A DNA stretch of 64,000 nt from Corallococcus coralloides DSM 2259 (GTDB lineage Bacteria > Myxococcota > Myxococcia > Myxococcales > Myxococcaceae): positions 3,658,001 to 3,722,000 of the forward strand of contig NC_017030.1 in the NCBI RefSeq assembly GCF_000255295.1. The letters run 5' to 3'. Of the stretch, positions 1-64,000 are shown in pieces. How positions within the stretch are numbered: the first letter of the stretch is position 1; the number at the start of each line of letters is the position of its first letter. Under the pieces are notes generated by a model. It was not told the DNA's origin. It was given only the letters and a program-made list of their open reading frames with translations, and did not search any database. Both the position numbers and the translations under genes were made by a program.

Positions 1-605
1 ACGTAGGCCAGCGAGAAGACGACGGTGGCGCTCCAGAACTTCAGGAGGTTGAGCACCAGCACCCCGAAGGCGAAGTCGTCGTTGATGATGCGCGCGTAGA
101 TGAAGATGGCCAGGTCGATGATCAGCACCAGCCCCACCAGCAGCGTGGCCTGGGAGAGGAACTTGCCCAGGAGCACCGAGGAGCGGCGCGCACGCACCGT
201 GAGGTAGCGCATGGAGCGCGGCCCCACCTCTCCGCTCACCTGGTCGAAGCCCATCAGGGCGATGTAGGCGGGGAGGAAGAAGAGGCTTATCTTGAAGACG
301 ATGAGCACCACGATGGGCACCTGCGCCAGGGCCTCCATCATCGCGGCGTCATTGTTGGCGAGGAAGCCCAGGACCCCGCGGTGCATCTGCTCCGCGGCCT
401 GCGTGGCGAACTCCGAGTCCCCACCGGAGCCGGCGAGCTTCTCGTTCAGCTGGGCTTGCAGGTCCCGGGTGACGAAGCCCACCACGAGCAGCACCAGCGC
501 GGAGAACATGCTGTAGAGCCCGAGCAGCACGATGGCCCGGCCGCTCTTCATGGCCCGACGCAGCTCGGCTGCCCAGATCACCAATGTCTCTTTGAGTCCG
601 TCCAA
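1..605 (-). CDS. ABC-2 type transporter permease, 3' end cut by window
   Basis: The reverse strand reads openly from a TTG at 605 to the window edge, about 201 residues. It starts LDGLKETLVIWAAELRRAMK, then has a hydrophobic segment (AIVLLGLYSMFSALVLLVVG), a polar loop of about 45 residues, and further hydrophobic segments (VPIVVLIVFKISLFFLPAYI; LLVGLVLIIDLAIFIYARII). The stretch VSGEVGPRSMRYLTVRARRS between them is typical of ABC-2/NatB-like permeases, which form the membrane part of an ABC exporter. The ATPase partner is expected beyond the left edge. The start is uncertain: an AGGG lies 11 bases before the TTG, and CTG at 614 is another option. It is transcribed divergently from the transpeptidase gene. 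Confidence 0.75.
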   Translation of the reverse strand, partial: MDGLKETLVIWAAELRRAMKSGRAIVLLGLYSMFSALVLLVVGFVTRDLQAQLNEKLAGSGGDSEFATQAAEQMHRGVLGFLANNDAAMMEALAQVPIVVLIVFKISLFFLPAYIALMGFDQVSGEVGPRSMRYLTVRARRSSVLLGKFLSQATLLVGLVLIIDLAIFIYARIINDDFAFGVLVLNLLKFWSATVVFSLAY

Positions 606-754
606 GGTGCACAGGACCCTACTGGACCTCCAGGCACCTTCCCAGGTTTCTGGCGGACGAAGGCAGCAGTCGAGGAGGCAAGCCGTGGACAGCGCGCCCT
701 CAGCGACTAGGATCCGGCGGCCTGCTCCCTGACCCCCAAGGAGAGCCCCGAAGC

Positions 755-2284
755 ATGACGATGCGCCGCCTCCTCGCCGCCCTGCCGCTGTTCCCCCTCA
801 CGCTGCTCCTGGGCGCCTCCGCGCCCGGGCCGGACGCGAACACCGCGCCGTCACCCGCCGCCCCGTCGGATGCCCAGGCCCTGGCGCAGTCGGTGAGCGC
901 CCTGGGAACGGACGCGGGGCCCGTGGGCGCCCGCGCGCTGGTGGAGAAGGTGGAGGCCGAGCAGCGCGCCCAGGCCGCTGCTTTGGACGCGGGGGCCGCC
1001 GAGAGCGTCGCGCAGGCTCCGGACTCCGGGACTGCCGGTGAAGCCGTGGCGGAGACTCCACCCGAGGACTCGCGCCCGGTGGATGCCCGCGCGCTGGCGG
1101 AGGCGCTGGCCGCGAAGGACGCCGCCGCGCTGGAGCCCGGGATGGTGCCGCCGATGCCGGTTCCCTCGCGGGAGAAGGCGCCGCCGTTCGGCAAGCTCCA
1201 GGGCCTGCCGCGCGCGCAGGACCTGGTGGCCCGCGCGAAGCTGGAGGGTAACAAGCTGGTGGTGAAGGGCGGCAAGAGCGCGCCGGATCAGGTGCTCACC
1301 ATCGACCCCGGCCTCCAGGCGTCGCTCACGAAGATCATGCAGAACTACCAGGTGCCCTACGGCGCCGCGGTGGTGCTGGAGCCCTCCACCGGCCGCGTCC
1401 TCGCGATGGCGGAGCACTCGGAGGCGAAGCCGGAATTGCGCGGGCTGCCCATCCGCGCGGTGTACCCGGCCGCGAGCATCTTCAAGATCGTCACCGGCAG
1501 CGCGCTCCTGGAGGCCGGCGTGTCGCCCGACACCGAGTCCTGCTTCCACGGCGGCAAGCGCCGCCTGAACGAGCGGCAGCTGGAGGACACCGAGCGCGAC
1601 GGCGCCTGCTATTCGCTGGCGCTGGCCATGGGCAAGAGCGCCAACGTCATCTTCGCCAAGCTGACCAGCAAGCACCTGACCGCGGACTCCCTCAAGCGCA
1701 TGGCGGCGCGCCTGCGCTTCAACCGTGAGATCCCCTTCGCCCAACCGCTGGACGTGTCGCTCGCGTACATCCCGGAGGACGGCTTCGCGCTCGCCAACAC
1801 CGGCGCGGGCTTCGGTGACGTGTACCTGTCCCCGCTGCACGGCGCGCTGCTGGCGTCCGTGGCCGCCAACGAGGGCCGCTGGGTGGACCCCGTGCTGGTG
1901 GAGCCGGAGCCCTTCATGCCCCTGCCAGAGCCGGAGCCCGTGCTCACGCCCACCGCCGCGCACGAGCTCACGCGGATGCTGGAGGAGACCGTCACCCACG
2001 GCACCGCGCGCGGCGTCTTCCGCGAGCGCGGCTTCCAGGTGAAGGACGCCGTGGGCAAGACGGGCACGCTCGCGGACCGCGAGCCCTTCCGCGACTACTC
2101 GTGGTTCGTGGGCTTCGCGCCCAAGGACAACCCGCGCGTGGCCGTGGCCGCCCTCATCGTGAATGATCCGAAGTGGCGCATCCGCGGCTCCTACCTCGGC
2201 CGCGAGGCCCTGCGTCTGGCGCTGGAGCGCATCCCGGCGCCGGTGGAAGTGACGGCCCCCGCGGGCGCCGCCGGCAAGCACTGA
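755..2284 (+). CDS. Secreted penicillin-binding protein, transpeptidase domain
   Basis: A 509-residue protein. The N-terminus (MRRLLAALPLFPLTLLLGAS) is a signal peptide or anchor, followed by an Ala/Pro-rich linker of about 120 residues and a penicillin-binding transpeptidase domain from about residue 185. All three active-site motifs of the serine acyltransferase family are present: SIFK with nucleophile Ser241 and Lys244, SAN at 295-297, and KTG at 435-437. It should therefore cross-link peptidoglycan in the periplasm. No glycosyltransferase domain and no typical PBP dimerisation domain are visible, so it is a short single-domain PBP rather than a classical class A or B enzyme. AAGGAG lies about 14 bases upstream of the ATG at 755; ATG at 761 is the alternative start. 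It ends 9 bases from the convergent DUF4388 gene. Confidence 0.88.
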   Translation: MTMRRLLAALPLFPLTLLLGASAPGPDANTAPSPAAPSDAQALAQSVSALGTDAGPVGARALVEKVEAEQRAQAAALDAGAAESVAQAPDSGTAGEAVAETPPEDSRPVDARALAEALAAKDAAALEPGMVPPMPVPSREKAPPFGKLQGLPRAQDLVARAKLEGNKLVVKGGKSAPDQVLTIDPGLQASLTKIMQNYQVPYGAAVVLEPSTGRVLAMAEHSEAKPELRGLPIRAVYPAASIFKIVTGSALLEAGVSPDTESCFHGGKRRLNERQLEDTERDGACYSLALAMGKSANVIFAKLTSKHLTADSLKRMAARLRFNREIPFAQPLDVSLAYIPEDGFALANTGAGFGDVYLSPLHGALLASVAANEGRWVDPVLVEPEPFMPLPEPEPVLTPTAAHELTRMLEETVTHGTARGVFRERGFQVKDAVGKTGTLADREPFRDYSWFVGFAPKDNPRVAVAALIVNDPKWRIRGSYLGREALRLALERIPAPVEVTAPAGAAGKH

Positions 2285-2293
2285 GGCGGAACG

Positions 2294-3487
2294 TCAGGAC
2301 AGCGGACGCGCGGTGAGCTTCACCAGCCCCGTGTCCACGAAGCCCTGGAAGAACTTCAGGGCCTCCAGCTCCTGGAGCGGCGACACGTGCACGATGGCGG
2401 CCACGTCCCGCCGCCCGTCGATGCGTGACAGCAGGTAGCGCTCCGGTGAGGTGAGGGGCAGCGTCTTCAGGTGCGCGGGCGTCACCATCAGCGCCGGCAC
2501 GCGCGACGGCTCCATCAGCGCCTTGCGCAGCTCCGTGAGCAGCCTGCCTTCCGCGTCGCGCAGCAGCTTCGTGGTGTGCTCGGTGGGCGCGATTTCGTGC
2601 GCGCGCCGGGCCAGCGCCTCGCCGTCGCGCAGGTTGCCCGCGTCCAGGAAGAGCTGGGCGGCCTGGAGCACCTCGTCGGAGGAGGACTCGGAGCCGATGA
2701 CGCCGCCCGAGTCCAGGTCGTCCTCGTCCTCCTCCACCACGACGACGGTGTGCGCGCCGGGCTCCGGGGAGGGCAGGGGCGCCTCGTCCGACACGCGCAG
2801 CGCGTCCTGGCGGTAGAGCGCGTACAGCCGCTGGTAGAGGAAGAAGTCGGTGGCGTGCAGCGCCAGCGCCATGCCGTCGATGCTGAGGCCTTCCTTCGCG
2901 AGCTGCACGATGCGCTCGTCCATGCTGCCGGCCTTGCGGTCCGTCAGCTTGCGCTCGTCCACCTCCAGGCGCACGCGGCCGGAGGGGAACACCGCGCGGA
3001 TGGCCTGCCACGCCGTCTCGCGGAACTCGCCCTCGCGGTGCACGTCCAGCAGGTCCACGCTGACGTCCAGGCCCTCCAGCTCCGGCGCGACGTCCGTGGG
3101 GCGGAAGTCGAAGCCGCCTTCCTCCCAGGTGAAGGCGTCCAGCAGCATCTCCCGGAACTTGTGGGAGAGCACCGTGCGCACGGTGGCTTCCGACACCGTG
3201 CCCGTCATGATCAGGATCTTCCCCAGCAGGATGTGCGTCTCCGCCTGCGTGGAGAACGCGCGCTCCAGCTGATCCTCCGTCAGGTGACCCTGGTTGATCA
3301 GGAACTGGCCGAAGTACTCGCGGGGCTGGTTGGAACTGGCGGTGATGACGTGGCCGTCGCGCAGCAAGAGCTGCTTGCGCACGTCTCCCCGCTCCACGTT
3401 CAGGGTGCCGGTGGCCCGGCGATTCCCGAGGTGGACGACCAGGTCCTTGAGGGGCATCGTCGAAAAATCACCACACACGCCGCGCAT
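2294..3487 (-). CDS. DUF4388 (PATAN-like) domain protein
   Basis: A 397-residue protein. The first 100 residues (GDFSTMPLKDLVVHLGNRRA, then GTLNVERGDVRKQLLLRDGH) match the N-terminal DUF4388 domain that is abundant in myxobacteria and is found in regulatory and gliding proteins. It continues with a helical middle region, an acidic linker (EEDEDDLDSG) around residue 250, a TPR-like segment (AAQLFLDAGNLRDGEALARR) and a C-terminal winged-helix-like segment (SRIDGRRDVAAIVHVSPLQE). No enzymatic motif is visible; a role in protein interaction or regulation is inferred from the family. The start ATG at 3487 has AGGA about 10 bases upstream. Longer upstream reading frame is rejected because it would run antisense through the neighbouring genes. 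Confidence 0.85.
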   Translation of the reverse strand: MRGVCGDFSTMPLKDLVVHLGNRRATGTLNVERGDVRKQLLLRDGHVITASSNQPREYFGQFLINQGHLTEDQLERAFSTQAETHILLGKILIMTGTVSEATVRTVLSHKFREMLLDAFTWEEGGFDFRPTDVAPELEGLDVSVDLLDVHREGEFRETAWQAIRAVFPSGRVRLEVDERKLTDRKAGSMDERIVQLAKEGLSIDGMALALHATDFFLYQRLYALYRQDALRVSDEAPLPSPEPGAHTVVVVEEDEDDLDSGGVIGSESSSDEVLQAAQLFLDAGNLRDGEALARRAHEIAPTEHTTKLLRDAEGRLLTELRKALMEPSRVPALMVTPAHLKTLPLTSPERYLLSRIDGRRDVAAIVHVSPLQELEALKFFQGFVDTGLVKLTARPLS

Positions 3488-3508
3488 CGAGCGCCCATCC
3501 TGCAACGC

Positions 3509-3787
3509 ATGCGAGTCGATATCTACTCGAAACCCCGGTGTTCCCTCTGTGAGAAGGCCCTCGCCGTGGTCGTCGACGTGCAGGCCCGGCTGCCGTTCGA
3601 GCTCTACGTCACCGACATCCTCCAGAGCCCGGACCTCTTCGAGACCTGGCGTTACGACATCCCCGTGGTCCTCATCGACGGGGTGCCCGCCTTCAAGCAC
3701 CGCGTCGACGCGGAGACCCTGGAAGTCCGGATCCGCGAGGTGATGAATGGCATACCCATTGCTAAAACCGTGGGCCAGGATGGGTAA
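3509..3787 (+). CDS. Glutaredoxin-like thioredoxin-fold protein (DUF836 type)
   Basis: A 92-residue protein, MRVDIYSKPRCSLCEKALAV, with a CxxC redox pair at Cys11 and Cys14. The cis-proline segment DIPVVLIDGVPAF is where it belongs in a thioredoxin fold. The length and the CSLC motif fit the small glutaredoxin-like DUF836 family, presumed to act as cytoplasmic thiol-disulfide proteins of unknown target. The start ATG at 3509 lies only 21 bases from the divergent start of the DUF4388 gene, so the two promoters must lie inside each other's coding sequence or share this short gap. Confidence 0.85.
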   Translation: MRVDIYSKPRCSLCEKALAVVVDVQARLPFELYVTDILQSPDLFETWRYDIPVVLIDGVPAFKHRVDAETLEVRIREVMNGIPIAKTVGQDG

Positions 3788-3907
3788 CGAAGTGCCCTTT
3801 CCTAAGAAATCCAAGGGGATACGTAGGGCGCGGAAGTAGCGGGGCTGTAAATCTGGGCAGGCGGGCAGGGTGGCGGGGCAGAAAATGCTGGAAGGGAGGG
3901 CACGGCG

Positions 3908-4861
3908 GTGGGTGTGAAGCGCAAGCGAGCGGGAAAGTCGGGCCAGCCTCCTACGGTGCTGCTGGTGGAGCCGCGCGCGGAGGACCTGGAGCGCACCCGG
4001 GCGCTCCTGGGGGAGGCCGGCTTCCGCGTGGTCCCCCTGACGCGCTTCGACGCGGCGGTGCCCCTGTTCGAGGTGATCCGTCCGGATGCCGTCCTGCTGG
4101 CCGCGCAGCCGCCGGACTTCGCGGCGATCCAGACGGCGCGGCGCCTGCGCCAGGTGGGCAAGGGCACGGTTCCGATGATGTACCTGGTGGATTCGCACGA
4201 CCGGGACGCGTGGCGCTTCTGCGTGGAGAAGGGGCAGTGCGTGGACGTGGTGCCGCGCACGGTGGACGGCGCGGAGCTGTCCATGAAGCTGCACGCGCAG
4301 ATGCGGCTCAAGCAGTCGGTGGAGCGCGCGGCCGCGGGTGAAGAGGCCGGCACGGCGCTGGCGCTGCACGACCCGGTGACGGGGCTCTACAACCGGCCCT
4401 TCCTGCTGGCCCTCATCGGATTGGAGGCACGGCGGACGGAGCGTTACGGCGGGACCTTCTCGGTGGTGGCGGCGGAGGTGACGGGGTGGAGCGCGCTTCG
4501 CAAGGAGCACGGCAAGGGCATGGCGGAGCGGCTGCTCGTCTACAGCGCGGTGGTGCTGGGACAGACGGTGCGCGAGGCCGACGCGGTGGCGCGGGTGGGG
4601 GACAGTCAGTTCGCCATGCTGCTGCCGGGCACGCCCGCGGAGGCGGTGCCGGAGGTGCTGGCGCGGGTGGAGGCCCGGTTCGAGGCCGCCCGGTTCCAGA
4701 TGGAGGGTCGCGTGGTGCGCACGGCGCTGGAGCTGGGGGCGGTGAGCTTCCCGGACACGGTGGGGGCGCCCACCCAGCTGCTGGGCGCGGCACTTCAGAC
4801 CTTGAGGCGTACACGCGAGCTTCGGCGGGCAGCCGGTCCAGCCCGTCTGATGTCGGTTTGA
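3908..4861 (+). CDS. Degenerate receiver plus degenerate GGDEF protein
   Basis: A 317-residue protein starting at GTG 3908, with GGAGGG about 10 bases upstream. Residues about 15-125 have a CheY-like fold pattern (TVLLVEPRAEDLERTRALL), but the phosphoacceptor position after strand 3 reads VLLAAQPP, with no Asp. Residues about 150-310 are a GGDEF-type domain (HDPVTGLYNRPFLLALIGLE). The signature is VGDSQ (residues 230-234) instead of GGDEF, so diguanylate cyclase activity is not expected. The protein is probably a c-di-GMP-independent interaction or sensory module. It ends 46 bases before the NtrC-family gene and is likely co-transcribed with it, which suggests a joint signalling role (inference). 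Confidence 0.82.
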   Translation: MGVKRKRAGKSGQPPTVLLVEPRAEDLERTRALLGEAGFRVVPLTRFDAAVPLFEVIRPDAVLLAAQPPDFAAIQTARRLRQVGKGTVPMMYLVDSHDRDAWRFCVEKGQCVDVVPRTVDGAELSMKLHAQMRLKQSVERAAAGEEAGTALALHDPVTGLYNRPFLLALIGLEARRTERYGGTFSVVAAEVTGWSALRKEHGKGMAERLLVYSAVVLGQTVREADAVARVGDSQFAMLLPGTPAEAVPEVLARVEARFEAARFQMEGRVVRTALELGAVSFPDTVGAPTQLLGAALQTLRRTRELRRAAGPARLMSV

Positions 4862-4907
4862 TTCAGTTCACGAGGGTTTGATGCACAGGGCGAGCGGAGG
4901 CGTGGGG

Positions 4908-6566
4908 ATGGATCGGATCGCGGTGCTGGTGGTGGATGACGAGGAGTCGGTGCGCACGTTCCTGTCCGAGCTGTTGGGCAGCTCGGGGTACCAGGTGCGC
5001 TGTGCGTCCAGCGGTTCTCAGGCGCTGGAGATGCTCTCTGGCGGCTCGTTCGACGCGGTGCTGCTGGATGTGGTGATGCCGGAGATGAGTGGTCTGGAGG
5101 TGCTGCGCCGCTACCGGAGCACGGGCGGCACGGCGCCGGTCATCGTGTTGAGCGCGCTGTCGGGCGCGGACGACGCGGTGCGCGCGTTGAAGATGGGCGC
5201 CTCCGACTATCTGGCGAAGCCCTTTGGCAACGACGAGCTGCAGGACGTGCTCGCGCGCGCCCTGGGGACCCGCGTGCCGGAGCGTCAGGCGACCGCGCCC
5301 GCGCCCCGCGTGGTGTTGACGCCCGCGGAGGCCGCGGCGGAGGCCCGCGTGCTCATCTCCACGTCGCCGGCCATGCGCCGCGCGCGTGCGCTGGTGGAGC
5401 GCATCGCGGACACGGACGTGCCGGTGCTGCTCCTGGGTGAGTCCGGCACGGGCAAGGAAGTGATTGCCCGCGAGATTCACGCGCGCAGCCAGCGCCATGG
5501 CCGGCCGTTCATCAAGGTGAACTGCGCGGCGCTGCCGGGTGAGCTGCTGGAGAGCGAGCTGTTCGGCCACGAGCGCGGCGCCTTCACGGGCGCCACGGCG
5601 GAGAAGCCGGGCAAGTTCGAGCTGGCGGATCAGGGCACCATCTTCCTGGACGAGATTGGCGAGATGGCCATCCGCCTCCAGGCGAAGCTGCTCCAGGTGC
5701 TGCAGGACGAGGAGTTCTTCCGCGTCGGCGGCAAGAAGAGCGTTCGCGTGGACAGCCGCGTGGTGGTGGCGACGAACCGCGACCTGGAGAAGGAGATCGC
5801 GCTCGGCAACTTCCGCGAGGACCTGTACTACCGCCTCAACGTGGTGGCCATCCGCCTGCCGCCCCTTCGCGAGCGCCGCGAGGACGTGGTGCCGCTCACC
5901 GACCACTTCCTGAAGAAGTACGGCCGGGGCTTCATGACGAACGTGTCCGAGCTGCCCTCGGAGGTGCTCCACGCGTTCAGCGACTACGAGTGGCCGGGCA
6001 ACGTGCGCGAGCTGGAGAACATGGTTCGCCGGCTGTGCGTGCTGAAGGACCCCACCCTGGTGCTGGATGAAATCCACGCCGGGGGCCGTGCTCCGGCGAG
6101 CGCCCCGTCGCTGCCCACGTCCTTCGGTGGTGGGGACGACTTCATGCCGCCTCCGTCGCGTCACATGGACGAGTCCGCCCGCGTCTTCGCGGCGCCTCCG
6201 TCCGCGGTCGCGACGGCATCGGGTTCGGGAGTGCAGGTGCTGGAGATGCCTGCGCGCGGCGCGCTGACGCCGGTCCCGGTCGCGGAAGCCACGCCGTTCA
6301 ACGCCGTGGCGCCGCAGCGCTACGCGAACCCGTTCGACGCTCCGCAGCCTCCGCCCCCGCCGCCTCCGGCCGGGGAGCTGTCGCTCAAGGACATCGGCAA
6401 GCGCGCGGCGATGCTCGCGGAGCGCGAGGCCATCCTCGCGATGCTCCAGCGCACCGCGTGGAACAAGCGCCGCGCGGCGGGCAAGCTGCGCATCAGCTAC
6501 AAGGCACTGCTCTACAAGATCAAGGAGTGCGGCATCATCGACCCTCGCGCGAGCGCGGAGTTCTGA
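4908..6566 (+). CDS. Sigma-54 dependent NtrC-family response regulator
   Basis: A 552-residue enhancer-binding protein. The receiver domain (residues about 5-120) has phosphoacceptor Asp54 in LLDVVMPEMSG. The AAA+ domain has Walker A GESGTGKE (177-184), the sigma-54 contact loop GAFTGA (224-229) and Walker B TIFLDEIGEM. A linker of about 110 residues ends in a run of prolines, followed by a Fis-type helix-turn-helix (AWNKRRAAGKLRISYKALLY) at the C-terminus. It should activate sigma-54 promoters when phosphorylated. The start ATG at 4908 has GGAGG seven bases upstream; the in-frame TTG at 4878 is less likely. No histidine kinase gene is adjacent. Imperfect copies of its last codons follow the stop. 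Confidence 0.93.
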   Translation: MDRIAVLVVDDEESVRTFLSELLGSSGYQVRCASSGSQALEMLSGGSFDAVLLDVVMPEMSGLEVLRRYRSTGGTAPVIVLSALSGADDAVRALKMGASDYLAKPFGNDELQDVLARALGTRVPERQATAPAPRVVLTPAEAAAEARVLISTSPAMRRARALVERIADTDVPVLLLGESGTGKEVIAREIHARSQRHGRPFIKVNCAALPGELLESELFGHERGAFTGATAEKPGKFELADQGTIFLDEIGEMAIRLQAKLLQVLQDEEFFRVGGKKSVRVDSRVVVATNRDLEKEIALGNFREDLYYRLNVVAIRLPPLRERREDVVPLTDHFLKKYGRGFMTNVSELPSEVLHAFSDYEWPGNVRELENMVRRLCVLKDPTLVLDEIHAGGRAPASAPSLPTSFGGGDDFMPPPSRHMDESARVFAAPPSAVATASGSGVQVLEMPARGALTPVPVAEATPFNAVAPQRYANPFDAPQPPPPPPPAGELSLKDIGKRAAMLAEREAILAMLQRTAWNKRRAAGKLRISYKALLYKIKECGIIDPRASAEF

Positions 6567-6707
6567 GCCGCGCGATTGAAGACCAGAGTGCGGCCTCATT
6601 GACCGCGAGCGCGGGGAGATGAACTGCACGCCAGGGCGCGATTGATGACCTGCGAAGTGTGGCGTCATCGACCCGCGAGCGGGCGCGGAGTTCTGAGCCG
6701 CGACTGA
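6526..6707 (+). repeat. Three imperfect tandem copies of the NtrC gene 3' end
   Basis: The last 13 codons plus stop of the regulator gene (from 6526, peptide ECGIIDPRASAEF) are followed by two degenerate copies at a spacing of about 60-68 bases. The copy from 6586 would encode ECGLIDRERGE; the copy from about 6655 would encode KCGVIDPRAGAEF and ends with its own stop. The bases after each unit (GCGCGATTGA and similar) are also repeated. The pattern suggests serial local duplication, or remnants of exchange between paralogous regulator genes. The rest of the gap up to 6809 shows nothing else clear. Confidence 0.7.
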
Positions 6708-6809
6708 CGAGGTGAGGTGACGGCCTTTCTGCCGGATGACGGGAGGAGGGCCGTTCCCTTTCGTGCCAGGCCTTGCGCGGAGCGGGCGTTGCCCGGTATC
6801 GCGGAGGCC

Positions 6810-7613
6810 ATGACCGCTCCGCTCCTCCTGCTTGGCTGTGGTTACACGCTCACGCGCTTCGCGGTGGCGGAGGCCCGCGCTGGCCGGGAGGTCCTGGCCA
6901 CGACCCGGGATGCCGCTCGCCGCTCCGTGCTGGAGGGCGCGGGCGTCCACGTCGTGTCGATCGACGACGCGCTGTCAGGGGCCGCGGGCGCGCACGTCGT
7001 GGACTCCGTTCCTCCGGACGCAGGGCTGGATGCCCGCTTCGCGGAAGCCCTGTCCCGTTCGCGGCCCTCGCGGTTCGTCTACCTGTCGTCCACGGGCGTC
7101 TATGGCTCCGCTCGTGGACACGTGGATGAGTCCACGCCGGTCGACAGGACCTCCGCGGTCTCCCGCGCACGCCTGGAGGCGGAGGACCTCTTCCTTCCCC
7201 TGGGTGCGAGCGTCATGCGCATCGCGGGCATCTACGGCCCGGGGCGTGGGACGTCCGGGCGCTTGAAGGCGGGCACGCTGCGCATCCCGGACTCAGGAGG
7301 GGGGCGGCTGTCGCGCATCCATGTGGATGACCTGGTGGACGCGGTGCGCGTGGTGCTCGAACGCGGCGCGCCCGGCGAGGTGTACTGCGTGGCTGACCGC
7401 CGGCCCGCGACGCAGGAGGAGACGGCCTCGTGGCTCTGCCAGCAGCTGGGCCTCCCCATGCCGCCGCGCGTGCCCTTCGAGTCCCTCCATGAATCCCTGC
7501 GCGGCGACCGCGCCATCAGCGCCGCGAAGCTGGAGGCCCTGGGCTGGACACCGCGCTACCCGGACTTCACCACCGGGTTCCTCGCCGCCATGGAGGAAGA
7601 GGCGCGCGGCTGA
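6810..7613 (+). CDS. NAD(P)-binding SDR, YeeZ-like epimerase family
   Basis: A 267-residue extended short-chain dehydrogenase-like protein. It opens with a Rossmann nucleotide-binding strand and loop (LLLLGCGYTL), has the typical strand RFVYLSSTGVYG near residue 90, and a C-terminal substrate-binding part with IHVDDLVDAVRVVLE. The canonical YxxxK catalytic pair is not obvious (SAVSRARLEAE stands there), as in the atypical YeeZ-like subgroup. Substrate and reaction are therefore not predictable. The start at ATG 6810 places the Rossmann strand at the N-terminus; GGAGG is only two bases upstream, so initiation may be atypical. An in-frame GTG at 6717 would add 31 unlike residues. Confidence 0.82.
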   Translation: MTAPLLLLGCGYTLTRFAVAEARAGREVLATTRDAARRSVLEGAGVHVVSIDDALSGAAGAHVVDSVPPDAGLDARFAEALSRSRPSRFVYLSSTGVYGSARGHVDESTPVDRTSAVSRARLEAEDLFLPLGASVMRIAGIYGPGRGTSGRLKAGTLRIPDSGGGRLSRIHVDDLVDAVRVVLERGAPGEVYCVADRRPATQEETASWLCQQLGLPMPPRVPFESLHESLRGDRAISAAKLEALGWTPRYPDFTTGFLAAMEEEARG

Positions 7614-7616
7614 GGA

Positions 7617-9224
7617 CTACTCGGGTGACTCCGCCCGGAGGAGCTGTTGCAGGTCGAGCTCCGACCAGTCCAGCTCCTGCTCCACCTGCTGGAACGCCGC
7701 GTCCCCGATGGTGCCGTTCGCCCGCAGCTCCGCCAGCTTCCGCCGGCTCGCGGCCATCGCGGTGCGCACCATCCCCGCGTCCGCGGTAGGTGGCCCCCAG
7801 GGAGAGCTGGGGCTCGCGGTGCCCATGAGGGCGTGCTCATCCAGGAGCTGACGCGCGCGCCGCAGCTGCAGCTCGTACCGGCGGCGGACCAGGGTCGCCA
7901 TCTCCGTGCCCGGTGAATCCTGCGTGGCCTCCAGCCCCGCGCGCAGTGTCTCCACCCGCGCGAGCCGCACCTCGTGGTCGACCTCGCCGTCGTCGTCCAG
8001 CTTCAGCCGCGTCATCAGGGGCTTGAGCGTCATCCCCTGCACCACGAGCGTCCCCAGCACCACGGAGAACGACGTGAAGAGGATGAGGTCCCGGTGGGGG
8101 AAGGCCGCGACGCCGTCATGCCCCGTGGGCAGCGCCAGCGCCGCCGCGAGCGTCACGATGCCTCGCATCCCGCACCAGCCCACCAGCACGGCCGCGCTCG
8201 GCGAGAGCGTGACGGTGCTGGACTTCGACTTGCGCTGTCTCCAGCGGTTGAACGCCGCCGCGCCCATCACCCAGGCGATGCGCGCGAGGATGGCCGCGCC
8301 CGTCACCACCGCCGCGATGGCCGTGTACTCCAGCCACGTCTCCCGGTCGAAGCGCGCGACGATGCCCTTCAACTGGAAGCCCACGAGCACGAAGGCCAGC
8401 ACGTTCAACACGAACGTCGCCACCTCCCACACCGCGTAGGACGGGATGCGGATCCGCGCGGGCGTCACCACGGAGGCCGTGCGCGAGATGGTCATCGCGT
8501 AGACCACCGTCGTCAGGATGCCGGACAGGTGCAGCCGCTCCGCGAGGATCCACACCGCGAACGTGCTGCCGAACTGGGTGATGACCGCCGTGGACACGTC
8601 CTCGACGCTGGCGTTGATGCGCAGGCTCACCCGCGACAGCACGACGCCCAGGAGCACGCTGGCCACCGTGACGACGAGCAACGTGGGCACCGCGCTCCAG
8701 CCCAGCACGCCACCCGCGGCCACGGCCCCCAGCGCGAGCCGGTAGATGAGCAGGGCGCTCGCGTCGTTGAAGAGGCTTTCGCCTTCCAGGATGACCATCA
8801 GCCGGTGCGGGGGCTTCAGCTGCTTCAGCACCGCCGTGGCCGCCGCCGCGTCCGGGGGCGCGACGATGGCGCCCAGCGCGATGGCCGCGGCCCAGGGCAT
8901 CGCCGGCACCATCCACTTCACCGCCACCGCCACGGCGATGACCGTGAGCACCACCGCCCCCAGGGCCAGGCTCGCGACCGGCCGCCAGTTCGCGCGCAGG
9001 TCGCGGGGGGACGCGTCGAACGCCGCGTCCAGCAGCACCGGCGCGACGAACAGGGTGAGCGCCAGCTCCGGATCCAACACCAGCTCCGGGCTGCCCGGCA
9101 CGAGCGCCAGCACCGCCCCGGCGAGCGCCACCAGCGCGGGGTAGGGCGTGCCCAGCCGCCGCGACAGCGCCGCCAGTCCCGCGCCTCCCAGCAAGAGCGC
9201 GATGACGATCTCGAACACCAGCAT
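7617..9224 (-). CDS. Na+/H+ antiporter, CPA1 family
   Basis: A 535-residue inner-membrane protein with about 12 hydrophobic segments over residues 1-410 and a charged cytoplasmic tail of about 120 residues. Family hallmarks are the APPDAAAATAVL segment near residue 125, which contains the ion-binding Asp, and LEGESLFNDASALL near residue 155, typical of CPA1 antiporters of the YjcE/NhaP group. It is expected to exchange protons for Na+ or K+ across the inner membrane. It converges on the SDR gene, whose stop is 3 bases away, and stands alone. Confidence 0.9.
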   Translation of the reverse strand: MLVFEIVIALLLGGAGLAALSRRLGTPYPALVALAGAVLALVPGSPELVLDPELALTLFVAPVLLDAAFDASPRDLRANWRPVASLALGAVVLTVIAVAVAVKWMVPAMPWAAAIALGAIVAPPDAAAATAVLKQLKPPHRLMVILEGESLFNDASALLIYRLALGAVAAGGVLGWSAVPTLLVVTVASVLLGVVLSRVSLRINASVEDVSTAVITQFGSTFAVWILAERLHLSGILTTVVYAMTISRTASVVTPARIRIPSYAVWEVATFVLNVLAFVLVGFQLKGIVARFDRETWLEYTAIAAVVTGAAILARIAWVMGAAAFNRWRQRKSKSSTVTLSPSAAVLVGWCGMRGIVTLAAALALPTGHDGVAAFPHRDLILFTSFSVVLGTLVVQGMTLKPLMTRLKLDDDGEVDHEVRLARVETLRAGLEATQDSPGTEMATLVRRRYELQLRRARQLLDEHALMGTASPSSPWGPPTADAGMVRTAMAASRRKLAELRANGTIGDAAFQQVEQELDWSELDLQQLLRAESPE

Positions 9225-9483
9225 GAGGGCCTCGGGGAGATGTCCACCCTGGACTTCCGGCGACCTAGCCCAGGAGGGCCCGCGGAGGACAGTGGCGAAT
9301 TCCGGACGGCGGAAACCTGCGTCATGCGGGAGGCCGCCCGCGTCATCAGCCGAACGCGATGGATGCCATCAGCCGAAAAAGGGGCGCACCTTTGCGAGGC
9401 GTGGGCCCCCGGTGACAGGCTTGCGCTTTCGGGTCGCGTGAAGCGCGCGGCCCTGCGCACCCTGCCCAATGGGGGAACCGAAG

Positions 9484-10050
9484 ATGTCCAGGTCGTTGCT
9501 GTTGGCGTCGTTCAACGAGGGCGTCCACCGTTCCATGGCCGGCAACCACGAGGCCGCGGTCCAGTCGTTCGATCAGGTCCTCGCCGTGGATCCACGCCAC
9601 TTCCCCGCGCTCACCGCGAAGGCCTTCGCCCTCAAACAGCTGGGGCGCAACGAGGAGGCCCTCAAGGGCTTCCAGCGCGCCATCGAGCTGGACCCGTCCG
9701 CGGCGGACCCCCACCGCGAGGCCGCGCTCTGCCAGCTGGAGCTGGGCGAGCCGGAGGCCGCCTCCCTCCTGATGCACCGGGCGGTTCAACTCAACCCCAC
9801 CCCCGGCTACCGTGAGGCCGCCGCCATCGAGGTCTACCACCTGGGTAACACGCTGCTGACCCAGGGCCGGCGGCCAGACAAGGCCCGCTACCGGCTGGCC
9901 CGTCAGGTCTTCGAACTGGCGCTGGAGCTGTCGCCCGCCTACGTGGAGGCGGCCAAGGCCCTGGCGGACGTGTGGGAGCACCTGGGCGACCCTACCCAGC
10001 GGGAGCACTACACCCAGCTGGCGACCCGGCTGCGCCCCGCCTCCTCCTGA
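9484..10050 (+). CDS. TPR-repeat protein
   Basis: A 188-residue protein built largely of tetratricopeptide repeats, for example HEAAVQSFDQVLAVDPRHFP, NEEALKGFQRAIELDPSAAD and RLARQVFELALELSPAYVEA. There is no signal peptide or membrane segment, so a cytoplasmic scaffold or chaperone-like role is likely. The start ATG at 9484 has GGGGGAA upstream; ATG at 9469 in the same frame is possible. The gene stands between the antiporter and DAHP synthase genes with no evident functional link to either. Confidence 0.85.
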   Translation: MSRSLLLASFNEGVHRSMAGNHEAAVQSFDQVLAVDPRHFPALTAKAFALKQLGRNEEALKGFQRAIELDPSAADPHREAALCQLELGEPEAASLLMHRAVQLNPTPGYREAAAIEVYHLGNTLLTQGRRPDKARYRLARQVFELALELSPAYVEAAKALADVWEHLGDPTQREHYTQLATRLRPASS

Positions 10051-10145
10051 GGCCGCTCTCATCAAAGTTTTACAAAAGCGGAGGGAAAGGGCGGGAGGCC
10101 GGTGTTGAATGCCGAAGCGGCCCCCCCACCAGGAGAACCCTTCGC

Positions 10146-11282
10146 ATGATCGTGATGCTCGAGCCGGATTCCCCGGAATCCGTCGTGAACGCCGTCCTCC
10201 AACTCGCTTCGCAGTACGAGGGCGTCACCCCGCGTGCCCATGTGGTCCAGGGCGCCGAGTCCACCATCACCGAGCTGTACCTGCTGGGCTCCACGTCGCA
10301 GGTGCCGCTGGAGCCGTTCCAGCAGCTGCCCGGCGTGCGCCAGGTGGTCCGCGTCTCGCAGAAGTACCGCATCATCGGCCGGCACGGCGGTCAGCGCACC
10401 ACGGCGGGCTTCGAGTACAACGGCGTCAACTTCGACGATAACTCGGTGAACCTCTTCGCGGGCCTGTGCGCGGTGGATTCGCTGGAGAGCGTGGACGCGA
10501 TGATGGCGGCGCTCGCGCGCTGCGGCATCAACACCACGCGCATGGGCGCGTACAAGCCGCGCACCAACCCGTACGAGTTCCAGGGCCTGGGCGCGAAGTG
10601 CCTGCCCTGGGTGTTCGACTCCGCGGGCAAGCACGGCATCAAGGTCGTCGCGATGGAGGTGACGCATCCGCGCCACATCGACGAGATCAACGACGCGCTG
10701 AAGAAGTCGGGGGCGCCCACGGGCGTGATGCTCCAGGTGGGCACGCGCAACGCGCAGAACTTCGAGTTGCTCAAGGTGATTGGCCAGCAGCGCACCTTCC
10801 CGGTGCTCTTCAAGCGCGGCATGGGCATCACGCTGGAGGAGTCCCTCAACGCGTGCGAGTACGTGGCGAGCGAGGGCAACCCCAAGATCGTCTTCTGCCT
10901 GCGCGGCGTGAAGACGCACCTGGGCGACCCGCACCGCAACATGGTGGACTTCGCGCACGTGCCGGTGGTGCGCCGCCTCACGCGCATGCCGGTGTGCGTG
11001 GACCCCTCGCACGCCATTGGCCGCGCGGAGGCCCCGCCGGACGGGCTGCCGGACATCTTCCACGCCATTGGCCAGGGCCTCATCGCGGGCGCGTCCATGG
11101 TGCTGGTGGACTTCCACCCGACGCCGGAGAAGGCGCTGTGCGATGGGCCGCAGGCGCTGCGCCTGGAGCAGCTGGCCGCGCTCCAGCGCTACACGAACAT
11201 CGTGCGCTCCGCGTACACGGAGGCCGTGCGCAACGGCGACGGGACGCAGGCCGCGGCTCCGGCCCAGGCCATCAGTCGCTGA
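10146..11282 (+). CDS. aroF: 3-deoxy-7-phosphoheptulonate (DAHP) synthase, type I beta
   Basis: A 378-residue enzyme that condenses phosphoenolpyruvate with erythrose 4-phosphate, the first step of the shikimate pathway. Residues 1-75 form the ferredoxin-like regulatory domain typical of the AroF/I-beta group. The TIM barrel follows, with GAYKPRTNPYEFQGLG, VGTRNAQNFELLK, LFKRGMGITLEESL, CLRGVKT and CVDPSHAIGR all in place. The start ATG at 10146 follows an AGGAG. Its last 11 bases overlap the convergent prephenate dehydratase gene, so the first and the phenylalanine-specific steps of aromatic synthesis face each other here. Confidence 0.95.
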   Translation: MIVMLEPDSPESVVNAVLQLASQYEGVTPRAHVVQGAESTITELYLLGSTSQVPLEPFQQLPGVRQVVRVSQKYRIIGRHGGQRTTAGFEYNGVNFDDNSVNLFAGLCAVDSLESVDAMMAALARCGINTTRMGAYKPRTNPYEFQGLGAKCLPWVFDSAGKHGIKVVAMEVTHPRHIDEINDALKKSGAPTGVMLQVGTRNAQNFELLKVIGQQRTFPVLFKRGMGITLEESLNACEYVASEGNPKIVFCLRGVKTHLGDPHRNMVDFAHVPVVRRLTRMPVCVDPSHAIGRAEAPPDGLPDIFHAIGQGLIAGASMVLVDFHPTPEKALCDGPQALRLEQLAALQRYTNIVRSAYTEAVRNGDGTQAAAPAQAISR

Positions 11283-12105
11283 GCGCGTAGCTGCCCAGCA
11301 CCCGGAGCGATGTGCATGCGCTCCGGGCTTCGTCCAGGGCCGCCTTCACGGGTGCGGTGTCCACCGCGCCCTCCACGTCCAGGCACCAGCGGTAGTCCCA
11401 GGCGCGGACGCCGCCGGGCCTCGACTCCAGCCGCGCGACGTTCACCCCGTGCGTGGCGAAGGCCGTGAGCACGCCCGCGAGCGCGCCAGGGCCGTTGTCG
11501 AGCGTGAGCACCAGGGACGTCTTCCACCGCGAACCGAGATTGGGCGGCACGGCCGGGCCCACCGCGAGGAACCGGGTGGCGTTGTCCGGCGAGTCCGCGA
11601 TGCCTTCCGCCAGCACGGTGAGGCCGTAGAGCTCCGCCGCGGTCCGGCTGGCGATGGCCGCCGTGCCCTCCAGCGCCTCCTGTGCCACGCGCCGCGCCGC
11701 CACGGCGGTGTTCGCCTCGGGCACGGGGTGCAGGTGGTGCTTTCGCAGCCAGCCTCCGCACTGCGCCAGCGCCTGTGGATGCGACAGCGCGCGCGTGAGG
11801 CCCTCCAGCGTGCGGCCCGGCGGCGCGAGCAGGCAGTGACGCACGGGCAGGCGCAGCTCTCCGGAGAGGGCCGGGGTGAACTCCAGGAGCAGATCCACCA
11901 CCTCCGCCACCGGTCCCGCGAGCGCGCTCTCCATGGGCACCACGCCGCCGTCCACCGTGCCTTCGGCCACGGCCTCGAAGACGGCGCGGAAGGTGGGGCA
12001 GGGGATGCGCGTCACGGAGGCGCCGAAGAGGGCGCCCGTGGCTTCGTCGCCGTACGCGCCGCGCTCACCCTGGAAGGCGATGCGGCGGGGGGCGGCGTCA
12101 GCCAT
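11272..12105 (-). CDS. Prephenate dehydratase with ACT domain
   Basis: A 277-residue protein with a prephenate dehydratase domain (IAFQGERGAYGDEA at the start, then VVPMESALAG, LSHPQALAQC and IASRTAAELYGL) followed by an ACT regulatory domain from about residue 190 (LVLTLDNGPGALAGVLTAFA, then the ESRP motif). It converts prephenate to phenylpyruvate, with phenylalanine feedback expected at the ACT domain. There is no chorismate mutase part. Its start overlaps the stop of the upstream CM-PDT gene by 8 bases, indicating translational coupling. The two adjacent proteins share the domain layout and are paralogs. Confidence 0.92.
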   Translation of the reverse strand: MADAAPRRIAFQGERGAYGDEATGALFGASVTRIPCPTFRAVFEAVAEGTVDGGVVPMESALAGPVAEVVDLLLEFTPALSGELRLPVRHCLLAPPGRTLEGLTRALSHPQALAQCGGWLRKHHLHPVPEANTAVAARRVAQEALEGTAAIASRTAAELYGLTVLAEGIADSPDNATRFLAVGPAVPPNLGSRWKTSLVLTLDNGPGALAGVLTAFATHGVNVARLESRPGGVRAWDYRWCLDVEGAVDTAPVKAALDEARSACTSLRVLGSYALSD

Positions 12106-13237
12106 CGATGGGCTCCGCGCGTGGGTACGTGCCCAGCACGCGCAGCGACGACGTGAGCGGGCGCAGGTCCTCCAGCGCCGCCGTCACCGAGGCGGACGCG
12201 GCGTGGCCCTCCACGTCCAGATAGAAGCGGTACTTCCACGGCGCGCCCGGGATGGGGCGCGACTCCAGCTTGGAGAGGTTCACCCCGCGCTGCGTGAGCC
12301 GCTGCAGCACCTGGCCCAGCGCACCGGGGCGGTGTTCCAGCACCACCAGCAGGGACGTCTTGCACGGCACGTCCGGCGCGAGCGGCGTGGGCTGGCGCGA
12401 CACCTCCACGAAGCGCGTGAAGTCCGAGCCGGGCTGCAGGTCGCTGGCGAGCACCACGAGCCCGAAGCGGCCCGCCGCGGACTCGCTGGCGATGGCGGCC
12501 ACGGTCCTGTCGTTGCGATCCGCGACCATCTGCGCGGCGACGGCGGTGTCTGGCCCAAGCACGGCGCGGGCCCAGGGCACGTGCGTGCGCAGGAAGTCCT
12601 CGCACTGCGCCAGCGCCTGCGGATGCGACAGCACCTCGCGCAGGTCCTCCAGCTTCGCGCCCTTCACGCCCAGCAGCCGGTGGTCCACCTGGCTCACCAC
12701 CTCGCCGGTGATGACGCCGTCGCCCGCGGCGAGCACGTCGTACGTCTCATTCATGCTGCCGGCGGTGGTGTTCTCGATGGGCAGGAGCAGCACGTCCTGC
12801 TCGCTCTGCTTGAGGGCCTCCACGGCCTGGCGGGCGGTGTCGAAGCCGGTGAGGAGCACGCCGCCCGGCCGGTGGCCGTAGCGCTGGCGGGCGGCCAGGT
12901 GGCTGTAGGAGCCCTCGACGCCCAGGTAGCCCACGCGCAGGGGCGTGGTGTCCAGGCGGGTGACCAGGGCCTGCTGTCGGGCTACGGACATGTCCAGGAT
13001 GACGCGGTAGAGGCGCTCCACTTCGTGCGGATCCAGGCCTCGCTCCGCTGCCCGGCCGCGCAGCTTGCGCAGGAGCAGGTCCTCGCGCTGCGGGTCCCGG
13101 AAGGGCCAGGCCGTCACCAGCTTGGCGCGCGCTACGTCGTCGGCCAGGGCCATGCGCCGCTGGAGCGCATCGAGGACGTCCTCGTCGATGCGTTCGATTT
13201 GGGTCCGCAGGGTCTCCAGGGAGGGGATGTCCGCCAT
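12098..13237 (-). CDS. pheA: Bifunctional chorismate mutase / prephenate dehydratase (P-protein)
   Basis: A 379-residue protein. Residues about 5-90 are an AroQ-type chorismate mutase helix bundle (LETLRTQIERIDEDVLDALQ, RPFR-like WPFRDPQRE). Residues about 100-275 are the prephenate dehydratase domain (VGYLGVEGSYSHLAA, LLPIENTTAGSMNE, LSHPQALAQC, IASESAAGRFGL). An ACT domain with KLESRP follows. It makes phenylpyruvate from chorismate. The start ATG at 13237 puts the mutase helix at the N-terminus; the reading frame continues upstream to 13432 but that part is antisense-like and unlikely. Confidence 0.93.
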   Translation of the reverse strand: MADIPSLETLRTQIERIDEDVLDALQRRMALADDVARAKLVTAWPFRDPQREDLLLRKLRGRAAERGLDPHEVERLYRVILDMSVARQQALVTRLDTTPLRVGYLGVEGSYSHLAARQRYGHRPGGVLLTGFDTARQAVEALKQSEQDVLLLPIENTTAGSMNETYDVLAAGDGVITGEVVSQVDHRLLGVKGAKLEDLREVLSHPQALAQCEDFLRTHVPWARAVLGPDTAVAAQMVADRNDRTVAAIASESAAGRFGLVVLASDLQPGSDFTRFVEVSRQPTPLAPDVPCKTSLLVVLEHRPGALGQVLQRLTQRGVNLSKLESRPIPGAPWKYRFYLDVEGHAASASVTAALEDLRPLTSSLRVLGTYPRAEPIDG

Positions 13238-13277
13238 GCCCGGAACATAACAACTCGCGTCGAAGGCGCGGGGTCCT

Positions 13278-13868
13278 TCACATCCCCAGGCGCCGGGCGA
13301 GGTCCGAAGGGACCGGGTAGACGGACTCCTTCGGCAGGTGGCGCGTGGCCTGATCCGCGCGGCCGTCGTCCAGGTGCTTGCGCAGCTTCTGGACCAGGGG
13401 CGTGAGGTCGGTGATGGACACGGTCCAGTCATCCACGAAGCGCTGGATGACGGCGCGGCTCAACCCCACCTGGATGCTGTCGTGGGGCAGGCCCGCGCCG
13501 CGCAAGCTGCGCTCCGGGTCCCACTGGATGTGGACGGGCGCGGTGTCGAAGGCCTTGCGCCACGCGTCCGGCGAGCCGTGGGCCTTCGGCTCGAAGCCGG
13601 TGAGGACGCCGGAGGACAGGGCCTCCTCCCAGCCGGAGCGTTTGATGCGCACCGCGAGCGTGCGCTCCTGGCCGCTCTTCCTGCCCCAGTTGGAGCGGTG
13701 CATGAGCCACAGGAAGCTGGGTTTGATCCACGTCATCCGGCCCACGGAGAACGGCGGGCCGAACTTCTGCTGCTTCACGGCCACGTCGGCGATGGCGTCC
13801 GAGTAGGCCTGATACACGACGATGGAGGCTCGGTCGAAGTCGGCGCGGACTTCGCGGGCTGCGCTCAT
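13278..13868 (-). CDS. DUF4291 family protein
   Basis: A 196-residue protein that begins with [20 protein letters not shown] and contains [20 protein letters not shown] and MHRSNWG, the conserved core of DUF4291. The family has no established function that I can name with confidence. No signal peptide or membrane segment is visible. Its ATG overlaps the TGA of the upstream EVE gene (ATGA), so the two are translationally coupled. Confidence 0.85.
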
Positions 13869-14347
13869 GGGCGGGCTCTGGGTTTGGCTTTCGGCTTGGG
13901 CCTGGGTTTGGCGGCGGAGGTCGCCGGGAGCTTCGTCTTGCCCATCTTGAGGACGAGCTCGAAGTGCTCCACGGGGGTGGGCGTCACGCTGAGGCGGCTG
14001 CGGGTGATGAGCGGGAAGTCCTTGAGCGCGGGCGTGGCCTTGATGGTGGCCAGCGTCACCGGCGTGGTGAAGGCGACCACGGGCCCCACGTCCACGGAGG
14101 CCCAGTCCTCGCCGGGGGCGGTGGGGTCCGGGCCCGGCTTGGAGAGGACGCACGCCACGCCGACGACGGCCTTGTCCTCATTGGAGTGGTAGTAGAGGCA
14201 CAGGTCCCCGGGCGTCATGGCCCGGATGTTGTTGCGCGCCTCGAAGCTGCGCACGCCCGTCCACTCCGTCCTGCCGTCCTCCTCCAGCTTCGCGTACGCG
14301 TAGACGGAGGGCTCGCTCTTGATCAACCAGTACCGCGGAGTCGCCAT
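13865..14347 (-). CDS. EVE domain protein
   Basis: A 160-residue protein, [20 protein letters not shown], that matches the EVE (PUA-related) fold with the hallmark WLIKSEP. Further conserved pieces are [18 protein letters not shown] and [13 protein letters not shown] proteins of this type bind modified bases in nucleic acid in the systems that have been studied; that role is inferred here. It ends in a very basic tail ([14 protein letters not shown]) that would suit nucleic acid binding. It is coupled to DUF4291 by an ATGA overlap. Confidence 0.9.
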
Positions 14348-14363
14348 GGCGGCGCACCCTAGC

Positions 14364-15269
14364 TCAGGGAGGCGTTTCGCGCGCCAGCGCCGCGCCCTGT
14401 TGCTTGAAGAGCTCGAAGACCCGCTCCTCGTCCATCGCCGCGACTTCACGCCGTGTGGGATCCGCTTCGGTATAGCCCACACGCCGGGCCGCGTCGTCGA
14501 GTCCTGGAAAGCGTTTCCGCACCTCGGCCCAGAGGGTCCGGTCGTCTTGAGCCATGGAGCAGGGAAGGGGGATCAGGATGCTGGCGCTCAGCCCTGGGGA
14601 GAGTGCATCCGGCAGCTCGTTGAAGGAGAGGACCGCACCCGGAGGAAGCCGCATGGGGAGCTCCGTCCGGGTGAACACCCCCACCACGGGCAGGGTCCGG
14701 ATGACGACGCCGTCCAGCGGTGTCCGGGTGGAGCGTGAGGGCTGGCCGTAGGTCAGGGCCGACATGTCGATCTGTACGGGGCAGAGGTCCGGATGGACGG
14801 ACAGCATGAAGGCATCGCCCTCGCGGATATCGACCTCGAAGTCGCGAGAGCTGTCGACGGCCGAGTCCTTCAGGAAGACCGCATGTCGACCGCTGGGAAC
14901 TGGAAACGCGAGGTGATGGTCGACGAGGAGCACCGGCGCCACGGGCTGGTCATCCACGCGCAGGACGATGTCGCGGTCAGGTTGTGGGCCCATGGCCACG
15001 ACATGGAGGAGCCCACCCTCGGGAGCGGGAGGGCCATCGCTGTTGCTGATCGCGAACAGCCCCCACAGCACCAGCGCCGCCGCGAGAAGCCCCAGCGCCA
15101 CCTTCGCGTATCCCGGCGAGCCAGAGGGGTCGGCTGGCTCCGGTGGGGTGGGGCCGGTGTTTGGCGCGGTAATGAGGGAGAACACCCACCACACCAGGAG
15201 GACCACGACCAGGATGGCCAGGACCTCCAATGCGTTGCCGTTGAGGATGTACCGGATGAGCCTGAGCAT
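14364..15269 (-). CDS. Membrane protein with PEGA-like segment, paralog 1
   Basis: A 301-residue protein of unknown function. It has two hydrophobic segments near the N-terminus (LEVLAILVVVLLVWWVFSLI and VALGLLAAALVLWGLFAI) followed by a large presumably periplasmic part. The part begins with a PEGA-like repeat (VDDQPVAPVLLVDHHLAFPV, then PSGRHAVFL). It shares REGDAFMLS, PDLCPVQIDM, YGQP and AQDDRTLW with the next gene upstream, so the two are tandem paralogs. The start ATG at 15269 follows GGGGGAA. Confidence 0.75.
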   Translation of the reverse strand: MLRLIRYILNGNALEVLAILVVVLLVWWVFSLITAPNTGPTPPEPADPSGSPGYAKVALGLLAAALVLWGLFAISNSDGPPAPEGGLLHVVAMGPQPDRDIVLRVDDQPVAPVLLVDHHLAFPVPSGRHAVFLKDSAVDSSRDFEVDIREGDAFMLSVHPDLCPVQIDMSALTYGQPSRSTRTPLDGVVIRTLPVVGVFTRTELPMRLPPGAVLSFNELPDALSPGLSASILIPLPCSMAQDDRTLWAEVRKRFPGLDDAARRVGYTEADPTRREVAAMDEERVFELFKQQGAALARETPP

Positions 15270-15292
15270 GGTTCCCCCTGGATGGCCCTGTC

Positions 15293-16144
15293 TCAGGGCG
15301 GCGTTTCGCGCGCCTGGGCTGGTTGGGTGTCCGTGTAGCCCGCCCGCCAGGCCCATACATGGACGATGGGGATGTTCGTGCGCACGGCGTCCCAGGCGCT
15401 CCGGTCGTCCTGGGCCTGGGGGCAGGGGATGAGCGTCAGCAGGCTGGGGCTCGGACCTTTGGAATGGGTGGCGGGCAGCTCCGCGACGTCGAGGAACGCG
15501 TTCGGAGGGATGCGGACCGGCGTCAGGGGCTCCGTGAAGCGCGCCAGCACGGGAAGCGCGACCTTGTCCTGCCTCAAGGGTTGGCCGTATTTCAAGGTCG
15601 CCATGTCGACCTGCACGATGCACAGGTCCGGGCTGGTGGAGAGCATGAAGGCTTCGCCTTCGCGGACATCGACCTGCAACCTCCGGCCGCTGCCGCCGAC
15701 CGCGGGGTCGTAGAGCCCGACGCGATGGGAGCCGCTGGGAACCCGATAGGTGAGGTGCCGATCGACGCGATGGAGAGGCTCCACCCGTTCGTCATCCACG
15801 GACACGTGGAGATTGCTGCCCACGACATGGATGAAGCCTCCCTTGTCGCGGGTCAGGTAGAGGACGCCGCCGACCACCGCCACCGCCGCGAGGATTCCCA
15901 GCTCGCGCTTCGTGATCCACTCCGTCTTCAGCGCCTCTTCCGCGGGAGGTGGGGGCGGGGCTTCGTACGCGCCGAGCAGGGTGTCGCTCGTCGGCGGGGG
16001 ACCCTGGGTGATCCGGAAGTATGCCCACCTCCCGGCGAGCGCCACCGTCGCGAAGACCCCGGCCCCCACGGGGTTCCCCGCGCGAAGCAGCAAGACGGTC
16101 GTGACGAAGACGAACCAGAGGAAACTGTTACGACGGAAGTCCAT
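15293..16144 (-). CDS. Membrane protein with PEGA-like segment, paralog 2
   Basis: A 283-residue protein of unknown function. Hydrophobic segments near the N-terminus (FLWFVFVTTVLLL and VGAGVFATVALAG) are followed by a Pro-rich linker, another hydrophobic stretch (LGILAAVAVVGGVLYL) and an exported part. This carries the PEGA-like VDDERVEPLHRVDRHLTYRV plus PSGSHRVGL, then REGEAFMLSTSPDLCIVQVD and AQDDRSAW, shared with its downstream paralog. The start ATG at 16144 follows GGGGGAAG, almost the same ribosome-binding context as the paralog, supporting recent duplication. Confidence 0.75.
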   Translation of the reverse strand: MDFRRNSFLWFVFVTTVLLLRAGNPVGAGVFATVALAGRWAYFRITQGPPPTSDTLLGAYEAPPPPPAEEALKTEWITKRELGILAAVAVVGGVLYLTRDKGGFIHVVGSNLHVSVDDERVEPLHRVDRHLTYRVPSGSHRVGLYDPAVGGSGRRLQVDVREGEAFMLSTSPDLCIVQVDMATLKYGQPLRQDKVALPVLARFTEPLTPVRIPPNAFLDVAELPATHSKGPSPSLLTLIPCPQAQDDRSAWDAVRTNIPIVHVWAWRAGYTDTQPAQARETPP

Positions 16145-16210
16145 GGCTTCCCCCCGAAGTGGCCTTCCCGCCACTTCAGGGTGTTTCATGGCACGTCTGG
16201 TTTTGGAGCG

Positions 16211-17203
16211 TCAAGAACCGGGGTCCACAGCCCACAGACCCACGGTCCCGTCCCCCTGACCCCAGGCGATGAAGCGGCCATCGGGTGAGAAGACCGCATC
16301 ACTCGTCTGCAGGTCATTGTCGTCGCCGTGTCGAAACACCCTCTCCCCCGTGTCAAACCGATGAACGGCGAAGCCCCGGCCATCACCGCCTGCTGCGAGC
16401 AAGTCGCCCTCCGGGCTGAAGTCGAGATTGCTGGGGATGCAGTGGAAGTCCTTGAGGGTCCTCGTGATGCGAAACTCCCTCACGTCGACCACGTCGACCT
16501 CGTTCGAATTTCCCCCCACAACCAGCAGGGGCTTCGATGGATGGAATGCGACGCTCCCTGCGAAAGGCATCGACAGAGACAGATGGTCAGGCCCGGTGCC
16601 GTCCTCCAGGTTCCATAGCCAGACACCTGATGACGTCCCATCATGAGGAGTTCCGACCACTGCGGCGTAACGTCCATCTGGAGAGAACGCGCAGTCCTTC
16701 AACTGGGCGGAAACCGAGATGCCGCGAAGATTCCGCATCGGCTGCCAGGTCTCCAGGTTCCACAAGTGCGCTTCGCCTTCGTCCAGCAGCACCAGTGCGG
16801 TGCCGTCCGCGCGGACGCCAAAGCATGTCACAGGGCAGGGAAGCGCTGACTCATGCAGAAGTGTTCCGCTTTCGACAGCCAGGGCCAGGATTCGATACCG
16901 ATACGGTGTGGCCGCCGTTGCGACAGGAGCGCCAATGCCCACGATGCTGCCGTCGCGGAGGAAGCCGGGCTTGAACTCGGCCAGCGGGACCTCGCCGTGG
17001 CTGACAGTCTTCTCCGCCACGCCAAGGCTCTTCCACCAGCGCAACCGCACCCCAGACTCTTCCGTGGCAAGCAGGTGATTGTCAGCTGGAGCGAATCCAA
17101 GGCGTTGCCCTCCGGCGAATGGGACTCGAGGTGAACCCAATTGCCGCACGCGTGTCAGGTGCGCCGCATTGTCCACGGTGATGATAGGCACAGAGGACTT
17201 CAT
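16211..17203 (-). CDS. WD40-repeat (beta-propeller) protein
   Basis: A 330-residue protein with several WD40-like blades: CAFSPDGRYAAVVG with GVWLWNLEDG, LDFSPEGDLLAAGG, and AVFSPDGRFIAWGQGDGTVG with LWAVD at the C-terminus. No signal peptide is visible, so a cytoplasmic beta-propeller scaffold is likely. The start ATG at 17203 has AAGGAG well placed upstream. It lies 81 bases downstream of the large secreted protein gene on the same strand. A role as partner or immunity protein for it is possible but unproven. Confidence 0.8.
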   Translation of the reverse strand: MKSSVPIITVDNAAHLTRVRQLGSPRVPFAGGQRLGFAPADNHLLATEESGVRLRWWKSLGVAEKTVSHGEVPLAEFKPGFLRDGSIVGIGAPVATAATPYRYRILALAVESGTLLHESALPCPVTCFGVRADGTALVLLDEGEAHLWNLETWQPMRNLRGISVSAQLKDCAFSPDGRYAAVVGTPHDGTSSGVWLWNLEDGTGPDHLSLSMPFAGSVAFHPSKPLLVVGGNSNEVDVVDVREFRITRTLKDFHCIPSNLDFSPEGDLLAAGGDGRGFAVHRFDTGERVFRHGDDNDLQTSDAVFSPDGRFIAWGQGDGTVGLWAVDPGS

Positions 17204-17250
17204 GCTCACTCCTTGCTTCAAGGGTCCTTCCAGGTCAAGCGGCACGGGCA

Positions 17251-17275
17251 GCGGAGGCGCGAAACGCGCCCCCGC
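17251..17275 (-). terminator. Strong hairpin after the large secreted protein gene
   Basis: GGCGCG and CGCGCC flank a three-base AAA loop, extended outward by GCGG and CCGC with small mismatches. It lies in the 81-base gap between the large secreted protein and the WD40 gene. No T-run follows, so it may be a processing or pausing element rather than a true terminator. Confidence 0.4.
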
Positions 17276-17284
17276 CGCCTCGGG

Positions 17285-19603
17285 TCACGGACTCAGGTCC
17301 ACATGGGTGGCATCACCCCAGACCCGCAGCAGCATATCCCGCTCCTGCGTGGTCAGATCCCTGGCGTAGGCGTTCTTCGACTTGGCCAGCGTTGCCTGCC
17401 GGAACCAGGTATTGAGCCCGCTCCTTGCTTCGTTCGGACCCTGGGGTGCCAGGGCATTGGCGTCGGTCACCTTGCAAGCAATGGCCGCGTCCGACGCGTC
17501 GCCTGGGATTTTCGACACTTCTTTCTTGAGGTGGATCCGAGGACGCGCCTGCGTGCCGCGAGGGGCGATGCGAACGATGGACCCATCCAAATGGGTCCAG
17601 ATTTCCTGCGCGGTGGTGGAGGAACTCTTGACGAAGCCCTTCTGCGTCAGCAGCAACTCCACCTCCGGCAGGATCATCCCCTGCATTGGGGGGAGGTTGC
17701 GGACGGTCGCTCCCAGGTTCTGCACGAAGAGCGCATCGTGAACGGCCTTGCTCCATTGCCAGTTGAGGTTCAGCGTGGTGACCTTCTGCATCGCGCTGCC
17801 GCCAACCGAGTGGGCGAAGGTGGTGACGAACGTATCCCCATAGGTGTCCGCGAGGAATTTGATCTGCGTCCCGGTGAGATCCTCCAGGTGGGAGAGTGCG
17901 TTCGAGCCGATTCGGGTCCGCAGAATCTGCCTTTCGGCGGCCGCCAGGTCCGTCAGATTGTCCAGGATGCGTCCAACGCGCCCCGCGACGGGGGCCACGG
18001 TCATGACGCCGTGCCAGAAGGCGCCGCTTCCGATGACGACGCCCAGACCCGAAGCGATCCGCTCCTCCGCGGAGAGTTGCTCGCCGCCTGGCATGCAGAA
18101 CTTCTTGCCGGTCACCGCCTCGCACAGGTCGAGGACGTCTCCCACCGGCGTGAAGCCCACCGCGAACCTGCTGACCTCCACGGCTGCCGTGGCGATGGAG
18201 TTCGTGAGCCGCGTCAGCTCCGCCAGGGCGGAGAGGTCCACGCTGAAGATGGCCGCGGCCGCGCCCTGCAGCATCGCGTTGATGGTGTCGAGGAGCATCC
18301 GCTCCTCGGGCGACATCGTCGAGTCCCAGCCTGACAGCGCGTCCTTCAGGGCCGTCGCCGCCTGGGGCGTCCGGGCCATGAGCACGGAGTCCAGCCTGAC
18401 GCGGATGTCCACGGGGATGGGGGTGTCCAGGAACCAGCCCGAGTCATCCATGTAGTTGCGCACGTAGTTCGCCACCCCATGGCGGGCGTTGAGGAAGGCT
18501 CCCCACTCCTCGGTCGAAACCGCGCCCCGGGCTTCGAGCGAGCGCTGCATGGCGGCCACGTTGGTGCGCCAGGCGCGAACGGTGCTCAGGAAGCCCATGC
18601 GGTCCTGGCTGGCCGTGTTCCCCATCTGCTGCTGGAGACGGCTCAGGACCTGCTGCGCGTAGGCGGCGTATGGGTCCTGATCGGGATCGAAGTCCTCATT
18701 GGGGTCGACTTCCGGCACCGTGACGTCCTGCACGTCGTCCAGACCGTTGCCCGGCTCGAAGTGGTCCGGTGAGCTCAGGTCATGGCCCGCCTGCGCCACG
18801 GCGGCTTCCACCAGGGAGGTGGCTTCGTCCACGTGCAGACCCAGCTCCGTGGTGATGCGGGCAATCTCCGCGCGAAGCTGCTCGACGTTCTTCTTGAGGT
18901 CCGCCACGAGATCCACGAGCGCCTGCCGTGTCTTGGCGGGCACGTCCGGGTATCGCTTGAGCAGAGCATCGAGCTCTGCCGCGGTCATTTCGTCGAACCC
19001 CTTCTGGAGCAGGGTCTCCAGCTCGGCTTCGAGGCCGTCGAGCCGGGCCTGCTGAGCGCCCAGGTCGGCGATCCGACCCGCGTTGCCCAGGAGCTTGTTC
19101 CGGTCCTCGTTGATGGCTCGCTCGAGCGCATCGATTTTATCCGCCAGACCCGGGTTCAGGTCGCGCAGCGCGAAGTTGACGTGGGTCCTTCCCTGGTAGC
19201 TCGTGCCATTGCGCGCACCGGAGAAGAGGACGATGGAAGGCTGCCCCGGGCGCAGCAGCTTGACGAGCTCCGAGGACTTCGTCCATTTGCTTCCGCCCAA
19301 GGTGGTAACGCCAAAATCGAAGGCATTGTCGCCCGGACGCAGCAGTACCGAATCAAACAACGCGTGGAACGCATTATAGCGGTCCTGGTTCCTTGCGATC
19401 CGGTACTGGAGTGGAACGGTGTATGTCGGCAGGGGAAGGTCGTTGACCTCGAAGTAGGGATCTCCTTCGTTGGCCAGGATCGGGTCGAGGTTGCTTCCCT
19501 GGGATACGTAGGAAATGGTCTCCCAGTAGATTTCATACTCGATCGCATGGGACGGGGGAGCCATGAACAGAAGCAGCCCCAGCGTAAGATAGAGATTTCG
19601 CAT
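17285..19603 (-). CDS. Large secreted protein with pre-toxin-like domain
   Basis: A 772-residue protein with signal peptide MRNLYLTLGLLLFMAPPSHA. Residues about 40-150 are an exported N-terminal domain; about 150-280 is strongly helical and coiled-coil-like (KIDALERAINEDRNKLLGNA; LVADLKKNVEQLRAEIARIT); an acidic linker follows. Around residues 480-530, GFTPVGDVLDLCEAVTGKKF then AEERIASGLG resembles the pre-toxin (PT-TG) segment that precedes C-terminal domains of bacterial polymorphic toxins. The last 130 residues (WTHLDGSIVRIAPRGTQARP) would then be the effector domain; I do not recognise its activity. ATG 19603 has GGAG about 10 bases upstream; ATG 19648 would give a longer leader. It is the last of four minus-strand genes for exported proteins. 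Confidence 0.7.
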   Translation of the reverse strand: MRNLYLTLGLLLFMAPPSHAIEYEIYWETISYVSQGSNLDPILANEGDPYFEVNDLPLPTYTVPLQYRIARNQDRYNAFHALFDSVLLRPGDNAFDFGVTTLGGSKWTKSSELVKLLRPGQPSIVLFSGARNGTSYQGRTHVNFALRDLNPGLADKIDALERAINEDRNKLLGNAGRIADLGAQQARLDGLEAELETLLQKGFDEMTAAELDALLKRYPDVPAKTRQALVDLVADLKKNVEQLRAEIARITTELGLHVDEATSLVEAAVAQAGHDLSSPDHFEPGNGLDDVQDVTVPEVDPNEDFDPDQDPYAAYAQQVLSRLQQQMGNTASQDRMGFLSTVRAWRTNVAAMQRSLEARGAVSTEEWGAFLNARHGVANYVRNYMDDSGWFLDTPIPVDIRVRLDSVLMARTPQAATALKDALSGWDSTMSPEERMLLDTINAMLQGAAAAIFSVDLSALAELTRLTNSIATAAVEVSRFAVGFTPVGDVLDLCEAVTGKKFCMPGGEQLSAEERIASGLGVVIGSGAFWHGVMTVAPVAGRVGRILDNLTDLAAAERQILRTRIGSNALSHLEDLTGTQIKFLADTYGDTFVTTFAHSVGGSAMQKVTTLNLNWQWSKAVHDALFVQNLGATVRNLPPMQGMILPEVELLLTQKGFVKSSSTTAQEIWTHLDGSIVRIAPRGTQARPRIHLKKEVSKIPGDASDAAIACKVTDANALAPQGPNEARSGLNTWFRQATLAKSKNAYARDLTTQERDMLLRVWGDATHVDLSP

Positions 19604-19656
19604 CAGGAACGCTCCGGTACGAAGGGCGGTAGCAAATGCATGGGTCATGGCGGGCC

Positions 19657-21171
19657 TCACATTCCGTCCGACACACGCAGGGCTGCGTCATGGACCGTGG
19701 CGGCTGCCTTGAACTGGCCTGCGGTTGTCAGGGTCTCCACTTCGGCCAACATCGCCGCGGGCACACTTCCCGCCTGACGCATCATCGCCACGTTGAGTCG
19801 CAGCGTGCCGGGGAGCGTGGACGTCCTCCAGGACCTGACGCGAGAGAAATCCCGCCTCATGGCGATACATCCCGCCTCTCGCCAGGAACGGGCGCCTGCC
19901 GCCGGGGGCGCGCACGCGGGTTCGAACTGGAGGTACGACTCCATCTGGTCGAACTTCTCCGACAGGAATGACAGCTTCAGCACCGTGCTCTTGGGCGCCA
20001 CCTGCCAGAGCTGCGTGCTCCGGGTGGTGACGTCACTCAAGAAGCGTTGGGAGGCGGTGAGGAAGGCCTCGTCCGCCAGCGCCTGTCGGGTGGCCTGGTC
20101 CGCCTCCAACGCGATGAGGGCCTCCCTCCGTTGTTTCATCCCTTCCACCAGCCGCTCCACGGTGGTCAACGTCTTGCGCTTACGAGCCTCGCAGTAGCCC
20201 TCGATGCCCTCCACCATCTTCCGTTCCCCTACCACCAGGTCACCCATGAGCAGACCGCGCTTCTGGATGAACTCGCGATGAGGCACCAGGCTCGCCGCGT
20301 AGTCCTCCTGCGCGCGGGCCAGCTGGGAACGCAGCCTCCTGGCATCCATCGCCAGTGTGCTCGCCGTCCCGCTTTCCTGATGGGAGAGGTCGGCCGCCGC
20401 GAGCAACGCGGCCTCAATCCCCTGGAGGTCCGCCATCGAACCCTGGGCAGCCAGGGCCTGAAGCGCGGTGACGGAGGCGGCCTCCGTGTTCCTGTACGTC
20501 TCGAACCGCCCCACGAGCGACACCACCTGGGGACTCAGTGCCTCCAGGGCGGTCCGCGCCTCGGCGACCGCCTGGTCCAGCCGGGTCATGCCCGCCTTGA
20601 CCTCTGCCGCCTCCAGCACGACGGGATCCCCGTAGGCGCTGGCCTGCGTCTTGACCTGGGTCTCTACGTTCTTGGTGATCGTGTTCAATCGATCCGAGAC
20701 TTCGGCAATGATCTGGTTTTGCTCGTCGTAACGGATCTTCATGCCTCCAGAATGTATGGATAGACTCAGATGTAGCGTTTCGGCGTTCTTCTGGGTGGTT
20801 TTAAGGAAATCGATGACTTGGTTCTGGACATCGAACCAAGTCGCAATTTCGGCGGGGGAGGCATTGGCGTCTGGTTCAGTGGCCCACAGTTGAATGGGCT
20901 GGTAGCGGCAGGTGAGGTCTGTCCCGCATTGATTGAACTGAATGGCGGCAAGCTGGTCGTAGACACCCTGAGGGGTCTGCGGCGGGCGTTCGCAAACACC
21001 ATAGTCGGGCTGATGCGGACGTATGGCGCAGAACATGGGGATGTAGTTCGTCGTGCGCTGTTTCTGGGAGGTCACCTGCTGCTCTTCCGGGCGCGACTCC
21101 TGAGCGCAGCCCAGTCCCAGGACCGCAACGAGCGCGGCCTTGAACCATCTGAGATGAGTCAATGATTTCAT
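19657..21171 (-). CDS. Coiled-coil lipoprotein of unknown function
   Basis: A 504-residue protein with a lipoprotein signal peptide ending VLGLGC (Cys22). The mature part has an N-terminal domain with several cysteines (MFCAIRPHQPDYGVCERPPQ) and then a long helical region, about residues 110-420, rich in heptad-like leucine and alanine spacing (LEAAEVKAGMTRLDQAVAEA). The C-terminal piece resumes cysteines (FEPACAPPAAG). I recognise no family. It precedes the large secreted protein gene by 53 bases and may form an envelope complex with it (inference). Confidence 0.72.
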   Translation of the reverse strand: MKSLTHLRWFKAALVAVLGLGCAQESRPEEQQVTSQKQRTTNYIPMFCAIRPHQPDYGVCERPPQTPQGVYDQLAAIQFNQCGTDLTCRYQPIQLWATEPDANASPAEIATWFDVQNQVIDFLKTTQKNAETLHLSLSIHSGGMKIRYDEQNQIIAEVSDRLNTITKNVETQVKTQASAYGDPVVLEAAEVKAGMTRLDQAVAEARTALEALSPQVVSLVGRFETYRNTEAASVTALQALAAQGSMADLQGIEAALLAAADLSHQESGTASTLAMDARRLRSQLARAQEDYAASLVPHREFIQKRGLLMGDLVVGERKMVEGIEGYCEARKRKTLTTVERLVEGMKQRREALIALEADQATRQALADEAFLTASQRFLSDVTTRSTQLWQVAPKSTVLKLSFLSEKFDQMESYLQFEPACAPPAAGARSWREAGCIAMRRDFSRVRSWRTSTLPGTLRLNVAMMRQAGSVPAAMLAEVETLTTAGQFKAAATVHDAALRVSDGM

Positions 21172-21204
21172 GTCTTGTTGGGTCTCTTGCAGGGGGGCCA
21201 GACG

Positions 21205-22161
21205 TCAGGGCAGCCAGGGCGCGAGTTGTGCCAGCGCCAGTGATTTCTTGTTCTTGAGCCGGACGATCTCGGTCTTCGCGGCTTCGTACAGTTGCGCGTA
21301 GTCCGGGGGATTCCCTGTCTGGCGTGCGAGGATCGCGTTCAGACGGGCAAGGATTTCAGATGCACCGGGCCCCAGGTGATCCTCCATGGTCATGACTGTT
21401 CCGTCCGGACGCTGCCAGTCCTCAGGCTGGCCGAGGACCCAGAGCGAGCCGTGGAGGCGCAGCAGGGCCAGTCGCTCCTCGAAGCTCAAGTCCGCGCAGT
21501 TGAGGATCATCGATTCCACGGCGGGGCCAGCCTCGAGCGCCGCGGCCCGGAGCTCCTGCATGCTCTCGTTGGAAAGCTCGGTGCGGAACTGGTCCGCCAA
21601 GCTGTACATGAACGCGTAGGCGCGCTGGTAGAGCATGAGCTCCTCCATCCGGTCAGCGTGGCTTTCCGCTGCGGCGATGTCCGCGTTCAATGCGGTGATG
21701 AGGGCTTGGGCTTCGCCCGTGCTGGAGACGTCCACCTCGTTCCAGTGGATCTCCAGCGAGATGCGGCAACTGCTGTCGAGGACCGCGGAGGCCGTCCAGG
21801 TGGACGCATCGCTCAGGGTGAAGGCGCTCACGGGAGCGCCTCCGGCCGCTCTCAGTCGGACCTCCTTGTTGTTCTGGAGATAGGGGATGAAGACGGGCGA
21901 CGCCCCCGCCGTTTCGGCCCGGGCCTCCAGCGGGTACTGGGTCGAACAATTGCCGGACACGACGGAGCGCAGCGTCGTCCGGAGCGGCACGGCGGTCTCC
22001 GCCGTGGGGGTGGTGAGCAAGGCCTGCGGAAGCTGACAGTTCATCAGCCGGTTGAAACGCAGCTCGCACCGGGCAGGCGAAATGAGGTCATGGGCATCCG
22101 CCGCATGGGTCACGGTGGGCAGCAACAGGGCACACGTCGCCCCTGCGACCAGGAATCGCAT
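21205..22161 (-). CDS. Secreted protein of unknown function
   Basis: A 318-residue protein with signal peptide MRFLVAGATCALLLPTVTHA and a mature start ADAHDLISP. The N-terminal half looks like a beta-sandwich (LRTTLRSVVSGNCSTQYPLE; CRISLEIHWNEVDVSSTG) with four cysteines. The C-terminal half is helical (EELMLYQRAYAFMYSLADQF) and ends in a basic KNKK stretch. The start is ATG 22161, which follows AAGGAG; the in-frame GTG at 22173 overlaps that site and is unlikely. It belongs to the four-gene exported set. Confidence 0.72.
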   Translation of the reverse strand: MRFLVAGATCALLLPTVTHAADAHDLISPARCELRFNRLMNCQLPQALLTTPTAETAVPLRTTLRSVVSGNCSTQYPLEARAETAGASPVFIPYLQNNKEVRLRAAGGAPVSAFTLSDASTWTASAVLDSSCRISLEIHWNEVDVSSTGEAQALITALNADIAAAESHADRMEELMLYQRAYAFMYSLADQFRTELSNESMQELRAAALEAGPAVESMILNCADLSFEERLALLRLHGSLWVLGQPEDWQRPDGTVMTMEDHLGPGASEILARLNAILARQTGNPPDYAQLYEAAKTEIVRLKNKKSLALAQLAPWLP

Positions 22162-22197
22162 CTTCACAAACACTCCTTGGGATGGTGTCAGGGTTCA

Positions 22198-22251
22198 GCC
22201 AAGGCTTCGCCGCCGGAGCATTCCGGTCCACATGGCGAACGAAGCCTTGGC
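22198..22251. repeat. 12-bp perfect inverted repeat between two secreted-protein genes
   Basis: GCCAAGGCTTCG at 22198-22209 is the exact reverse complement of CGAAGCCTTGGC at 22240-22251, with about 30 bases between that can partly pair. On the plus strand the right arm is followed by GTTTGTTT, like an intrinsic terminator, although both flanking genes are on the minus strand. It could stop antisense transcription or act as a processing hairpin. Confidence 0.5.
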
Positions 22252-22283
22252 GTTTGTTTCAGGACCGCCGGACAGGCGGTTGA

Positions 22284-23219
22284 TTACAGACAGAAGCCGG
22301 GACGGGACTGGTCTGGAATGCAGTCCGGCAGGATGAGACGCGCTTCGACGACGTCCGCGCCCATGCTGTAGTTCCCATAGACGTAGTCCGGGTCCGCGAC
22401 ACGAAGGGGTGGGAGCGCGTTGGCGCGAAGCTCCACCCGGACCGGCGTGTAGGGCTGAATGAGGGTTTCGATTTCGAAGAACTCGTAGCCGCCCCCAGAG
22501 TACGTGTCGATCGCGGGCAGCAGCTTCGTCGCGGCGTCACGCCAGACATTGTCCACCCCCAGGGTCTGGAGCGCGAGCGTCGCTGTCATGTTGATGCCGG
22601 GGAGGTAGGGCGGGCCGTAGGGCCGCTGTGAATAGAGGTAGACCTTGACCTGCCCCCGCACATACCGGGCCTGCTGGTGGCTCAAGAACCCGGGAACCCG
22701 AAGGAAGACATGGCCTGATTGGGTCGTCGCCATGGGCTTGGTGAAGAGCCCGGTTCCCCATTGGGCAGGATTCGAGGGGCAGTGGATGACGGGCCAACCC
22801 CAACCGCTGAGGTAGCGCCCGTCCGGCCAGTGCCATTGCTGGGTCTGACGGCCAGTGTAGCCGTCATAGGGAGCAGGCACGGTGGGAGACAGGTCGAACC
22901 AATAGGTCGGAGGAGGGGCCTCGGTCGGAGAGGCGCAGGGCACGGCATTGGCCCTGTTCCAGCTGGTCGCGCTGTCGTTGGGGTTCTGGGCCGTGCAGGT
23001 GCTCTGGCTGGGCCGGTTCGCCCAGTTGCACATGTCGAGGGAGATCTCCTGGACATACTGCGACGAGGACGGCGTCAGTCCAGCCGCCTGTGCATCAAGC
23101 GAAAGGCTCCCCAATGCCAGGCCCAGAAGGGCAAGAGGACCCGCAGCGATGGTCCGTCCCATGCGCCTGGCGGCTGGTACTGCGTTCGACAAAGAGATGG
23201 CGTTGACTGCGATAGTCAT
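22284..23219 (-). CDS. Secreted protein of unknown function, first of the exported set
   Basis: A 311-residue protein with a long signal peptide (TIAAGPLALLGLALGSLSLD, then AQA before AGLTPSSS). The mature part is rich in Trp, Tyr and Pro and has paired cysteines (LDMCNWANRPSQSTC; VIHCPSNPAQWG; LPDCIPDQSRPGFC). FLRVPGFLSHQQARYVRGQV suggests a lectin- or jelly-roll-like beta fold, but I recognise no family. The start ATG at 23219 follows GGGAGAAG. It is the first gene of the minus-strand exported set. Confidence 0.72.
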   Translation of the reverse strand: MTIAVNAISLSNAVPAARRMGRTIAAGPLALLGLALGSLSLDAQAAGLTPSSSQYVQEISLDMCNWANRPSQSTCTAQNPNDSATSWNRANAVPCASPTEAPPPTYWFDLSPTVPAPYDGYTGRQTQQWHWPDGRYLSGWGWPVIHCPSNPAQWGTGLFTKPMATTQSGHVFLRVPGFLSHQQARYVRGQVKVYLYSQRPYGPPYLPGINMTATLALQTLGVDNVWRDAATKLLPAIDTYSGGGYEFFEIETLIQPYTPVRVELRANALPPLRVADPDYVYGNYSMGADVVEARLILPDCIPDQSRPGFCL

Positions 23220-23533
23220 TGTGAGTGCTTCTCCCGTTGCTCGGCACGCCGGAAGACGTGCGAACTCAGAAACCTTGAAAAGTTCGGAAAGGAGCCACTG
23301 ACTGAAGTGGCGGGTCCCCTCTCGGTCGCAATGGACAAACACACCCGGAGGAACTCCACGAGGGAGTCCAGGCGAGGTGGCGAACTCGAATGTAAGGGGA
23401 GCTACAGCGTTACTGCGGAGGCGCACTGACTAGCACAGCTTCATGGAATTGCAATGCCCGCCTTGCTCACGGGGCGCGTGCCTTTTCTCAAATCTTGTCA
23501 GTGTCCTATTGGACCGACACCCTGAGTGGATTG
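23220..23533. other. Intergenic region between debranching enzyme and exported set
   Basis: 314 bases without a convincing gene. It must hold the promoter for the minus-strand exported set near 23220-23400, but I see no clear consensus. It also holds the hairpin downstream of the debranching-enzyme gene. Base composition is visibly less GC-rich than in the flanking genes. Confidence 0.5.
23498..23524 (-). terminator. Imperfect hairpin after debranching-enzyme gene
   Basis: TCAGTGTC at 23498-23505 pairs with GACACCCTGA at 23515-23524 apart from two unpaired C residues. It is 10 bases past the minus-strand stop codon of the debranching enzyme. There is only a weak T-rich stretch beyond it, so it is a tentative terminator. 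Confidence 0.35.
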
Positions 23534-25567
23534 TCACCCCACATTCGTCTTGCTGAACACCCGCAGCGCCTCCGCGACACTCCAGGCCTGGGCGAAGCAG
23601 CCTCGCGGACGGTAGGGCTCCGTCGCGTCGAAGATTTCGGAGATCTGCCCGATGCCCGCGTGCGACAGGTGGTCCTCCATTCCAGCCAGCAGGGCCCTCG
23701 CGGCCTTGATGTCTGGGGAGACCTTCAACGTCGCATCTACGTAATGCCCGATGAGCCAGCCCCACACCGTGCCCTGGTGATAGGCCGCGTCGCGGGCCCG
23801 CAGGTCTCCGTCGTACTTCGGTTTGTAGTCCTTGCTCCCCGGCGCGAGGCTGCGCAGGCCCACCGGCGTCACCAGCTCGCGACGCACCACCTCCAGCACC
23901 TGCGCCCACTTGTCTCGCTTGAGCACCGGATGCTTCAGCGAGATGGCGAAGACCTGGTTCGGCCGCACGCTCGCGTCCTCGCGGCCGTCCTCTCCGTCCA
24001 CCACGTCGTAGAGACACCCGCCCGCTTCGTTCCAGAAGCGCTGGTTGAAGCTGCCCTGTGCCTTCTCCGCCGCGGCCCGGTACGGCCCTGATTCCAGCCC
24101 CAGCCGCTCCGCCCAGCCCGCCATCAGGCGCAGGGCGTTGAACCACAGCGCGTTGATCTCCACCGCCTTGCCCCGGCGCGGCGTCACCACCCAGCCCTCC
24201 ACCTTCGCGTCCATCCAGGTGAGCTGGTAGCCCTCCTGCCCCTGCCGCAGGAGCCCGTCCGCCGGATCCACGCCGATGTGGAAGCGCGTGCCCTTCTGGT
24301 GGTGCGCCACGATGTCCTGCAAGGTCGGGAACAGGTCCCGCAGCAGCGCTTCGTCTCCCGTCTCCTCCAGGTAGCGGTCCACCGCGTGGAAGAACCAGAG
24401 CGTCGCGTCCGCCGTGTGGTAGACGCCCTCGTTCTCTCCGTCCGGGAAGTAGTTCGGAATCAGCCCGTCCCGCACGTAGTGCTCGAACGTGCGCAGGATG
24501 GCCGCCGCCTCGCGGTAGCGCCCCGTGGCCAGCGTCAGCCCGTCCAGGCTGATCATCGTGTCCCGGCCCCAGTCCGTGAACCACGGGTAGCCCGCGATGA
24601 CGCTCCTTGCATCCAGTCCCATCGACCGCGCCCACGCGGCGTCCGCGGGCCTTGGCGGGTCGATGATGAACTGGTCCGCCGCCAACACCAGCCGCGCCGG
24701 CACCCCCGTGCGCCCATGCTCCGGGGCGCGCTCCAACAGGCGCTCCTGTCTTCCCAGCTCCCGCTCGAACACCTCCTTGGGAGTCCGCTCCAGCAGGTGC
24801 CCCGGCGCCTGCGTCGTGAGTCCGAAGTAGAGGGTGCCCCCGGGCTTCAGCGTCGCCGTGAAGTAGCCCGGCGAGTGCTGCACCTCCGTGAAGTCGTAGC
24901 CGCGCGCCTTCTCCGTCCTCAGGTGCTGGGGCCTGGAGGTCTCCGCCAGGCTCACATACGGCGTGGGCCCGTCCGAATACAGCCGCATCCGCTGAAGCGG
25001 ACCGTCCTCGCCGTTGCGCAGCTCCACCAGCGGGCCGCGCAGCGTGACGATGGCCTCTGCCACTCCCTTCAGCAGCGGCCCGTCATGTGGGCGCAGCACC
25101 GGGTATGGCCGCAGGTGCAGGGTCACCTCCGGACCGGACAGGTGCTCCCATGCGAGGAACACCGTGTCCTCGCCGTGCACCATCACGCAGCGGCGCCTCA
25201 GCCGCGCGCGCCCCACCGCGTACTCCCAGACGGGAATCAGCCCCTCCAGGTGGAAGTGCCGCAGGTGCCTCGCGCCGTCCTCCAATGCGGTGCCGTCGCC
25301 GTGCTCCTCGGAGGTGAGCCGGTAGCGCTCCCCGTCCACCAGCGCCGTCTCCTCCAGCCGCGCCATCAGCACCGTGCGGCCCAGCTTCTCCAGCGTGGGG
25401 ATGAACAGGCCGTGATAGCGGCGCGTGTTGCAGCCCACCACCGTGCCGGAGGCGTAGCCTCCGCGGCCGTTGGTCAGGAGCCACTCGTGATTCACGCCGT
25501 TGCTGAAGTCAGCGCCGTCCGGGAAGTCGAAGGACAGGCGGGGCAGGGCAGGGGCTGGTTCGTTCAC
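23534..25567 (-). CDS. Glycogen debranching-type amylo-alpha-1,6-glucosidase
   Basis: A 677-residue cytoplasmic enzyme. The N-terminal half (about residues 20-290) is the bacterial/archaeal debranching N-domain (EWLLTNGRGGYASGTVVGCN; TRRYHGLFIP). The C-terminal half is an (alpha/alpha)6 barrel with WFTDWGRDTMISL, FPDGENEGVYHTADATLWF and GKAVEINALWFNALR, the usual active-site segments of amylo-alpha-1,6-glucosidases. It should remove alpha-1,6 branches during glycogen use. It begins at GTG 25567 with GGAGGAG about 10 bases upstream, divergent from the PLD gene. No other glycogen gene is adjacent. Confidence 0.92.
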   Translation of the reverse strand: MNEPAPALPRLSFDFPDGADFSNGVNHEWLLTNGRGGYASGTVVGCNTRRYHGLFIPTLEKLGRTVLMARLEETALVDGERYRLTSEEHGDGTALEDGARHLRHFHLEGLIPVWEYAVGRARLRRRCVMVHGEDTVFLAWEHLSGPEVTLHLRPYPVLRPHDGPLLKGVAEAIVTLRGPLVELRNGEDGPLQRMRLYSDGPTPYVSLAETSRPQHLRTEKARGYDFTEVQHSPGYFTATLKPGGTLYFGLTTQAPGHLLERTPKEVFERELGRQERLLERAPEHGRTGVPARLVLAADQFIIDPPRPADAAWARSMGLDARSVIAGYPWFTDWGRDTMISLDGLTLATGRYREAAAILRTFEHYVRDGLIPNYFPDGENEGVYHTADATLWFFHAVDRYLEETGDEALLRDLFPTLQDIVAHHQKGTRFHIGVDPADGLLRQGQEGYQLTWMDAKVEGWVVTPRRGKAVEINALWFNALRLMAGWAERLGLESGPYRAAAEKAQGSFNQRFWNEAGGCLYDVVDGEDGREDASVRPNQVFAISLKHPVLKRDKWAQVLEVVRRELVTPVGLRSLAPGSKDYKPKYDGDLRARDAAYHQGTVWGWLIGHYVDATLKVSPDIKAARALLAGMEDHLSHAGIGQISEIFDATEPYRPRGCFAQAWSVAEALRVFSKTNVG

Positions 25568-25854
25568 GCCTTCGTCTCCTCCTCGCCCGTCTCCCTGGGC
25601 GGAGACACGCGGGAAAGGGTAGGAAGCAGGTATCCGTCGGACATCGCCCTCGTGGAGAGGTTGCTCATGCAGGCCCGCGCCACACAGCGCATCCCCCGGC
25701 CCCCGGGCTCGAGGGGAGAACAGCCGGGCAGCCAGGCCCTCGACGCCGCGAGCGCGCTGAAATCCCTTCGCGTGAAGCCCTTGCGACCGTCCCCAGGGGA
25801 CCGCACCTCACCCAGAGCCTTCGGGCGCGCCCCGATTTCCCGAGGAGACACGCC

Positions 25855-27411
25855 GTGGCCATCGTGAAGTCATCGGGCATCAGCGGCCGGCAGCACAACC
25901 TGGCCGAACAGGTCTTCTCCCGCGCCGCGGGCGCGCCGCTCGTGCCGGGCAACGACGTGCGGCTCTTGCGCGACGCGCGCGAGAACTACCCCGCGTGGCT
26001 GCGCGCCATCCAGCAGGCCGAGCGGTCCATCCTCTTCGAGAACTACATCATTGAAGACGATGACGTGGGCCGCGGCTTCGCGGAGGCGCTGGCTGCCCGC
26101 GCCCGCGACGGCGTGCAGGTCCGCGTCCTCTATGACTGGCTGGGCTGCCAGGGTCCCGCGTCCCGCAGCTACTGGCGCTTCCTGCGCGAGGCGGGCGTGG
26201 AGGTGCGCTCGTTCAATCCCTTCCAGTTCGACCGGCCCCTGGCGTGGCTGGGCCGCAACCACCGCAAGACGCTCACCGTGGACGGCGAGGTGGGCTTCGT
26301 CTCCGGCCTGTGCGTGAGCCACAAGTGGGTGGGGGACGCGGAGAAGGGCGTGGCCCCGTGGCGCGACACCGGCCTGGAGATTCGCGGCCCCGCCGTGGCG
26401 GACCTGGTTCGCGCCTTCGCCCAGGGGTGGAGCACCGTGGGCCCTCCTCTGGATGAAGAGGGCTGCCTGTCCGCTCGCGCCTCCACGCCCATGGGCGACG
26501 TGAACCTGCGCGTGGTGGCCGGCGTGCCCTGGAGCGCGGGCCTCTTCCGCGTGGACCAGCTCATCGCGTCGCTCGCGCGCAAGCGGCTGTGGCTCACCGA
26601 CGCGTACTTCGTGGGCACCGCCACCTATGTGCAGGCGCTCCGGGCCGCGTCGCGCGACGGCGTGGACGTGCGGCTGCTCGTGCCCGGCAGCAGTGACATC
26701 CCCGCGCTGCGCCCGCTCACCCAGGCCGGCTACCGCCCGCTCCTGGAGGCTGGCATCCGCGTCTATGAATGGAATGGCACCATGCTCCACGCCAAGACGG
26801 CGGTGGCGGATGGCACCTGGGCGCGCGTCGGTTCGTCCAACCTCAACCCCGCGAGCTGGCTGGGCAACTCCGAGATCGACGTCGCCGTGGAGGACGCCCC
26901 CTTCGCCCGGTGCATGGAGGACATGTATCTCCAGGACCTGGAGCACGCGACGGAGGTGGTGCTCAGCGGAAGGGCGCGTCGCATGAACGCCGCGCCCGCG
27001 CTGCCTCGCTCGCAGCGGGGGACTCACGGCCGGCGGGGCAGCATGAGCCGCGCGGCCGCGGGCGCGGTGCGCCTGGGCAACACCGTGGGCGCCGCCGTCA
27101 CCAACCACCGCGAATTGGGCCGCACCGAATCCAAGGTCGTCTTCGGCGCGGGCGTGGTGCCGCTGGCCCTGGCCGGCGTGGCGCTCTACTGGCCCCACGT
27201 CGTGGCCGTGCCGGCGGCGCTCGTGGGCGCGTGGGCGGGCATCGCCCTGTGGAGCCGGGCCCTGCGCCTGCGCCGCCAGGAGGTGCAGGGCACCGAACAG
27301 CAGCCGCTGCCGGAGCAGGAGGTTCCGCCGCGCGCCGTTGTCCAGGAGCCGCGCGCGCTGCCGGAGGCGCACGCCTCCCACGCACCGGAAGCCGAGCCCC
27401 GCCAGCCTTGA
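25855..27411 (+). CDS. Phospholipase D-type phospholipid synthase (cardiolipin synthase-like)
   Basis: A 518-residue protein with two HKD motifs: NHRKTLTVDG (His136, Lys138, Asp143) and LHAKTAVADG (His312, Lys314, Asp319). The second is followed by RVGSSNLNPASW, as in cardiolipin synthases. It should transfer phosphatidyl groups at the inner membrane. Unlike classical Cls, the hydrophobic region is C-terminal (VVPLALAGVALYWPHVVAVP, about residues 430-465), followed by a charged tail. The start GTG at 25855 has GAGGAG seven bases upstream. The 287 bases before it, divergent from the debranching gene, hold no other gene that I can see. Confidence 0.88.
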   Translation: MAIVKSSGISGRQHNLAEQVFSRAAGAPLVPGNDVRLLRDARENYPAWLRAIQQAERSILFENYIIEDDDVGRGFAEALAARARDGVQVRVLYDWLGCQGPASRSYWRFLREAGVEVRSFNPFQFDRPLAWLGRNHRKTLTVDGEVGFVSGLCVSHKWVGDAEKGVAPWRDTGLEIRGPAVADLVRAFAQGWSTVGPPLDEEGCLSARASTPMGDVNLRVVAGVPWSAGLFRVDQLIASLARKRLWLTDAYFVGTATYVQALRAASRDGVDVRLLVPGSSDIPALRPLTQAGYRPLLEAGIRVYEWNGTMLHAKTAVADGTWARVGSSNLNPASWLGNSEIDVAVEDAPFARCMEDMYLQDLEHATEVVLSGRARRMNAAPALPRSQRGTHGRRGSMSRAAAGAVRLGNTVGAAVTNHRELGRTESKVVFGAGVVPLALAGVALYWPHVVAVPAALVGAWAGIALWSRALRLRRQEVQGTEQQPLPEQEVPPRAVVQEPRALPEAHASHAPEAEPRQP

Positions 27412-27443
27412 AGTGAAGGGGAGGGCAGGGCCCGGACACGACA

Positions 27444-27512
27444 AGGGCCCACGGGCCGGCAGCGGGAGGAAGCGCCTGGCTTCCCACTTCGCTGAGCCGG
27501 CCCGAAGGCCCT
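27444..27512. terminator. Long interrupted inverted repeat between convergent genes
   Basis: AGGGCC (27444-27449) pairs with GGCCCT (27507-27512), and inside it GGGCCGGC pairs with GCCGGCCC and GGAAG with CTTCC. The whole forms a branched or long hairpin in the gap between the PLD gene (plus) and the small membrane-protein gene (minus). A bidirectional transcription stop is the simplest reading. Confidence 0.5.
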
Positions 27513-27552
27513 GTGCTTCCTACAGCGCTTCAGCCTTCGCTGGCGCGTGGGC

Positions 27553-27744
27553 TCAAGCCTGCTTCGCGACGCCCGCGGGCTCCGCCGCCTTGCCGCTCAA
27601 GAGCGAGCTACCGCCGTACAGGGCCAGGCCCACCATGCCCAGCACGCCGGCTTCGATGCTGTTGCCCAGTGAGGCGCCCATCAGCCCCACGATGCTGGTT
27701 CCAAGCATGAAGACCACCCCCACCGCCCCTGCCACCTTGCCCAT
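27553..27744 (-). CDS. Small membrane protein
   Basis: A 63-residue protein, MGKVAGAVGVVFMLGTSIVG, with two hydrophobic segments joined by a short loop containing one acidic residue, and the tail GKAAEPAGVAKQA. AGGGGGAC precedes the ATG at 27744 at a suitable distance, and codon use looks coding. I recognise no family. It is divergent from exoA across a 406-base gap that carries a large palindrome. Confidence 0.62.
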   Translation of the reverse strand: MGKVAGAVGVVFMLGTSIVGLMGASLGNSIEAGVLGMVGLALYGGSSLLSGKAAEPAGVAKQA

Positions 27745-27817
27745 CCGCTGTCCCCCTCTGAACTGAATTGGACCCCTGAACCCCTACCGCTGTCCGACGC
27801 CCAATCCCTTATCAAGA

Positions 27818-27841
27818 CCCGTGCCAGGGCCCTGGCACGGG
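27818..27841. promoter_or_regulatory. 24-bp perfect palindrome upstream of exoA
   Basis: CCCGTGCCAGGG is followed directly by its exact reverse complement CCCTGGCACGGG. With no loop it is a better protein-binding site than an RNA hairpin. It lies in the divergent control region about 200 bases upstream of the putative -24/-12 element, the usual range for an activator of a sigma-54 promoter. Its function is inferred. Confidence 0.5.
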
Positions 27842-28044
27842 GAGCCCGGGGGGAGCCCGGAAGTGCGTGGAAGGGTCGGGGCTCACGTTGGGCAATCCTC
27901 TTCCACCCCGTGGAAGCGATCGGCAGAAAGCACAGGGGAGAACACCGGGGTGGGACCGGAATTTTTCCCGGATGCGCCGATGTGCGCCTGATGTGGCACG
28001 CCGTAACCCACCGAGTTCCAAGGGTTTTCCCTCCCCCCGGCCGC

Positions 28045-28060
28045 TGGCACACGCGCTGCT
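28045..28060 (+). promoter_or_regulatory. Putative sigma-54 promoter of exoA-I
   Basis: TGGCACACGCGCTGCT matches the -24/-12 pattern TGGCAC-N5-TTGCW, with GG and GC in exactly the required spacing and one mismatch in the -12 part. It lies 90 bases before the exoA ATG. Sigma-54 and NtrC-like activators are known to control many developmental genes in M. xanthus; use of this site is inferred. Confidence 0.55.
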
Positions 28061-28150
28061 AAGAGCCTCCGCCAGAAGCGAGCCGCCCAGCCCTTCAGGG
28101 CGTGTGAACGGTGGCCCGCGCGGACATCAGTGAACGAAGGAGAGCGGAAG

Positions 28151-28720
28151 ATGGGAATGCGGCGCACGGGGTTCTGGACGGTGATGGGGATGCTCCTCCT
28201 GTCGGGTTGTGCTCACCAGCAGACGCTGAAGGTCGACAACGCGGATCAGCCCTACCGCATCGGCCGCGAGGACGTGCTCGACGTGAGCGTCTGGCGCGAC
28301 TCGGAGCTGTCGCGCACGGTGCCGGTGCGTCCCGACGGCTTCATCTCCATTCCGATGGTGGGTGAGATTGAAGCCGCGGGCAAGACGCCCACGGAGCTGG
28401 CGGAGGCGCTCAAGTCGGGCCTCCAGCCGTACGTGCAGGAGCCGCGCGTGACGGTCATCGTCCGCGAGGTCAACAGCAGCCGCGTCTTCGTGACGGGCGA
28501 AGTGGCCCACCCGGGCGCCTACCCGCTGCGCGGCCGCGTGTCGCTCCTGCAGGCCATCGCGCTGGCCGGCGGCTTCACGGACTTCGCCAACTCCGACGGC
28601 ATCGTCGTCATCCGCACGGACGGCAAGGGCGGGCAGATCCCGGTGCGCTACAGCGACCTGGTCTCCCCGGACGGCGAGAGCGTCATCCTGCGGCCGGGTG
28701 ACACCGTCGTCGTCCCGTGA
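28151..28720 (+). CDS. exoA: Wza-type polysaccharide export lipoprotein, ExoA
   Basis: A 189-residue protein with lipobox LLLSGC (Cys20), a polysaccharide export (PES) domain (YRIGREDVLDVSVWRDSELS, PDGFISIPMVGEIEAAGKTP) and a SLBB domain (VFVTGEVAHPGAYPLRGRVS). It is shorter than E. coli Wza and lacks the C-terminal outer-membrane helix, so it probably works with a separate barrel, likely ExoB. The start ATG at 28151 has AAGGAG eight bases upstream. Family and position as first gene match exoA (fdgA) of the M. xanthus EXO spore-coat locus. Confidence 0.92.
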   Translation: MGMRRTGFWTVMGMLLLSGCAHQQTLKVDNADQPYRIGREDVLDVSVWRDSELSRTVPVRPDGFISIPMVGEIEAAGKTPTELAEALKSGLQPYVQEPRVTVIVREVNSSRVFVTGEVAHPGAYPLRGRVSLLQAIALAGGFTDFANSDGIVVIRTDGKGGQIPVRYSDLVSPDGESVILRPGDTVVVP

Positions 28721-28800
28721 AGCGGGACGGGCGAGCGGACAGCAAAGACAGACATCGGGAAGCAACGAACGTGGGCGTGGGTCAGGACGGGAGGGCGGCG

Positions 28801-29949
28801 GTGAGGGGCAACTGGAAGCGGGCAGTGATTGCAGGCTGTCTCATCGCCGCGCCGGCCGTGCAGGCGGCCACCATCCTGGAGCCGCGGCTCCGCCTCACGG
28901 CGGAGGAGCGCTTCGACAACGACATCCGTCTGGGGGGAGCCGGCACCAACGGACAGTTCATGACGAAGCTGTCTCCGCGGCTGGGCCTGGACGTGAAGAA
29001 CGAGCAGCTGACGCTCGAGTCCTTCTACGCCACGGACCTGCTCGCGCGGCACGGCTCCGGGAAGACGACGGTGGACCACCGCGCGGGCGTGGGCTTCCGG
29101 GACGTGCTGTCCCGGCGGCTGCGGCTGGATGCCAGCGCGCGGGTGTTCCGCGTCACGGACCCCACGTCGCTGCCGCGTGACGGCCTGGCGCGCTCCACGG
29201 CGCCCACCTTCTACGCGCAGACGAAGGTGGGGCTCACCGGCCGCGTCACGGAGCGCATGGACGTGCGCGGCAACTACATGTTCGAGGCGACGCGCATCAT
29301 CGAGCCGGGACGGGTGGCGGGCTACGCGCACACCCCTTCGGTGGAGCTGTGGTACCGGACCACGCGCCGGCTGTCCCTGGGCGCCGAGTACCGCTACCAG
29401 GGCTTCCTGTACGACCAGGACTACAGCCAGGCGCACGGCGCTTCCGCGGCCCTGCGCTACCGGCTGACGCGGCCCACCACGCTCACCCTCCGGGGCGGGC
29501 CGGTGCGCTACCTGCCTTCGGACGCGACGCGCGGCGGGTGGCTGCCCCGCGTGGCGGTGGAGCTGGTGCGCGAGGGCGAGCGCAGCGACTTCGGCGTCGC
29601 CATGGGCCACGACCTGGTGGGCGCGAGCGGTTTTTCCGGCGCGGTGTGGGCGGACTACGCGTCGGTGATGGGGGCGCATCGTTTCACGCAGAAGCTGTCG
29701 GCCTTCGGGGCGGCCAGCTTCTTCCGGAACGGCAGGGCGCCCGGTGAGTTCTACACGGAGTGGCGCAACACCACGAACGTGTCGCAGGGCTATGCAGTGG
29801 GTGGAGGCGTCGAGTACCGGCTGAGCCGGAAGCTGGCGCTGCAGGGCGCGTTCGACCGCATCGCGCAGGTGGGTGCGGGGGATGTCGCTGGGGCGGGGGA
29901 CCTGACACGCAACGTGTTCGCCCTCCGTCTGGTCATGACAGCTTGGTAG
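28801..29949 (+). CDS. exoB: Outer-membrane beta-barrel protein, ExoB
   Basis: A 382-residue protein with signal peptide (RAVIAGCLIAAPAVQA) and a mature part made of alternating amphipathic strands (TPSVELWYRTTRRLSLGAEY; GVEYRLSRKLALQGAFDRIA). It ends in the aromatic LVMTAW typical of outer-membrane barrels. It probably supplies the outer-membrane pore missing from ExoA. The start is taken at GTG 28801, with GGGAGGG upstream, because it gives a normal signal peptide; GTG 28717, overlapping the exoA stop, would add 28 charged residues. Confidence 0.85.
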   Translation: MRGNWKRAVIAGCLIAAPAVQAATILEPRLRLTAEERFDNDIRLGGAGTNGQFMTKLSPRLGLDVKNEQLTLESFYATDLLARHGSGKTTVDHRAGVGFRDVLSRRLRLDASARVFRVTDPTSLPRDGLARSTAPTFYAQTKVGLTGRVTERMDVRGNYMFEATRIIEPGRVAGYAHTPSVELWYRTTRRLSLGAEYRYQGFLYDQDYSQAHGASAALRYRLTRPTTLTLRGGPVRYLPSDATRGGWLPRVAVELVREGERSDFGVAMGHDLVGASGFSGAVWADYASVMGAHRFTQKLSAFGAASFFRNGRAPGEFYTEWRNTTNVSQGYAVGGGVEYRLSRKLALQGAFDRIAQVGAGDVAGAGDLTRNVFALRLVMTAW

Positions 29950-29986
29950 GCAACCTTTGAGAGCTACGAGGATGGAGGAGCGGATC

Positions 29987-31396
29987 ATGGAGCGTGGGAT
30001 GACGGCGGACCAGTTGCTTTCGGCGCTGTGGCGCCGCAAGGCCCTGGTGGGGGCGATCGCTGCAGCAATCTTCGTGTTGGGTGCGGCCATCGTGATGACC
30101 CGGCCGAGCATTTATGAAGCGTCCGTGGTGGTGCGTGTGGAGCCGCAGCGCCCTGGCGAGGAGATGGTCCAGCGCACGGTGAGCGAGCTCATCGAGCAGC
30201 GGCTCGTCACCGTCCGCCAGGAGCTGCTGGCGCGGCCGGTGCTCCAGAAGGCCATCGAGGAGATGAACCTCTACCCGGAGCTCGTGTCCGATAAGGGCAT
30301 CGAGGCGGCGGTGGAGCAGATGCGCAAGGACCTCACCGTGCGCGTCGAGGGTGAGACGGCCTTCGAGCTCACCTACGCGGGCCGCGACCCGCAGGTGGTG
30401 GCGCAGGTGGCCAACCGCCTTCCGGCCATCTTCTCCGAGGAGACGCTGAAGATCCGCCAGACGCAGGCGGCCCGAGCCACCGACCTCTTCACCGAGGAGA
30501 TGGTCGCCATGGGCAAGGCCGTGTCCTCCTGGGAGAGCAAGATCGCCAGGTTCAAGGTGGACCACCTGGGCGAGCTGCCCGAGCAGATGGAGATGAACAT
30601 GCGCGGCCTGGAGCGCATCAGCGCCCAGCTGCAGACGAAGTCCGAGGAGCTGCGCAGCGCCGAGGCTCGCCGCTCGGACCTGGCCCGCGCCCGCAACGCC
30701 GCGGACAGCGAGGCCGGCCGCCTGGAGGCCACGGAGAGCGGCCTGTCCCGCACCCTCACGCAGGCCAAGACGCAGTGGACGCCGGACCACCCGGAAGTGA
30801 AGCGGATGGAGCGTGAGCTGGGTGACATCAGCGCCCAGCGCAAGGACGCCGAGGGCCGCATGTACGCCGAGCGCAACGAGCGCACCCGCGTGGCCACGCT
30901 CATCACCAACATCCAGAAGGACATCGTGGACCTCCAGAAGCAGGCCGAGGCGTACCAGGCGCGGCTGAACAACACCCCGCGCTGGGCCCAGGAGCTGGCG
31001 GTCATGAACCGGGACTACGAAATCGCCCGCACCAAGTACCAGAGCGTGGTGAGCCGCAAGGTGGAGGCGGAGATCGCCCAGGAGCTGGAGGCCAAGAGCG
31101 CCAAGAGCCTGTTCAATGTCATCTCGCCCGCCGGGGTGCCTTCCTCGCCTGCTCGCCCGGACCGCATGACGGGCCTGCTCATCGCCGCCCTGGTGGCCCT
31201 GGCGCTGGGTGTCCTCACCGGCACCGTCCTCGAGATGCGCGACGACAGCCTGCGCGATGGCACCGAGGTCCGTGAGCGCCTGACGCTGCCTGTCCTGGCG
31301 GTGGTCCCGAACATGCAAGGCAAGACGGAGAAGCGGATCTTGATGCCGATGGCTGGGAGCAAGAACAGCGTCTCCTCGCCTACTTCCCTGAACTAA
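29987..31396 (+). CDS. exoC: Wzz/Wzc-type polysaccharide co-polymerase, ExoC
   Basis: A 469-residue inner-membrane protein. It has transmembrane helices near the N-terminus (ALVGAIAAAIFVLGAAIVM) and C-terminus (GLLIAALVALALGVLTGTV), with a Wzz domain (YEASVVVRVEPQRPGEEM) and a long periplasmic coiled coil (residues about 190-350) in between. A GNVR-like segment WAQELAVMNRDYEIARTKY precedes the second helix. The cytoplasmic kinase part is absent and is encoded by the next gene, as in Gram-positive split systems. ATG 29987 has GGAGGAG upstream. It should set chain length and link synthesis to export. Confidence 0.92.
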   Translation: MERGMTADQLLSALWRRKALVGAIAAAIFVLGAAIVMTRPSIYEASVVVRVEPQRPGEEMVQRTVSELIEQRLVTVRQELLARPVLQKAIEEMNLYPELVSDKGIEAAVEQMRKDLTVRVEGETAFELTYAGRDPQVVAQVANRLPAIFSEETLKIRQTQAARATDLFTEEMVAMGKAVSSWESKIARFKVDHLGELPEQMEMNMRGLERISAQLQTKSEELRSAEARRSDLARARNAADSEAGRLEATESGLSRTLTQAKTQWTPDHPEVKRMERELGDISAQRKDAEGRMYAERNERTRVATLITNIQKDIVDLQKQAEAYQARLNNTPRWAQELAVMNRDYEIARTKYQSVVSRKVEAEIAQELEAKSAKSLFNVISPAGVPSSPARPDRMTGLLIAALVALALGVLTGTVLEMRDDSLRDGTEVRERLTLPVLAVVPNMQGKTEKRILMPMAGSKNSVSSPTSLN

Positions 31397-31432
31397 TTGC
31401 CGACCCCATACGGAAAGGATTGGAGAACTCAG

Positions 31433-32170
31433 ATGGATTCGACGATGGAGCGGGCCGGTAACTTCCTCCCCCGCGTGGATGACAGCGCGGCTTCCTCGAA
31501 CGCAGTGGACCGCCGGGTGGTGACGCTCACGGCCCCTGCTTCCGCGGCCGCCGAGCAGTACCGCACCCTGTACTACCGCCTGGAGCGGATGCGCGAGCAG
31601 CGTCCGATGAAGGTGGTGGCGCTCACCTCCGCGATGCCCGGCGAGGGCAAGACGGTGACGAGCGTGAACCTGGCCCTGGCCGCCGCCCGGGCGAACCCGG
31701 AGCGACGCATCCTGCTGGTGGACGCGGACCTGCGCAGGGGGCAGGTGGCCCCCACGCTGGGCATGCGCAACAAGGTGGGCCTGGCGGAGCTGCTGGCCGG
31801 TGAGTGTGACGTGCGCGACGTGGTGCGCCGCTTCAACTCCACGCGGCTGGCGGTCATCCCCGCCGGCGCCACGCCGGAGGAGAGCACCCAGGTGCTGGCA
31901 AGCGCCCGCATGAAGCAGTTCCTCAAGGCGGTGCGTGAGGGCTTCGACGAGGTGTACGTGGACCTGCCGCCGACGCTGCCGTTCGCGGACGCGGCCATCC
32001 TCGGCCACCAGATGGACGGCGTGCTGATGGTCATCCGCGCCAACGTCACGCCCTCCAAGGTGGTGAACCAGGCGGTGGAGCAGCTGGCGGGCGCGGCGCT
32101 GGTGGGCTGCGTGCTCAACGGGGCGGAAGTGAACGCGACCCCGTACCTGAAGAACTACGTGAAGAAGTAG
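31433..32170 (+). CDS. exoD: Bacterial tyrosine kinase (BY-kinase), ExoD/BtkA
   Basis: A 245-residue cytoplasmic P-loop protein. Walker A is SAMPGEGKT (Lys73), Walker A' is ILLVDADLRRG (Asp97, Asp99) and Walker B is VYVDLPP. The C-terminus has only two tyrosines (Tyr238 and Tyr242 in YLKNYVKK), a small version of the usual autophosphorylation cluster. Paired with ExoC it should form a Wzc-like complex whose phosphorylation cycle drives polymer assembly. The M. xanthus counterpart is the tyrosine kinase BtkA/ExoD. GGAG lies seven bases before the ATG. Confidence 0.92.
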   Translation: MDSTMERAGNFLPRVDDSAASSNAVDRRVVTLTAPASAAAEQYRTLYYRLERMREQRPMKVVALTSAMPGEGKTVTSVNLALAAARANPERRILLVDADLRRGQVAPTLGMRNKVGLAELLAGECDVRDVVRRFNSTRLAVIPAGATPEESTQVLASARMKQFLKAVREGFDEVYVDLPPTLPFADAAILGHQMDGVLMVIRANVTPSKVVNQAVEQLAGAALVGCVLNGAEVNATPYLKNYVKK

Positions 32171-32205
32171 CAGTCGATTGTCGAGTGAAGTGATTCGTGG
32201 CCCGA

Positions 32206-32240
32206 CCCGCTCCTCGCACCGATGAGGTGCGATGGGCGGG
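32206..32240 (+). terminator. Hairpin in the exoD-exoE gap
   Basis: TCGCACC (32214-32220), loop GATGA and GGTGCGA form a perfect seven-pair stem, extended by CCCGC and GCGGG further out. No T-run follows and the downstream genes belong to the same pathway. It is more likely a processing, pausing or partial termination element than a full stop. Confidence 0.4.
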
Positions 32241-32279
32241 GGGCCTGGAGCGGCGGCGGGTTGGGGTTGGAGGAGTCAC

Positions 32280-33647
32280 GTGCTTCGCGTTTTCCACCAC
32301 TATTTTTCAGCCAAGAAACTGACGTTCTTCCTCGCCGAGTCCTCGGCGATCGCGCTGGCCTGTGTCGCGGGTGCCGCGGCCTGCGCGGCCCTCTTCGCGC
32401 CCCTGGGTTCCCAGCCCCCGTTCGCCACGATGTGGCCGACGCTGGTGGGACTGGGCCTGGCCTTCGTCGTCACCTTCCAGTTCACGCTGTACCTGTTGGA
32501 CCTGTATGACCTGCGCATCGCGGCCGAGGACCGGACGCGCGGCTACCGCTTCCTCAAGGCCGCGGGTGTCACCGCGATGGTGGCGGGTGGGGTGATGCTG
32601 CTCCTGCCGCTGGCCCTGCCGGTGGTGCTGCCCCCGGGGACGCTCCTGGGCGGCGCGATGGGCGCCCTGGCCGGCACCCTGGTGGTGCGCGTCTCCATCC
32701 GGGCGCTGGTCGGCGAACCCGACGCGGTGCTCGTCGTGGGGGATGGCCTCAAGGCCCGCGCGGTGGCGAGCGCCATTGAAGACGGCGGCGAGGGTTCCTT
32801 CCGCGTGGTCGCCCTGGTGGACCCGCGCAAGGTGGAGGAGCCGCTGGACGCGATGGCGGCGCGCCTCAACGCCTCCTACGTGGTGCAGGCCGCGGATGAC
32901 ATGCGCGGCGCCAACTGGGTGGAGGCGCTCTTGCGCTGCCGGCTGGACGGGCGGCGGGTGTACGACGCGGCGGGCTTCTGCGAGCGCGTGCTGCGCCGCA
33001 TCCCGGTGCAGTTCCTGCGCGCCAGCGACTTCGCCTTCGCGGATGAGATGACGGTGTCGCCCCTGCGCCGGGCCTTCAAGCGCGTGTTCGACGTGGCGGT
33101 GGCGTCGCTGCTCCTCCTGATGGCTTCGCCCTTCCTCATCCTGGTGGCGCTGGCCATCAAGCTGGACTCCAAGGGCCCCGTCTTCTACCGGCAGGACCGC
33201 GTGGGCCTGGGCGGCCGTGCGTATCCGCTCTGGAAGTTCCGCAGCATGCGCACCGACGCGGAGAAGAACGGCGCGGTGTGGGCGCGCTCCAACGACGACC
33301 GCGTCACGCGGGTGGGCCGGTTCATCCGCAAGACGCGCATCGACGAGATTCCGCAGGTGTTCAACGTGCTGCTGGGCCACATGAGCTTCGTGGGGCCTCG
33401 TCCGGAGCGCCCGGTGTTCACCGAGCAGCTCAAGCAGCAGATTCCGTTCTACGGCGTGCGTGAAGCAGTGAAGCCGGGCATCACGGGCTGGGCGCAGATC
33501 CGCTACCCCTACGGCGCTTCGGTGGAGGACGCGCGCAACAAGCTGGAGTTCGACCTGTACTACGTGAAGAACGGGTCGCTGTTCCTGGACGTCGGCATCA
33601 TCTTCCACACGGTCCGGCACGTGCTGTTGGGGCGGGGTGCTCGGTAG
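32280..33647 (+). CDS. exoE: Polyprenyl-phosphate sugar phosphotransferase, ExoE
   Basis: A 455-residue inner-membrane protein of the polyisoprenyl-phosphate hexose-1-phosphate transferase family, which loads the first sugar on undecaprenyl phosphate. Four N-terminal hydrophobic segments are followed by a nucleotide-binding-like domain (VLVVGDGLKARAVASAIED) and the C-terminal catalytic bacterial sugar transferase domain (FKRVFDVAVASLLLLMASPF, KFRSMRTDAE, RKTRIDEIPQVFNVL, MSFVGPRPERP, KPGITGWAQI). The start GTG at 32280 has GGAGGAG upstream. It corresponds to the WbaP-like ExoE of the M. xanthus locus. Confidence 0.93.
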   Translation: MLRVFHHYFSAKKLTFFLAESSAIALACVAGAAACAALFAPLGSQPPFATMWPTLVGLGLAFVVTFQFTLYLLDLYDLRIAAEDRTRGYRFLKAAGVTAMVAGGVMLLLPLALPVVLPPGTLLGGAMGALAGTLVVRVSIRALVGEPDAVLVVGDGLKARAVASAIEDGGEGSFRVVALVDPRKVEEPLDAMAARLNASYVVQAADDMRGANWVEALLRCRLDGRRVYDAAGFCERVLRRIPVQFLRASDFAFADEMTVSPLRRAFKRVFDVAVASLLLLMASPFLILVALAIKLDSKGPVFYRQDRVGLGGRAYPLWKFRSMRTDAEKNGAVWARSNDDRVTRVGRFIRKTRIDEIPQVFNVLLGHMSFVGPRPERPVFTEQLKQQIPFYGVREAVKPGITGWAQIRYPYGASVEDARNKLEFDLYYVKNGSLFLDVGIIFHTVRHVLLGRGAR

Positions 33648-33680
33648 CAAGGTTGAGTAGTAGGCGTTGATGACCGTCCG

Positions 33681-33706
33681 CGGCCTCCGGTTGTCGGGGG
33701 AGGCCG
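33681..33706 (+). terminator. Hairpin in the exoE-exoF gap
   Basis: CGGCCTCC (33681-33688) and GGAGGCCG (33699-33706) form a perfect eight-pair stem with a ten-base loop. No T-run follows. It lies just ahead of the exoF start and could affect exoF translation or mRNA stability. Confidence 0.4.
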
Positions 33707-33757
33707 GGATGCCAAGGGTGGGTAGCCATGGATTGGGATGGGCGAGGGGGTCGGAAC

Positions 33758-34840
33758 ATGGTGGGCATGGACGTGGACGCACCGTTCTCAGAGCAGTGGA
33801 GCCAGGACGACGCGCGCAACAAGCAGCAGGGCGTGGAGCGCAACGAACTGCTGCAGGCGCCGAAGAACCGTCCCACGCGCATCGTCGCGATGGGCGGCGG
33901 TACGGGCCTGCCCATGGTGCTCAAGGGGCTGGCCCGCCGCGCGGCCCCCAAGGGCGGCCAGCCAGGCGTGGACATCACCGCGGTCGTGGCGATGAGCGAC
34001 GACGGCGGCAGCTCCGGCCGCCTGCGCCGCCAGCACGGCGCGCTGCCCCCGGGCGACATCCGCAACTGCCTGGTGGCGCTCGCGGGCGGCAAGAGTGCAC
34101 TGAAGGACGTGTTCCAGTACCGCTTCGGCGGCGCGAAGGGCCTCGCCGGCCACGCGGTGGGCAACCTGCTCATCGCCGCGCTCGCGGAGCTGAAGGGCGA
34201 CTTCCTGGAGGCGGTGCGGCTGTCCGGGGAGCTGTTGGGCGCGCAGGGCCAGGTGCTGCCCAGCACGCTCGCGTCGGTGCAGCTGGTGGCCCAGATGCAT
34301 GACGACACGGAGGTCGTGGGCGAGCGCAACATCTGCCGCGCCCAGGGCCGCGTGCGCCGCGTGTCGCTCAGCCCCCGCTCTCCGCCGCCGGTGGACGGCC
34401 TGCTGGAGGCCATCTATTCGGCGGACCTCATCGCCATCGGGCCGGGCTCGCTGTACTCGAGCGTGCTGCCCAACCTGCTGGTGGACGGCGTGGCCCAGGC
34501 GCTGAAGGAGACGCGCGCGCTGAAGGTCATGGTGGCCAACCTGATGACCCAGCCGGGTGAGACGGACGGCATGAACTGCCTGGACCACGTGCAGGCCGTC
34601 ATCGACCACGTGGGGCCGGTGCTGGACGCGGTGCTCGTCAACGGCCGTGCGCCCTCGGAGGAGTCCATCCAGCGCTATGCGCGCAAGGGCTCCTACATGG
34701 TCACGGCGGAGACGCGGGAGCTCCTGTCCTCTGGCGTGATTCCGGTGCAGGCGGACCTTCTCAAGGAAGGTTCCAAGATCCGACACGACAGCCGCAAGGT
34801 CGCTGCCTGCCTGCTGAAGATGGCGCGCAGCGGGTTGTAG
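33758..34840 (+). CDS. exoF: YvcK/CofD-like protein (UPF0052), ExoF
   Basis: A 360-residue protein with the glycine-rich start of the YvcK/CofD family (RIVAMGGGTGLPMVLKGLAR) and its conserved segments VVAMSDDGGSSGRLR, PPGDIRNCLVAL, IAIGPGSLYSSVLPNLLVDG and ANLMTQPGETDG. YvcK-type proteins bind UDP-sugars and influence envelope synthesis; a role in sugar-nucleotide supply or pathway control is inferred. ATG 33758 has AGGGGG seven bases upstream; ATG 33728 (ten residues longer) is also possible. Presence of this family inside a polysaccharide operon matches M. xanthus exoF. Confidence 0.88.
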   Translation: MVGMDVDAPFSEQWSQDDARNKQQGVERNELLQAPKNRPTRIVAMGGGTGLPMVLKGLARRAAPKGGQPGVDITAVVAMSDDGGSSGRLRRQHGALPPGDIRNCLVALAGGKSALKDVFQYRFGGAKGLAGHAVGNLLIAALAELKGDFLEAVRLSGELLGAQGQVLPSTLASVQLVAQMHDDTEVVGERNICRAQGRVRRVSLSPRSPPPVDGLLEAIYSADLIAIGPGSLYSSVLPNLLVDGVAQALKETRALKVMVANLMTQPGETDGMNCLDHVQAVIDHVGPVLDAVLVNGRAPSEESIQRYARKGSYMVTAETRELLSSGVIPVQADLLKEGSKIRHDSRKVAACLLKMARSGL

Positions 34841-34876
34841 GCCGCGCTGCCCATCACCACCTTGGGGCCCGTTCAC

Positions 34877-35995
34877 ATGGAAGCCATTCAACTTTCGGCC
34901 GCCTCCCAGGTCGTGGAAGTCAACGACCGGGCGGCCTTCATGTCCCTGGAAGCCGAGTGGAACCAGCTCGTGGAGACCACCTCCCACGAGCTGTTCTACC
35001 GGCATGAGTTCCTGCGGCTGTGGCTGGACAACTTCGCCGCCGGGGCGCGCATGCGCGTGCTGCTGATGCGCGGTGAAGATGGAACGCTCACCGCCGCGCT
35101 GCCGCTGGTGGAGGAGCGCACGTCGATGTACGGCGTGCCCGTGCGTCAGCTCACCTCCGCGGCCAACGCGCACTCCTGCCGCTTCGACATGCTGGCGCGG
35201 GAGCCGGATGCCGCGGCCCAGGCCTTCCTCGCGCACCTGCGCGCGACGGGCGGCTGGGACGTGCTGCGGCTGACGGACGTGCCGGACGGCGGCGTGGGCT
35301 TCCGTCTGCTGGAGGCCGCGAAGCAGGGCGGGCTGCCGGTGGGCGAGTGGGAGTCATTGCAGTCGCCCTACGTGCCGCTGCCCGCGAAGAAGGACGCGTA
35401 CTTCGCGAAGCTGCCGTCCAAGTTCAAGGCCAACTGCCGCCGCCGGCGCCGCAAGCTGGAGGAGAAGGGGAAGGTCACCTTCGAGCGCGTCTCCGGCGGG
35501 TTGGATCTGGAGGGCACCCTGGAGGAGGGGCTGCTCCTGGAGCAGAGCGGCTGGAAGGGCGCGAATGGCACGGCCATGGCGCAGGACGCGAAGACGCGCG
35601 GCTTCTACACGGAGCTGGCGCGGGATGCGGCCTACCGCAACCGCCTGGCGCTGTACTTCCTGCGCGTGGACGGGCGCGCGGTGGCGTTCCAGTACGGCCT
35701 GGAGTTCGGCGGGCGCTACTTCCTGCTGAAGCCCGGCTACGACGAGTCCCTGAAGGAATGCAGCCCGGGGCAGCTCCTGATGGAGGAGGTGCTGGGGGAC
35801 TGCCTGGACCGGGGGCTCACCGAGTTCGATTTCCTGGGGCCGGACATGGTGTGGAAGCGCGACTGGACGGATCAGGTCCGCCGGCACACCTGGCTCTACG
35901 TGTTCAACGACACCGCCTTCGGCCGGGCCCTGTGCGCGGCGAAGTTCCGGTGGGTACCGGCGGCGAAAGAGGTGGTGGCGCGATGGAAGAAGTGA
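34877..35995 (+). CDS. exoG: FemAB/GNAT-like acyltransferase, ExoG
   Basis: A 372-residue protein of the BioF2-like/FemAB-related acyltransferase family. It shows ELFYRHEFLRLWLDNF near the N-terminus, a basic patch (FKANCRRRRRKLEEKGKVTF) near residue 180, and the C-terminal GNAT half (LYFLRVDGRAVAFQYGLEFG, LKPGYDESLKECSPGQLLME, TEFDFLGPDMVWKRDW). It probably acylates an amino sugar made by the neighbouring aminotransferase. The stop overlaps the exoH start by 13 bases. It is a homolog of exoI on the other side of exoH. Confidence 0.85.
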   Translation: MEAIQLSAASQVVEVNDRAAFMSLEAEWNQLVETTSHELFYRHEFLRLWLDNFAAGARMRVLLMRGEDGTLTAALPLVEERTSMYGVPVRQLTSAANAHSCRFDMLAREPDAAAQAFLAHLRATGGWDVLRLTDVPDGGVGFRLLEAAKQGGLPVGEWESLQSPYVPLPAKKDAYFAKLPSKFKANCRRRRRKLEEKGKVTFERVSGGLDLEGTLEEGLLLEQSGWKGANGTAMAQDAKTRGFYTELARDAAYRNRLALYFLRVDGRAVAFQYGLEFGGRYFLLKPGYDESLKECSPGQLLMEEVLGDCLDRGLTEFDFLGPDMVWKRDWTDQVRRHTWLYVFNDTAFGRALCAAKFRWVPAAKEVVARWKK

Positions 35996-37161
35996 AGACG
36001 ACCGACAAGATGTTCGTGCCGTCCCTGCCCACGCTGTGGCCGGGCATGCTGATGGCCCCGCCGCGCCCGGGGGCGCTGCCGCCGTTCTCGTCTCCCAACG
36101 CGCGGTACTTCTACTTCGCGCGCAACGCCGTCTGGCTGACCATCAAGATGCTGCGCCTGGACGGCGGCGAGGTGCTGATGCCCGCCTACCACCACGGCGT
36201 GGAGGTGGAGGCGGTGGTGGACGCGGGCGCCATTCCGCGCTTCTACCGCGTGGGCAGCCGCTGGGACGTGGACGTGGCGGACGTGGCGAAGCGGATCACG
36301 CCCAAGACGCGCGCGCTCTACCTCATCCACTACGCGGGCTTCCCGGGGCCGGTGGACGCCATGCGCAAGCTGGCGGACGAGCACGGCATCCCGCTGATTG
36401 AGGACTGTGCGCTGTCGCTCCTGTCGTCGGACGGCGCGACGCCGCTGGGCACCACGGGCGACGTGGGCATCTTCTGCCTCTACAAGACCCTTCCGGTACC
36501 CAATGGGGGTGCGCTGGTCGTCAACGGCAAGCGTTCGTACAGCCTGCCGGAGCCTCCGGCGCCGCCGCTGGCGTCCACCTTCAGCCACACCGTGTCCGCG
36601 CTCTTGCAGAACCTGGAGCTGCGCGGCGGGGCGGTGGGCCGGGGGCTGCGCGGCCTGGTGCGCTCGGTGGGGCACGGCACGGTGAAGGCCGCGAGCATCG
36701 AGCGGGTGGCCACGGGCACGCAGCACTTCGACCGGCGGCACGTGGACCTGGGCATGAGCCCGTTGACGAAGCGGATTGCCCTGGCGCAGGACCTGGAGTC
36801 CATCGTCGAGGCGCGCCGCCGCAACTACTTCCTCCTGCTGGGCCGGCTGCGCGACGTGTCGCCGCCGCTCTTCAACCAGCTTCCCCCGGGCGTGAGCCCC
36901 CTGTTCTACCCGATGGTGGTGCAGGACAAGGAGCTGCTGCTGGCGAAGCTGCGGGAGAAGGGCATCGACGCCATCGACTTCTGGAAGCGCTTCCATCCCG
37001 CGTGCGACCCGTCGGAGTTCCCGGAGGTCGCGCAGCTGCGGCGGACCATCCTGGAGATTCCCTGCCACCAGGACCTGTCGCCGGAAGTCATGGGGCAGGT
37101 GGCGGACGTGGTCCGGGAGGCGCTGAAGTCCGAGCGCCGGCCGAGCAAGCGCGCGTCGTGA
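35983..37161 (+). CDS. exoH: DegT/DnrJ/EryC1-type PLP aminotransferase, ExoH
   Basis: A 392-residue protein with the sugar-aminotransferase fold: GGEVLMPAYHHGVEVEAVVD, KTRALYLIHYAGFPGPVDAM, IPLIEDCALSLLS, and GIFCLYKTLPVPNGGALVVN, where the lysine should bind PLP. It should transaminate a keto-sugar nucleotide or a lipid-linked sugar. The start ATG at 35983 lies inside the exoG end, so translation is coupled; ATG 36010 is the alternative. Position between two acyltransferase-like genes suggests synthesis of N-acylated amino sugars for the spore coat. Confidence 0.9.
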   Translation: MEEVKTTDKMFVPSLPTLWPGMLMAPPRPGALPPFSSPNARYFYFARNAVWLTIKMLRLDGGEVLMPAYHHGVEVEAVVDAGAIPRFYRVGSRWDVDVADVAKRITPKTRALYLIHYAGFPGPVDAMRKLADEHGIPLIEDCALSLLSSDGATPLGTTGDVGIFCLYKTLPVPNGGALVVNGKRSYSLPEPPAPPLASTFSHTVSALLQNLELRGGAVGRGLRGLVRSVGHGTVKAASIERVATGTQHFDRRHVDLGMSPLTKRIALAQDLESIVEARRRNYFLLLGRLRDVSPPLFNQLPPGVSPLFYPMVVQDKELLLAKLREKGIDAIDFWKRFHPACDPSEFPEVAQLRRTILEIPCHQDLSPEVMGQVADVVREALKSERRPSKRAS

Positions 37162-37241
37162 GGGAACAGGGGGTGGCTCCCGGGTTGCAATGGCACTCGG
37201 GGGCCGGGGCAGTGCTTCGGGAAAGGCATCAGGGTGACGCG

Positions 37242-38438
37242 GTGATCCGCGAAGACGAGTTGACGTCGGGGCCGAGGTTGACGCCGCGGCTGGACGTGGC
37301 GGCGGTGGGCAGTGCTTCGCAGCTGGCGGGGATGCGGGCGGAGTGGAACTCGCTGCTGGATGCGAGCACGGCCGGTCCGTTCAACGCGTGGGAGTGGCTG
37401 TATCCGTGGTGCCGGCGCATCGCGCCCGACGTGCGGCCGCTGGTGCTGACGGCGCGCGACAGGCTGGGCACGCTGGTGGGCCTGTTGCCGCTGGGCCTGG
37501 AGCACCGCTGGGTGAACGGCATGCCGGTGCGGCGCCTGGGCTTCCTGGGTGAGACGCACGTGGGCAGCGACTACCTGGACGTGGTGGCGCGCAAGGGCCG
37601 CGAGGCGGAGGTGTCCCGCGCGTTCTTCAACGTGCTCCAGGGGCTGCGCGACGAGTGGGACGTGCTGGATTTGACGGACCTGCGCGAGGGGTCGACGACG
37701 CTCGGCGTGGCGCGCGAGGTGTTCGGCGACGTGCGCGTGACGGAGCGCTATGTGTGCCCGTACGAGACGCTGGTGCCGGGCGAGCCGTTCGACGCGTTCC
37801 TCAAGCGCACGGGGCGCCGGGACAACTACCTGCGCCGGCGCAAGTGGCTGGAGAAGCAGGACGGCTACCGCATCGAGCGGACGGACGCGCCGGGGCAGCT
37901 GGCCGGGCCGATGACGGACTTCTTCCGGTTGCATGCGCTGCGCTGGTCCTCGGATGGCGGTTCGCAGGGCATCAAGGGCGCGGGGGTGGAGGCGTTCCAC
38001 CGGGACGCGACGCAGTGGCTGGCGGAGCGGGGCCGGCTGCGGATGTACACGATGAAGGTGGGCGGCCAGGCGGTGGCGTCCGTGTACGGCATCCTGCATG
38101 GCCAGACGTTCGTGTACTTCCAGTCCGGCTATGACCCGGCGTGGCGCAACCGCAGCGTGGGCCTGGTGCTGGTGGGCGAGACGTTCAAGGACGCCATCGA
38201 GATGGGCCTGACGGAGTACGACTTCCTGCGAGGCACGGAGACGTACAAGGCCGACTGGGTGACGAAGCAGCGCCAGACGGTGTCCCTGCGCGCGCACGGC
38301 GCGGGCTTCGCGGGCACGTGGTTCACGCGCTCCGAGGAGTGGGCCCGCCAGACGCGCAACGCGGTGAAGGGCGTGCTGTCGGATGAGCTGGTGGAGAAGG
38401 TGCGCCGGTTCCGGCGGCGGAAGGCCGCGGTGAATTGA
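37242..38438 (+). CDS. exoI: FemAB/GNAT-like acyltransferase, ExoI
   Basis: A 398-residue protein of the same family as ExoG: AGMRAEWNSLLDASTAGPFN, EWLYPWCRRIAPDVRPLVL, a basic region RRDNYLRRRKWLEKQDGYRI, and a C-terminal half with VYFQSGYDPAWRNRSVGLVL and GLTEYDFLRGTETYKADW. It probably acylates an amino sugar. The start is uncertain. GTG 37242 has AGGG upstream and begins just before the domain. GTG 37158 overlaps the exoH stop and would add 28 residues. Confidence 0.85.
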   Translation: MIREDELTSGPRLTPRLDVAAVGSASQLAGMRAEWNSLLDASTAGPFNAWEWLYPWCRRIAPDVRPLVLTARDRLGTLVGLLPLGLEHRWVNGMPVRRLGFLGETHVGSDYLDVVARKGREAEVSRAFFNVLQGLRDEWDVLDLTDLREGSTTLGVAREVFGDVRVTERYVCPYETLVPGEPFDAFLKRTGRRDNYLRRRKWLEKQDGYRIERTDAPGQLAGPMTDFFRLHALRWSSDGGSQGIKGAGVEAFHRDATQWLAERGRLRMYTMKVGGQAVASVYGILHGQTFVYFQSGYDPAWRNRSVGLVLVGETFKDAIEMGLTEYDFLRGTETYKADWVTKQRQTVSLRAHGAGFAGTWFTRSEEWARQTRNAVKGVLSDELVEKVRRFRRRKAAVN

Positions 38439-38474
38439 CGTTCCGGGGCGGCGCGGCGGATCCTGGCGGGTGCC

Positions 38475-39437
38475 ATGGAAAAGCTGCGCTGCGCCGTCCT
38501 GGATGACTATCAGGGTGTTTCCACGAGGCTCGCGGACTGGTCGTCCGTGAGCGGACAGGTCGAGGTGACGGTGTTCCGCGAGCACTTCTCCGGTGAGGAG
38601 GAGTTGGTCGCGGCGCTGTCGCCGTTCGACCTGCTCGTCGTCATGCGGGAGCGCACGCCGTTTCCGAAGGCGCTGCTCGAGCGGCTGCCGCGGCTGCGGT
38701 TGCTGGTGACGACGGGGATGCGGAATGCGTCCATCGACGTGGCCGCGGCCACCGCGCGCGGCGTGACGGTGTGCGGGACGGCGAGCGCGACCGAGCCTCC
38801 CGTGGAGCTGACGTGGGCGTTGATCCTGGCGCTCGCGAGGAACGTGGTGGGGGAGAGCACCGCCTTCCGGCAGGGTGGCCCGTGGCAGCACTCCGTGGGC
38901 GTGGACCTGCACGGGAAGCGGCTGGGGCTCCTGGGTCTGGGGAAGATTGGGAGCCGGGTGGCCCGCGTGGGTGCGGCGTTTGGGATGGAGGTCGCCGCGT
39001 GGAGCCCGAACCTCACGGACGCGAGGGCAGGGGAGGTGGGGGTGACGCGGGCCGAGTCGAAGGAGGCGCTCCTGGAGACGAGCGACTTCGTGTCCATCCA
39101 CCTGGTTCTTGGGGAGCGTTCGCGAGGGCTGGTGGGGCGTGCGGAACTCGCGAGGATGCGGCCCGCGGCGTATCTCATCAATACGTCACGCGCGGCCATC
39201 GTGGATCAGGCCGCGCTGGTTGAAGCGCTCCAGCAGGGTGTCATCGCGGGCGCGGCAGTGGATGTCTTCGAGACAGAGCCGGTGCCCGTGGACGACGTGC
39301 TGCGGACGCTGCCGAACCTGCTCGCGACGCCGCACCTGGGCTACGTGTCCCAGGGGAACTACGCGACGTATTTCCGTGAGGCCGTGGAGGACATCCGCGC
39401 GTTCTTGGATGGCGCGCCCATCCGCAGACTGGGGTGA
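38475..39437 (+). CDS. D-2-hydroxyacid dehydrogenase, NAD-binding
   Basis: A 320-residue protein of the D-isomer-specific 2-hydroxyacid dehydrogenase family. The NAD fold has GLLGLGKIGSRVARVG. The catalytic set is visible as INTSRAAIVDQ (Arg), VFETEPVP (Glu) and ATPHLGYVS (His). The family includes phosphoglycerate and glyoxylate reductases; the substrate cannot be told from sequence. It follows exoI by 36 bases on the same strand and could be co-transcribed, although no polysaccharide role is evident. Confidence 0.88.
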   Translation: MEKLRCAVLDDYQGVSTRLADWSSVSGQVEVTVFREHFSGEEELVAALSPFDLLVVMRERTPFPKALLERLPRLRLLVTTGMRNASIDVAAATARGVTVCGTASATEPPVELTWALILALARNVVGESTAFRQGGPWQHSVGVDLHGKRLGLLGLGKIGSRVARVGAAFGMEVAAWSPNLTDARAGEVGVTRAESKEALLETSDFVSIHLVLGERSRGLVGRAELARMRPAAYLINTSRAAIVDQAALVEALQQGVIAGAAVDVFETEPVPVDDVLRTLPNLLATPHLGYVSQGNYATYFREAVEDIRAFLDGAPIRRLG

Positions 39438-39440
39438 GGC

Positions 39441-39924
39441 TCAGGGAAGGTTGTCTGGATAGCTGGTGAAGAGCGCGTGGAAGAGCGTCGTCTTCGGAGG
39501 GGATTTCCAGCCCACGAAGACAGGTGCTGGATGGTTGGCGATGGCAGGGGGCAGCAGGCTCAACCCCATCGTGGACTCCATGAGTCTCGCCATCGTCACC
39601 GCTGGCTCCACGGAGGGCGGCTCCAGGTCGAGCTGCCGGAAGACTCGGCGCTCGTCGTACTCAAACTGGACCCGGTACACGGTGTAGACGGGCGCGATGA
39701 TGCTGGCGCAGCCGACGTAGACCCAGTGCAAGCCGGACCGCTCAGGAGAACGCCTTGGGTAGATGGCGCACCAGAAGCATCCATCTCGAGACGTCGTGAT
39801 GTCTCCAATGGAGTTCTGGGGAATGGAGCACATGTGCTTCGGGGCTGGGTTCCTGATTGGGATCTTCATGCGAGGGCCAATAGGTCTTCGCAATCTCCAG
39901 CAACTCGTTGGTAGATGGCACCAT
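39441..39924 (-). pseudogene. Frameshifted gene of unknown family
   Basis: The frame starting at ATG 39924 (MVPSTNELLEIAKTYWPSHE) has a good N-terminus but stops at 39742. The rest of a sensible protein continues in the next frame (DGCFWCAIYPRRSPERSGLH, VYVGCASIIAPVYTVYRVQF, TTLFHALFTSYPDNLP) down to the stop at 39441. The change of frame lies about 39800-39835 and fits one extra base or a larger indel. From memory, intact relatives in myxobacteria are somewhat longer, so an internal deletion is also possible. Function is unknown. It directly follows another frameshifted gene. Confidence 0.6.
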
Positions 39925-39927
39925 GGG

Positions 39928-40436
39928 TTACATGCCTCCGCTGGTGGACGGCCCCGTAGGTGTCACCACCACGGGCTTGATGCCTGCGGCACAGGTCTTG
40001 GGGACACGAGCACCTTCGATGGCGGCCTTGAGCGTGAGTTCGTAGAACGCCTTGAACTCCTCACAGGCGATTCCGATCGGCGTAGCCGGCGTCACACCAG
40101 AAAATGTGACCCTTGCTGCCTGGTTCGCGCAACTCGCGGAGAGGCTTTGGGCTTGCTCCAGAGAGATCGATCCCTGCGCACTGTTGGCGAGGGCATCTCC
40201 ACGCCGAACCTGCAGTAGACCAACTCTCCCGTGTCGCGGGCGATGCCAACGTGGAGGCAGGCCGCCATCCATCCACCCGGCTTCTTCCCTCGCTGCTTCA
40301 CCACTTCATGAAAGACGAAGTGACGGGGGCGCAGGGCGCCCTCCACGTACGTCGCGGAACCGCCTGTCGCGCAGGCGGATGACAACGCGACGATGCACAG
40401 CGCGACAGCGGCCTTCCAGACGCCGGATGCCCCCAT
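39928..40436 (-). pseudogene. Frameshifted lipoprotein gene of unknown function
   Basis: ATG 40436, with GGAGGT just upstream, opens a lipoprotein (signal ending ALSSAC, Cys22; LRPRHFVFHEVVKQRGKKPG) that reads correctly to GVEMP near 40193. It then shifts: the sensible continuation (LANSAQGSISLEQAQSLSAS; FSGVTPATPIGIACEEFKAF) is in another frame and ends at 39928. One missing C in the CCC run at 40191-40193 would account for it, restoring a protein of about 169 residues. It is either a true loss or a homopolymer sequencing error. Confidence 0.65.
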
Positions 40437-40480
40437 GGCCCACCTCCAGGGGTGACACACTTACGGCGCTCAGCCTACGC

Positions 40481-41440
40481 CTACTGCTGCGCGACCTCCC
40501 CGCGCAGCTGGGCGATGGCGGGGGCCAGCTGCGGCGGCTGCATGTTCTTGGGCACTTCCACCGTGAAGCGTTCGAAATGCTCCAGCGCCCCAGCCTTGTC
40601 GCCCCGGCGCAGCGACAGGCTGCCCAGGAAGATGAGCGCCTCCTGCGCGTCCGGCCACGTGTCCACCAGCTCCGTCAGCTCCGCCTCCGCGCCCTGCAGG
40701 TCACCCTGCGACGCCGCGCGCAGCACGCCCCGGTGCACCCGCAGCTCCACGTTGAACGGATCCACCGCCAGGCCCTTCAGCGTCACCTTCAGCGCTTCGT
40801 CGAACTGCTGCTGACGGATGAGCTCGTGGCTCAGCATCGACGCGGCCTCCACGTCGCCCGGGTTCGACGCCAGCCGCTGACGCGCCTGCTCCAGCTCGTC
40901 GTTCACCTCGGGCATCTGCTGCGTCTGCTGCTGGGCCATGCCCGGCGGCGTCGCGCCCGTGCCCATCTGGCCTTCCTCACGCGGCTTCTGCTCGGAGACG
41001 AGCAGGTAGCCCAGCCCTCCGAAGAAGACCACCACGCCCGCGCCCCACATCGCGCCCACCATCTGCGGGTTGCGCGACGCCCAGCCCGTGGGCGCCGGCA
41101 CGTTGCGCGCGGGCGCCTTCACTCCCTCCGCCTGCCGCTTCTGGTGCTCGTCCTTCGCGCGCAGCGCCGCGGCCGCTTCCTTCTCCAGCCGCGCCTTCTC
41201 CGCCGTGTAGTGCTCCGCGGTGAAGTGGTGCTTCTCCGCCTCCAGCGTGCGCAGCTGCTCGATGAGCGACTGCGCCCGCTGCGCCAGGTCGTCCGCCGTG
41301 CCGTCCGCCTTCGCCGAGGTGTCCTGCGGCAGCGCGCTCCCCGTCTTCATCTTCATGTAGAGGAGCCACGCGGCCGCCAGCACGAAGGCGACCGAGAGGA
41401 CGATGATTCCGGGCAACCAGTTGGTGGGCTCGGGCTGCAT
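40481..41440 (-). CDS. ccmI: CcmI/CycH-like TPR cytochrome c maturation protein
   Basis: A 319-residue membrane protein with a transmembrane helix at the N-terminus (IIVLSVAFVLAAAWLLYM), a cytoplasmic helical part, a second helix (MVGAMWGAGVVVFFGGLGYL, about residue 135) and a periplasmic TPR domain (NDELEQARQRLASNPGDVEA; AEAELTELVDTWPDAQEALI). This topology matches CcmI/CycH, which holds apocytochrome c for the haem lyase. It is 3 bases downstream of ccmH. Confidence 0.82.
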   Translation of the reverse strand: MQPEPTNWLPGIIVLSVAFVLAAAWLLYMKMKTGSALPQDTSAKADGTADDLAQRAQSLIEQLRTLEAEKHHFTAEHYTAEKARLEKEAAAALRAKDEHQKRQAEGVKAPARNVPAPTGWASRNPQMVGAMWGAGVVVFFGGLGYLLVSEQKPREEGQMGTGATPPGMAQQQTQQMPEVNDELEQARQRLASNPGDVEAASMLSHELIRQQQFDEALKVTLKGLAVDPFNVELRVHRGVLRAASQGDLQGAEAELTELVDTWPDAQEALIFLGSLSLRRGDKAGALEHFERFTVEVPKNMQPPQLAPAIAQLRGEVAQQ

Positions 41441-41443
41441 GGC

Positions 41444-41947
41444 TTAGCGCTCCAGCTCCCGGCGCACGGCCTGGAGGTAGGGGTCCGCTTCGTCCGTGGA
41501 CGGCGCGGGGGTGGAAGGGGAGGGGACCGGCGCGGCTTCCGCGGGCGCGGCGCCCTCGGGCAATGGCTGACGCTGCTTCAGGATGACGAAGAGGCCGCCC
41601 AGCACCAGCGCGACGGGCCCCAGCCACACGAACCAGTTGAAGCCCTCCGCGCGCGGCTCCAGCAACACCCACTCGCCGTAGCGCGCCACGAAGTAGTCGA
41701 CGATTTCGGTGTCCGTCTTTCCGTCGGAGACCAGCTCGCGCACCTTGTCCAGCTGCGCGCGCGCCATGGATGACGGGCTGTCCGCCACCGACAGGCCCTG
41801 GCACACCGCGCAGCGCAGCTTCTTCGCCAGCTGCTGCACCCGCGCCTCCTGGGCCGGCGCGAGCGGATCACTCGCGGCCTGCTGCGGCGCGAACTGCCCC
41901 GTGGCAAGGCTCAGGGCGAGGGTCAACGAGACGAGGACGGCATTCAT
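41444..41947 (-). CDS. ccmH: CcmH, apocytochrome thiol reductase
   Basis: A 167-residue protein with a signal peptide (MNAVLVSLTLALSLATG), the CcmH signature LRCAVCQGLSVADS (Cys46 and Cys49), a YGEWVLLEPR segment and one C-terminal transmembrane helix (FVWLGPVALVLGGLFVILK). It keeps the CXXCH cysteines of apocytochrome c reduced in the periplasm. The cytoplasmic tail is Pro/Ala-rich. It begins at ATG 41947, 114 bases after the zinc-ribbon gene. Confidence 0.93.
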   Translation of the reverse strand: MNAVLVSLTLALSLATGQFAPQQAASDPLAPAQEARVQQLAKKLRCAVCQGLSVADSPSSMARAQLDKVRELVSDGKTDTEIVDYFVARYGEWVLLEPRAEGFNWFVWLGPVALVLGGLFVILKQRQPLPEGAAPAEAAPVPSPSTPAPSTDEADPYLQAVRRELER

Positions 41948-42061
41948 CGGGGGCTCCAGCGGGGGCCGTCCCTAACTACCGCCCCCTGACGGGTATTGCA
42001 CACGGAATCCTGGGCCGCACGCCCGCCGCCCGGGCAGCCCTTCCGACTGAAAGCCGGCAGC

Positions 42062-43294
42062 CTAGCCCCGGTAGCCCGACTCGGGCTCCGTCTCCAGGTC
42101 CTGGTCCGGGTCGTAAGGGTCGTCCTCCGGCGGCAGGAACTCGGCCGGCTCGTCGCGGCCCAGCGCCTGGCGCACGGCATAGAAGCCCACCGCCACCAGT
42201 CCCAGGAGGAACGCGATGGGGCCCACCGCGAGCTTCACCCCCGCGAGTGCCCAGAGCAGGCTCACGCTCACCGCGCCCACCGGCGCCCACTTGAGGAAGG
42301 CCGGGCGCTCCACGTCCGGCCGCAGCGCCGCGAGCACCAGCACCGACAGCAGCACCAGCAGCGGCAGCTCCGACACCGGCAGGTCCCAGCCCGAGCGCGA
42401 CGCGACGCCGCCTCCCGCGCTGTAGAGCGAGTCGTCCGAGGGCCGCGTCGTGGGAATCACGCGCAGCTCGGGCGGCACGCCGCGCACGCTGCCCGGCACC
42501 GGCGCGTTGTCCGGCAGGGGCGAGCCGTCCGCCATCACCTTGCCCCACGGCAGGAAGAGCGCCACCACGCACACCGCGACGCCCGCCAGCGCCAGCACCC
42601 GGGGGAAGCCCAGCAGCGAGCGCAGGTCGAAGTCGCGCGCCACGCCGTCCGGCTCCGCGATGACCAGCTTGTACTGCTCCACGGCGATGAGCGCCGTCCC
42701 CGCCGCCCAGATGGGGAAGAGCAGATTGAACCCGGACAAGAGCCGCACCGACAGCGCCACCAGCAGCAGCGTGAACGCGGCGGGGATTTCTGGCCGCATC
42801 AGCACCAGCGGCACGGAGTCCACCCAGCCGGGCGCGTTGCCGTCGCGGCGCAGCTCCCGCGCGACGAGCGACACGCTGCCCACCAGCGTCAGCAAGGTCC
42901 CCAGCACGCCCACGCTGGGGAAGAACGGCAGGATGGACAGCACCAGCGAGAACGCCACCACCCCCACGCCCAGCACGCTCTGCGAGTGCCCTGGCACGTC
43001 CTTCAGCCACCGGGGGCCCGTGTACGGATCCTCGTCCTCGAACTCCTCCGGCTGGGGCTGCGCCTTGGAACCGCGCGGGGGCGGAGCGCCGCTGGCCTGC
43101 CGCCGGTCTTCCTCCTCCTCGTCCAGGATCTCCGCCGCATAGGCCGGCTCGGTCATGGGGCGGCTGGGACGGTTGCTCCTGGCACTGCTGGCACGGGGCG
43201 GGGGCGCGGGACGCGCGGGCATCTTCGCGCCGCAGTTCTCGCAGTACATCAGGCGGACGTCCGCCGCGCTTTCACCGCACTCGGGGCACTGCAT
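42062..43294 (-). CDS. Zinc-ribbon membrane protein of unknown function
   Basis: A 410-residue protein starting with a zinc ribbon (MQCPECGESA, MYCENCGAKMP), followed by a Pro/Arg- and acid-rich linker to about residue 90. About eight hydrophobic segments follow (SVLGVGVVAFSLVLSILPFF; VLALAGVAVCVVALFLPWGK; ELPLLVLLSVLVLAALRP), with an acidic C-terminal tail. I recognise no specific family. It lies between ccmG and ccmH but has no known part in System I maturation. Confidence 0.78.
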   Translation of the reverse strand: MQCPECGESAADVRLMYCENCGAKMPARPAPPPRASSARSNRPSRPMTEPAYAAEILDEEEEDRRQASGAPPPRGSKAQPQPEEFEDEDPYTGPRWLKDVPGHSQSVLGVGVVAFSLVLSILPFFPSVGVLGTLLTLVGSVSLVARELRRDGNAPGWVDSVPLVLMRPEIPAAFTLLLVALSVRLLSGFNLLFPIWAAGTALIAVEQYKLVIAEPDGVARDFDLRSLLGFPRVLALAGVAVCVVALFLPWGKVMADGSPLPDNAPVPGSVRGVPPELRVIPTTRPSDDSLYSAGGGVASRSGWDLPVSELPLLVLLSVLVLAALRPDVERPAFLKWAPVGAVSVSLLWALAGVKLAVGPIAFLLGLVAVGFYAVRQALGRDEPAEFLPPEDDPYDPDQDLETEPESGYRG

Positions 43295-43388
43295 GGGGAG
43301 CCCACCTCGCTGGAGCAGGGGCCGGGGGAAGCCCTCGCGAACGACGCCGACAGATGGGACTTACTACGGTTTCCAGGGCTCCCGCGAG

Positions 43389-43424
43389 GCGGCCCCGGGA
43401 CTCCCTCTCGGGCTCCCGGGCGCC
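43389..43424 (-). terminator. GC-rich hairpin downstream of ccmG
   Basis: CCCGGGA and TCCCGGG arms, extended by GGCG and CGCC, enclose a loop of about 12 bases in the 156-base gap after ccmG. No T-run follows on the minus strand. It may mark the end of the ccmABCDEFG transcript. Confidence 0.35.
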
Positions 43425-43450
43425 TGCCTTCCAAGCGGGCTCAAGTTGAC

Positions 43451-44011
43451 TCAGTTTTGACGCGCGGCTTCCGCCGTCGGACGGGCCGCCGGCTGGGTCA
43501 GCTCCTGCACCCGGGTGGCCAGCGTCTTCGGGTCGATGGGGCCCACGTGCTTGCCGCGGATGGTGCCCTGCGCGTCGATGAAGTACGTCTCCGGCACGCC
43601 CGCGACGCCGTAGTCCACCGCCATGCGCGAGCGCTCGTCCATCAGCTGCGGGAAGCTCGCGCCCATGCGGCGCAGGAAGTCGCGCGCGTTGGGCTCCGTG
43701 TCCTCGAAGACGACGCCCATGAACACGGCCTGGGCACCCATCTCGCGCGCGCCCCACTCGAGCACCGGGTGCTCGTACTTGCAGGGCCCGCACCACGACG
43801 CCCAGAAGTTGATGACCACCGGGCGGCCCTTCAGGTCCGCGAGCTTCACGGGGTCGCCGCCGTCCAGCGGCTTGAGCGTGAAGTCCGGCGCGGCCGTGCC
43901 CTTCAGCATGAAGGGCACCTCGTGCGGGTCGCGCCCGAAGCCCTGGAAGAGGACGAAGAGCAGCGCCGCCCCCACGGCGGCGAACACCAGGGGAAGCCGC
44001 CAGCGCTTCAT
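43451..44011 (-). CDS. ccmG: CcmG/DsbE thiol-disulfide oxidoreductase
   Basis: A 186-residue membrane-anchored thioredoxin-fold protein. It has an N-terminal helix ([17 protein letters not shown]), the redox site [13 protein letters not shown] (Cys74, Cys77) and the cis-proline segment [13 protein letters not shown]. It reduces apocytochrome c or CcmH for haem attachment. Its ATG overlaps the ccmF stop (ATGA), so translation is coupled. Confidence 0.93.
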
Positions 44012-46032
44012 GCCGCACCCCGCTCGGCGTCCGTGCCCGGCAGGGGAGGCGCCGCGCCCACCGGCGCCGCGTCCGCGCGCAGCACCGCCGCCCGGCGCGC
44101 GGGCCATACAGCGATGAGCGTGCCCAGCATCAGCAGCGGCAGGCTGTACCAGATCCATCCCACCAGCGGGAACACCCAGACGTTGAAGCTCGCCGTGCCC
44201 GTCGTCTCGCTGAAGGCCATCAGCGAGATGTACAGGTCCTCCTTCGGCGACTCACGCACCGCGGGCGTGCCCACGGGGTCCGTGCTGCGCTCGTAGTAGT
44301 TCATGCGCGGGCGCACTTCCGTCACGTCGCCGTTGGGCGCCGTCACCTCCAGGCGCGCGGCGACGTAGGTGCGGTGCGGCTCCTCGCCGCTGGACAGGCC
44401 CAGGTACTTCAGCTGGTAGCCGTCCAGCATCATCGTGCCGTCCTTCTTCAGCGTGCCGGACGTGTGCTTCACGTACGCGCTGGAGGCCGCCACGGCGACG
44501 ATGATGATCACGATGCCCAGGTGCACCACGTAGCCGCCGAAGCGCCGGCGCGCCTTGCTCGTCGCGGTGGTCAGCGCCGTGACGAAGCCCTCCTTGCGCT
44601 CGGTCATGCGCACGCGCACCGGCACCACCAGCTCACGCAGGGTGATGAGGGTGACGAAGCCCGCCAGGCCGAACGTGAGCAGCGGGTACACGCCGCGCAG
44701 CCCCGCCGCGTAGCAGGCGATGGTGATGGCCACGCCCACCGCCGCGGGGATGAGGAACTGCCGGCGCAGCGTGGCCTTGTCCGGCGTGCCCCACGGCAGC
44801 ACCGGGCCCACGCCCATGAGGAAGAGCACCGCGATGCCGCCCGGCACCGCCATCTTGTTGAAGTACGGCTCGCCCACGCTCACGCGGATGCCGCGCACGG
44901 CCTCCGACACCAGCGGGTAGAGCGTGCCCAGCAGCACCGTGAAGGTGATGGCCACGAACACCAGGTTGTTCACCAGGATGCTCGCCTCGCGCGACATCAG
45001 CGACGAGAGCCGGCCCTCCGGCGCCAGCAGGTGGCCGCGCGTGGCCAGGAGGCCAATGCACACCACCAGCAGGACGGCGATGAAGACGAGGAACGTGGGC
45101 CCGATGTCCGACTGGGTGAACGAGTGCACCGAGTTGAAGATGCCGGAGCGGGTCATGAACGTGCCCAGGATGGTGAGCACGAACGACGCGAGCGCGAGGC
45201 TCAGCGTCCACAGCTTCAGCATCCGCTTGCGCTCCTGCACCATGGTGGAGTGCATGAACGCCGTCGCGGTCAGCCACGGCAGGAACGACGCGTTCTCCAC
45301 CGGGTCCCACGCCCAGTAGCCGCCCCAGCCCAGCACGGCGTACGCCCACCACGAGCCCAGCACGATGCCCAGCGTGAGGAACATCCACGCGATGAGCGTC
45401 CAGCGCCGCAGGGGCGCCATCCACGCTTCACCAATCTCCCCGCGCAAGAGGCCCGCCACGGCGACGCCGAACGGCACCGTCATGCCCACGTAGCCCGCGT
45501 AGAGCATGGGCGGGTGGATGATCATCAGGAAGTGGTTCTGCAGAAGCGGGTTCGGGCCTGGACCGTCCGCCGGCACCGGCGACACGGCGCCCCAGGGGTT
45601 GGCGGGGCCCGCGATGAGGAAGGCGAAGAAGACGCCCACGGCCAGCATGGTGCCCAGCGCCAGCTGCATGTAGCGCGCGTGCTCCTTGCGGTGCACCCAG
45701 GCGAACGCCGCCAGGTACACGCCCATGATGAGGCCCCAGAAGAGGATGGAGCCTTCCAGCGCGCTCCACAGCGACACGATGGTGTAGATGAGCGGCGTCG
45801 CGCGGCTGCCCACCTGGGCCACGTACTTCACGCTGAAGTCGTGGTTGATGAGCGCTTCCACCATCACCAGGTTGCTGCCGATCATGCACGCGGCGAAGCC
45901 CCACACCGCGCGCAGCACCCAGGGGTAGCTGGCGTCGTTGCGGCGCATGCCGCCCACCAGCCCCAGGATGGCGCCGAAGGCGGCGAAGGCCAGGCCCGCG
46001 AGGACCAGCCCATAGCCCAGCATTCCGTTCAC
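44008..46032 (-). CDS. ccmF: CcmF haem lyase component
   Basis: A 674-residue polytopic protein with about 14 hydrophobic segments. It carries the WWD haem-handling motif ([19 protein letters not shown], about residues 235-255) and the conserved histidine segments [14 protein letters not shown] and [13 protein letters not shown] periplasmic domain ([20 protein letters not shown]) precedes the final helix. CcmF joins haem from CcmE to apocytochrome c. The start ATG at 46032 overlaps the ccmE stop. Confidence 0.95.
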
Positions 46033-46523
46033 GGCGCCCCCGGCGGCGTCACGGTCGCGGTGGTGGCGCCTTCAGCCAGCGTGTCCTGCCACTTGCGCGG
46101 CTCCTCGCCTTCCTTGGGCGCGCGGTACTCGTTGGAGTGGTTCACCATCAGCCGGTTGGACGTGAAGACGCCGGACTTGTCGTAGGTGCCCTCCACCACG
46201 ACGCCGATCTTCTCGCGGAACATCTGCGGGGGCGTCTCCAGCGAGCGCACGTGCACGCTCTTGGCGTCCGCCTCCGGGCCGTCCGCCACACGGAAGTCCA
46301 GCGTGGTGTGGGACTCGTTCCACTGGATGCTGCCCGGCTGCACCACGCCGCCCAGGCGGATGGTGGCCGTGTAGGCCTTGTCTCCGTTGGAGATCAGCTC
46401 CGACGGGCTCCAGTAGTAGACGAGGTTGTCCCCGATGTTGCCGAAGGCGATGAAGCCAAGGCCGGCGCCGGCGAAGAGCAGGGCTCCCAGCGCGATGAGA
46501 CGGTTGCGGTTGACGGGCGTCAT
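46029..46523 (-). CDS. ccmE: CcmE haem chaperone
   Basis: A 164-residue protein with a membrane anchor (LIALGALLFAGAGLGFIAFG) and the OB-fold haem chaperone domain. The covalent haem histidine is His129 in LMVNHSNEY, with Tyr133 nearby, so the site is the classical histidine type rather than the CxxxY variant. A short Ala/Thr tail follows. AAGGAG from the end of ccmD is its ribosome-binding site. It overlaps ccmF. Confidence 0.93.
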   Translation of the reverse strand: MTPVNRNRLIALGALLFAGAGLGFIAFGNIGDNLVYYWSPSELISNGDKAYTATIRLGGVVQPGSIQWNESHTTLDFRVADGPEADAKSVHVRSLETPPQMFREKIGVVVEGTYDKSGVFTSNRLMVNHSNEYRAPKEGEEPRKWQDTLAEGATTATVTPPGAP

Positions 46524-46527
46524 GGGC

Positions 46528-46698
46528 TCACTCCTTCGAATCGGAAGCGGCGCGGGGACGGCGCGCCCAGAGGGACACCGAGTAGAGCACGAAGGCGGCC
46601 ACGGTGATGCCGTAGCAGGCCCACACATAGCCCCAGCCACCCTGGAGGCGGCCACTGCCCACCTGGGCCAGGAGCATCAGCGACGTCAGCGAGGTCAT
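46528..46698 (-). CDS. ccmD: CcmD, small haem exporter subunit
   Basis: A 56-residue protein with a short N-terminal part (MTSLTSLMLLAQVGSGRLQG), one helix (YVWACYGITVAAFVLYSVSL) and a basic end (WARRPRAASDSKE). Small size, the YVWxxYG start of the helix, and position between ccmC and ccmE identify it as CcmD, which releases holo-CcmE from the CcmABC complex. The ATG at 46698 is two bases after the ccmC stop. It is easily missed by automatic annotation. Confidence 0.88.
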   Translation of the reverse strand: MTSLTSLMLLAQVGSGRLQGGWGYVWACYGITVAAFVLYSVSLWARRPRAASDSKE

Positions 46699-46700
46699 GT

Positions 46701-47414
46701 TCAGGCCACCTTCGAGGAATGGGACGCGCGCAGCGCGGGGTCATCCGTGGGCAGCGCCTCCGGCAGCGCCACCTCCGCCTTCCGCTCCGCGAGCGCGGTG
46801 CGGTAGCGGTGCACCATGAAGACGATGAGCAGCGCCAGCATGCCGAACGCCGACACGCGCAGGGGCAGCACCATCTGCGGATCCACCGTCTTGGGGCTGG
46901 ACTGCACCTGGTGGAGGCTGCGCCACCAGCGCACGGAGAACCACACGATGGGCAGGTTGATGGCCCCGATGATGGCCACCACCGCGCTCCACACCGCGCG
47001 CTTCTCCGGGTCTTCGACGAAGCGCCGCAGCACCAGGTAGCCCGTGTAGGACACCAGCAGGATGGCTTCGGACGTCAGGCGCGGATCCCACGACCAGTAC
47101 ACGCCCCAGGTGGGGCGGCCCCAGATGGAGCCGGTGATCATGCCCAGCGTGCCGAAGAGCAGGCCGACCTCCGCGGAGGCCTCCGCCATCGCGTCCGTCT
47201 TCCACGACTGACGCAAGAGGTACGTCACCGCGGCCACGAAGTTGATGAACATGGCCATCATGGCCATCCACTGGAGCGGCACGTGGACGTACATGATGCG
47301 CTGCACTTCGCCCATCTCACGGTCCGGCGGTGCCCACGCGAGGCCCAGCCACCAGCCCGCGCCCAGCAGCGCCAGCGTCACCGCCGGCAGGCCAAACTTG
47401 ACGAACTTGTTCAT
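46701..47414 (-). CDS. ccmC: CcmC haem transfer protein
   Basis: A 237-residue protein with six hydrophobic segments and the WWD motif (WGRPTWGVYWSWDPRLTSEA, about residues 103-122). Flanking haem-ligand histidines are in YVHVPLQWMAMM and near RSLHQVQSSP. It loads haem on CcmE at the periplasmic face. It sits between ccmB and ccmD with 3-base and 2-base gaps. Confidence 0.95.
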   Translation of the reverse strand: MNKFVKFGLPAVTLALLGAGWWLGLAWAPPDREMGEVQRIMYVHVPLQWMAMMAMFINFVAAVTYLLRQSWKTDAMAEASAEVGLLFGTLGMITGSIWGRPTWGVYWSWDPRLTSEAILLVSYTGYLVLRRFVEDPEKRAVWSAVVAIIGAINLPIVWFSVRWWRSLHQVQSSPKTVDPQMVLPLRVSAFGMLALLIVFMVHRYRTALAERKAEVALPEALPTDDPALRASHSSKVA

Positions 47415-47417
47415 CCT

Positions 47418-48122
47418 TCAGTCCTCGATGACCCGGGGAAACAGCACGAAGCCCACGCCCCAGTAAATCAGATTGAACCCCAGCAGCAGCCCCTGCCATG
47501 AGCCCAGCTGCTGCATCGGGTCACCCTGGAGTACGAGCGTGGTCCCCTTGGCAGCGGACAGGAGGGCCGGGATGACGAGCGGGAACAATAGCAGAGGCAG
47601 CAGCACATCCCGTGCCCGGGCATTGCTGGAGATGGCCGCGTACACGGTCCCCGGGGCGCTGAGCGCCAGGCTGCCCAGGACCAGGATGCCCGCCAGGTCA
47701 CCGACCCCGGTGACGATGCGCACCCCATAAAGGGCCACCATCACCGGCACAAGGACCACCGCCAGCGCCAGCAGCAGCAGGGCGTTGCCCAGCGCCTTGG
47801 ACAGGAAGATGGCGCGCGCGTCCGCCGGGGCCAGCCGCACGCCGTCCAGGCAGGCGTTCTCCGTCTCCACGCGGAAGGACTCGCCCAGGGACAGCACGCT
47901 GGCGAAGAGGATGGCCAGCCACAGGTAGCCGCCCGCGTTGCGCTCCAGGAGCTTCGTGTCCGGGCCCAGCGCGAAGGAGAAGAGCAGCAGCGTGGCCATG
48001 GCGAAGAACACCAGCGCGTTGAGCCGCGCGCGGGTGCGCCATTCGATGAGCAGGTCCTTGCGCAAGAGGACGAGCGTCGTCGCCAGCAGGCCCGGGCGGC
48101 GCTTCGCGTTCGGGGCGCTCAT
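47418..48122 (-). CDS. ccmB: CcmB, haem ABC exporter permease
   Basis: A 234-residue membrane protein with six hydrophobic segments, a conserved N-terminus (VLLRKDLLIEWRTRARLNAL) and the LSLGESFRVETENACLDGVR loop of CcmB proteins. It pairs with the CcmA ATPase. Its ATG overlaps the ccmA TGA (ATGA). Confidence 0.94.
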   Translation of the reverse strand: MSAPNAKRRPGLLATTLVLLRKDLLIEWRTRARLNALVFFAMATLLLFSFALGPDTKLLERNAGGYLWLAILFASVLSLGESFRVETENACLDGVRLAPADARAIFLSKALGNALLLLALAVVLVPVMVALYGVRIVTGVGDLAGILVLGSLALSAPGTVYAAISSNARARDVLLPLLLFPLVIPALLSAAKGTTLVLQGDPMQQLGSWQGLLLGFNLIYWGVGFVLFPRVIED

Positions 48123-48784
48123 GCCACCACCGCCCGGCCGTCCTGCAGGTGCAGCCGCTCCTCGCACAGGCTCAGCCCCTGTTCGATGAGGTGCGTGGCC
48201 AGCACCACCGTGGTTCCGCCGGCCTTCAATTCCGCGATGACGCCCTCCATGTCCTGGATGCCCGCCGGGTCCAGCTCACCGAAGGGCTCGTCCAGGAGCG
48301 CCAGGGCAGGGGCCTTCATCAAGAGCCGCGCGATGGCCAGGCGCTTGCGCATGCCCGCGCTGAAGCCTCGCACCGGGCTGTCCGTGCGGCGGGTGAGGCC
48401 CACCCGGTTGAGCAGCGCGTCCGCGACGTCCTGCGGCGCGTCCACGCCCAACAGGCGCCCCAGCACCATCAGGTTCTGCTGCGCGGTGAGGTCCTCATAG
48501 AGGAAGCTGGCGTGGGACAGGAGCGCCACGTCGCGGCGCACCGCTTCCCGGTCCTTCACGGCGTCGCGGCCCAGCACCTCCACGCGGCCCGCGGTGGGAC
48601 CGAGCGCGGTGGCGACGAGGCGCAGGAGCGTCGTCTTCCCGGAGCCATTGTGACCGGTGAGCAGCAGCGAGCGGCCCGCGGGCAGCGCGTAGGTGAGCCG
48701 CGCCAGCGCCCACCGGCGTCCATAGCGCTTGCTCACGTCATGGAGGGCGAGCGCGGGCGCTGATCCAGAGGGGAGAGGGGGCAT
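48119..48784 (-). CDS. ccmA: CcmA, haem ABC exporter ATPase
   Basis: A 221-residue ATPase with Walker A TGHNGSGKTTLLR, signature FSAGMRKRLAIAR (variant of LSGGQ usual in CcmA) and Walker B LALLDEPFGELD. It powers release of holo-CcmE with CcmBCD. It starts at ATG 48784; longer upstream frame is antisense-like. It is the first gene of the minus-strand ccm set, which is complete here from A to I apart from the interposed zinc-ribbon gene. Confidence 0.93.
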   Translation of the reverse strand: MPPLPSGSAPALALHDVSKRYGRRWALARLTYALPAGRSLLLTGHNGSGKTTLLRLVATALGPTAGRVEVLGRDAVKDREAVRRDVALLSHASFLYEDLTAQQNLMVLGRLLGVDAPQDVADALLNRVGLTRRTDSPVRGFSAGMRKRLAIARLLMKAPALALLDEPFGELDPAGIQDMEGVIAELKAGGTTVVLATHLIEQGLSLCEERLHLQDGRAVVA

Positions 48785-49116
48785 CGGCGGGCCGTTTCGT
48801 AGCCTTAAACCCCGTTGTTCACCAGTGAAACCCCTGGGGTCGCCCGCCGGAGGACAAGAAGTTTTTACGCCTGCTTCTTCCGCTGCTTTCGCCGGGGGAC
48901 TGAAAGGTTTTCGCCACGGGTGGGCGCGCGACTGCCCTGGTACACCCAGGTACGACCTCCAAAGGGGTGTTCCTGCCCTCTGGGGCACGGGGTTTCCCGG
49001 GGTTACGGGTGATTTCCACCACCTACCTGCCCTGGCATCCAGCATGCACACAGGCGGCGCGGGGCCCGGTCCATTGGGGGGAGCGGGCAGACGGCGAAAG
49101 CCGCGAGGGAGGCGTG
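48785..49116. other. Divergent intergenic region between ccmA and exoL
   Basis: 332 bases without a gene. It contains the putative sigma-54 promoter at 49033-49048, the exoL ribosome-binding site (GGGAGG at 49107-49112), and must contain the ccm promoter on the other strand, for which I see no clear consensus. Short G/C runs recur but no long inverted repeat is evident. Confidence 0.5.
49033..49048 (+). promoter_or_regulatory. Putative sigma-54 promoter of exoL-P
   Basis: TGGCATCCAGCATGCA has GG and GC in exact -24/-12 spacing and resembles TGGCAC-N5-TTGCW with two mismatches. It is 68 bases before the exoL ATG. Together with the similar site before exoA it suggests joint control of both polysaccharide blocks. 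Confidence 0.5.
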
Positions 49117-50448
49117 ATGGCAGGCAGGGTGTTGCGGCGGGCGGCGAAGGCGGCGGCGGCGGGATTCCTCCACTACAGCGGGGTGCGCAAGGCGATGGCG
49201 GCGTACCGCCGTTCTCAGTCCGGGGGCCGGCGCATCCTCATCGTGAGCTACCACCGCGTGGTGAGCGACTTCACCGGGGAGCTGCAGCGCTCCATCCCGG
49301 GGCTGCTCATCTCCCAGGAGACGTTCCGCCGTCACCTGGAGCAGGCGCACGCGGCGGGCTTCGAGCTGGCGAGCATTGGCGACGCGGTGGATGTGATGGC
49401 GGGCCGCCGCACCGCGAAGAAGGACCTGTTCGTGGTGACGTTCGATGACGGCTACCGCGACGTGTACCGGTACGCGTACCCGGTGCTGAAGCAGATGGGT
49501 GTACCGGCCATCACCTACCTGCCCACGGCGTTCATCAACACGGACAAGCGCTTCAACCACGACCGGCTGTTCCACCTGCTGCGCCGCGTGCAGGAGCGCC
49601 GCTTCCGTCCGGACTACGACACCATGCCCAGCCCGTCGGTGGAGCTCCTGGGGCCCATCCTCACCGGGCAGAAGACGACGTCCGCGGCGCTGGACGACTT
49701 CATCGGCGAGCACCCGACGCGCGTGCTCACGGGCATCATCGACTCGCTGGAGCAGCAGCTGGGCGGCGGCGCGGACCTGGTGCCGGAGCAGGGCGACGTC
49801 ATGAACTGGGACGAGGTGCGCCAGATGGCGCGCGACGGCTTCGAGTTCGGCGCGCACACGCTGGGCCACACGGTGCTGACGCTGGAGCCCACGGCGGTGG
49901 TGGAGAAGGAGATCGTCGAATCCAAGGAGACCATCGAGCGCGAGGTCGGCATCCAGGTGAAGGACTTCGCGTACTGCAACGGCTGGTACTCGGATGAGAT
50001 GATCCGCGTGCTCAAGCAGAACGGCTTCCGCTCCGGCGTCACCACGGAGGACCTGCCCAACCGCGTGGGCGGCGACCCGTTCGCCCTCAAGCGCAAGGTG
50101 ATGTGGGAGAACTTCAGCCTGGGGATGATGGGGGACTACTCGTCGTCCCTCACGGTGTGCCAGTTCGATGACTGCTTCGGCGTGCTGGGCATGAGCCACC
50201 CGGTCCTGGGCCACCGTCCGCACGTCCTCGCTCCGGCCGTCAGCGGCACCACCAACGTGCTGGTCCAGGAAGCGGCCGCCGCGGAGGCCGCGCTCGCCCG
50301 GGCGACGCCGGTGGAAGTCGTGGACGTGACAACTCCGGTGATCGCGACGGAGCCGCGGGTTGCGGCCGCGGTGGCGGGTGCGCAGGTCGTGGTGGCGCCG
50401 AACGTGGCCCTTGCCCCGGAGGCGGCGAAGCCGGAGGAGCTCCAGTGA
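49117..50448 (+). CDS. exoL: Polysaccharide deacetylase family protein, ExoL
   Basis: A 443-residue protein with a NodB-type domain. LIVSYHRVVSDF leads in, the metal-binding motif 1 is VVTFDDGYRDVYRYAYPVL, and FEFGAHTLGHTVLT supplies the histidines of motif 2. No signal peptide is visible, only a short basic N-terminus with some hydrophobic residues. A long Ala/Val-rich tail (about 70 residues) follows the domain. It should deacetylate an N-acetyl sugar in the polymer or its lipid-linked unit. ATG 49117 has GGGAGG upstream. The stop overlaps exoM (GTGA). Position matches MXAN_3259 of the M. xanthus spore-coat set, from memory. Confidence 0.85.
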   Translation: MAGRVLRRAAKAAAAGFLHYSGVRKAMAAYRRSQSGGRRILIVSYHRVVSDFTGELQRSIPGLLISQETFRRHLEQAHAAGFELASIGDAVDVMAGRRTAKKDLFVVTFDDGYRDVYRYAYPVLKQMGVPAITYLPTAFINTDKRFNHDRLFHLLRRVQERRFRPDYDTMPSPSVELLGPILTGQKTTSAALDDFIGEHPTRVLTGIIDSLEQQLGGGADLVPEQGDVMNWDEVRQMARDGFEFGAHTLGHTVLTLEPTAVVEKEIVESKETIEREVGIQVKDFAYCNGWYSDEMIRVLKQNGFRSGVTTEDLPNRVGGDPFALKRKVMWENFSLGMMGDYSSSLTVCQFDDCFGVLGMSHPVLGHRPHVLAPAVSGTTNVLVQEAAAAEAALARATPVEVVDVTTPVIATEPRVAAAVAGAQVVVAPNVALAPEAAKPEELQ

Positions 50449-51962
50449 GTGCGTCACCCAAGCCGGCCCGGTCCCCGTCGTTCCTGGGGCGGGCCGGCCC
50501 GTTGGTGTTGGCCCGGTTGTTCACCGCCGGGCTGACGCTGTCCATTCCGCTCGTGCTCGCCCGGGTGCTTCACCTGGACGAGTACGGCACCTACTACCAG
50601 CTGTTCCTCATCGCCACGACGCTGTCGTACGTGCTGCCGTTCGGCGTGGCGCAGAGCCTCTACTACTTCCTGCCCCGCGCGGAGGCGAAGCGGCCGTACC
50701 TGGGCCACGCGCTGCTCTTCGTGACGGGCGCGGGCGTCGTGGCGGCGGGGCTGGTGTGGTTCTTCCTGGGCCACGTGGCGGCCTACTTCAACAACCCGGC
50801 GCTGATGGATCACCGCGCGGCGCTGGCGCTCTACACGGCGTTCTTCCTGGGCAGCTACCCGCTGGAGATTTCGCTCACCAGCCAGGGGAAGACCAAGGCG
50901 TCCGCGGTGGTGTACCTGGCGTCGGACGCGGTGCGCTCCGGCGTGATGGTGCTGCCGCCGCTGTTGGGCTTCTCCCTGCACGGGATGATGATCGCCGTGG
51001 CCTGCTTCGCGGGCCTGCGCTACGTGGCCACCTGGGTGGTGTCCCTGCGCGGATCCACCGGTCCGCTGGTGGACTGGAAGCTGTTCAAGGAGCAGCTGGT
51101 GTACGCGGCGCCGTTTGGTGCCGCGATGTGCCTGGCCATCCCCCAGCAGAACGCGCACATGTACGCGGTGGCGGGCGTGGTGGCCCCGGCGGTGTACGCG
51201 CTCTACCGGGTGGGCTGCTTCCAGCTGCCGGTGGTGGACCTGCTCTACACGCCCACCAGCGAGGTGCTGATGGTGCGCCTGGGCGAATTGGAGCGCGAGG
51301 GCCGGCTGGAGGAGGGCGTGGAGGCCTTCCGGGAAGCGGCCGGCAAGCTGGCGTACGTGTTCCTGCCCTTCGCGGCGTTCCTGTTCGCGGCGGCGCCGGA
51401 GTTCGTGGGGGCCATGTTCGGCCAGAAGTTCCTGCCCGCGGTCCCCATCTTCCGGGTGAGCGTGCTGGGCGTGGTGCTGTCGATCCTGCCCATGGACGGG
51501 ACGCTGCGGGCCCGGGGACAGACGCGGGCCATCTTCGCGTCGTACCTGGTGAAGGCGGTGGTGACGGTGCCGCTCTTGTGGTTCGGCGTGAAGTACTTCG
51601 GGATGATGGGCGGCATCGCGTCCTGGGCGCTGGCGGAGATGGTGGGCAAGGGCATGCTGCTGATCCGCGTGCCCCGCGCGCTGTCCACGCCCGAGCGCCA
51701 GCTGGGGCTCAAGGACGTCATCCCGTGGCGGGAGCTGGCGCAGGCGTCGCTGGCGGCGTTCGCGGCGGGCGGGAGCATCTTCCTCTTGCGCTCCGGCGTG
51801 CATGACACGTGGGTGAACCTGCCGGCGGGTTTCCTGTGGCGGGTGCTGCCCCTGGCGGTGGCGGGGCTGCTCTTCGTGGTGGGGTACGTGGTGGGGCTGT
51901 ATGCGCAAGGCGTTCGCCCGTGGAGCGCATTGCAGTCCCTCCGTCCCCGCCGGGCGGCCTGA
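50445..51962 (+). CDS. exoM: Wzx-type repeat-unit flippase, ExoM
   Basis: A 505-residue polytopic protein with about 14 hydrophobic segments and the Wzx/MOP-like N-terminus (GPLVLARLFTAGLTLSIPLV; VLHLDEYGTYYQLFLIATTL). It should flip undecaprenyl-linked repeat units across the inner membrane. It begins at GTG 50445 inside the exoL stop. It corresponds to the spore-coat flippase (WzxS/ExoM) of M. xanthus by family and order. No Wzy polymerase is found beside it. Confidence 0.9.
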   Translation: MSASPKPARSPSFLGRAGPLVLARLFTAGLTLSIPLVLARVLHLDEYGTYYQLFLIATTLSYVLPFGVAQSLYYFLPRAEAKRPYLGHALLFVTGAGVVAAGLVWFFLGHVAAYFNNPALMDHRAALALYTAFFLGSYPLEISLTSQGKTKASAVVYLASDAVRSGVMVLPPLLGFSLHGMMIAVACFAGLRYVATWVVSLRGSTGPLVDWKLFKEQLVYAAPFGAAMCLAIPQQNAHMYAVAGVVAPAVYALYRVGCFQLPVVDLLYTPTSEVLMVRLGELEREGRLEEGVEAFREAAGKLAYVFLPFAAFLFAAAPEFVGAMFGQKFLPAVPIFRVSVLGVVLSILPMDGTLRARGQTRAIFASYLVKAVVTVPLLWFGVKYFGMMGGIASWALAEMVGKGMLLIRVPRALSTPERQLGLKDVIPWRELAQASLAAFAAGGSIFLLRSGVHDTWVNLPAGFLWRVLPLAVAGLLFVVGYVVGLYAQGVRPWSALQSLRPRRAA

Positions 51963-51979
51963 TTCACCGTCGGGTATTG

Positions 51980-52012
51980 CACGCGTGGGGGGCACTTCCC
52001 TCCCCACGCGTG
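51980..52012 (+). terminator. Strong hairpin in the exoM-exoN gap
   Basis: CACGCGTGGGG (51980-51990) and CCCCACGCGTG (52002-52012) form a perfect 11-pair stem with an 11-base loop, 18 bases past the exoM stop. No T-run follows. It could terminate part of the transcripts or protect the upstream message. Confidence 0.5.
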
Positions 52013-52065
52013 GGTACCTACCTTCCAGGCGTCACGGATTTTGGGCGAGGGCGAGGAGAGGCGTG

Positions 52066-52596
52066 ATGGGATTCGACGCGATGACGTTGTACCGGATGGC
52101 GCATGGGCTGAAGAAGCGCGGGGTGCCGTTGCTTCCCGCCGTCCTTCGCAAGGCCATCTACTACCTGCACAGCTCCTACATCCCTGAAGACGCGGAGCTC
52201 GGCGAGGGGACGCAGCTGGGCTACGGCGGCATCGGCGTGGTCATCCACAAGGCGGCGAAGGTGGGCCGTCACGTCCTCATCTCGCAGCAGGTGACCATTG
52301 GCGGACGCTCCGGGCTGGAGGGCGCGCCGGTGATTGGCGACTACGTGCGCATCGGCGCGGGCGCCAAGGTGCTGGGCAACATCCACGTGGGTGACTTCGC
52401 GGTGATTGGCGCCAACGCGGTGGTGGTGAAGGACGTGCCGTCGGGCGCGGTGGTCGCGGGCGTACCCGCGAAGGTCATCCGCCAGGACGCGGATCCGCTC
52501 ACCACGTACCAGCGTGAGATGGGCCTGCTGCCCCAGCGGACGCCGCCGAAGCTCACCCAGGTCCCACGGCCCTCCGCGCAGGCTTCGGCGCGCTAG
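52066..52596 (+). CDS. exoN: Serine O-acetyltransferase-like hexapeptide protein, ExoN
   Basis: A 176-residue acetyltransferase with a left-handed beta-helix made of hexapeptide repeats (IHKAAKVGRHVLISQQVTIG; IGDYVRIGAGAKVLGNIHVG; IGANAVVVKDVPSGAVVAGV). It resembles serine acetyltransferases and colanic-type O-acetyltransferases. In this context sugar O-acetylation is more likely than cysteine synthesis. GAGGAGAGG precedes the ATG. Confidence 0.85.
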   Translation: MGFDAMTLYRMAHGLKKRGVPLLPAVLRKAIYYLHSSYIPEDAELGEGTQLGYGGIGVVIHKAAKVGRHVLISQQVTIGGRSGLEGAPVIGDYVRIGAGAKVLGNIHVGDFAVIGANAVVVKDVPSGAVVAGVPAKVIRQDADPLTTYQREMGLLPQRTPPKLTQVPRPSAQASAR

Positions 52597-52630
52597 GCAC
52601 TTCGCTTCGTTGGAGAAGGGGGCTTCCTTC

Positions 52631-53692
52631 ATGCGCGTGCTGCTCGTCGGGGACTACCCGCCGCCGTACGGGGGCGTGGCCATCCACGTCCGTCAACTCC
52701 ATCAATTTCTGCGCGACCGCGGGGTCGAAGCGAAGGTGCTCGATATCGGGAAGGGTGGCCGGCCGGCTCCGGACGTCCTCCCCGTGCACGGCGCCGCCGC
52801 CTTCGGCCTGCGGCTCGCGGGATTCACCTCCGCGGGCTGGACGGTCCACCTGCACACCAGCGGCAACAACCCGAAGGCGTGGGTGCTGGCGGCGCTGGTG
52901 GGCACCATGCCCGGGCCGCGCTCGCCGCGCGTCATCACGCTGCACTCCGGGCTGATCCCGGACTACCTGGCGGAGTCGCAGGCCCGGCGCGTGTTCGCGC
53001 GCACGGCGCTGGCGGGCTACGCGCGGGTGGTGGCGGTGTCCCCGGCGGTGCGCGACGCGGTGGTCGCGTGCGGTGTGCCGGAGGAGAAGGTCGTGGTGCA
53101 TCCGGCCTTCTGCGGTTCGCAGGTGCGGCCCGGTCCGGTGACGCCGGAGGTGGAGGCCGCGCGGGCCCGGCGCAGTCCGCTGCTCGCGATGGCGCACCAC
53201 CCTTCGCCCGTGTACGGGCGCAAGCAGATGTTCCGCGCGCTGAAGCTCGTGGCGGAAGAGCACCCGGGCGTGGGCCTGGCGCTGTTCGGCCCGGGCACGC
53301 GCTCCGAGGAGTTCATCCGCGACGCACGCGAGCTGGGCGTGGCGGGGCTCCTGGAGGACCTGGGCGAACTGGAGCACGCGAAGGCGCTGGGACTCATTTC
53401 CCAGAGCGACGTCTTCATCCGGCCCACGACGCACGACGGGGACTCCATCTCCGTGCGCGAGGCGCTGGCGCTGGGCGTGCCGTGCGTGGCCAGCGACGTG
53501 TGCGCGCGGCCGGAAGGCACGCGCTTGTTCAAGGCCGGGGACGAGCGGGCGCTGGCGCAGGCGGTGCGCGACGCGCTGGCGGCGGGCCCGGCGAAGGTGA
53601 CGGCTCCGGATGCGGGGCCGGTGATGCTGGACCTGTACGCGGAGTTGCTGCCGTCCGGCATGGCAGGTGCAGGAACCGTGAACGCGGCGTGA
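52631..53692 (+). CDS. exoO: GT4-type glycosyltransferase, ExoO
   Basis: A 353-residue GT-B glycosyltransferase. The N-terminal acceptor domain starts MRVLLVGDYPPPYGGVAIHV. The donor half has HPSPVYGRKQMFRALKLV, ALFGPGTRSEEFI and the motif RPTTHDGDSISVREALALGV with the EX7E-like acidic residues, then PCVASDVCARPEGT. It adds one sugar of the repeat unit on the cytoplasmic side. The ATG at 52631 follows GAAGGGGG. Confidence 0.88.
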   Translation: MRVLLVGDYPPPYGGVAIHVRQLHQFLRDRGVEAKVLDIGKGGRPAPDVLPVHGAAAFGLRLAGFTSAGWTVHLHTSGNNPKAWVLAALVGTMPGPRSPRVITLHSGLIPDYLAESQARRVFARTALAGYARVVAVSPAVRDAVVACGVPEEKVVVHPAFCGSQVRPGPVTPEVEAARARRSPLLAMAHHPSPVYGRKQMFRALKLVAEEHPGVGLALFGPGTRSEEFIRDARELGVAGLLEDLGELEHAKALGLISQSDVFIRPTTHDGDSISVREALALGVPCVASDVCARPEGTRLFKAGDERALAQAVRDALAAGPAKVTAPDAGPVMLDLYAELLPSGMAGAGTVNAA

Positions 53693-53779
53693 CGGAGTGG
53701 GGACGGGTTGGGGCGCCTTCGAGGGAGAGGGCGCGCTTCAGGGCTTTCAGCACGGAACTTTTGACTTCAGGAGAAGACG

Positions 53780-54982
53780 ATGCGGCGCAGTGAAGAGATG
53801 GACCTGTCGAAGCGGGCCCTTCGTGGGCGGGACCTGGTGGTGTTCTCCAACGACTGGGACGGGGATCCGCTGTCGAAGGTCCACATCATGCGGATCCTCT
53901 CGCGGGACAACCGCGTGCTGTGGGTGAACAGCATTGGCAACCGCGCGCCCAAGGCGAACGCGCACGACGCGCAGCGGATCATCAAGAAGCTGAAGACGTT
54001 CACCCAGGGCATCAAGGAGGTGGAGCCCAACCTCCACGTGCTCGCGCCGCTGGCGATTCCGTTCTACGGCTCGGAGACGGTGCGCCAGGCGAACCGCCAC
54101 CTGCTGCGGCTCCAGGTGCTTCGCGCGATGAAGCAGCTGAAGTTCGAGCGCCCCATCTCCTGGAGCTTCCTGCCCGCGTCCGCGCCGGTGTCCGGCACGC
54201 TGGGCGAGGACTTCGTCGTGTACCACTGCGTGGACGAGTTCTCCGCGTTCAGCGACACGAACGGCAAGCACATCGCGGAGCTGGAGGAGCGCCTCTTGCG
54301 CCGCGCGGACATGTGCATCACGTCCGCGGAGCGCCTGTATGAGAACAAGAAGCGCGTGAACCCTCGCACGGTGCTGGTGCGCCACGGCACGGACCACGCG
54401 CACTTCGTGAAGGCGTGCGACCCGGCCACGAAGATTCCGGAGGACATCGCGAAGCTGCCCAAGCCCATCATCGGCTTCTTCGGGCTGGTGGCGGACTGGA
54501 TTGATCAGGACGCCATCATCGCGTGCGCGAAGGCGCACCCGGAGGGCTCGGTGGTCATCGTGGGCAAGACGACGCCGGACTGCGACGACAGCCGCCTGCG
54601 CGCGGTGCCCAACATCCACATGCTGGGGCGCAAGCCGTACGCGGATTTGCCGGGCTACAACAAGGCGTTCGACGTGGCGCTCAACCCGTTCGTCATCAAC
54701 GAGCTGACGCTCAACTCCAACCCGCTGAAGGTGCGCGAGTACCTGGCGTCCGGCCTGCCGGTGGTGTCGTCCGACCTGCCGGAGGTCCGCAAGGTGGGCC
54801 TGTGCCGCATCGCCACCACGCCCGAGGACTACGTGAAGCAGGTCAACGAGGCCCTGGCGGACAACCCGGGCCCGAACCGGGAGCGCGCGGAGAAGATCTT
54901 CCACGAGAGCTGGGAGGCCCGCGTCGCGGAGATCCGCCAGCACGTGGGTGAGGCGATGCTCGCGGCGGGCAAGAAGCTGTAG
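53780..54982 (+). CDS. exoP: GT-B glycosyltransferase, ExoP
   Basis: A 400-residue glycosyltransferase-like protein: VVFSNDWDGDPLSKVHIMRI at the N-terminus, VVYHCVDEFSAFSDT in the middle, and a donor half with IIGFFGLVADWIDQDAIIAC, HMLGRKPYADLPGYNKAFDV and NSNPLKVREYLASGLPVVSS, typical of GT4/GT1 GT-B enzymes. AGGAG lies seven bases before the ATG. It is the last gene of the second polysaccharide block and converges on the DUF4350 gene. Confidence 0.88.
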   Translation: MRRSEEMDLSKRALRGRDLVVFSNDWDGDPLSKVHIMRILSRDNRVLWVNSIGNRAPKANAHDAQRIIKKLKTFTQGIKEVEPNLHVLAPLAIPFYGSETVRQANRHLLRLQVLRAMKQLKFERPISWSFLPASAPVSGTLGEDFVVYHCVDEFSAFSDTNGKHIAELEERLLRRADMCITSAERLYENKKRVNPRTVLVRHGTDHAHFVKACDPATKIPEDIAKLPKPIIGFFGLVADWIDQDAIIACAKAHPEGSVVIVGKTTPDCDDSRLRAVPNIHMLGRKPYADLPGYNKAFDVALNPFVINELTLNSNPLKVREYLASGLPVVSSDLPEVRKVGLCRIATTPEDYVKQVNEALADNPGPNRERAEKIFHESWEARVAEIRQHVGEAMLAAGKKL

Positions 54983-55009
54983 GTCCGGTCCGGTACCGGG
55001 CGACAAAGA

Positions 55010-55038
55010 GGGCGCGGGTCCGGAGCGTGTGCGCGCCC
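55010..55038. terminator. Hairpin between convergent exoP and DUF4350 genes
   Basis: GGGCGCG (55010-55016) and CGCGCCC (55032-55038) form a perfect seven-pair stem with a 15-base loop in the 73-base convergent gap. No clear T-run on either side, so it is a tentative bidirectional terminator. Confidence 0.4.
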
Positions 55039-55055
55039 CGGGCACCGCGCCTTCG

Positions 55056-56240
55056 TCATTCGCGCGGGTCGTCCCCGCGGCCCGTCACGCGGCGCTCCAG
55101 CAGGGCGTAGCGGCGGGCGAGGCGGGCGTAGTCGGCGGGGCGGATGGGGGTGCGCTCCTTCGTGCGCAGCAGGTCTTCCTTCGCGTCCAGGTAGTCGCGC
55201 GCGGGCACGCCGCAGGTCTCTTCCAGGAGGCGCGCGGCCTCCGCGTCCGGCAGTGAGGGGGCGATGCCCAGACGCTCGTGCATCAGGCGCCGCAGGCCGG
55301 TGTCGAGCTCCGGCAGCAGCTCCGCCTCCACCTTCGCTCGGCGCATGAGCCATCCCAGGGAGCGCACGTATTCGCGCGACGAGCGGTGCCGCTCCATGCG
55401 CACGGGCCGGGGGGCGCCGAAGCGCGTGCCTCGGGCGACGACGTAGACGAGCCCCACGGCGAGGCTCTGCGCGATGAAGACCCACAGGCCCTGGGCCAGG
55501 GGCGGACGGGTGATGACGGCGTGGTGGAACTCGTCGAAGCGCAGGGGACCGCGCGCGGCGAGCGCATCCCAGAAGCGCAGGTTGTCGAGCAGCTCCAGGC
55601 GCCGGTTCTCCGCGAGGTCCGGGCCCGCGGCGACGTAGACCTCGCCCTGGCCCAGGCCCCAGCGCCACAGCACGCCCGCGCCGCCCAGGCCCGCCAGCGG
55701 CACCGCGTCCTCGTGTTCCACCCGCAGGCTCCGGTCCCGGGCCACGCGCAGGAGCGACAGGTCGCGCAGCGCGCCCGCGGGCAGCCACACGTCCACGGTG
55801 ACGCCAGCGGGATCCACCCATTCGGAGGACAGGCCCTGGTGGTTCGTCCCGGGCAGTGCGCCGGAGGCGATGTGCAGCCAGTCCTCCATGCCCGGCTGGT
55901 GTTCGCCCAGCGCATGCGGAGACAGGTACACCAGCGTGCCGCCGCCCCGGACGAAGCGCTCCAGCGCGGCGACCTCTTCCTTCGTGATGGGCTGGGCCTG
56001 CGGCGCGGCGATGACCAGCGTGCGCGTGCCGGAGGGAATCGAGTCCAGGGATGACGTCTGCGCGCTGACGTCCCGCCCACGTTCCTCCAGGTAGACGAAG
56101 AGGGCCTTGAGCCCCAGCGGGCCCGGGTTCGTGATGGACGACACGGGCGAGTCCGGCGGGGCCTCGTGCGAGGCCAGTCCCACCGCTAGCGCCACGGCGA
56201 TCATCAACCCAAGGACGACCGCGACGCGCGCGTTCCTCAC
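55056..56240 (-). CDS. DUF4350-type membrane protein
   Basis: A 394-residue protein with an N-terminal membrane anchor (VAVVLGLMIAVALAVGLAS). A Rossmann-like exported domain follows with GLKALFVYLEERGRDVSAQT and RTLVIAAPQAQPITKEEVAA plus LERFVRGGGTLVYLSPHALG. A second hydrophobic segment (LWVFIAQSLAVGLVYVVARG) near residue 270 precedes a cytoplasmic helical tail. This layout matches DUF4350 proteins, usually found with DUF4129 and MoxR/DUF58 genes. No MoxR ATPase is nearby. It starts at GTG 56240, overlapping the DUF4129 stop. Confidence 0.8.
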   Translation of the reverse strand: MRNARVAVVLGLMIAVALAVGLASHEAPPDSPVSSITNPGPLGLKALFVYLEERGRDVSAQTSSLDSIPSGTRTLVIAAPQAQPITKEEVAALERFVRGGGTLVYLSPHALGEHQPGMEDWLHIASGALPGTNHQGLSSEWVDPAGVTVDVWLPAGALRDLSLLRVARDRSLRVEHEDAVPLAGLGGAGVLWRWGLGQGEVYVAAGPDLAENRRLELLDNLRFWDALAARGPLRFDEFHHAVITRPPLAQGLWVFIAQSLAVGLVYVVARGTRFGAPRPVRMERHRSSREYVRSLGWLMRRAKVEAELLPELDTGLRRLMHERLGIAPSLPDAEAARLLEETCGVPARDYLDAKEDLLRTKERTPIRPADYARLARRYALLERRVTGRGDDPRE

Positions 56241-57121
56241 GGCCGGACCTCCGCGAGCGAGCCGTGCAACTGCTCCACGGACTCCACGAAGCGCGTGGCC
56301 TCTTCGCGCGACACCGGCTCCAGCGAATAGAAGGCCTGGTCGTACCAGCCCACCAGCCGTTCCACTTCACCCGTCACGCGCGCGGGGGCACCTCGCGTGG
56401 GCAGCTCCGCGGCGAGCTCGCGGTTCGTCTTCACCCGGTCCGGCCGCGCCAGCTTGCGCTGCTCCAGCGTGGACAGCAGGCCCAGCAAGCCTTCACGAAT
56501 GGCCTCGCGCGCGTCCTCCGTCTCCAGCGCGGTGCGCGCCCGGCCCAGGTGTTCTCCGGGCGTGTCCAGCTCCAGGGGCGCGGCTTCGCCCTCCACTCCC
56601 GGCGCGGTCACGGTCTTCCTGCTCCGGCGCCAGCGCACCCGCAGCACGCCGAACAGCACCACCGCCAGCGCCAGACCCAGCATCACCGCGCGCGTGGCCA
56701 CCGCGAAGCCCTGCGCGCCCCGGGATTCGAAGAGTCCCTCCAGCCAGTTCTGCAGCTCTCGCAAGAGGCGCGTCAGCAGGTCGCTGTTGCGCTGCCGGGC
56801 TCTCGCGAACTCCGGCCGGTCGAGGATGGCGCGCAGCCGCTCGGGTTCGCTCGTCACGCCGGGCGCCACGGCCGGCTCCGCGTCCAGGTTGCACACGGCC
56901 TCCAGGTACACGGTGAGCTGCCGGGCCCGCTCGGGCGCCGTCTGTCCGGAGGTTCCGGGCGGCAGGGGCACGCCGTCCAGGGACTCCACCAGCCGGTTCA
57001 CCTCCGCGTTGAACGCCTCGGGCCGTGAGCGCGCCGTGTCCTCGAGCCGGCGCGACACGGCCTCCCGGTCAGCGCACGGGGGCAGGGCGGTCAGCAAGAG
57101 GAGCAGGGGCAGGGCGGGCAC
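56237..57121 (-). CDS. DUF4129-type membrane protein
   Basis: A 294-residue protein with a signal-like start (PALPLLLLLTALPPCAD), an exported helical region, one membrane segment (TRAVMLGLALAVVLFGVLRV, about residue 145) and a cytoplasmic C-terminal DUF4129 domain (KTNRELAAELPTRGAPARVT; VERLVGWYDQAFYSLEPVSR). DUF4129 domains often accompany transglutaminase-like or MoxR systems. The start is GTG 57121, six bases after the upstream gene ends. Its stop overlaps the DUF4350 start. Confidence 0.8.
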   Translation of the reverse strand: MPALPLLLLLTALPPCADREAVSRRLEDTARSRPEAFNAEVNRLVESLDGVPLPPGTSGQTAPERARQLTVYLEAVCNLDAEPAVAPGVTSEPERLRAILDRPEFARARQRNSDLLTRLLRELQNWLEGLFESRGAQGFAVATRAVMLGLALAVVLFGVLRVRWRRSRKTVTAPGVEGEAAPLELDTPGEHLGRARTALETEDAREAIREGLLGLLSTLEQRKLARPDRVKTNRELAAELPTRGAPARVTGEVERLVGWYDQAFYSLEPVSREEATRFVESVEQLHGSLAEVRP

Positions 57122-57127
57122 GGTGTG

Positions 57128-58171
57128 TCAGGTGGACGGCGTCGCCGGCTCCGCGGTCGCGATCCGCCGCTCCAGGTCCAGGCCCTCGCGGCGCACGCGC
57201 ATGTCCACGTAGAAGAACGCGGACACCACGAAGCTCAGCGGCGTGAAGAAGGACTGCCCCACCACCTGCAACAGCTCCGCGGGGACGAGCAGCGCCTGCG
57301 GAATGGCCGCCTGGGCCGCCGGATCCAACAGGTTGCCACCGTAGGCGAGCCGGACGATCCACGCGGGCAGCCCCGACACCAGGCTCACCGCGATGAGGAT
57401 GCCGCCCACCACCGTGGACAGCACCATGGCCCGCACCGTGCCCCGGCCAAAGAAGCCCGGCTCGACACGGCCCTTCAGCAGGGCCCCGGAGCGCTTGAAC
57501 GCCGCCCACGCCCCCACGTCCTCCATCGCCAGCACGGGGGGCAGGAGCATGAAGCGCAGGAAGTACCAGAGCACCGCCGCCAACGCGCCCACGCCCAGCA
57601 CGATGGCGCCGATGATGATCAGCGCGATGCTCAGCACCGTTCCACCGCCCGTGCCCCTGCCGGTGACGGCCGCGACCACGCCCAGCCCCATGACGAGCGA
57701 GCCGGGCAGGCACAGGAGGAGCGTCACCCCCGCGGCCCACGCGATGGACAGCAGATAGGTCGCGGTCAGGGTGCCCAGGCGCGACACGGCCCGTCGCAGA
57801 CCTTCCGACGGACGCACCGGCTCACCCAGCCGCGCGGGAATCACGTACCGGGCCGCCGCCGTGGTGGCCACCCAGAAGTTCCACACGAGGAACACATACA
57901 GCACGAGCATCAACCCCAGCACGAGGCCGGACTGGGCCAGTGCCTGCGTGGGGTCCGTGCCCGCGGGAGCCCCACCGAACCCGGGCAGTACGCCCACCGT
58001 GCGAGTCATCGCGACGGTGAACGCCTTGACCGCGATGTAGTTGAGCAGGTCGAACCCCAGGACCAGCACGAACAGGGGCTTCAGGTGCGCGCGCCAGAAC
58101 GTCGCCGCGCGGTCGATGATTTCTCCGATGGCGAGGGGGCGCAGCTCAACGGAGGTCGGGGAGGGCGTCAC
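57128..58171 (-). CDS. Polytopic membrane protein of unknown function
   Basis: A 347-residue protein starting at GTG 58171. It has about six to seven hydrophobic segments (LFVLVLGFDLLNYIAVKAFT; GLVLGLMLVLYVFLVWNFWV; IALIIIGAIVLGVGALAAVL) and the segment LPPVLAMEDVGAWAAFKRSG, commonly seen in membrane proteins encoded next to DUF4129 genes. No enzymatic motif is visible. It is co-directional with the DUF4129 and DUF4350 genes and probably works with them. Confidence 0.75.
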   Translation of the reverse strand: MTPSPTSVELRPLAIGEIIDRAATFWRAHLKPLFVLVLGFDLLNYIAVKAFTVAMTRTVGVLPGFGGAPAGTDPTQALAQSGLVLGLMLVLYVFLVWNFWVATTAAARYVIPARLGEPVRPSEGLRRAVSRLGTLTATYLLSIAWAAGVTLLLCLPGSLVMGLGVVAAVTGRGTGGGTVLSIALIIIGAIVLGVGALAAVLWYFLRFMLLPPVLAMEDVGAWAAFKRSGALLKGRVEPGFFGRGTVRAMVLSTVVGGILIAVSLVSGLPAWIVRLAYGGNLLDPAAQAAIPQALLVPAELLQVVGQSFFTPLSFVVSAFFYVDMRVRREGLDLERRIATAEPATPST

Positions 58172-58193
58172 GGCCGCGCAGCATAGCGCCGCC

Positions 58194-58808
58194 TCAGTCG
58201 CGCGGGGGCCGGCATGCGTCCAGCAGCGCGCGGGCCGCGGCGAGCGGATCCCCGGCCTCCAGCACGGCGGAGATGACCGCGACGCCCCAGGCCCCCGGCA
58301 CCTCCCGGGCCCGCTCCGGCGTCATCCCCCCCAGCGCCAGGGCAGGGCAGGGCAGCCGCTCCGCGAGCACGCTGAACCCGTGAGGTCCCAGCGTGTCGCG
58401 CGTATCCCCCGGCTTGGACCCCGGCGCGAACACGGGGCTCACCAGCGCCAGGTCCGCGCCTACCGCGCGTTCCGCCTCGCGCGCGTCATGCACCGCCATG
58501 CTCACCCACCGGTCCGCGGGCAGGAACGGGCGCACGTCGCGGGGCGAAGGGCCGGAGGCGGGCAGATGCAGGTGCGCGCCCACGAGCAGCGCGACATCCA
58601 GCCGGCCATTCACGAACAGCGTCCGGCCCCTGCACACGTCCGCCAGGAGCCGCGCCTCCTCCAGGAACAGCCGCCCGGAGGCCTCCGGGTGACGGTGCTG
58701 TACGGCGACGTCCGGCCCCGCCTCCAGCGCCCGCTCCAGCGCGGTGAGCAACCGCGCCCGGGGCAGCCGCCAGTCCGTGATGACCACGAGGCGGGGCAGG
58801 GCGGGCAC
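58194..58808 (-). CDS. thiE: Thiamine phosphate synthase-like protein
   Basis: A 204-residue TIM-barrel protein of the ThiE/TenI family. It contains VVITDWRLPRARLLTALERA, VAVQHRHPEASGR (VQLR-like phosphate region), FVNGRLDVALLVGAHLHLP and LALGGMTPERAREV. It should join the thiazole and pyrimidine moieties, although several positions differ from textbook ThiE, so a TenI-like role cannot be excluded. The start is GTG 58808, 2 bases after the thiG stop. Confidence 0.82.
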   Translation of the reverse strand: MPALPRLVVITDWRLPRARLLTALERALEAGPDVAVQHRHPEASGRLFLEEARLLADVCRGRTLFVNGRLDVALLVGAHLHLPASGPSPRDVRPFLPADRWVSMAVHDAREAERAVGADLALVSPVFAPGSKPGDTRDTLGPHGFSVLAERLPCPALALGGMTPERAREVPGAWGVAVISAVLEAGDPLAAARALLDACRPPRD

Positions 58809-58810
58809 CG

Positions 58811-59596
58811 CTACTCCACGAGCCCTTCGATGGGGCTGGACGCGGAGCCGTACGCCTTGCGCGGGATGCGGCCCGCCAGGTACGCGTCGCGGCCGGCCTC
58901 CACCGCCTTCTTCATGGCCACGGCCATGCGCACGGGATCCTTCGCGCCCGCGATGGCGGTGTTCATGAGCAGCGCGTCCACGCCCAGCTCCATCGCGATG
59001 GCCGCGTCGGACGCCGTGCCCACGCCCGCGTCGACGATGACCGGCACCTTCACCACTTCACGGATGAGCCGCAGGTTGTGCGGGTTGCGGATGCCCAGCC
59101 CGCTGCCGATGGGCGCCGCCAGCGGCATCACCGCCGCGCAGCCCGCGTCCTCCAGCTTGCGCGCGGTGATGGGGTCGTCGCTGGTGTACGGCAGCACCGT
59201 GAAGCCTTCCTTCACCAGGATGCGAGCGGCCTTCACCGTCTCCTCGACGTCCGGGTAGAGCGTCTTCTCGTCGCCGAGCACTTCCAGCTTCACCCACTTG
59301 CTCATGCCCAGCTCTTCCGCCAGCCGGCACGTGCGCACCGCGTCCTCCGCCGTGTAGCAGAGCGCCGTGTTGGGCAGGAGGCGCATCTTGTTGCGGTCGA
59401 TCCAGTTCATCAGCGACGCCTCGCCCGTCGCCTTCAGGTCCAACCGCCGCACCGCCACCGTGACGAGCTCCGCGCCCGACGCTTCGTGGCACTGCTTCAT
59501 CACCTCGTGACTGGGGTACTTCCCCGTCCCGACGATGAGCCGCGAGGTGAACGTCACCCCCGCCAGCGTGAAAGGCTTGTCCGCGATGCCGCTCAT
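58811..59596 (-). CDS. thiG: Thiazole synthase
   Basis: A 261-residue TIM-barrel enzyme with [48 protein letters not shown] (containing the Schiff-base lysine), [34 protein letters not shown] and [20 protein letters not shown]. It makes the thiamine thiazole from deoxyxylulose phosphate, dehydroglycine and ThiS thiocarboxylate. It begins at ATG 59596, 26 bases after thiS. Confidence 0.95.
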
Positions 59597-59622
59597 GACC
59601 GTCTCCTCTCCAGGGCCTGCGC

Positions 59623-59826
59623 TCACCCGCCACCCACGAAGGTGACGATCTCCACCCGGTCCCCGTCCTGGAGCCGGTGCTCGGGATGACGGGCGCGGCG
59701 CACCACCTCCGCGTTCACCTCCACCGCCACCCCCGGGCCACTGCCCAGATTCAACAGCGCCAGCAGGGACGAAAGGGTGCTGCCCTCTGGCAGCGTCCGC
59801 GCTTCTCCGTTGACCCACACGTTCAC
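59623..59826 (-). CDS. thiS: Sulfur carrier protein ThiS
   Basis: A 67-residue ubiquitin-fold protein, [20 protein letters not shown], ending in the Gly-Gly needed for thiocarboxylation (VTFVGGG). [12 protein letters not shown] and [16 protein letters not shown] are family typical. It feeds sulfur to ThiG, encoded next. The ATG is at 59826. Confidence 0.92.
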
Positions 59827-60151
59827 GGCCTCACGGCTCCTTCCGGCCCCCCTTCGGACGGGGCCCGCCGGTGCCAGTACAAGGGCGGTTCTGCCCTGTC
59901 AACGCACAGCCTCCCCCACGCAACAGGCCTGCTTCAGCGCACGGGAACGGATTTTTCGCGCTCGTTTGCGTTTTGTTCCGCCTCCCCAGCAGGCAGGCGG
60001 CCAGGGCCTCCCTCGGGCGCGGGCCGCCCCTGCTCATGTCTCCCCGCGTTGCCAAGCGCTGTGCAGGTACGGGGGCAGCGACCAGTTTCTGCCCAACGCC
60101 GGGGAACAAATCACCGGCACTCAAGAACACACTCACAGGGGGCGGTCACAC
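59827..60151. other. Divergent intergenic region between thiS and a lipoprotein gene
   Basis: 325 bases without a gene. It holds a good minus-strand promoter for thiS. I looked for the conserved parts of a TPP riboswitch on the thiS leader and did not see them. On the plus side only the ribosome-binding AGGGGG before 60152 is clear. The middle has AT-rich patches (ATTTTTCGCG, GTTTTGTTCC) that could be a promoter. Confidence 0.5.
59874..59902 (-). promoter_or_regulatory. Putative sigma-70 promoter of thiSGE
   Basis: On the minus strand TTGACA (59902-59897) is followed by 17 bases and TACTGG (59879-59874). The -35 is a perfect consensus and the spacing is ideal; the -10 is weaker. It lies about 50 bases before the thiS ATG. 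Confidence 0.55.
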
Positions 60152-60748
60152 ATGCGGAAGCTCATGATTGCGGTTACGGCGGTCGCGGGTCTGACGATGG
60201 TCACCGGCTGCAAGAAGGATGATGTCCAGGCCCAGCGCGAGGACGTCGCCGAGGCCCGTCAGGAAGCGGCGCAGGAGACGGCGGAGGCCCGTCAGGACGA
60301 GAGCCAGGAGCTGGCGTCGGCGCAGGAGAACGCCAACGAGGACGTCGCGGAGGCGCGCCAGGACGCGAACGACAAGATCGCCAGCGCCAACGAGGAGGTC
60401 CGTGACGAGGAGCAGGACCTGGCCGAGGCCCAGGCGAACCGCAATGAGGACCTGGCCGAGGGTGGCTCCGGCATGGCCGGCACCACCAGCGCCGCCGCGG
60501 CGACCACCGTCAACGGCCGCGTGCTGTCCAAGTCCGGTGACACGCTGACGCTGGTGGACAGCTCCAACAAGGAACTGAAGATCAAGACCAACGACAAGAC
60601 CGCGCTGATGGACAACGGCAGCCGCGCGGTGAAGCTGGACGACATCCAGGAAGGCTCGCAGGTGCGCGCCTCCTACGTGATGGACGGCAAGGACATGGTC
60701 GCCCGCGACGTCACCCTGGTGGCGCCGGTGAAGAAGCTGGACAAGTAA
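60152..60748 (+). CDS. Lipoprotein with helical repeat region and beta domain
   Basis: A 198-residue protein with lipobox TMVTGC (Cys20). Residues about 25-105 are a charged helix made of recurring AEARQ(E/D)-type units (EDVAEARQEAAQETAEARQD; ENANEDVAEARQDANDKIAS), reminiscent of murein-lipoprotein-like coiled coils. A Gly/Ser/Ala hinge leads to a C-terminal beta domain of about 70 residues (NGRVLSKSGDTLTLVDSSNK) like DUF5666-type OB folds. It is probably an envelope-bound structural or sensor protein. AGGGGG precedes the ATG. Confidence 0.82.
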   Translation: MRKLMIAVTAVAGLTMVTGCKKDDVQAQREDVAEARQEAAQETAEARQDESQELASAQENANEDVAEARQDANDKIASANEEVRDEEQDLAEAQANRNEDLAEGGSGMAGTTSAAAATTVNGRVLSKSGDTLTLVDSSNKELKIKTNDKTALMDNGSRAVKLDDIQEGSQVRASYVMDGKDMVARDVTLVAPVKKLDK

Positions 60749-60804
60749 CCCCGCGCCTCACGCGCCTGACGTCCTTCCGGACTGGGGAAAATACTTGAAG
60801 GCGG

Positions 60805-60841
60805 CGGCTCCCACCCTCGCGGTGGGGGCCGTTTCCTTTTT
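60805..60841 (+). terminator. Rho-independent terminator
   Basis: CGGCTCCCACC and GGTGGGGGCCG form an 11-pair stem (one G-U type pair) around loop CTCGC, followed directly by TTTCCTTTTT. It lies 56 bases after the lipoprotein stop. Confidence 0.85.
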
Positions 60842-60967
60842 AGTCGGGGAAATGCCCGGTGGGGTCGGATGGGGATGTCTGACCCGGGTGGTAGGACGCG
60901 GGCGTGAGGAGTTCCTCATGCCTTCCCACCCCCGGGAAGCGCCTCTTCGTCAGGAGCGTCACCCACG

Positions 60968-62101
60968 ATGGCCACCCATCCCCCCGCGTCCTCCGCGTCC
61001 CGGCCCTTCATCCTCTTCACCACCGGGGCCACGTCCTATGAGCTGGTGCGCTACCTGGGGTCGCGCGCCGGAGGGGAGCTGCTGCTCGCCCGCCGGCACT
61101 ACGCGCGCACGCCGGGCGGATTGGTGCTCATCAAGCGGCTGCGCGACGTGACGGATGACGTGGCGAGGGCGCGGTTGCGGGAAGAGGTGAAGCTGCTCAT
61201 GCGGCTGTCCCACCCGGCCATCGCGCCGGTGTACCTGGTGCGGGTGCATGACGGCGCGCCCCACCTGGTGACGGAGTACGTGGACGGGCCGTGCCTGGAG
61301 ACGCTGTCCAGCTTCGCGGCGCTGCGGCGGCGGCCCTTCTCGGAGGCGTTCGCCGCGTACGTGGGCGCGGAGGTGGCGGACGCGCTCCACCACGCCCATT
61401 CGCTGGAGGACGCGCGCGGCCTGCCCGTGGGCGTGGTCCACCGCGACATCAGCCCCCGCTCCCTGCGGGTGGACGTGCACGGGCGGGTGCGGCTGTCGGA
61501 CTTCGCGCTCGCGTGGTCGCGGATGCCCGGGCGCGTGGTGACGGAGCCGGGGCTCGTGCGCGGGGACGTGGCCTATGCGTCGCCAGAGGCGCTGGAGGGC
61601 CTGCCGCTGGATGGCCGCGCGGACCTGTTCTCCCTGGGCATGGTGCTGCTGGAGCTGCTCACCGGACTGCACCTGCTGGACCTGGACGACGTGGAGCGCG
61701 CCGCCCAGCAGGCCCAGCCCGTGCCCGGAACGCGCGGGCTGTGCGCGGAGACGCCCAGCTGGCTCCCCGCGCCGCTGATGGCCGCGCGCATGGCGTGCCT
61801 GACGCCGGCCCACGTGGAGCAGGCCACGCGGGGGCTGTCGCCGGGCATGCGGGCGGTGCTCCAGCGGGTGCTCCAGCGCGACCGCGACCTGCGCTTCCAG
61901 ACGGGCGCGGAGCTGCGGGACGCGCTCCGGGGCCTGCTGAACGCGGAAGGGCGGCCCTATGGTCCTCCTGAAGCGCTGCGCGAAGTGGCGGAGGTGCGCA
62001 CGGACGCGCTCGTGGACCCGGCGGGGGCGGCGGAAGCGGGGCTCCCGCTGGAGGACGACCTCTGGGATGGCTGCGAGGACGACGGCGCGGACTGGACGTG
62101 A
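60968..62101 (+). CDS. Serine/threonine protein kinase-like protein, possibly inactive
   Basis: A 377-residue protein with a Hanks-type kinase fold from about residue 25 to 290. The beta-3 lysine is kept (VLIKRL) and so is the catalytic Asp160 in HRDISP. Two usually invariant residues are changed: the HRD-loop Asn is Ser165 (HRDISPRS) and DFG reads DFA (Asp178-Ala180). The activation segment end YASPEALEG is present. It may be a weak kinase or a pseudokinase. There is no transmembrane helix and the C-terminal tail is acidic (LEDDLWDGCEDDGADW). The ATG at 60968 is preceded by AGGAG at about 11 bases. Confidence 0.85.
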   Translation: MATHPPASSASRPFILFTTGATSYELVRYLGSRAGGELLLARRHYARTPGGLVLIKRLRDVTDDVARARLREEVKLLMRLSHPAIAPVYLVRVHDGAPHLVTEYVDGPCLETLSSFAALRRRPFSEAFAAYVGAEVADALHHAHSLEDARGLPVGVVHRDISPRSLRVDVHGRVRLSDFALAWSRMPGRVVTEPGLVRGDVAYASPEALEGLPLDGRADLFSLGMVLLELLTGLHLLDLDDVERAAQQAQPVPGTRGLCAETPSWLPAPLMAARMACLTPAHVEQATRGLSPGMRAVLQRVLQRDRDLRFQTGAELRDALRGLLNAEGRPYGPPEALREVAEVRTDALVDPAGAAEAGLPLEDDLWDGCEDDGADWT

Positions 62102-62165
62102 GGCGTGACGGCGGGAGGTCCCGGGGCGCTTGTCATCGCGGGAGGCCGTGACGAAGACTGCTGGC

Positions 62166-63173
62166 ATGGGTGACGTGAAGGAGCTGCACCGTCAGTGGTG
62201 CATCGCGGATGGACACGCGGATTCGCTGATGTGGAACCGCGACCTGTGCGAACGGTCGACGGAGGGGCACGTGGACTTCCCCCGCCTGCGCGAGGCGGGG
62301 GTGAAGCTGCAGTGCTTCACGCTGGTGACCCGGGGCTTCCCGTTCATTGGCGGCTTCCCGCTGTTCGCCGCGTGGCGCAAGTGGCCCCGCGAGGCGCGCG
62401 GGAGCGAGTGGACGCGCGCGCTCTGGCAGATTGAAAAGCTGGACGCCTTCTGCGCCCGCTCCGGGGACACCGTGCGCGTCGCCACCACGGGGGCGGGGCT
62501 GGAGGACAACCTCGCGCACGGGCGGCTGTCGGCGGTGCTGGGCGTGGAGGGCGGCCACGCGATTGAAGGCCAGGTGGAGCGGCTGGCGGAGCTGCACCGG
62601 CGCGGGGTGCGCTTCATGGGGCTCACGCACCTGTCCAACAACGACCTGGGCGGTTCGTCGTTTCCCATGATGGGCAACCGGGGGCTGACGCCGCTGGGGC
62701 ACCAGGTGATGGAGGAGATGGCCCGCCTGGGGATGAGCGTGGACGTGGCGCACGCCTCCGAACAGACGCTCACGGACCTCTTCGCGCATCCCACGGTGCG
62801 CTACTTCTGTTCGCACACCGGCGTGCGCGCGGCGGGCGGTGGCTGGCGCAACCTGTCCGACGAGGCCCTGCGCACCATTGCCCAGCGCGGCGGCGTGGTG
62901 GGCATCATCCTGGCGCCGGTGTACCTGGGCGGCGACACGTGGGACGACGTGGTCCGCCACGTGGAGCACGCCGTGGACGTGATGGGGGAGGAGGGCGTGG
63001 GCGTGGGCAGCGACTACGACGGCATGGTGGCGCTGCCCCGGGGCATGCGGGATGTGACGGACCTGCCCCGACTGACGGAGGCGCTGCTCAAACGACACCC
63101 GGAGTCCTGGGTGGAACGTGTGATGGGTGGCAACTTCCGGCGTTACTTTCGGGAGACGCTCGGCGGCGGTTGA
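62166..63173 (+). CDS. Membrane dipeptidase (M19, renal dipeptidase family)
   Basis: A 335-residue metallopeptidase of family M19. The zinc ligands are recognisable: HxD in ADGHADSLMWN, Glu in GVEGGHAIEG, His in SVDVAHASEQ and His in FCSHTGVRA; VGVGSDYDGM closes the site. It would cleave dipeptides, probably in the cytoplasm because no signal peptide is seen. ATG 62166 is preferred over TTG 62130; neither has a strong ribosome-binding site. Confidence 0.9.
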   Translation: MGDVKELHRQWCIADGHADSLMWNRDLCERSTEGHVDFPRLREAGVKLQCFTLVTRGFPFIGGFPLFAAWRKWPREARGSEWTRALWQIEKLDAFCARSGDTVRVATTGAGLEDNLAHGRLSAVLGVEGGHAIEGQVERLAELHRRGVRFMGLTHLSNNDLGGSSFPMMGNRGLTPLGHQVMEEMARLGMSVDVAHASEQTLTDLFAHPTVRYFCSHTGVRAAGGGWRNLSDEALRTIAQRGGVVGIILAPVYLGGDTWDDVVRHVEHAVDVMGEEGVGVGSDYDGMVALPRGMRDVTDLPRLTEALLKRHPESWVERVMGGNFRRYFRETLGGG

Positions 63174-63209
63174 CAGCGAAAAACCTGTCGCGAAGAGTCG
63201 CCGGCACCC

Positions 63210-63590
63210 ATGAACCGTCTTCCCCTCGCGCTCTTTTCCCTCGTCGGTTTCTTCCTTCTTTCCGGCTGTGGCGGGCCGGGTTCGGGCGACTCGTGTGACG
63301 GCGGCGAATACGTGTGCCAGGACGACGCGCAGGCCCTGGAGTGCCGCAACGGCATCTGGCGCGCGCTCGCGTGCCGGGGGCCGCTGGGCTGCCGGGAGCT
63401 GGCGGACAGCGTGCGGTGCGACACGTCCCTCAACCAGGAGAATGACGGGTGCTCCATTGCCGCGGAAGGCAAGGGCGTATGCAGCCCGAACAGCGCCGCG
63501 CTCCTCACGTGCCAGCAGGGTGTGCTGGTGAAGACGGCGGATTGCTCGTCCTGCGCCGTGCAGGACAACCAGGCCGTCTGCCAGCCCTGA
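63210..63590 (+). CDS. Cysteine-rich lipoprotein with two repeat units
   Basis: A 126-residue protein with lipobox FLLSGC (Cys20). The mature part is two units of about 45 residues with the same cysteine spacing: unit 1 from CDGGEYVCQDDAQALECRNG and unit 2 from CSIAAEGKGVCSPNSAALLT, each ending in a C-x(4)-C-x(7)-C type pattern. Such Cys-rich lipoproteins are common on myxobacterial surfaces; function is unknown. The ATG at 63210 is 36 bases after the dipeptidase stop. Confidence 0.82.
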   Translation: MNRLPLALFSLVGFFLLSGCGGPGSGDSCDGGEYVCQDDAQALECRNGIWRALACRGPLGCRELADSVRCDTSLNQENDGCSIAAEGKGVCSPNSAALLTCQQGVLVKTADCSSCAVQDNQAVCQP

Positions 63591-63601
63591 CTCCGGCGAT
63601 G

Positions 63602-64000
63602 TCAGCGCTCCGGTTCCCCTCCGGAGGACGGGGGAGGGGGCGCGGGCAGGTAGCCACCCGCGGCCATGCGCTTCCCGGACCGTTCGTACATGGCCGGTGA
63701 GAGGCCCTGGACCCCGGTGCCGTCAATCCACCGGTTGTAGAAGTTGAAGAGGGCGCAGACGGAGACCGCGTCGTAGACGGCCTCGTCCGACCAGCCGGCC
63801 GCCTTCATGCGCTCCACGTCCTCGCGGCGCACGTCTCCCGGTGTGTCGTTGAGTTTGTCCACGAAGGCGAACAGCGCCTTCTCGGCCTCCGGGATGGGGG
63901 CCGTCTGCACATCGTCCAGCACCGCCTGGACGTGCTCCTTGCTGCCCAGCAATTCCGCCGCGACCGCGGCGTGAGAGCCCGTTCAAAATACGCAGGCGTT
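63602..64000 (-). CDS. AhpD/carboxymuconolactone decarboxylase-like protein with in-frame TGA, 5' end cut by window
   Basis: The minus-strand frame from the window edge reads NACVF, then TGA (63985-63983), then TGSHAAVAAELLGSKEHVQA and on to the stop at 63604-63602. A CxxC pair followed by a nearby His is the redox site of AhpD-like proteins, and the TGA stands in place of the second Cys. The rest matches the fold (IPEAEKALFAFVDKLNDTPG, MKAAGWSDEAVYDAVSVCAL, FNFYNRWIDG). Read-through would give a CxxU selenoprotein. Alternatives are a nonsense mutation or a sequencing error. TTG 63952 could give a truncated protein without the active site. At least 133 codons are inside the window. Confidence 0.72.
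63956..63971 (-). promoter_or_regulatory. Candidate bacterial SECIS hairpin
   Basis: On the minus strand CGCCGC, loop GGTC and GCGGCG form a six-pair stem. The loop starts 17 bases after the in-frame TGA and has G at its first two positions. Both agree with the bacterial SECIS rules as I know them (loop about 16-37 bases after UGA, G in the first two loop bases), and the distance is like that in E. coli fdhF. GC-rich hairpins are frequent in this genome, so the match is suggestive only. Confidence 0.5.

Follow-up and report, generated by a model that had tools for sequence, protein, structure and literature searches.

Computational evidence for an AhpD-like selenoprotein with a bacterial SECIS-type hairpin in Corallococcus coralloides DSM 2259 and its relatives

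An AhpD-like gene at the edge of a 64,000-nucleotide stretch of the Corallococcus coralloides DSM 2259 genome (hereafter the window; bases 3658001-3722000 of a 10.08-Mb single contig) very probably encodes a selenoprotein, in which selenocysteine (Sec) would be inserted at codon 90 under the direction of SelB and an mRNA hairpin, yielding a 216-residue 'peroxidase-related' enzyme of the AhpD fold whose redox chemistry is suggested by homology. AhpD-like proteins with a CxxU motif are an already known class, and by all computational evidence the gene is a genuine Sec-containing member of it, with a bacterial SECIS. An earlier note on this DNA had named that class, and the accessible parts of the literature bear it out: a 2005 study of the Sargasso Sea reported 27 such sequences of COG2128 (PMC1088965), the Global Ocean Sampling data contributed 299 sequences as AhpD-like 1, also under COG2128 (PMC2398784), and a 2026 review lists AhpD-like selenoproteins under TIGR01926 (PMC13188914). 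The Corallococcus gene shares with this family (COG2128/TIGR01926) the family model, the CxxU motif and a bacterial SECIS 3' of the TGA, as far as these are set out in the available text of PMC1088965 and PMC13188914; the family was first reported from marine metagenomes, whereas Corallococcus is a soil myxobacterium.

The window holds the 3' 133 codons of the gene (stop included), and the first 252 bases lie beyond its end. The 5' part expected there is present: the full frame begins ATG ATG AAG, has 89 codons 5' of the internal TGA and comprises 216 codons in total, ending in a further TGA. The internal TGA, codon 90, is the sole one in this frame and falls exactly at the second Cys of the CxxC motif of an AhpD/CMD-like protein, as the earlier note had seen; past it, 126 sense codons run to the next stop at 63604-63602, in agreement with the stop-free coding noted there. 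Read on the minus strand, the window end is AAC GCC TGC GTA TTT TGA ACG GGC TCT CAC GCC GCG GTC GCG GCG, and the motif context is R-E75-L-I-A-A-Y-T-S-R-R-N-A-C87-V-F-U90-T-G-S-H94. The last base of the His94 codon is also the first base of the hairpin stem. The features are as follows.

Window 63602..64000 plus 252 bases beyond the edge, that is, genome 3721602-3722252 (L009:2603-3253), minus strand: putative AhpD-like selenoprotein gene, 216 codons.
63992..63994, minus strand: TGC, Cys87, first position of CxxU; column nearly invariant in 57 homologues.
63986..63988, minus strand: Phe89 codon TTT, immediately 5' of the TGA; TTT is favoured here in homologues.
63983..63985, minus strand: in-frame TGA, putative Sec90, second position of the CxxC motif; homologous loci have TGA (113 of 117) or TGC (4).
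63971..63973, minus strand: CAC, His94 of the E-x11-C-x2-C-x3-H proton-relay pattern; invariant in 57 homologues.
63956..63971, minus strand: bacterial SECIS-type hairpin with a 6-bp stem CGCCGC/GCGGCG and the tetraloop GGUC at 63962-63965.
63602..63604, minus strand: termination codon of the AhpD-like gene, also TGA, read from the frame.

The TGA recurs in relatives. An orthologue search in 144 genomes (its own included; E <= 1e-30) recovered the gene in 36, and the best match in each of these is interrupted by a single TGA and by no other stop, with matches extending across both sides of the TGA over nearly the whole protein; one genome (G069) has a second copy, at 41% identity and without a stop. 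The codon was mapped in 117 loci (own included), 80 of them the best 80 of 167 named-genome relatives, and at the Sec position it is TGA in 113 and TGC in the remaining four. Some organisms occur twice among these loci, as a named contig and as a genome, and removal of identical contexts left 92 Sec and 4 Cys sequences. Among the best 80 of the 167 named relatives, the nearest come from species of Corallococcus and share 87-95% identity with the window protein. The Sec sequences carry the phylum labels Myxococcota, Acidobacteriota, Gemmatimonadota, Planctomycetota, Actinomycetota and Cyanobacteriota, although those outside Myxococcota are nearly all bins, whose labels may be wrong. Sec is, to judge from these sequences, the common state of the sampled clade, in a sample that was gathered with the Sec protein as query and is thus biased to close relatives. 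Conserved TGA, otherwise Cys, at the same column is what the earlier note had named as support; relatives with TGC/TGT and no hairpin conservation, which it had named as contrary evidence, were looked for and did not turn up.

When 101 distinct proteins were placed on a tree, the Cys-type L054 stood far off, L093 sat on a long branch, and the remaining Cys-type sequences, L082 and L096, paired within Acidobacteriota; bootstrap values had not settled, and the placement of L093 may be false. The Cys-type L082 and L096, both from one Bryobacteraceae bin, read T-P-F-C, with Thr at the first motif position and thus only the second redox residue. A record labelled Comamonas sp. KCTC 72670 (L087) carries the AhpD-like gene at 71% identity, also matches the hydrolase and CorA genes that neighbour it in myxobacteria (described below), and looks like a mislabelled or contaminated entry. 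The gene is also carried by a contig of Myxococcus xanthus AM003 (L069).

The hairpin that the earlier note had described as resembling a bacterial SECIS, with a GGUC loop 17 bases past the TGA, is found as CGCCGC-GGUC-GCGGCG; it is conserved, covaries and has fitting geometry. The order 3' of the TGA is 11 bases, a 6-bp stem arm, the 4-base loop, which starts 17 bases past the TGA, and the other arm. All six stem pairs are formed in 86 of the 92 distinct Sec sequences, five pairs in 5 and four in 1, whereas in a synonymous recoding null that kept the same peptides and the codon usage of these genes (200 trials) 18.4 sequences on average, and never more than 30, were fully paired. The loop is GGUC in 66 of the 92 sequences, AGUU in 19, AGGU in 3, GGGU in 2, and GGGC and CGGU in one each, so that its second base is always G; bases 1 and 4 mostly switch jointly, from G..C to A..U. 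Of 36 Myxococcaceae genes, L037 was set aside because its contig ends within it; in the other 35, codons +4 to +9, the six of the hairpin, are identical, with zero synonymous difference against a gene-wide mean pairwise value of 0.28, and they form the only zero run of more than two codons in the stretch examined.

Covariation was assessed on the 92 sequences (79 distinct rows) for seven pairs, including loop 1-4, against 500 shuffles, and kinship among the sequences remains in all of these values. The seven pairs are formed in 98.6% of cells, a value reached by 0/500 shuffles even though kinship remains, and two-sided pair changes occur in 29 cells, where, with the same reservation for kinship, 0/500 shuffles reach either the count or the covariation score. 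Weaker measures, namely the number of pairs with two-sided change and that of further pair types, were each reached by 20/500 shuffles. Slid versions of the hairpin give at most 6 two-sided cells, and a 64-sequence subset without the imperfect hairpins L081, L112 and L125 is 99.3% paired, compared with 98.6% on all 92. Loop positions 1 and 4 change from G-C to A-U in 22 of the 79 rows. In the SelB-bound SECIS loop of Moorella, the first and last loop bases pair with each other, and the G-C/A-U covariation at loop positions 1 and 4 would fit a loop pair of this kind. A search of window positions 62500-64000 against Rfam gave no match at E <= 1; to our knowledge Rfam is without a general bacterial SECIS family, and the null result therefore carries little weight. 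The constraints on bacterial SECIS elements given in the available text of PMC13188914, that is, an apical loop of 3-9 nt, an upper stem of 4-16 bp, G within the first two loop positions and 16-37 nt from UGA to loop, all agree with the 4-nt GGUC loop, the 6-bp stem and the 17-nt distance found here. Selection acts on this hairpin at the level of the RNA.

A constraint also falls on the base immediately preceding the recoded UGA, where U is preferred. Of 90 Phe codons that precede a Sec TGA, 85 are TTT, whereas in the remainder of those reading frames TTC prevails and TTT accounts for 203 of 848. Among 34 distinct Myxococcaceae sequences, the preceding codon is TTT in 31, TTC in 1 and TAT (Tyr) in 2, while elsewhere only 20 of 275 Phe codons are TTT. 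We know of no established reason for this preference.

The genome possesses the complete machinery for Sec insertion. The selA (569.1 bits), selB (328.8) and selD (388.3) genes each score above the curated cut-off, and selC is recognized both by the tRNA-Sec model (70.5 bits) and by ARAGORN, as tRNA-SeC with anticodon tca; the absence of sel genes, which the earlier note had named as grounds for rejecting its reading, is thus not what the genome displays. The tRNA-Sec model gave eight matches, five of which were passed to ARAGORN (L003, L007 and L008 were left out): L001 is the tRNA-Sec, and L002 (just above the cut-off), L004, L005 and L006 were rejected as tRNA-Ser, -Gly, -Leu and -Leu, respectively. 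Across the sampled genomes, selA was found in 122 of 144, among them all 36 that bear the gene, and the 22 genomes with no match to selA all lack the gene (Fisher p 0.002, kinship uncorrected); since selA is so common in the sampled relatives, this co-occurrence taken alone is weak evidence. In other phyla (50 genomes, from 63 loci), SelA was matched in 48, comprising 46 of 48 genomes with the Sec gene and 2 of 2 with the Cys gene, figures that come without a background rate. The two Sec-gene genomes without a SelA match are records titled MAG, of 2.3 and 3.9 Mb, and we would guess that incompleteness explains the missing gene.

Other fates of the TGA have to be weighed against Sec insertion. 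In one genome, an in-frame TGA is just what a decaying gene would look like, and the codon might have come about in a former CxxC protein by nonsense mutation, or by an error in base calling. However, 112 other loci share the TGA at this codon, which makes a base-calling error untenable; in addition, the matches continue on both sides of the TGA over nearly the whole protein, and the hairpin codons show no synonymous change in 35 genes. The chance of decay or error is therefore practically nil, and the earlier note's view that there had been no long-standing decay is borne out by the 112 other loci and the invariant hairpin codons. Termination at the TGA, with a product of 89 residues or, given a downstream restart, two separate proteins, finds some encouragement in a TTG-started 116-codon frame in the list of open reading frames (window 63602-63952). 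Such a split would nevertheless part the two redox residues, no stop interrupts the site in the Cys-type homologues L054, L082 and L093, each of which is one open frame, and the hairpin is selected at the RNA level, so that we consider termination very improbable. The TGA might also be read as another amino acid, by near-cognate readthrough with Trp or Cys. Nothing in the analysis spoke for this reading. Against it, TGA also ends both the AhpD-like gene and the upstream hydrolase gene, it interrupts only 1 of the 6 CMD matches in the genome, a tRNA-Sec with UCA anticodon is present along with selA, selB and selD, and the alternative residue at the site in homologues is Cys; readthrough of this kind is exceedingly improbable.

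With Sec insertion as the preferred reading, the product would belong to the peroxidase-related branch of the AhpD-like proteins. It matches TIGR01926 ('peroxidase-related enzyme') at 107.6 bits (cut-off 81.8) and PF02627 (CMD) at 36 bits (cut-off 23). The models NF041238 (AhpD_rel_CFYUT; 51 bits against a cut-off of 175) and NF053654 (YciW-related; 32.2 against 310) describe related (seleno)protein families, from whose cut-offs the window protein stays far below; of 57 homologues, 57 match NF041238 and 37 match NF053654 at E <= 1e-3. An AlphaFold2 model, built with 57 homologues and with Sec entered as Cys, has a mean pLDDT of 95.1 and a pTM of 0.90. In a fold search of the PDB, rows 1-16 are chains of 3c1l, 2prr, 6k40, 2pfx and 2oyo (TM by target 0.77-0.85), all named as antioxidant-defence, AhpD-core or peroxidase-related proteins; PA0269 (2ijc) follows at rank 17, and the debrominase Bmp8 at ranks 25, 26 and 31. 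The structures 6k40, 2oyo, 2pfx, 3c1l and 2prr match the window protein in sequence and fold and presumably carry CxxC, whereas the window protein has Sec as the second motif residue. Among the nearer matches is 6k40, at 28% identity; Bmp8 matches in sequence at E 1.5e-5. Across the 57 homologues no variation occurs at E75, at the Sec column or at H94, and next to none at C87. The available text of PMC3141380 gives the proton-relay residues as Glu36, Cys48, Cys51 and His55 in PA0269 and as Glu118, Cys130, Cys133 and His137 in Mycobacterium tuberculosis AhpD, and the spacing of E75, C87, U90 and H94 is that of both. The product is thus predicted to have an all-helical AhpD fold with the pattern E-x11-C-x2-U-x3-H. 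Classical AhpD of M. tuberculosis and PA0269 have the same spacing in the form E-x11-C-x2-C-x3-H (PMC3141380, in the parts available); the window protein differs from them in having Sec for the second Cys and Phe at the place of His132/Tyr50, and in not lying beside ahpC.

The neighbours were examined in the sequence upstream of the gene, where two genes were recognized.

L009:3292-4077, beyond the window, minus strand: alpha/beta hydrolase, upstream of the AhpD-like gene; best NCBIfam match PcaD-type, below the cut-off.
L009:4113-5540, beyond the window, minus strand: CorA-like gene, upstream on the same strand.

The AhpD-like gene does not lie beside ahpC; its upstream neighbours are this hydrolase and the CorA-like gene. 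Matches to both lie near the gene in 40 of the 117 loci (L022-L047, L059-L071 and L087), of which L022-L047 and L059-L071 are Corallococcus, Myxococcus, Pyxidicoccus and one Myxococcaceae bin. Because these neighbours were not found in the available flanks of other Myxococcaceae or of other phyla, we draw no functional link to them. Directly past the AhpD-like gene, at window 63210-63590 on the plus strand, a Cys-rich frame of 126 codons converges on it; this frame has a lipoprotein-like signal (LLSGC) and matched nothing in NCBIfam. Elsewhere in the genome, near 1.892 Mb (L148:1477-2610), an AhpC-type frame is followed by a Cys-type AhpD-like frame with the motif C-E-M-C-IQSH, and this pair looks like the ordinary AhpC-AhpD system of the genome. 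Since that AhpC frame adjoins a Cys-type AhpD frame of its own, the selenoprotein is not taken to be the AhpD of that AhpC.

In AhpD, it is the second Cys that reacts first, and Sec in its place would provide a stronger nucleophile. Because Sec replaces precisely this residue, the likeliest chemistry is judged to be a cycle that reduces peroxide by way of a Sec-Cys selenenyl-sulfide. At the codon-90 TGA, SelB carrying Sec-tRNA(Sec) and bound to the downstream GGUC hairpin would lead the ribosome to insert Sec and not to stop, and the product would contain the redox motif Cys87-Val-Phe-Sec90, with Glu75 and His94 at the proton-relay places of AhpD. The selenolate of Sec90 would then, most likely, attack an organic hydroperoxide or other electrophilic substrate, after which Cys87 would resolve the oxidised selenium as a selenenyl-sulfide and a cellular thiol donor would reduce it. 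Peroxide reduction through the selenol is the enzymatic role that we infer from these homologies. Peroxidase activity is not assured, because the matches include the debrominase Bmp8, and the protein may be a selenoprotein with another selenol reaction, e.g., reductive dehalogenation, which the related Bmp8 would suggest, or thiol-disulfide exchange. The presence of Bmp8 among both the sequence and the fold matches favours this, as does the separate Cys-type ahpC-ahpD pair, owing to which the protein is not needed as the partner of AhpC; on the other hand, the nearer matches such as 6k40 are 'peroxidase-related' and TIGR01926 is passed above its cut-off, although none of them shows the substrate. 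We regard a role other than that of a peroxidase as possible, but rather unlikely.

The search for further users of the Sec pathway in the genome returned little. There was no match to the formate dehydrogenase alpha model TIGR01591 at E <= 1e-100, none of 16 AhpC-TSA matches has an internal stop, the SelD match is without a stop, and of the 6 CMD matches the one with a TGA is the AhpD-like gene itself. A hairpin model built from 64 of the 92 sequences gave 13 matches in the genome, namely the selenoprotein site (71.7 bits, E 9e-13) and 12 others at E 1.45 or worse. Eleven of these 12 weak matches were examined as second hairpin sites and set aside; L155, L159 and L162 have a TGA in a long frame, and their read-through frames match no Pfam family. 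Thus, no second selenoprotein was found in the few families searched (Fdh-alpha, AhpC-TSA, CMD and SelD), in a search that was not exhaustive. In the wider group the pathway has other uses, since 86 of the 144 genomes have selA without the AhpD-like selenoprotein gene, and some of these (e.g., G033, G020 and G031) have formate dehydrogenase matches with one TGA.

The literature touches on these organisms at few points. Selenoproteins in general have a precedent in the phylum: as far as the accessible text of PMC1794560 goes, Anaeromyxobacter dehalogenans, there called anaerobic, has 11 selenoproteins, none of them AhpD-like. The available part of PMC12013277 reports a test on one acidobacterium that has three known selenoproteins. 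The term 'Myxococc' was not found in the main text of the selenoproteome papers examined (including PMC13188914, PMC2398784, PMC1088965 and PMC1794560), and searches for selenocysteine or selenoprotein together with myxobacteria, Myxococcus, Corallococcus, or Acidobacteria/Acidobacteriota returned no title or abstract treating the gene, a term search being unable to prove absence. The gene and its mRNA signal are strikingly well kept in relatives, and with them named isolates from soil, e.g., Myxococcus xanthus AM003, gain a well documented clade of selenoproteins. Automatic annotation may call the gene broken or shortened, as no NCBIfam selenoprotein model passes its cut-off for the window protein. 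The clade also offers a natural test set for the rules of bacterial SECIS elements, in which one family keeps the hairpin codons unchanged, others show covariation of stem and loop pairs, and U is markedly preferred just before the UGA.

The myxobacteria concerned, the Corallococcus lineage included, are aerobes. Tentatively, and with considerable doubt, we suggest that Corallococcus and its near relatives might keep selA, selB, selC and selD chiefly for one AhpD-fold enzyme that depends on a selenol and acts on its own substrate. The enzyme would belong to a large clade, drawn mainly from Myxococcota and Acidobacteriota, where Sec would be ancestral and nearly obligatory, lost together with the gene and not replaced by Cys. 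If true, upkeep of the Sec pathway for one enzyme in aerobes would run against the statement, in the available text of PMC13188914, that aerobic bacteria rarely retain selenoproteins. With this gene, the question of why such aerobes keep the Sec pathway becomes testable.
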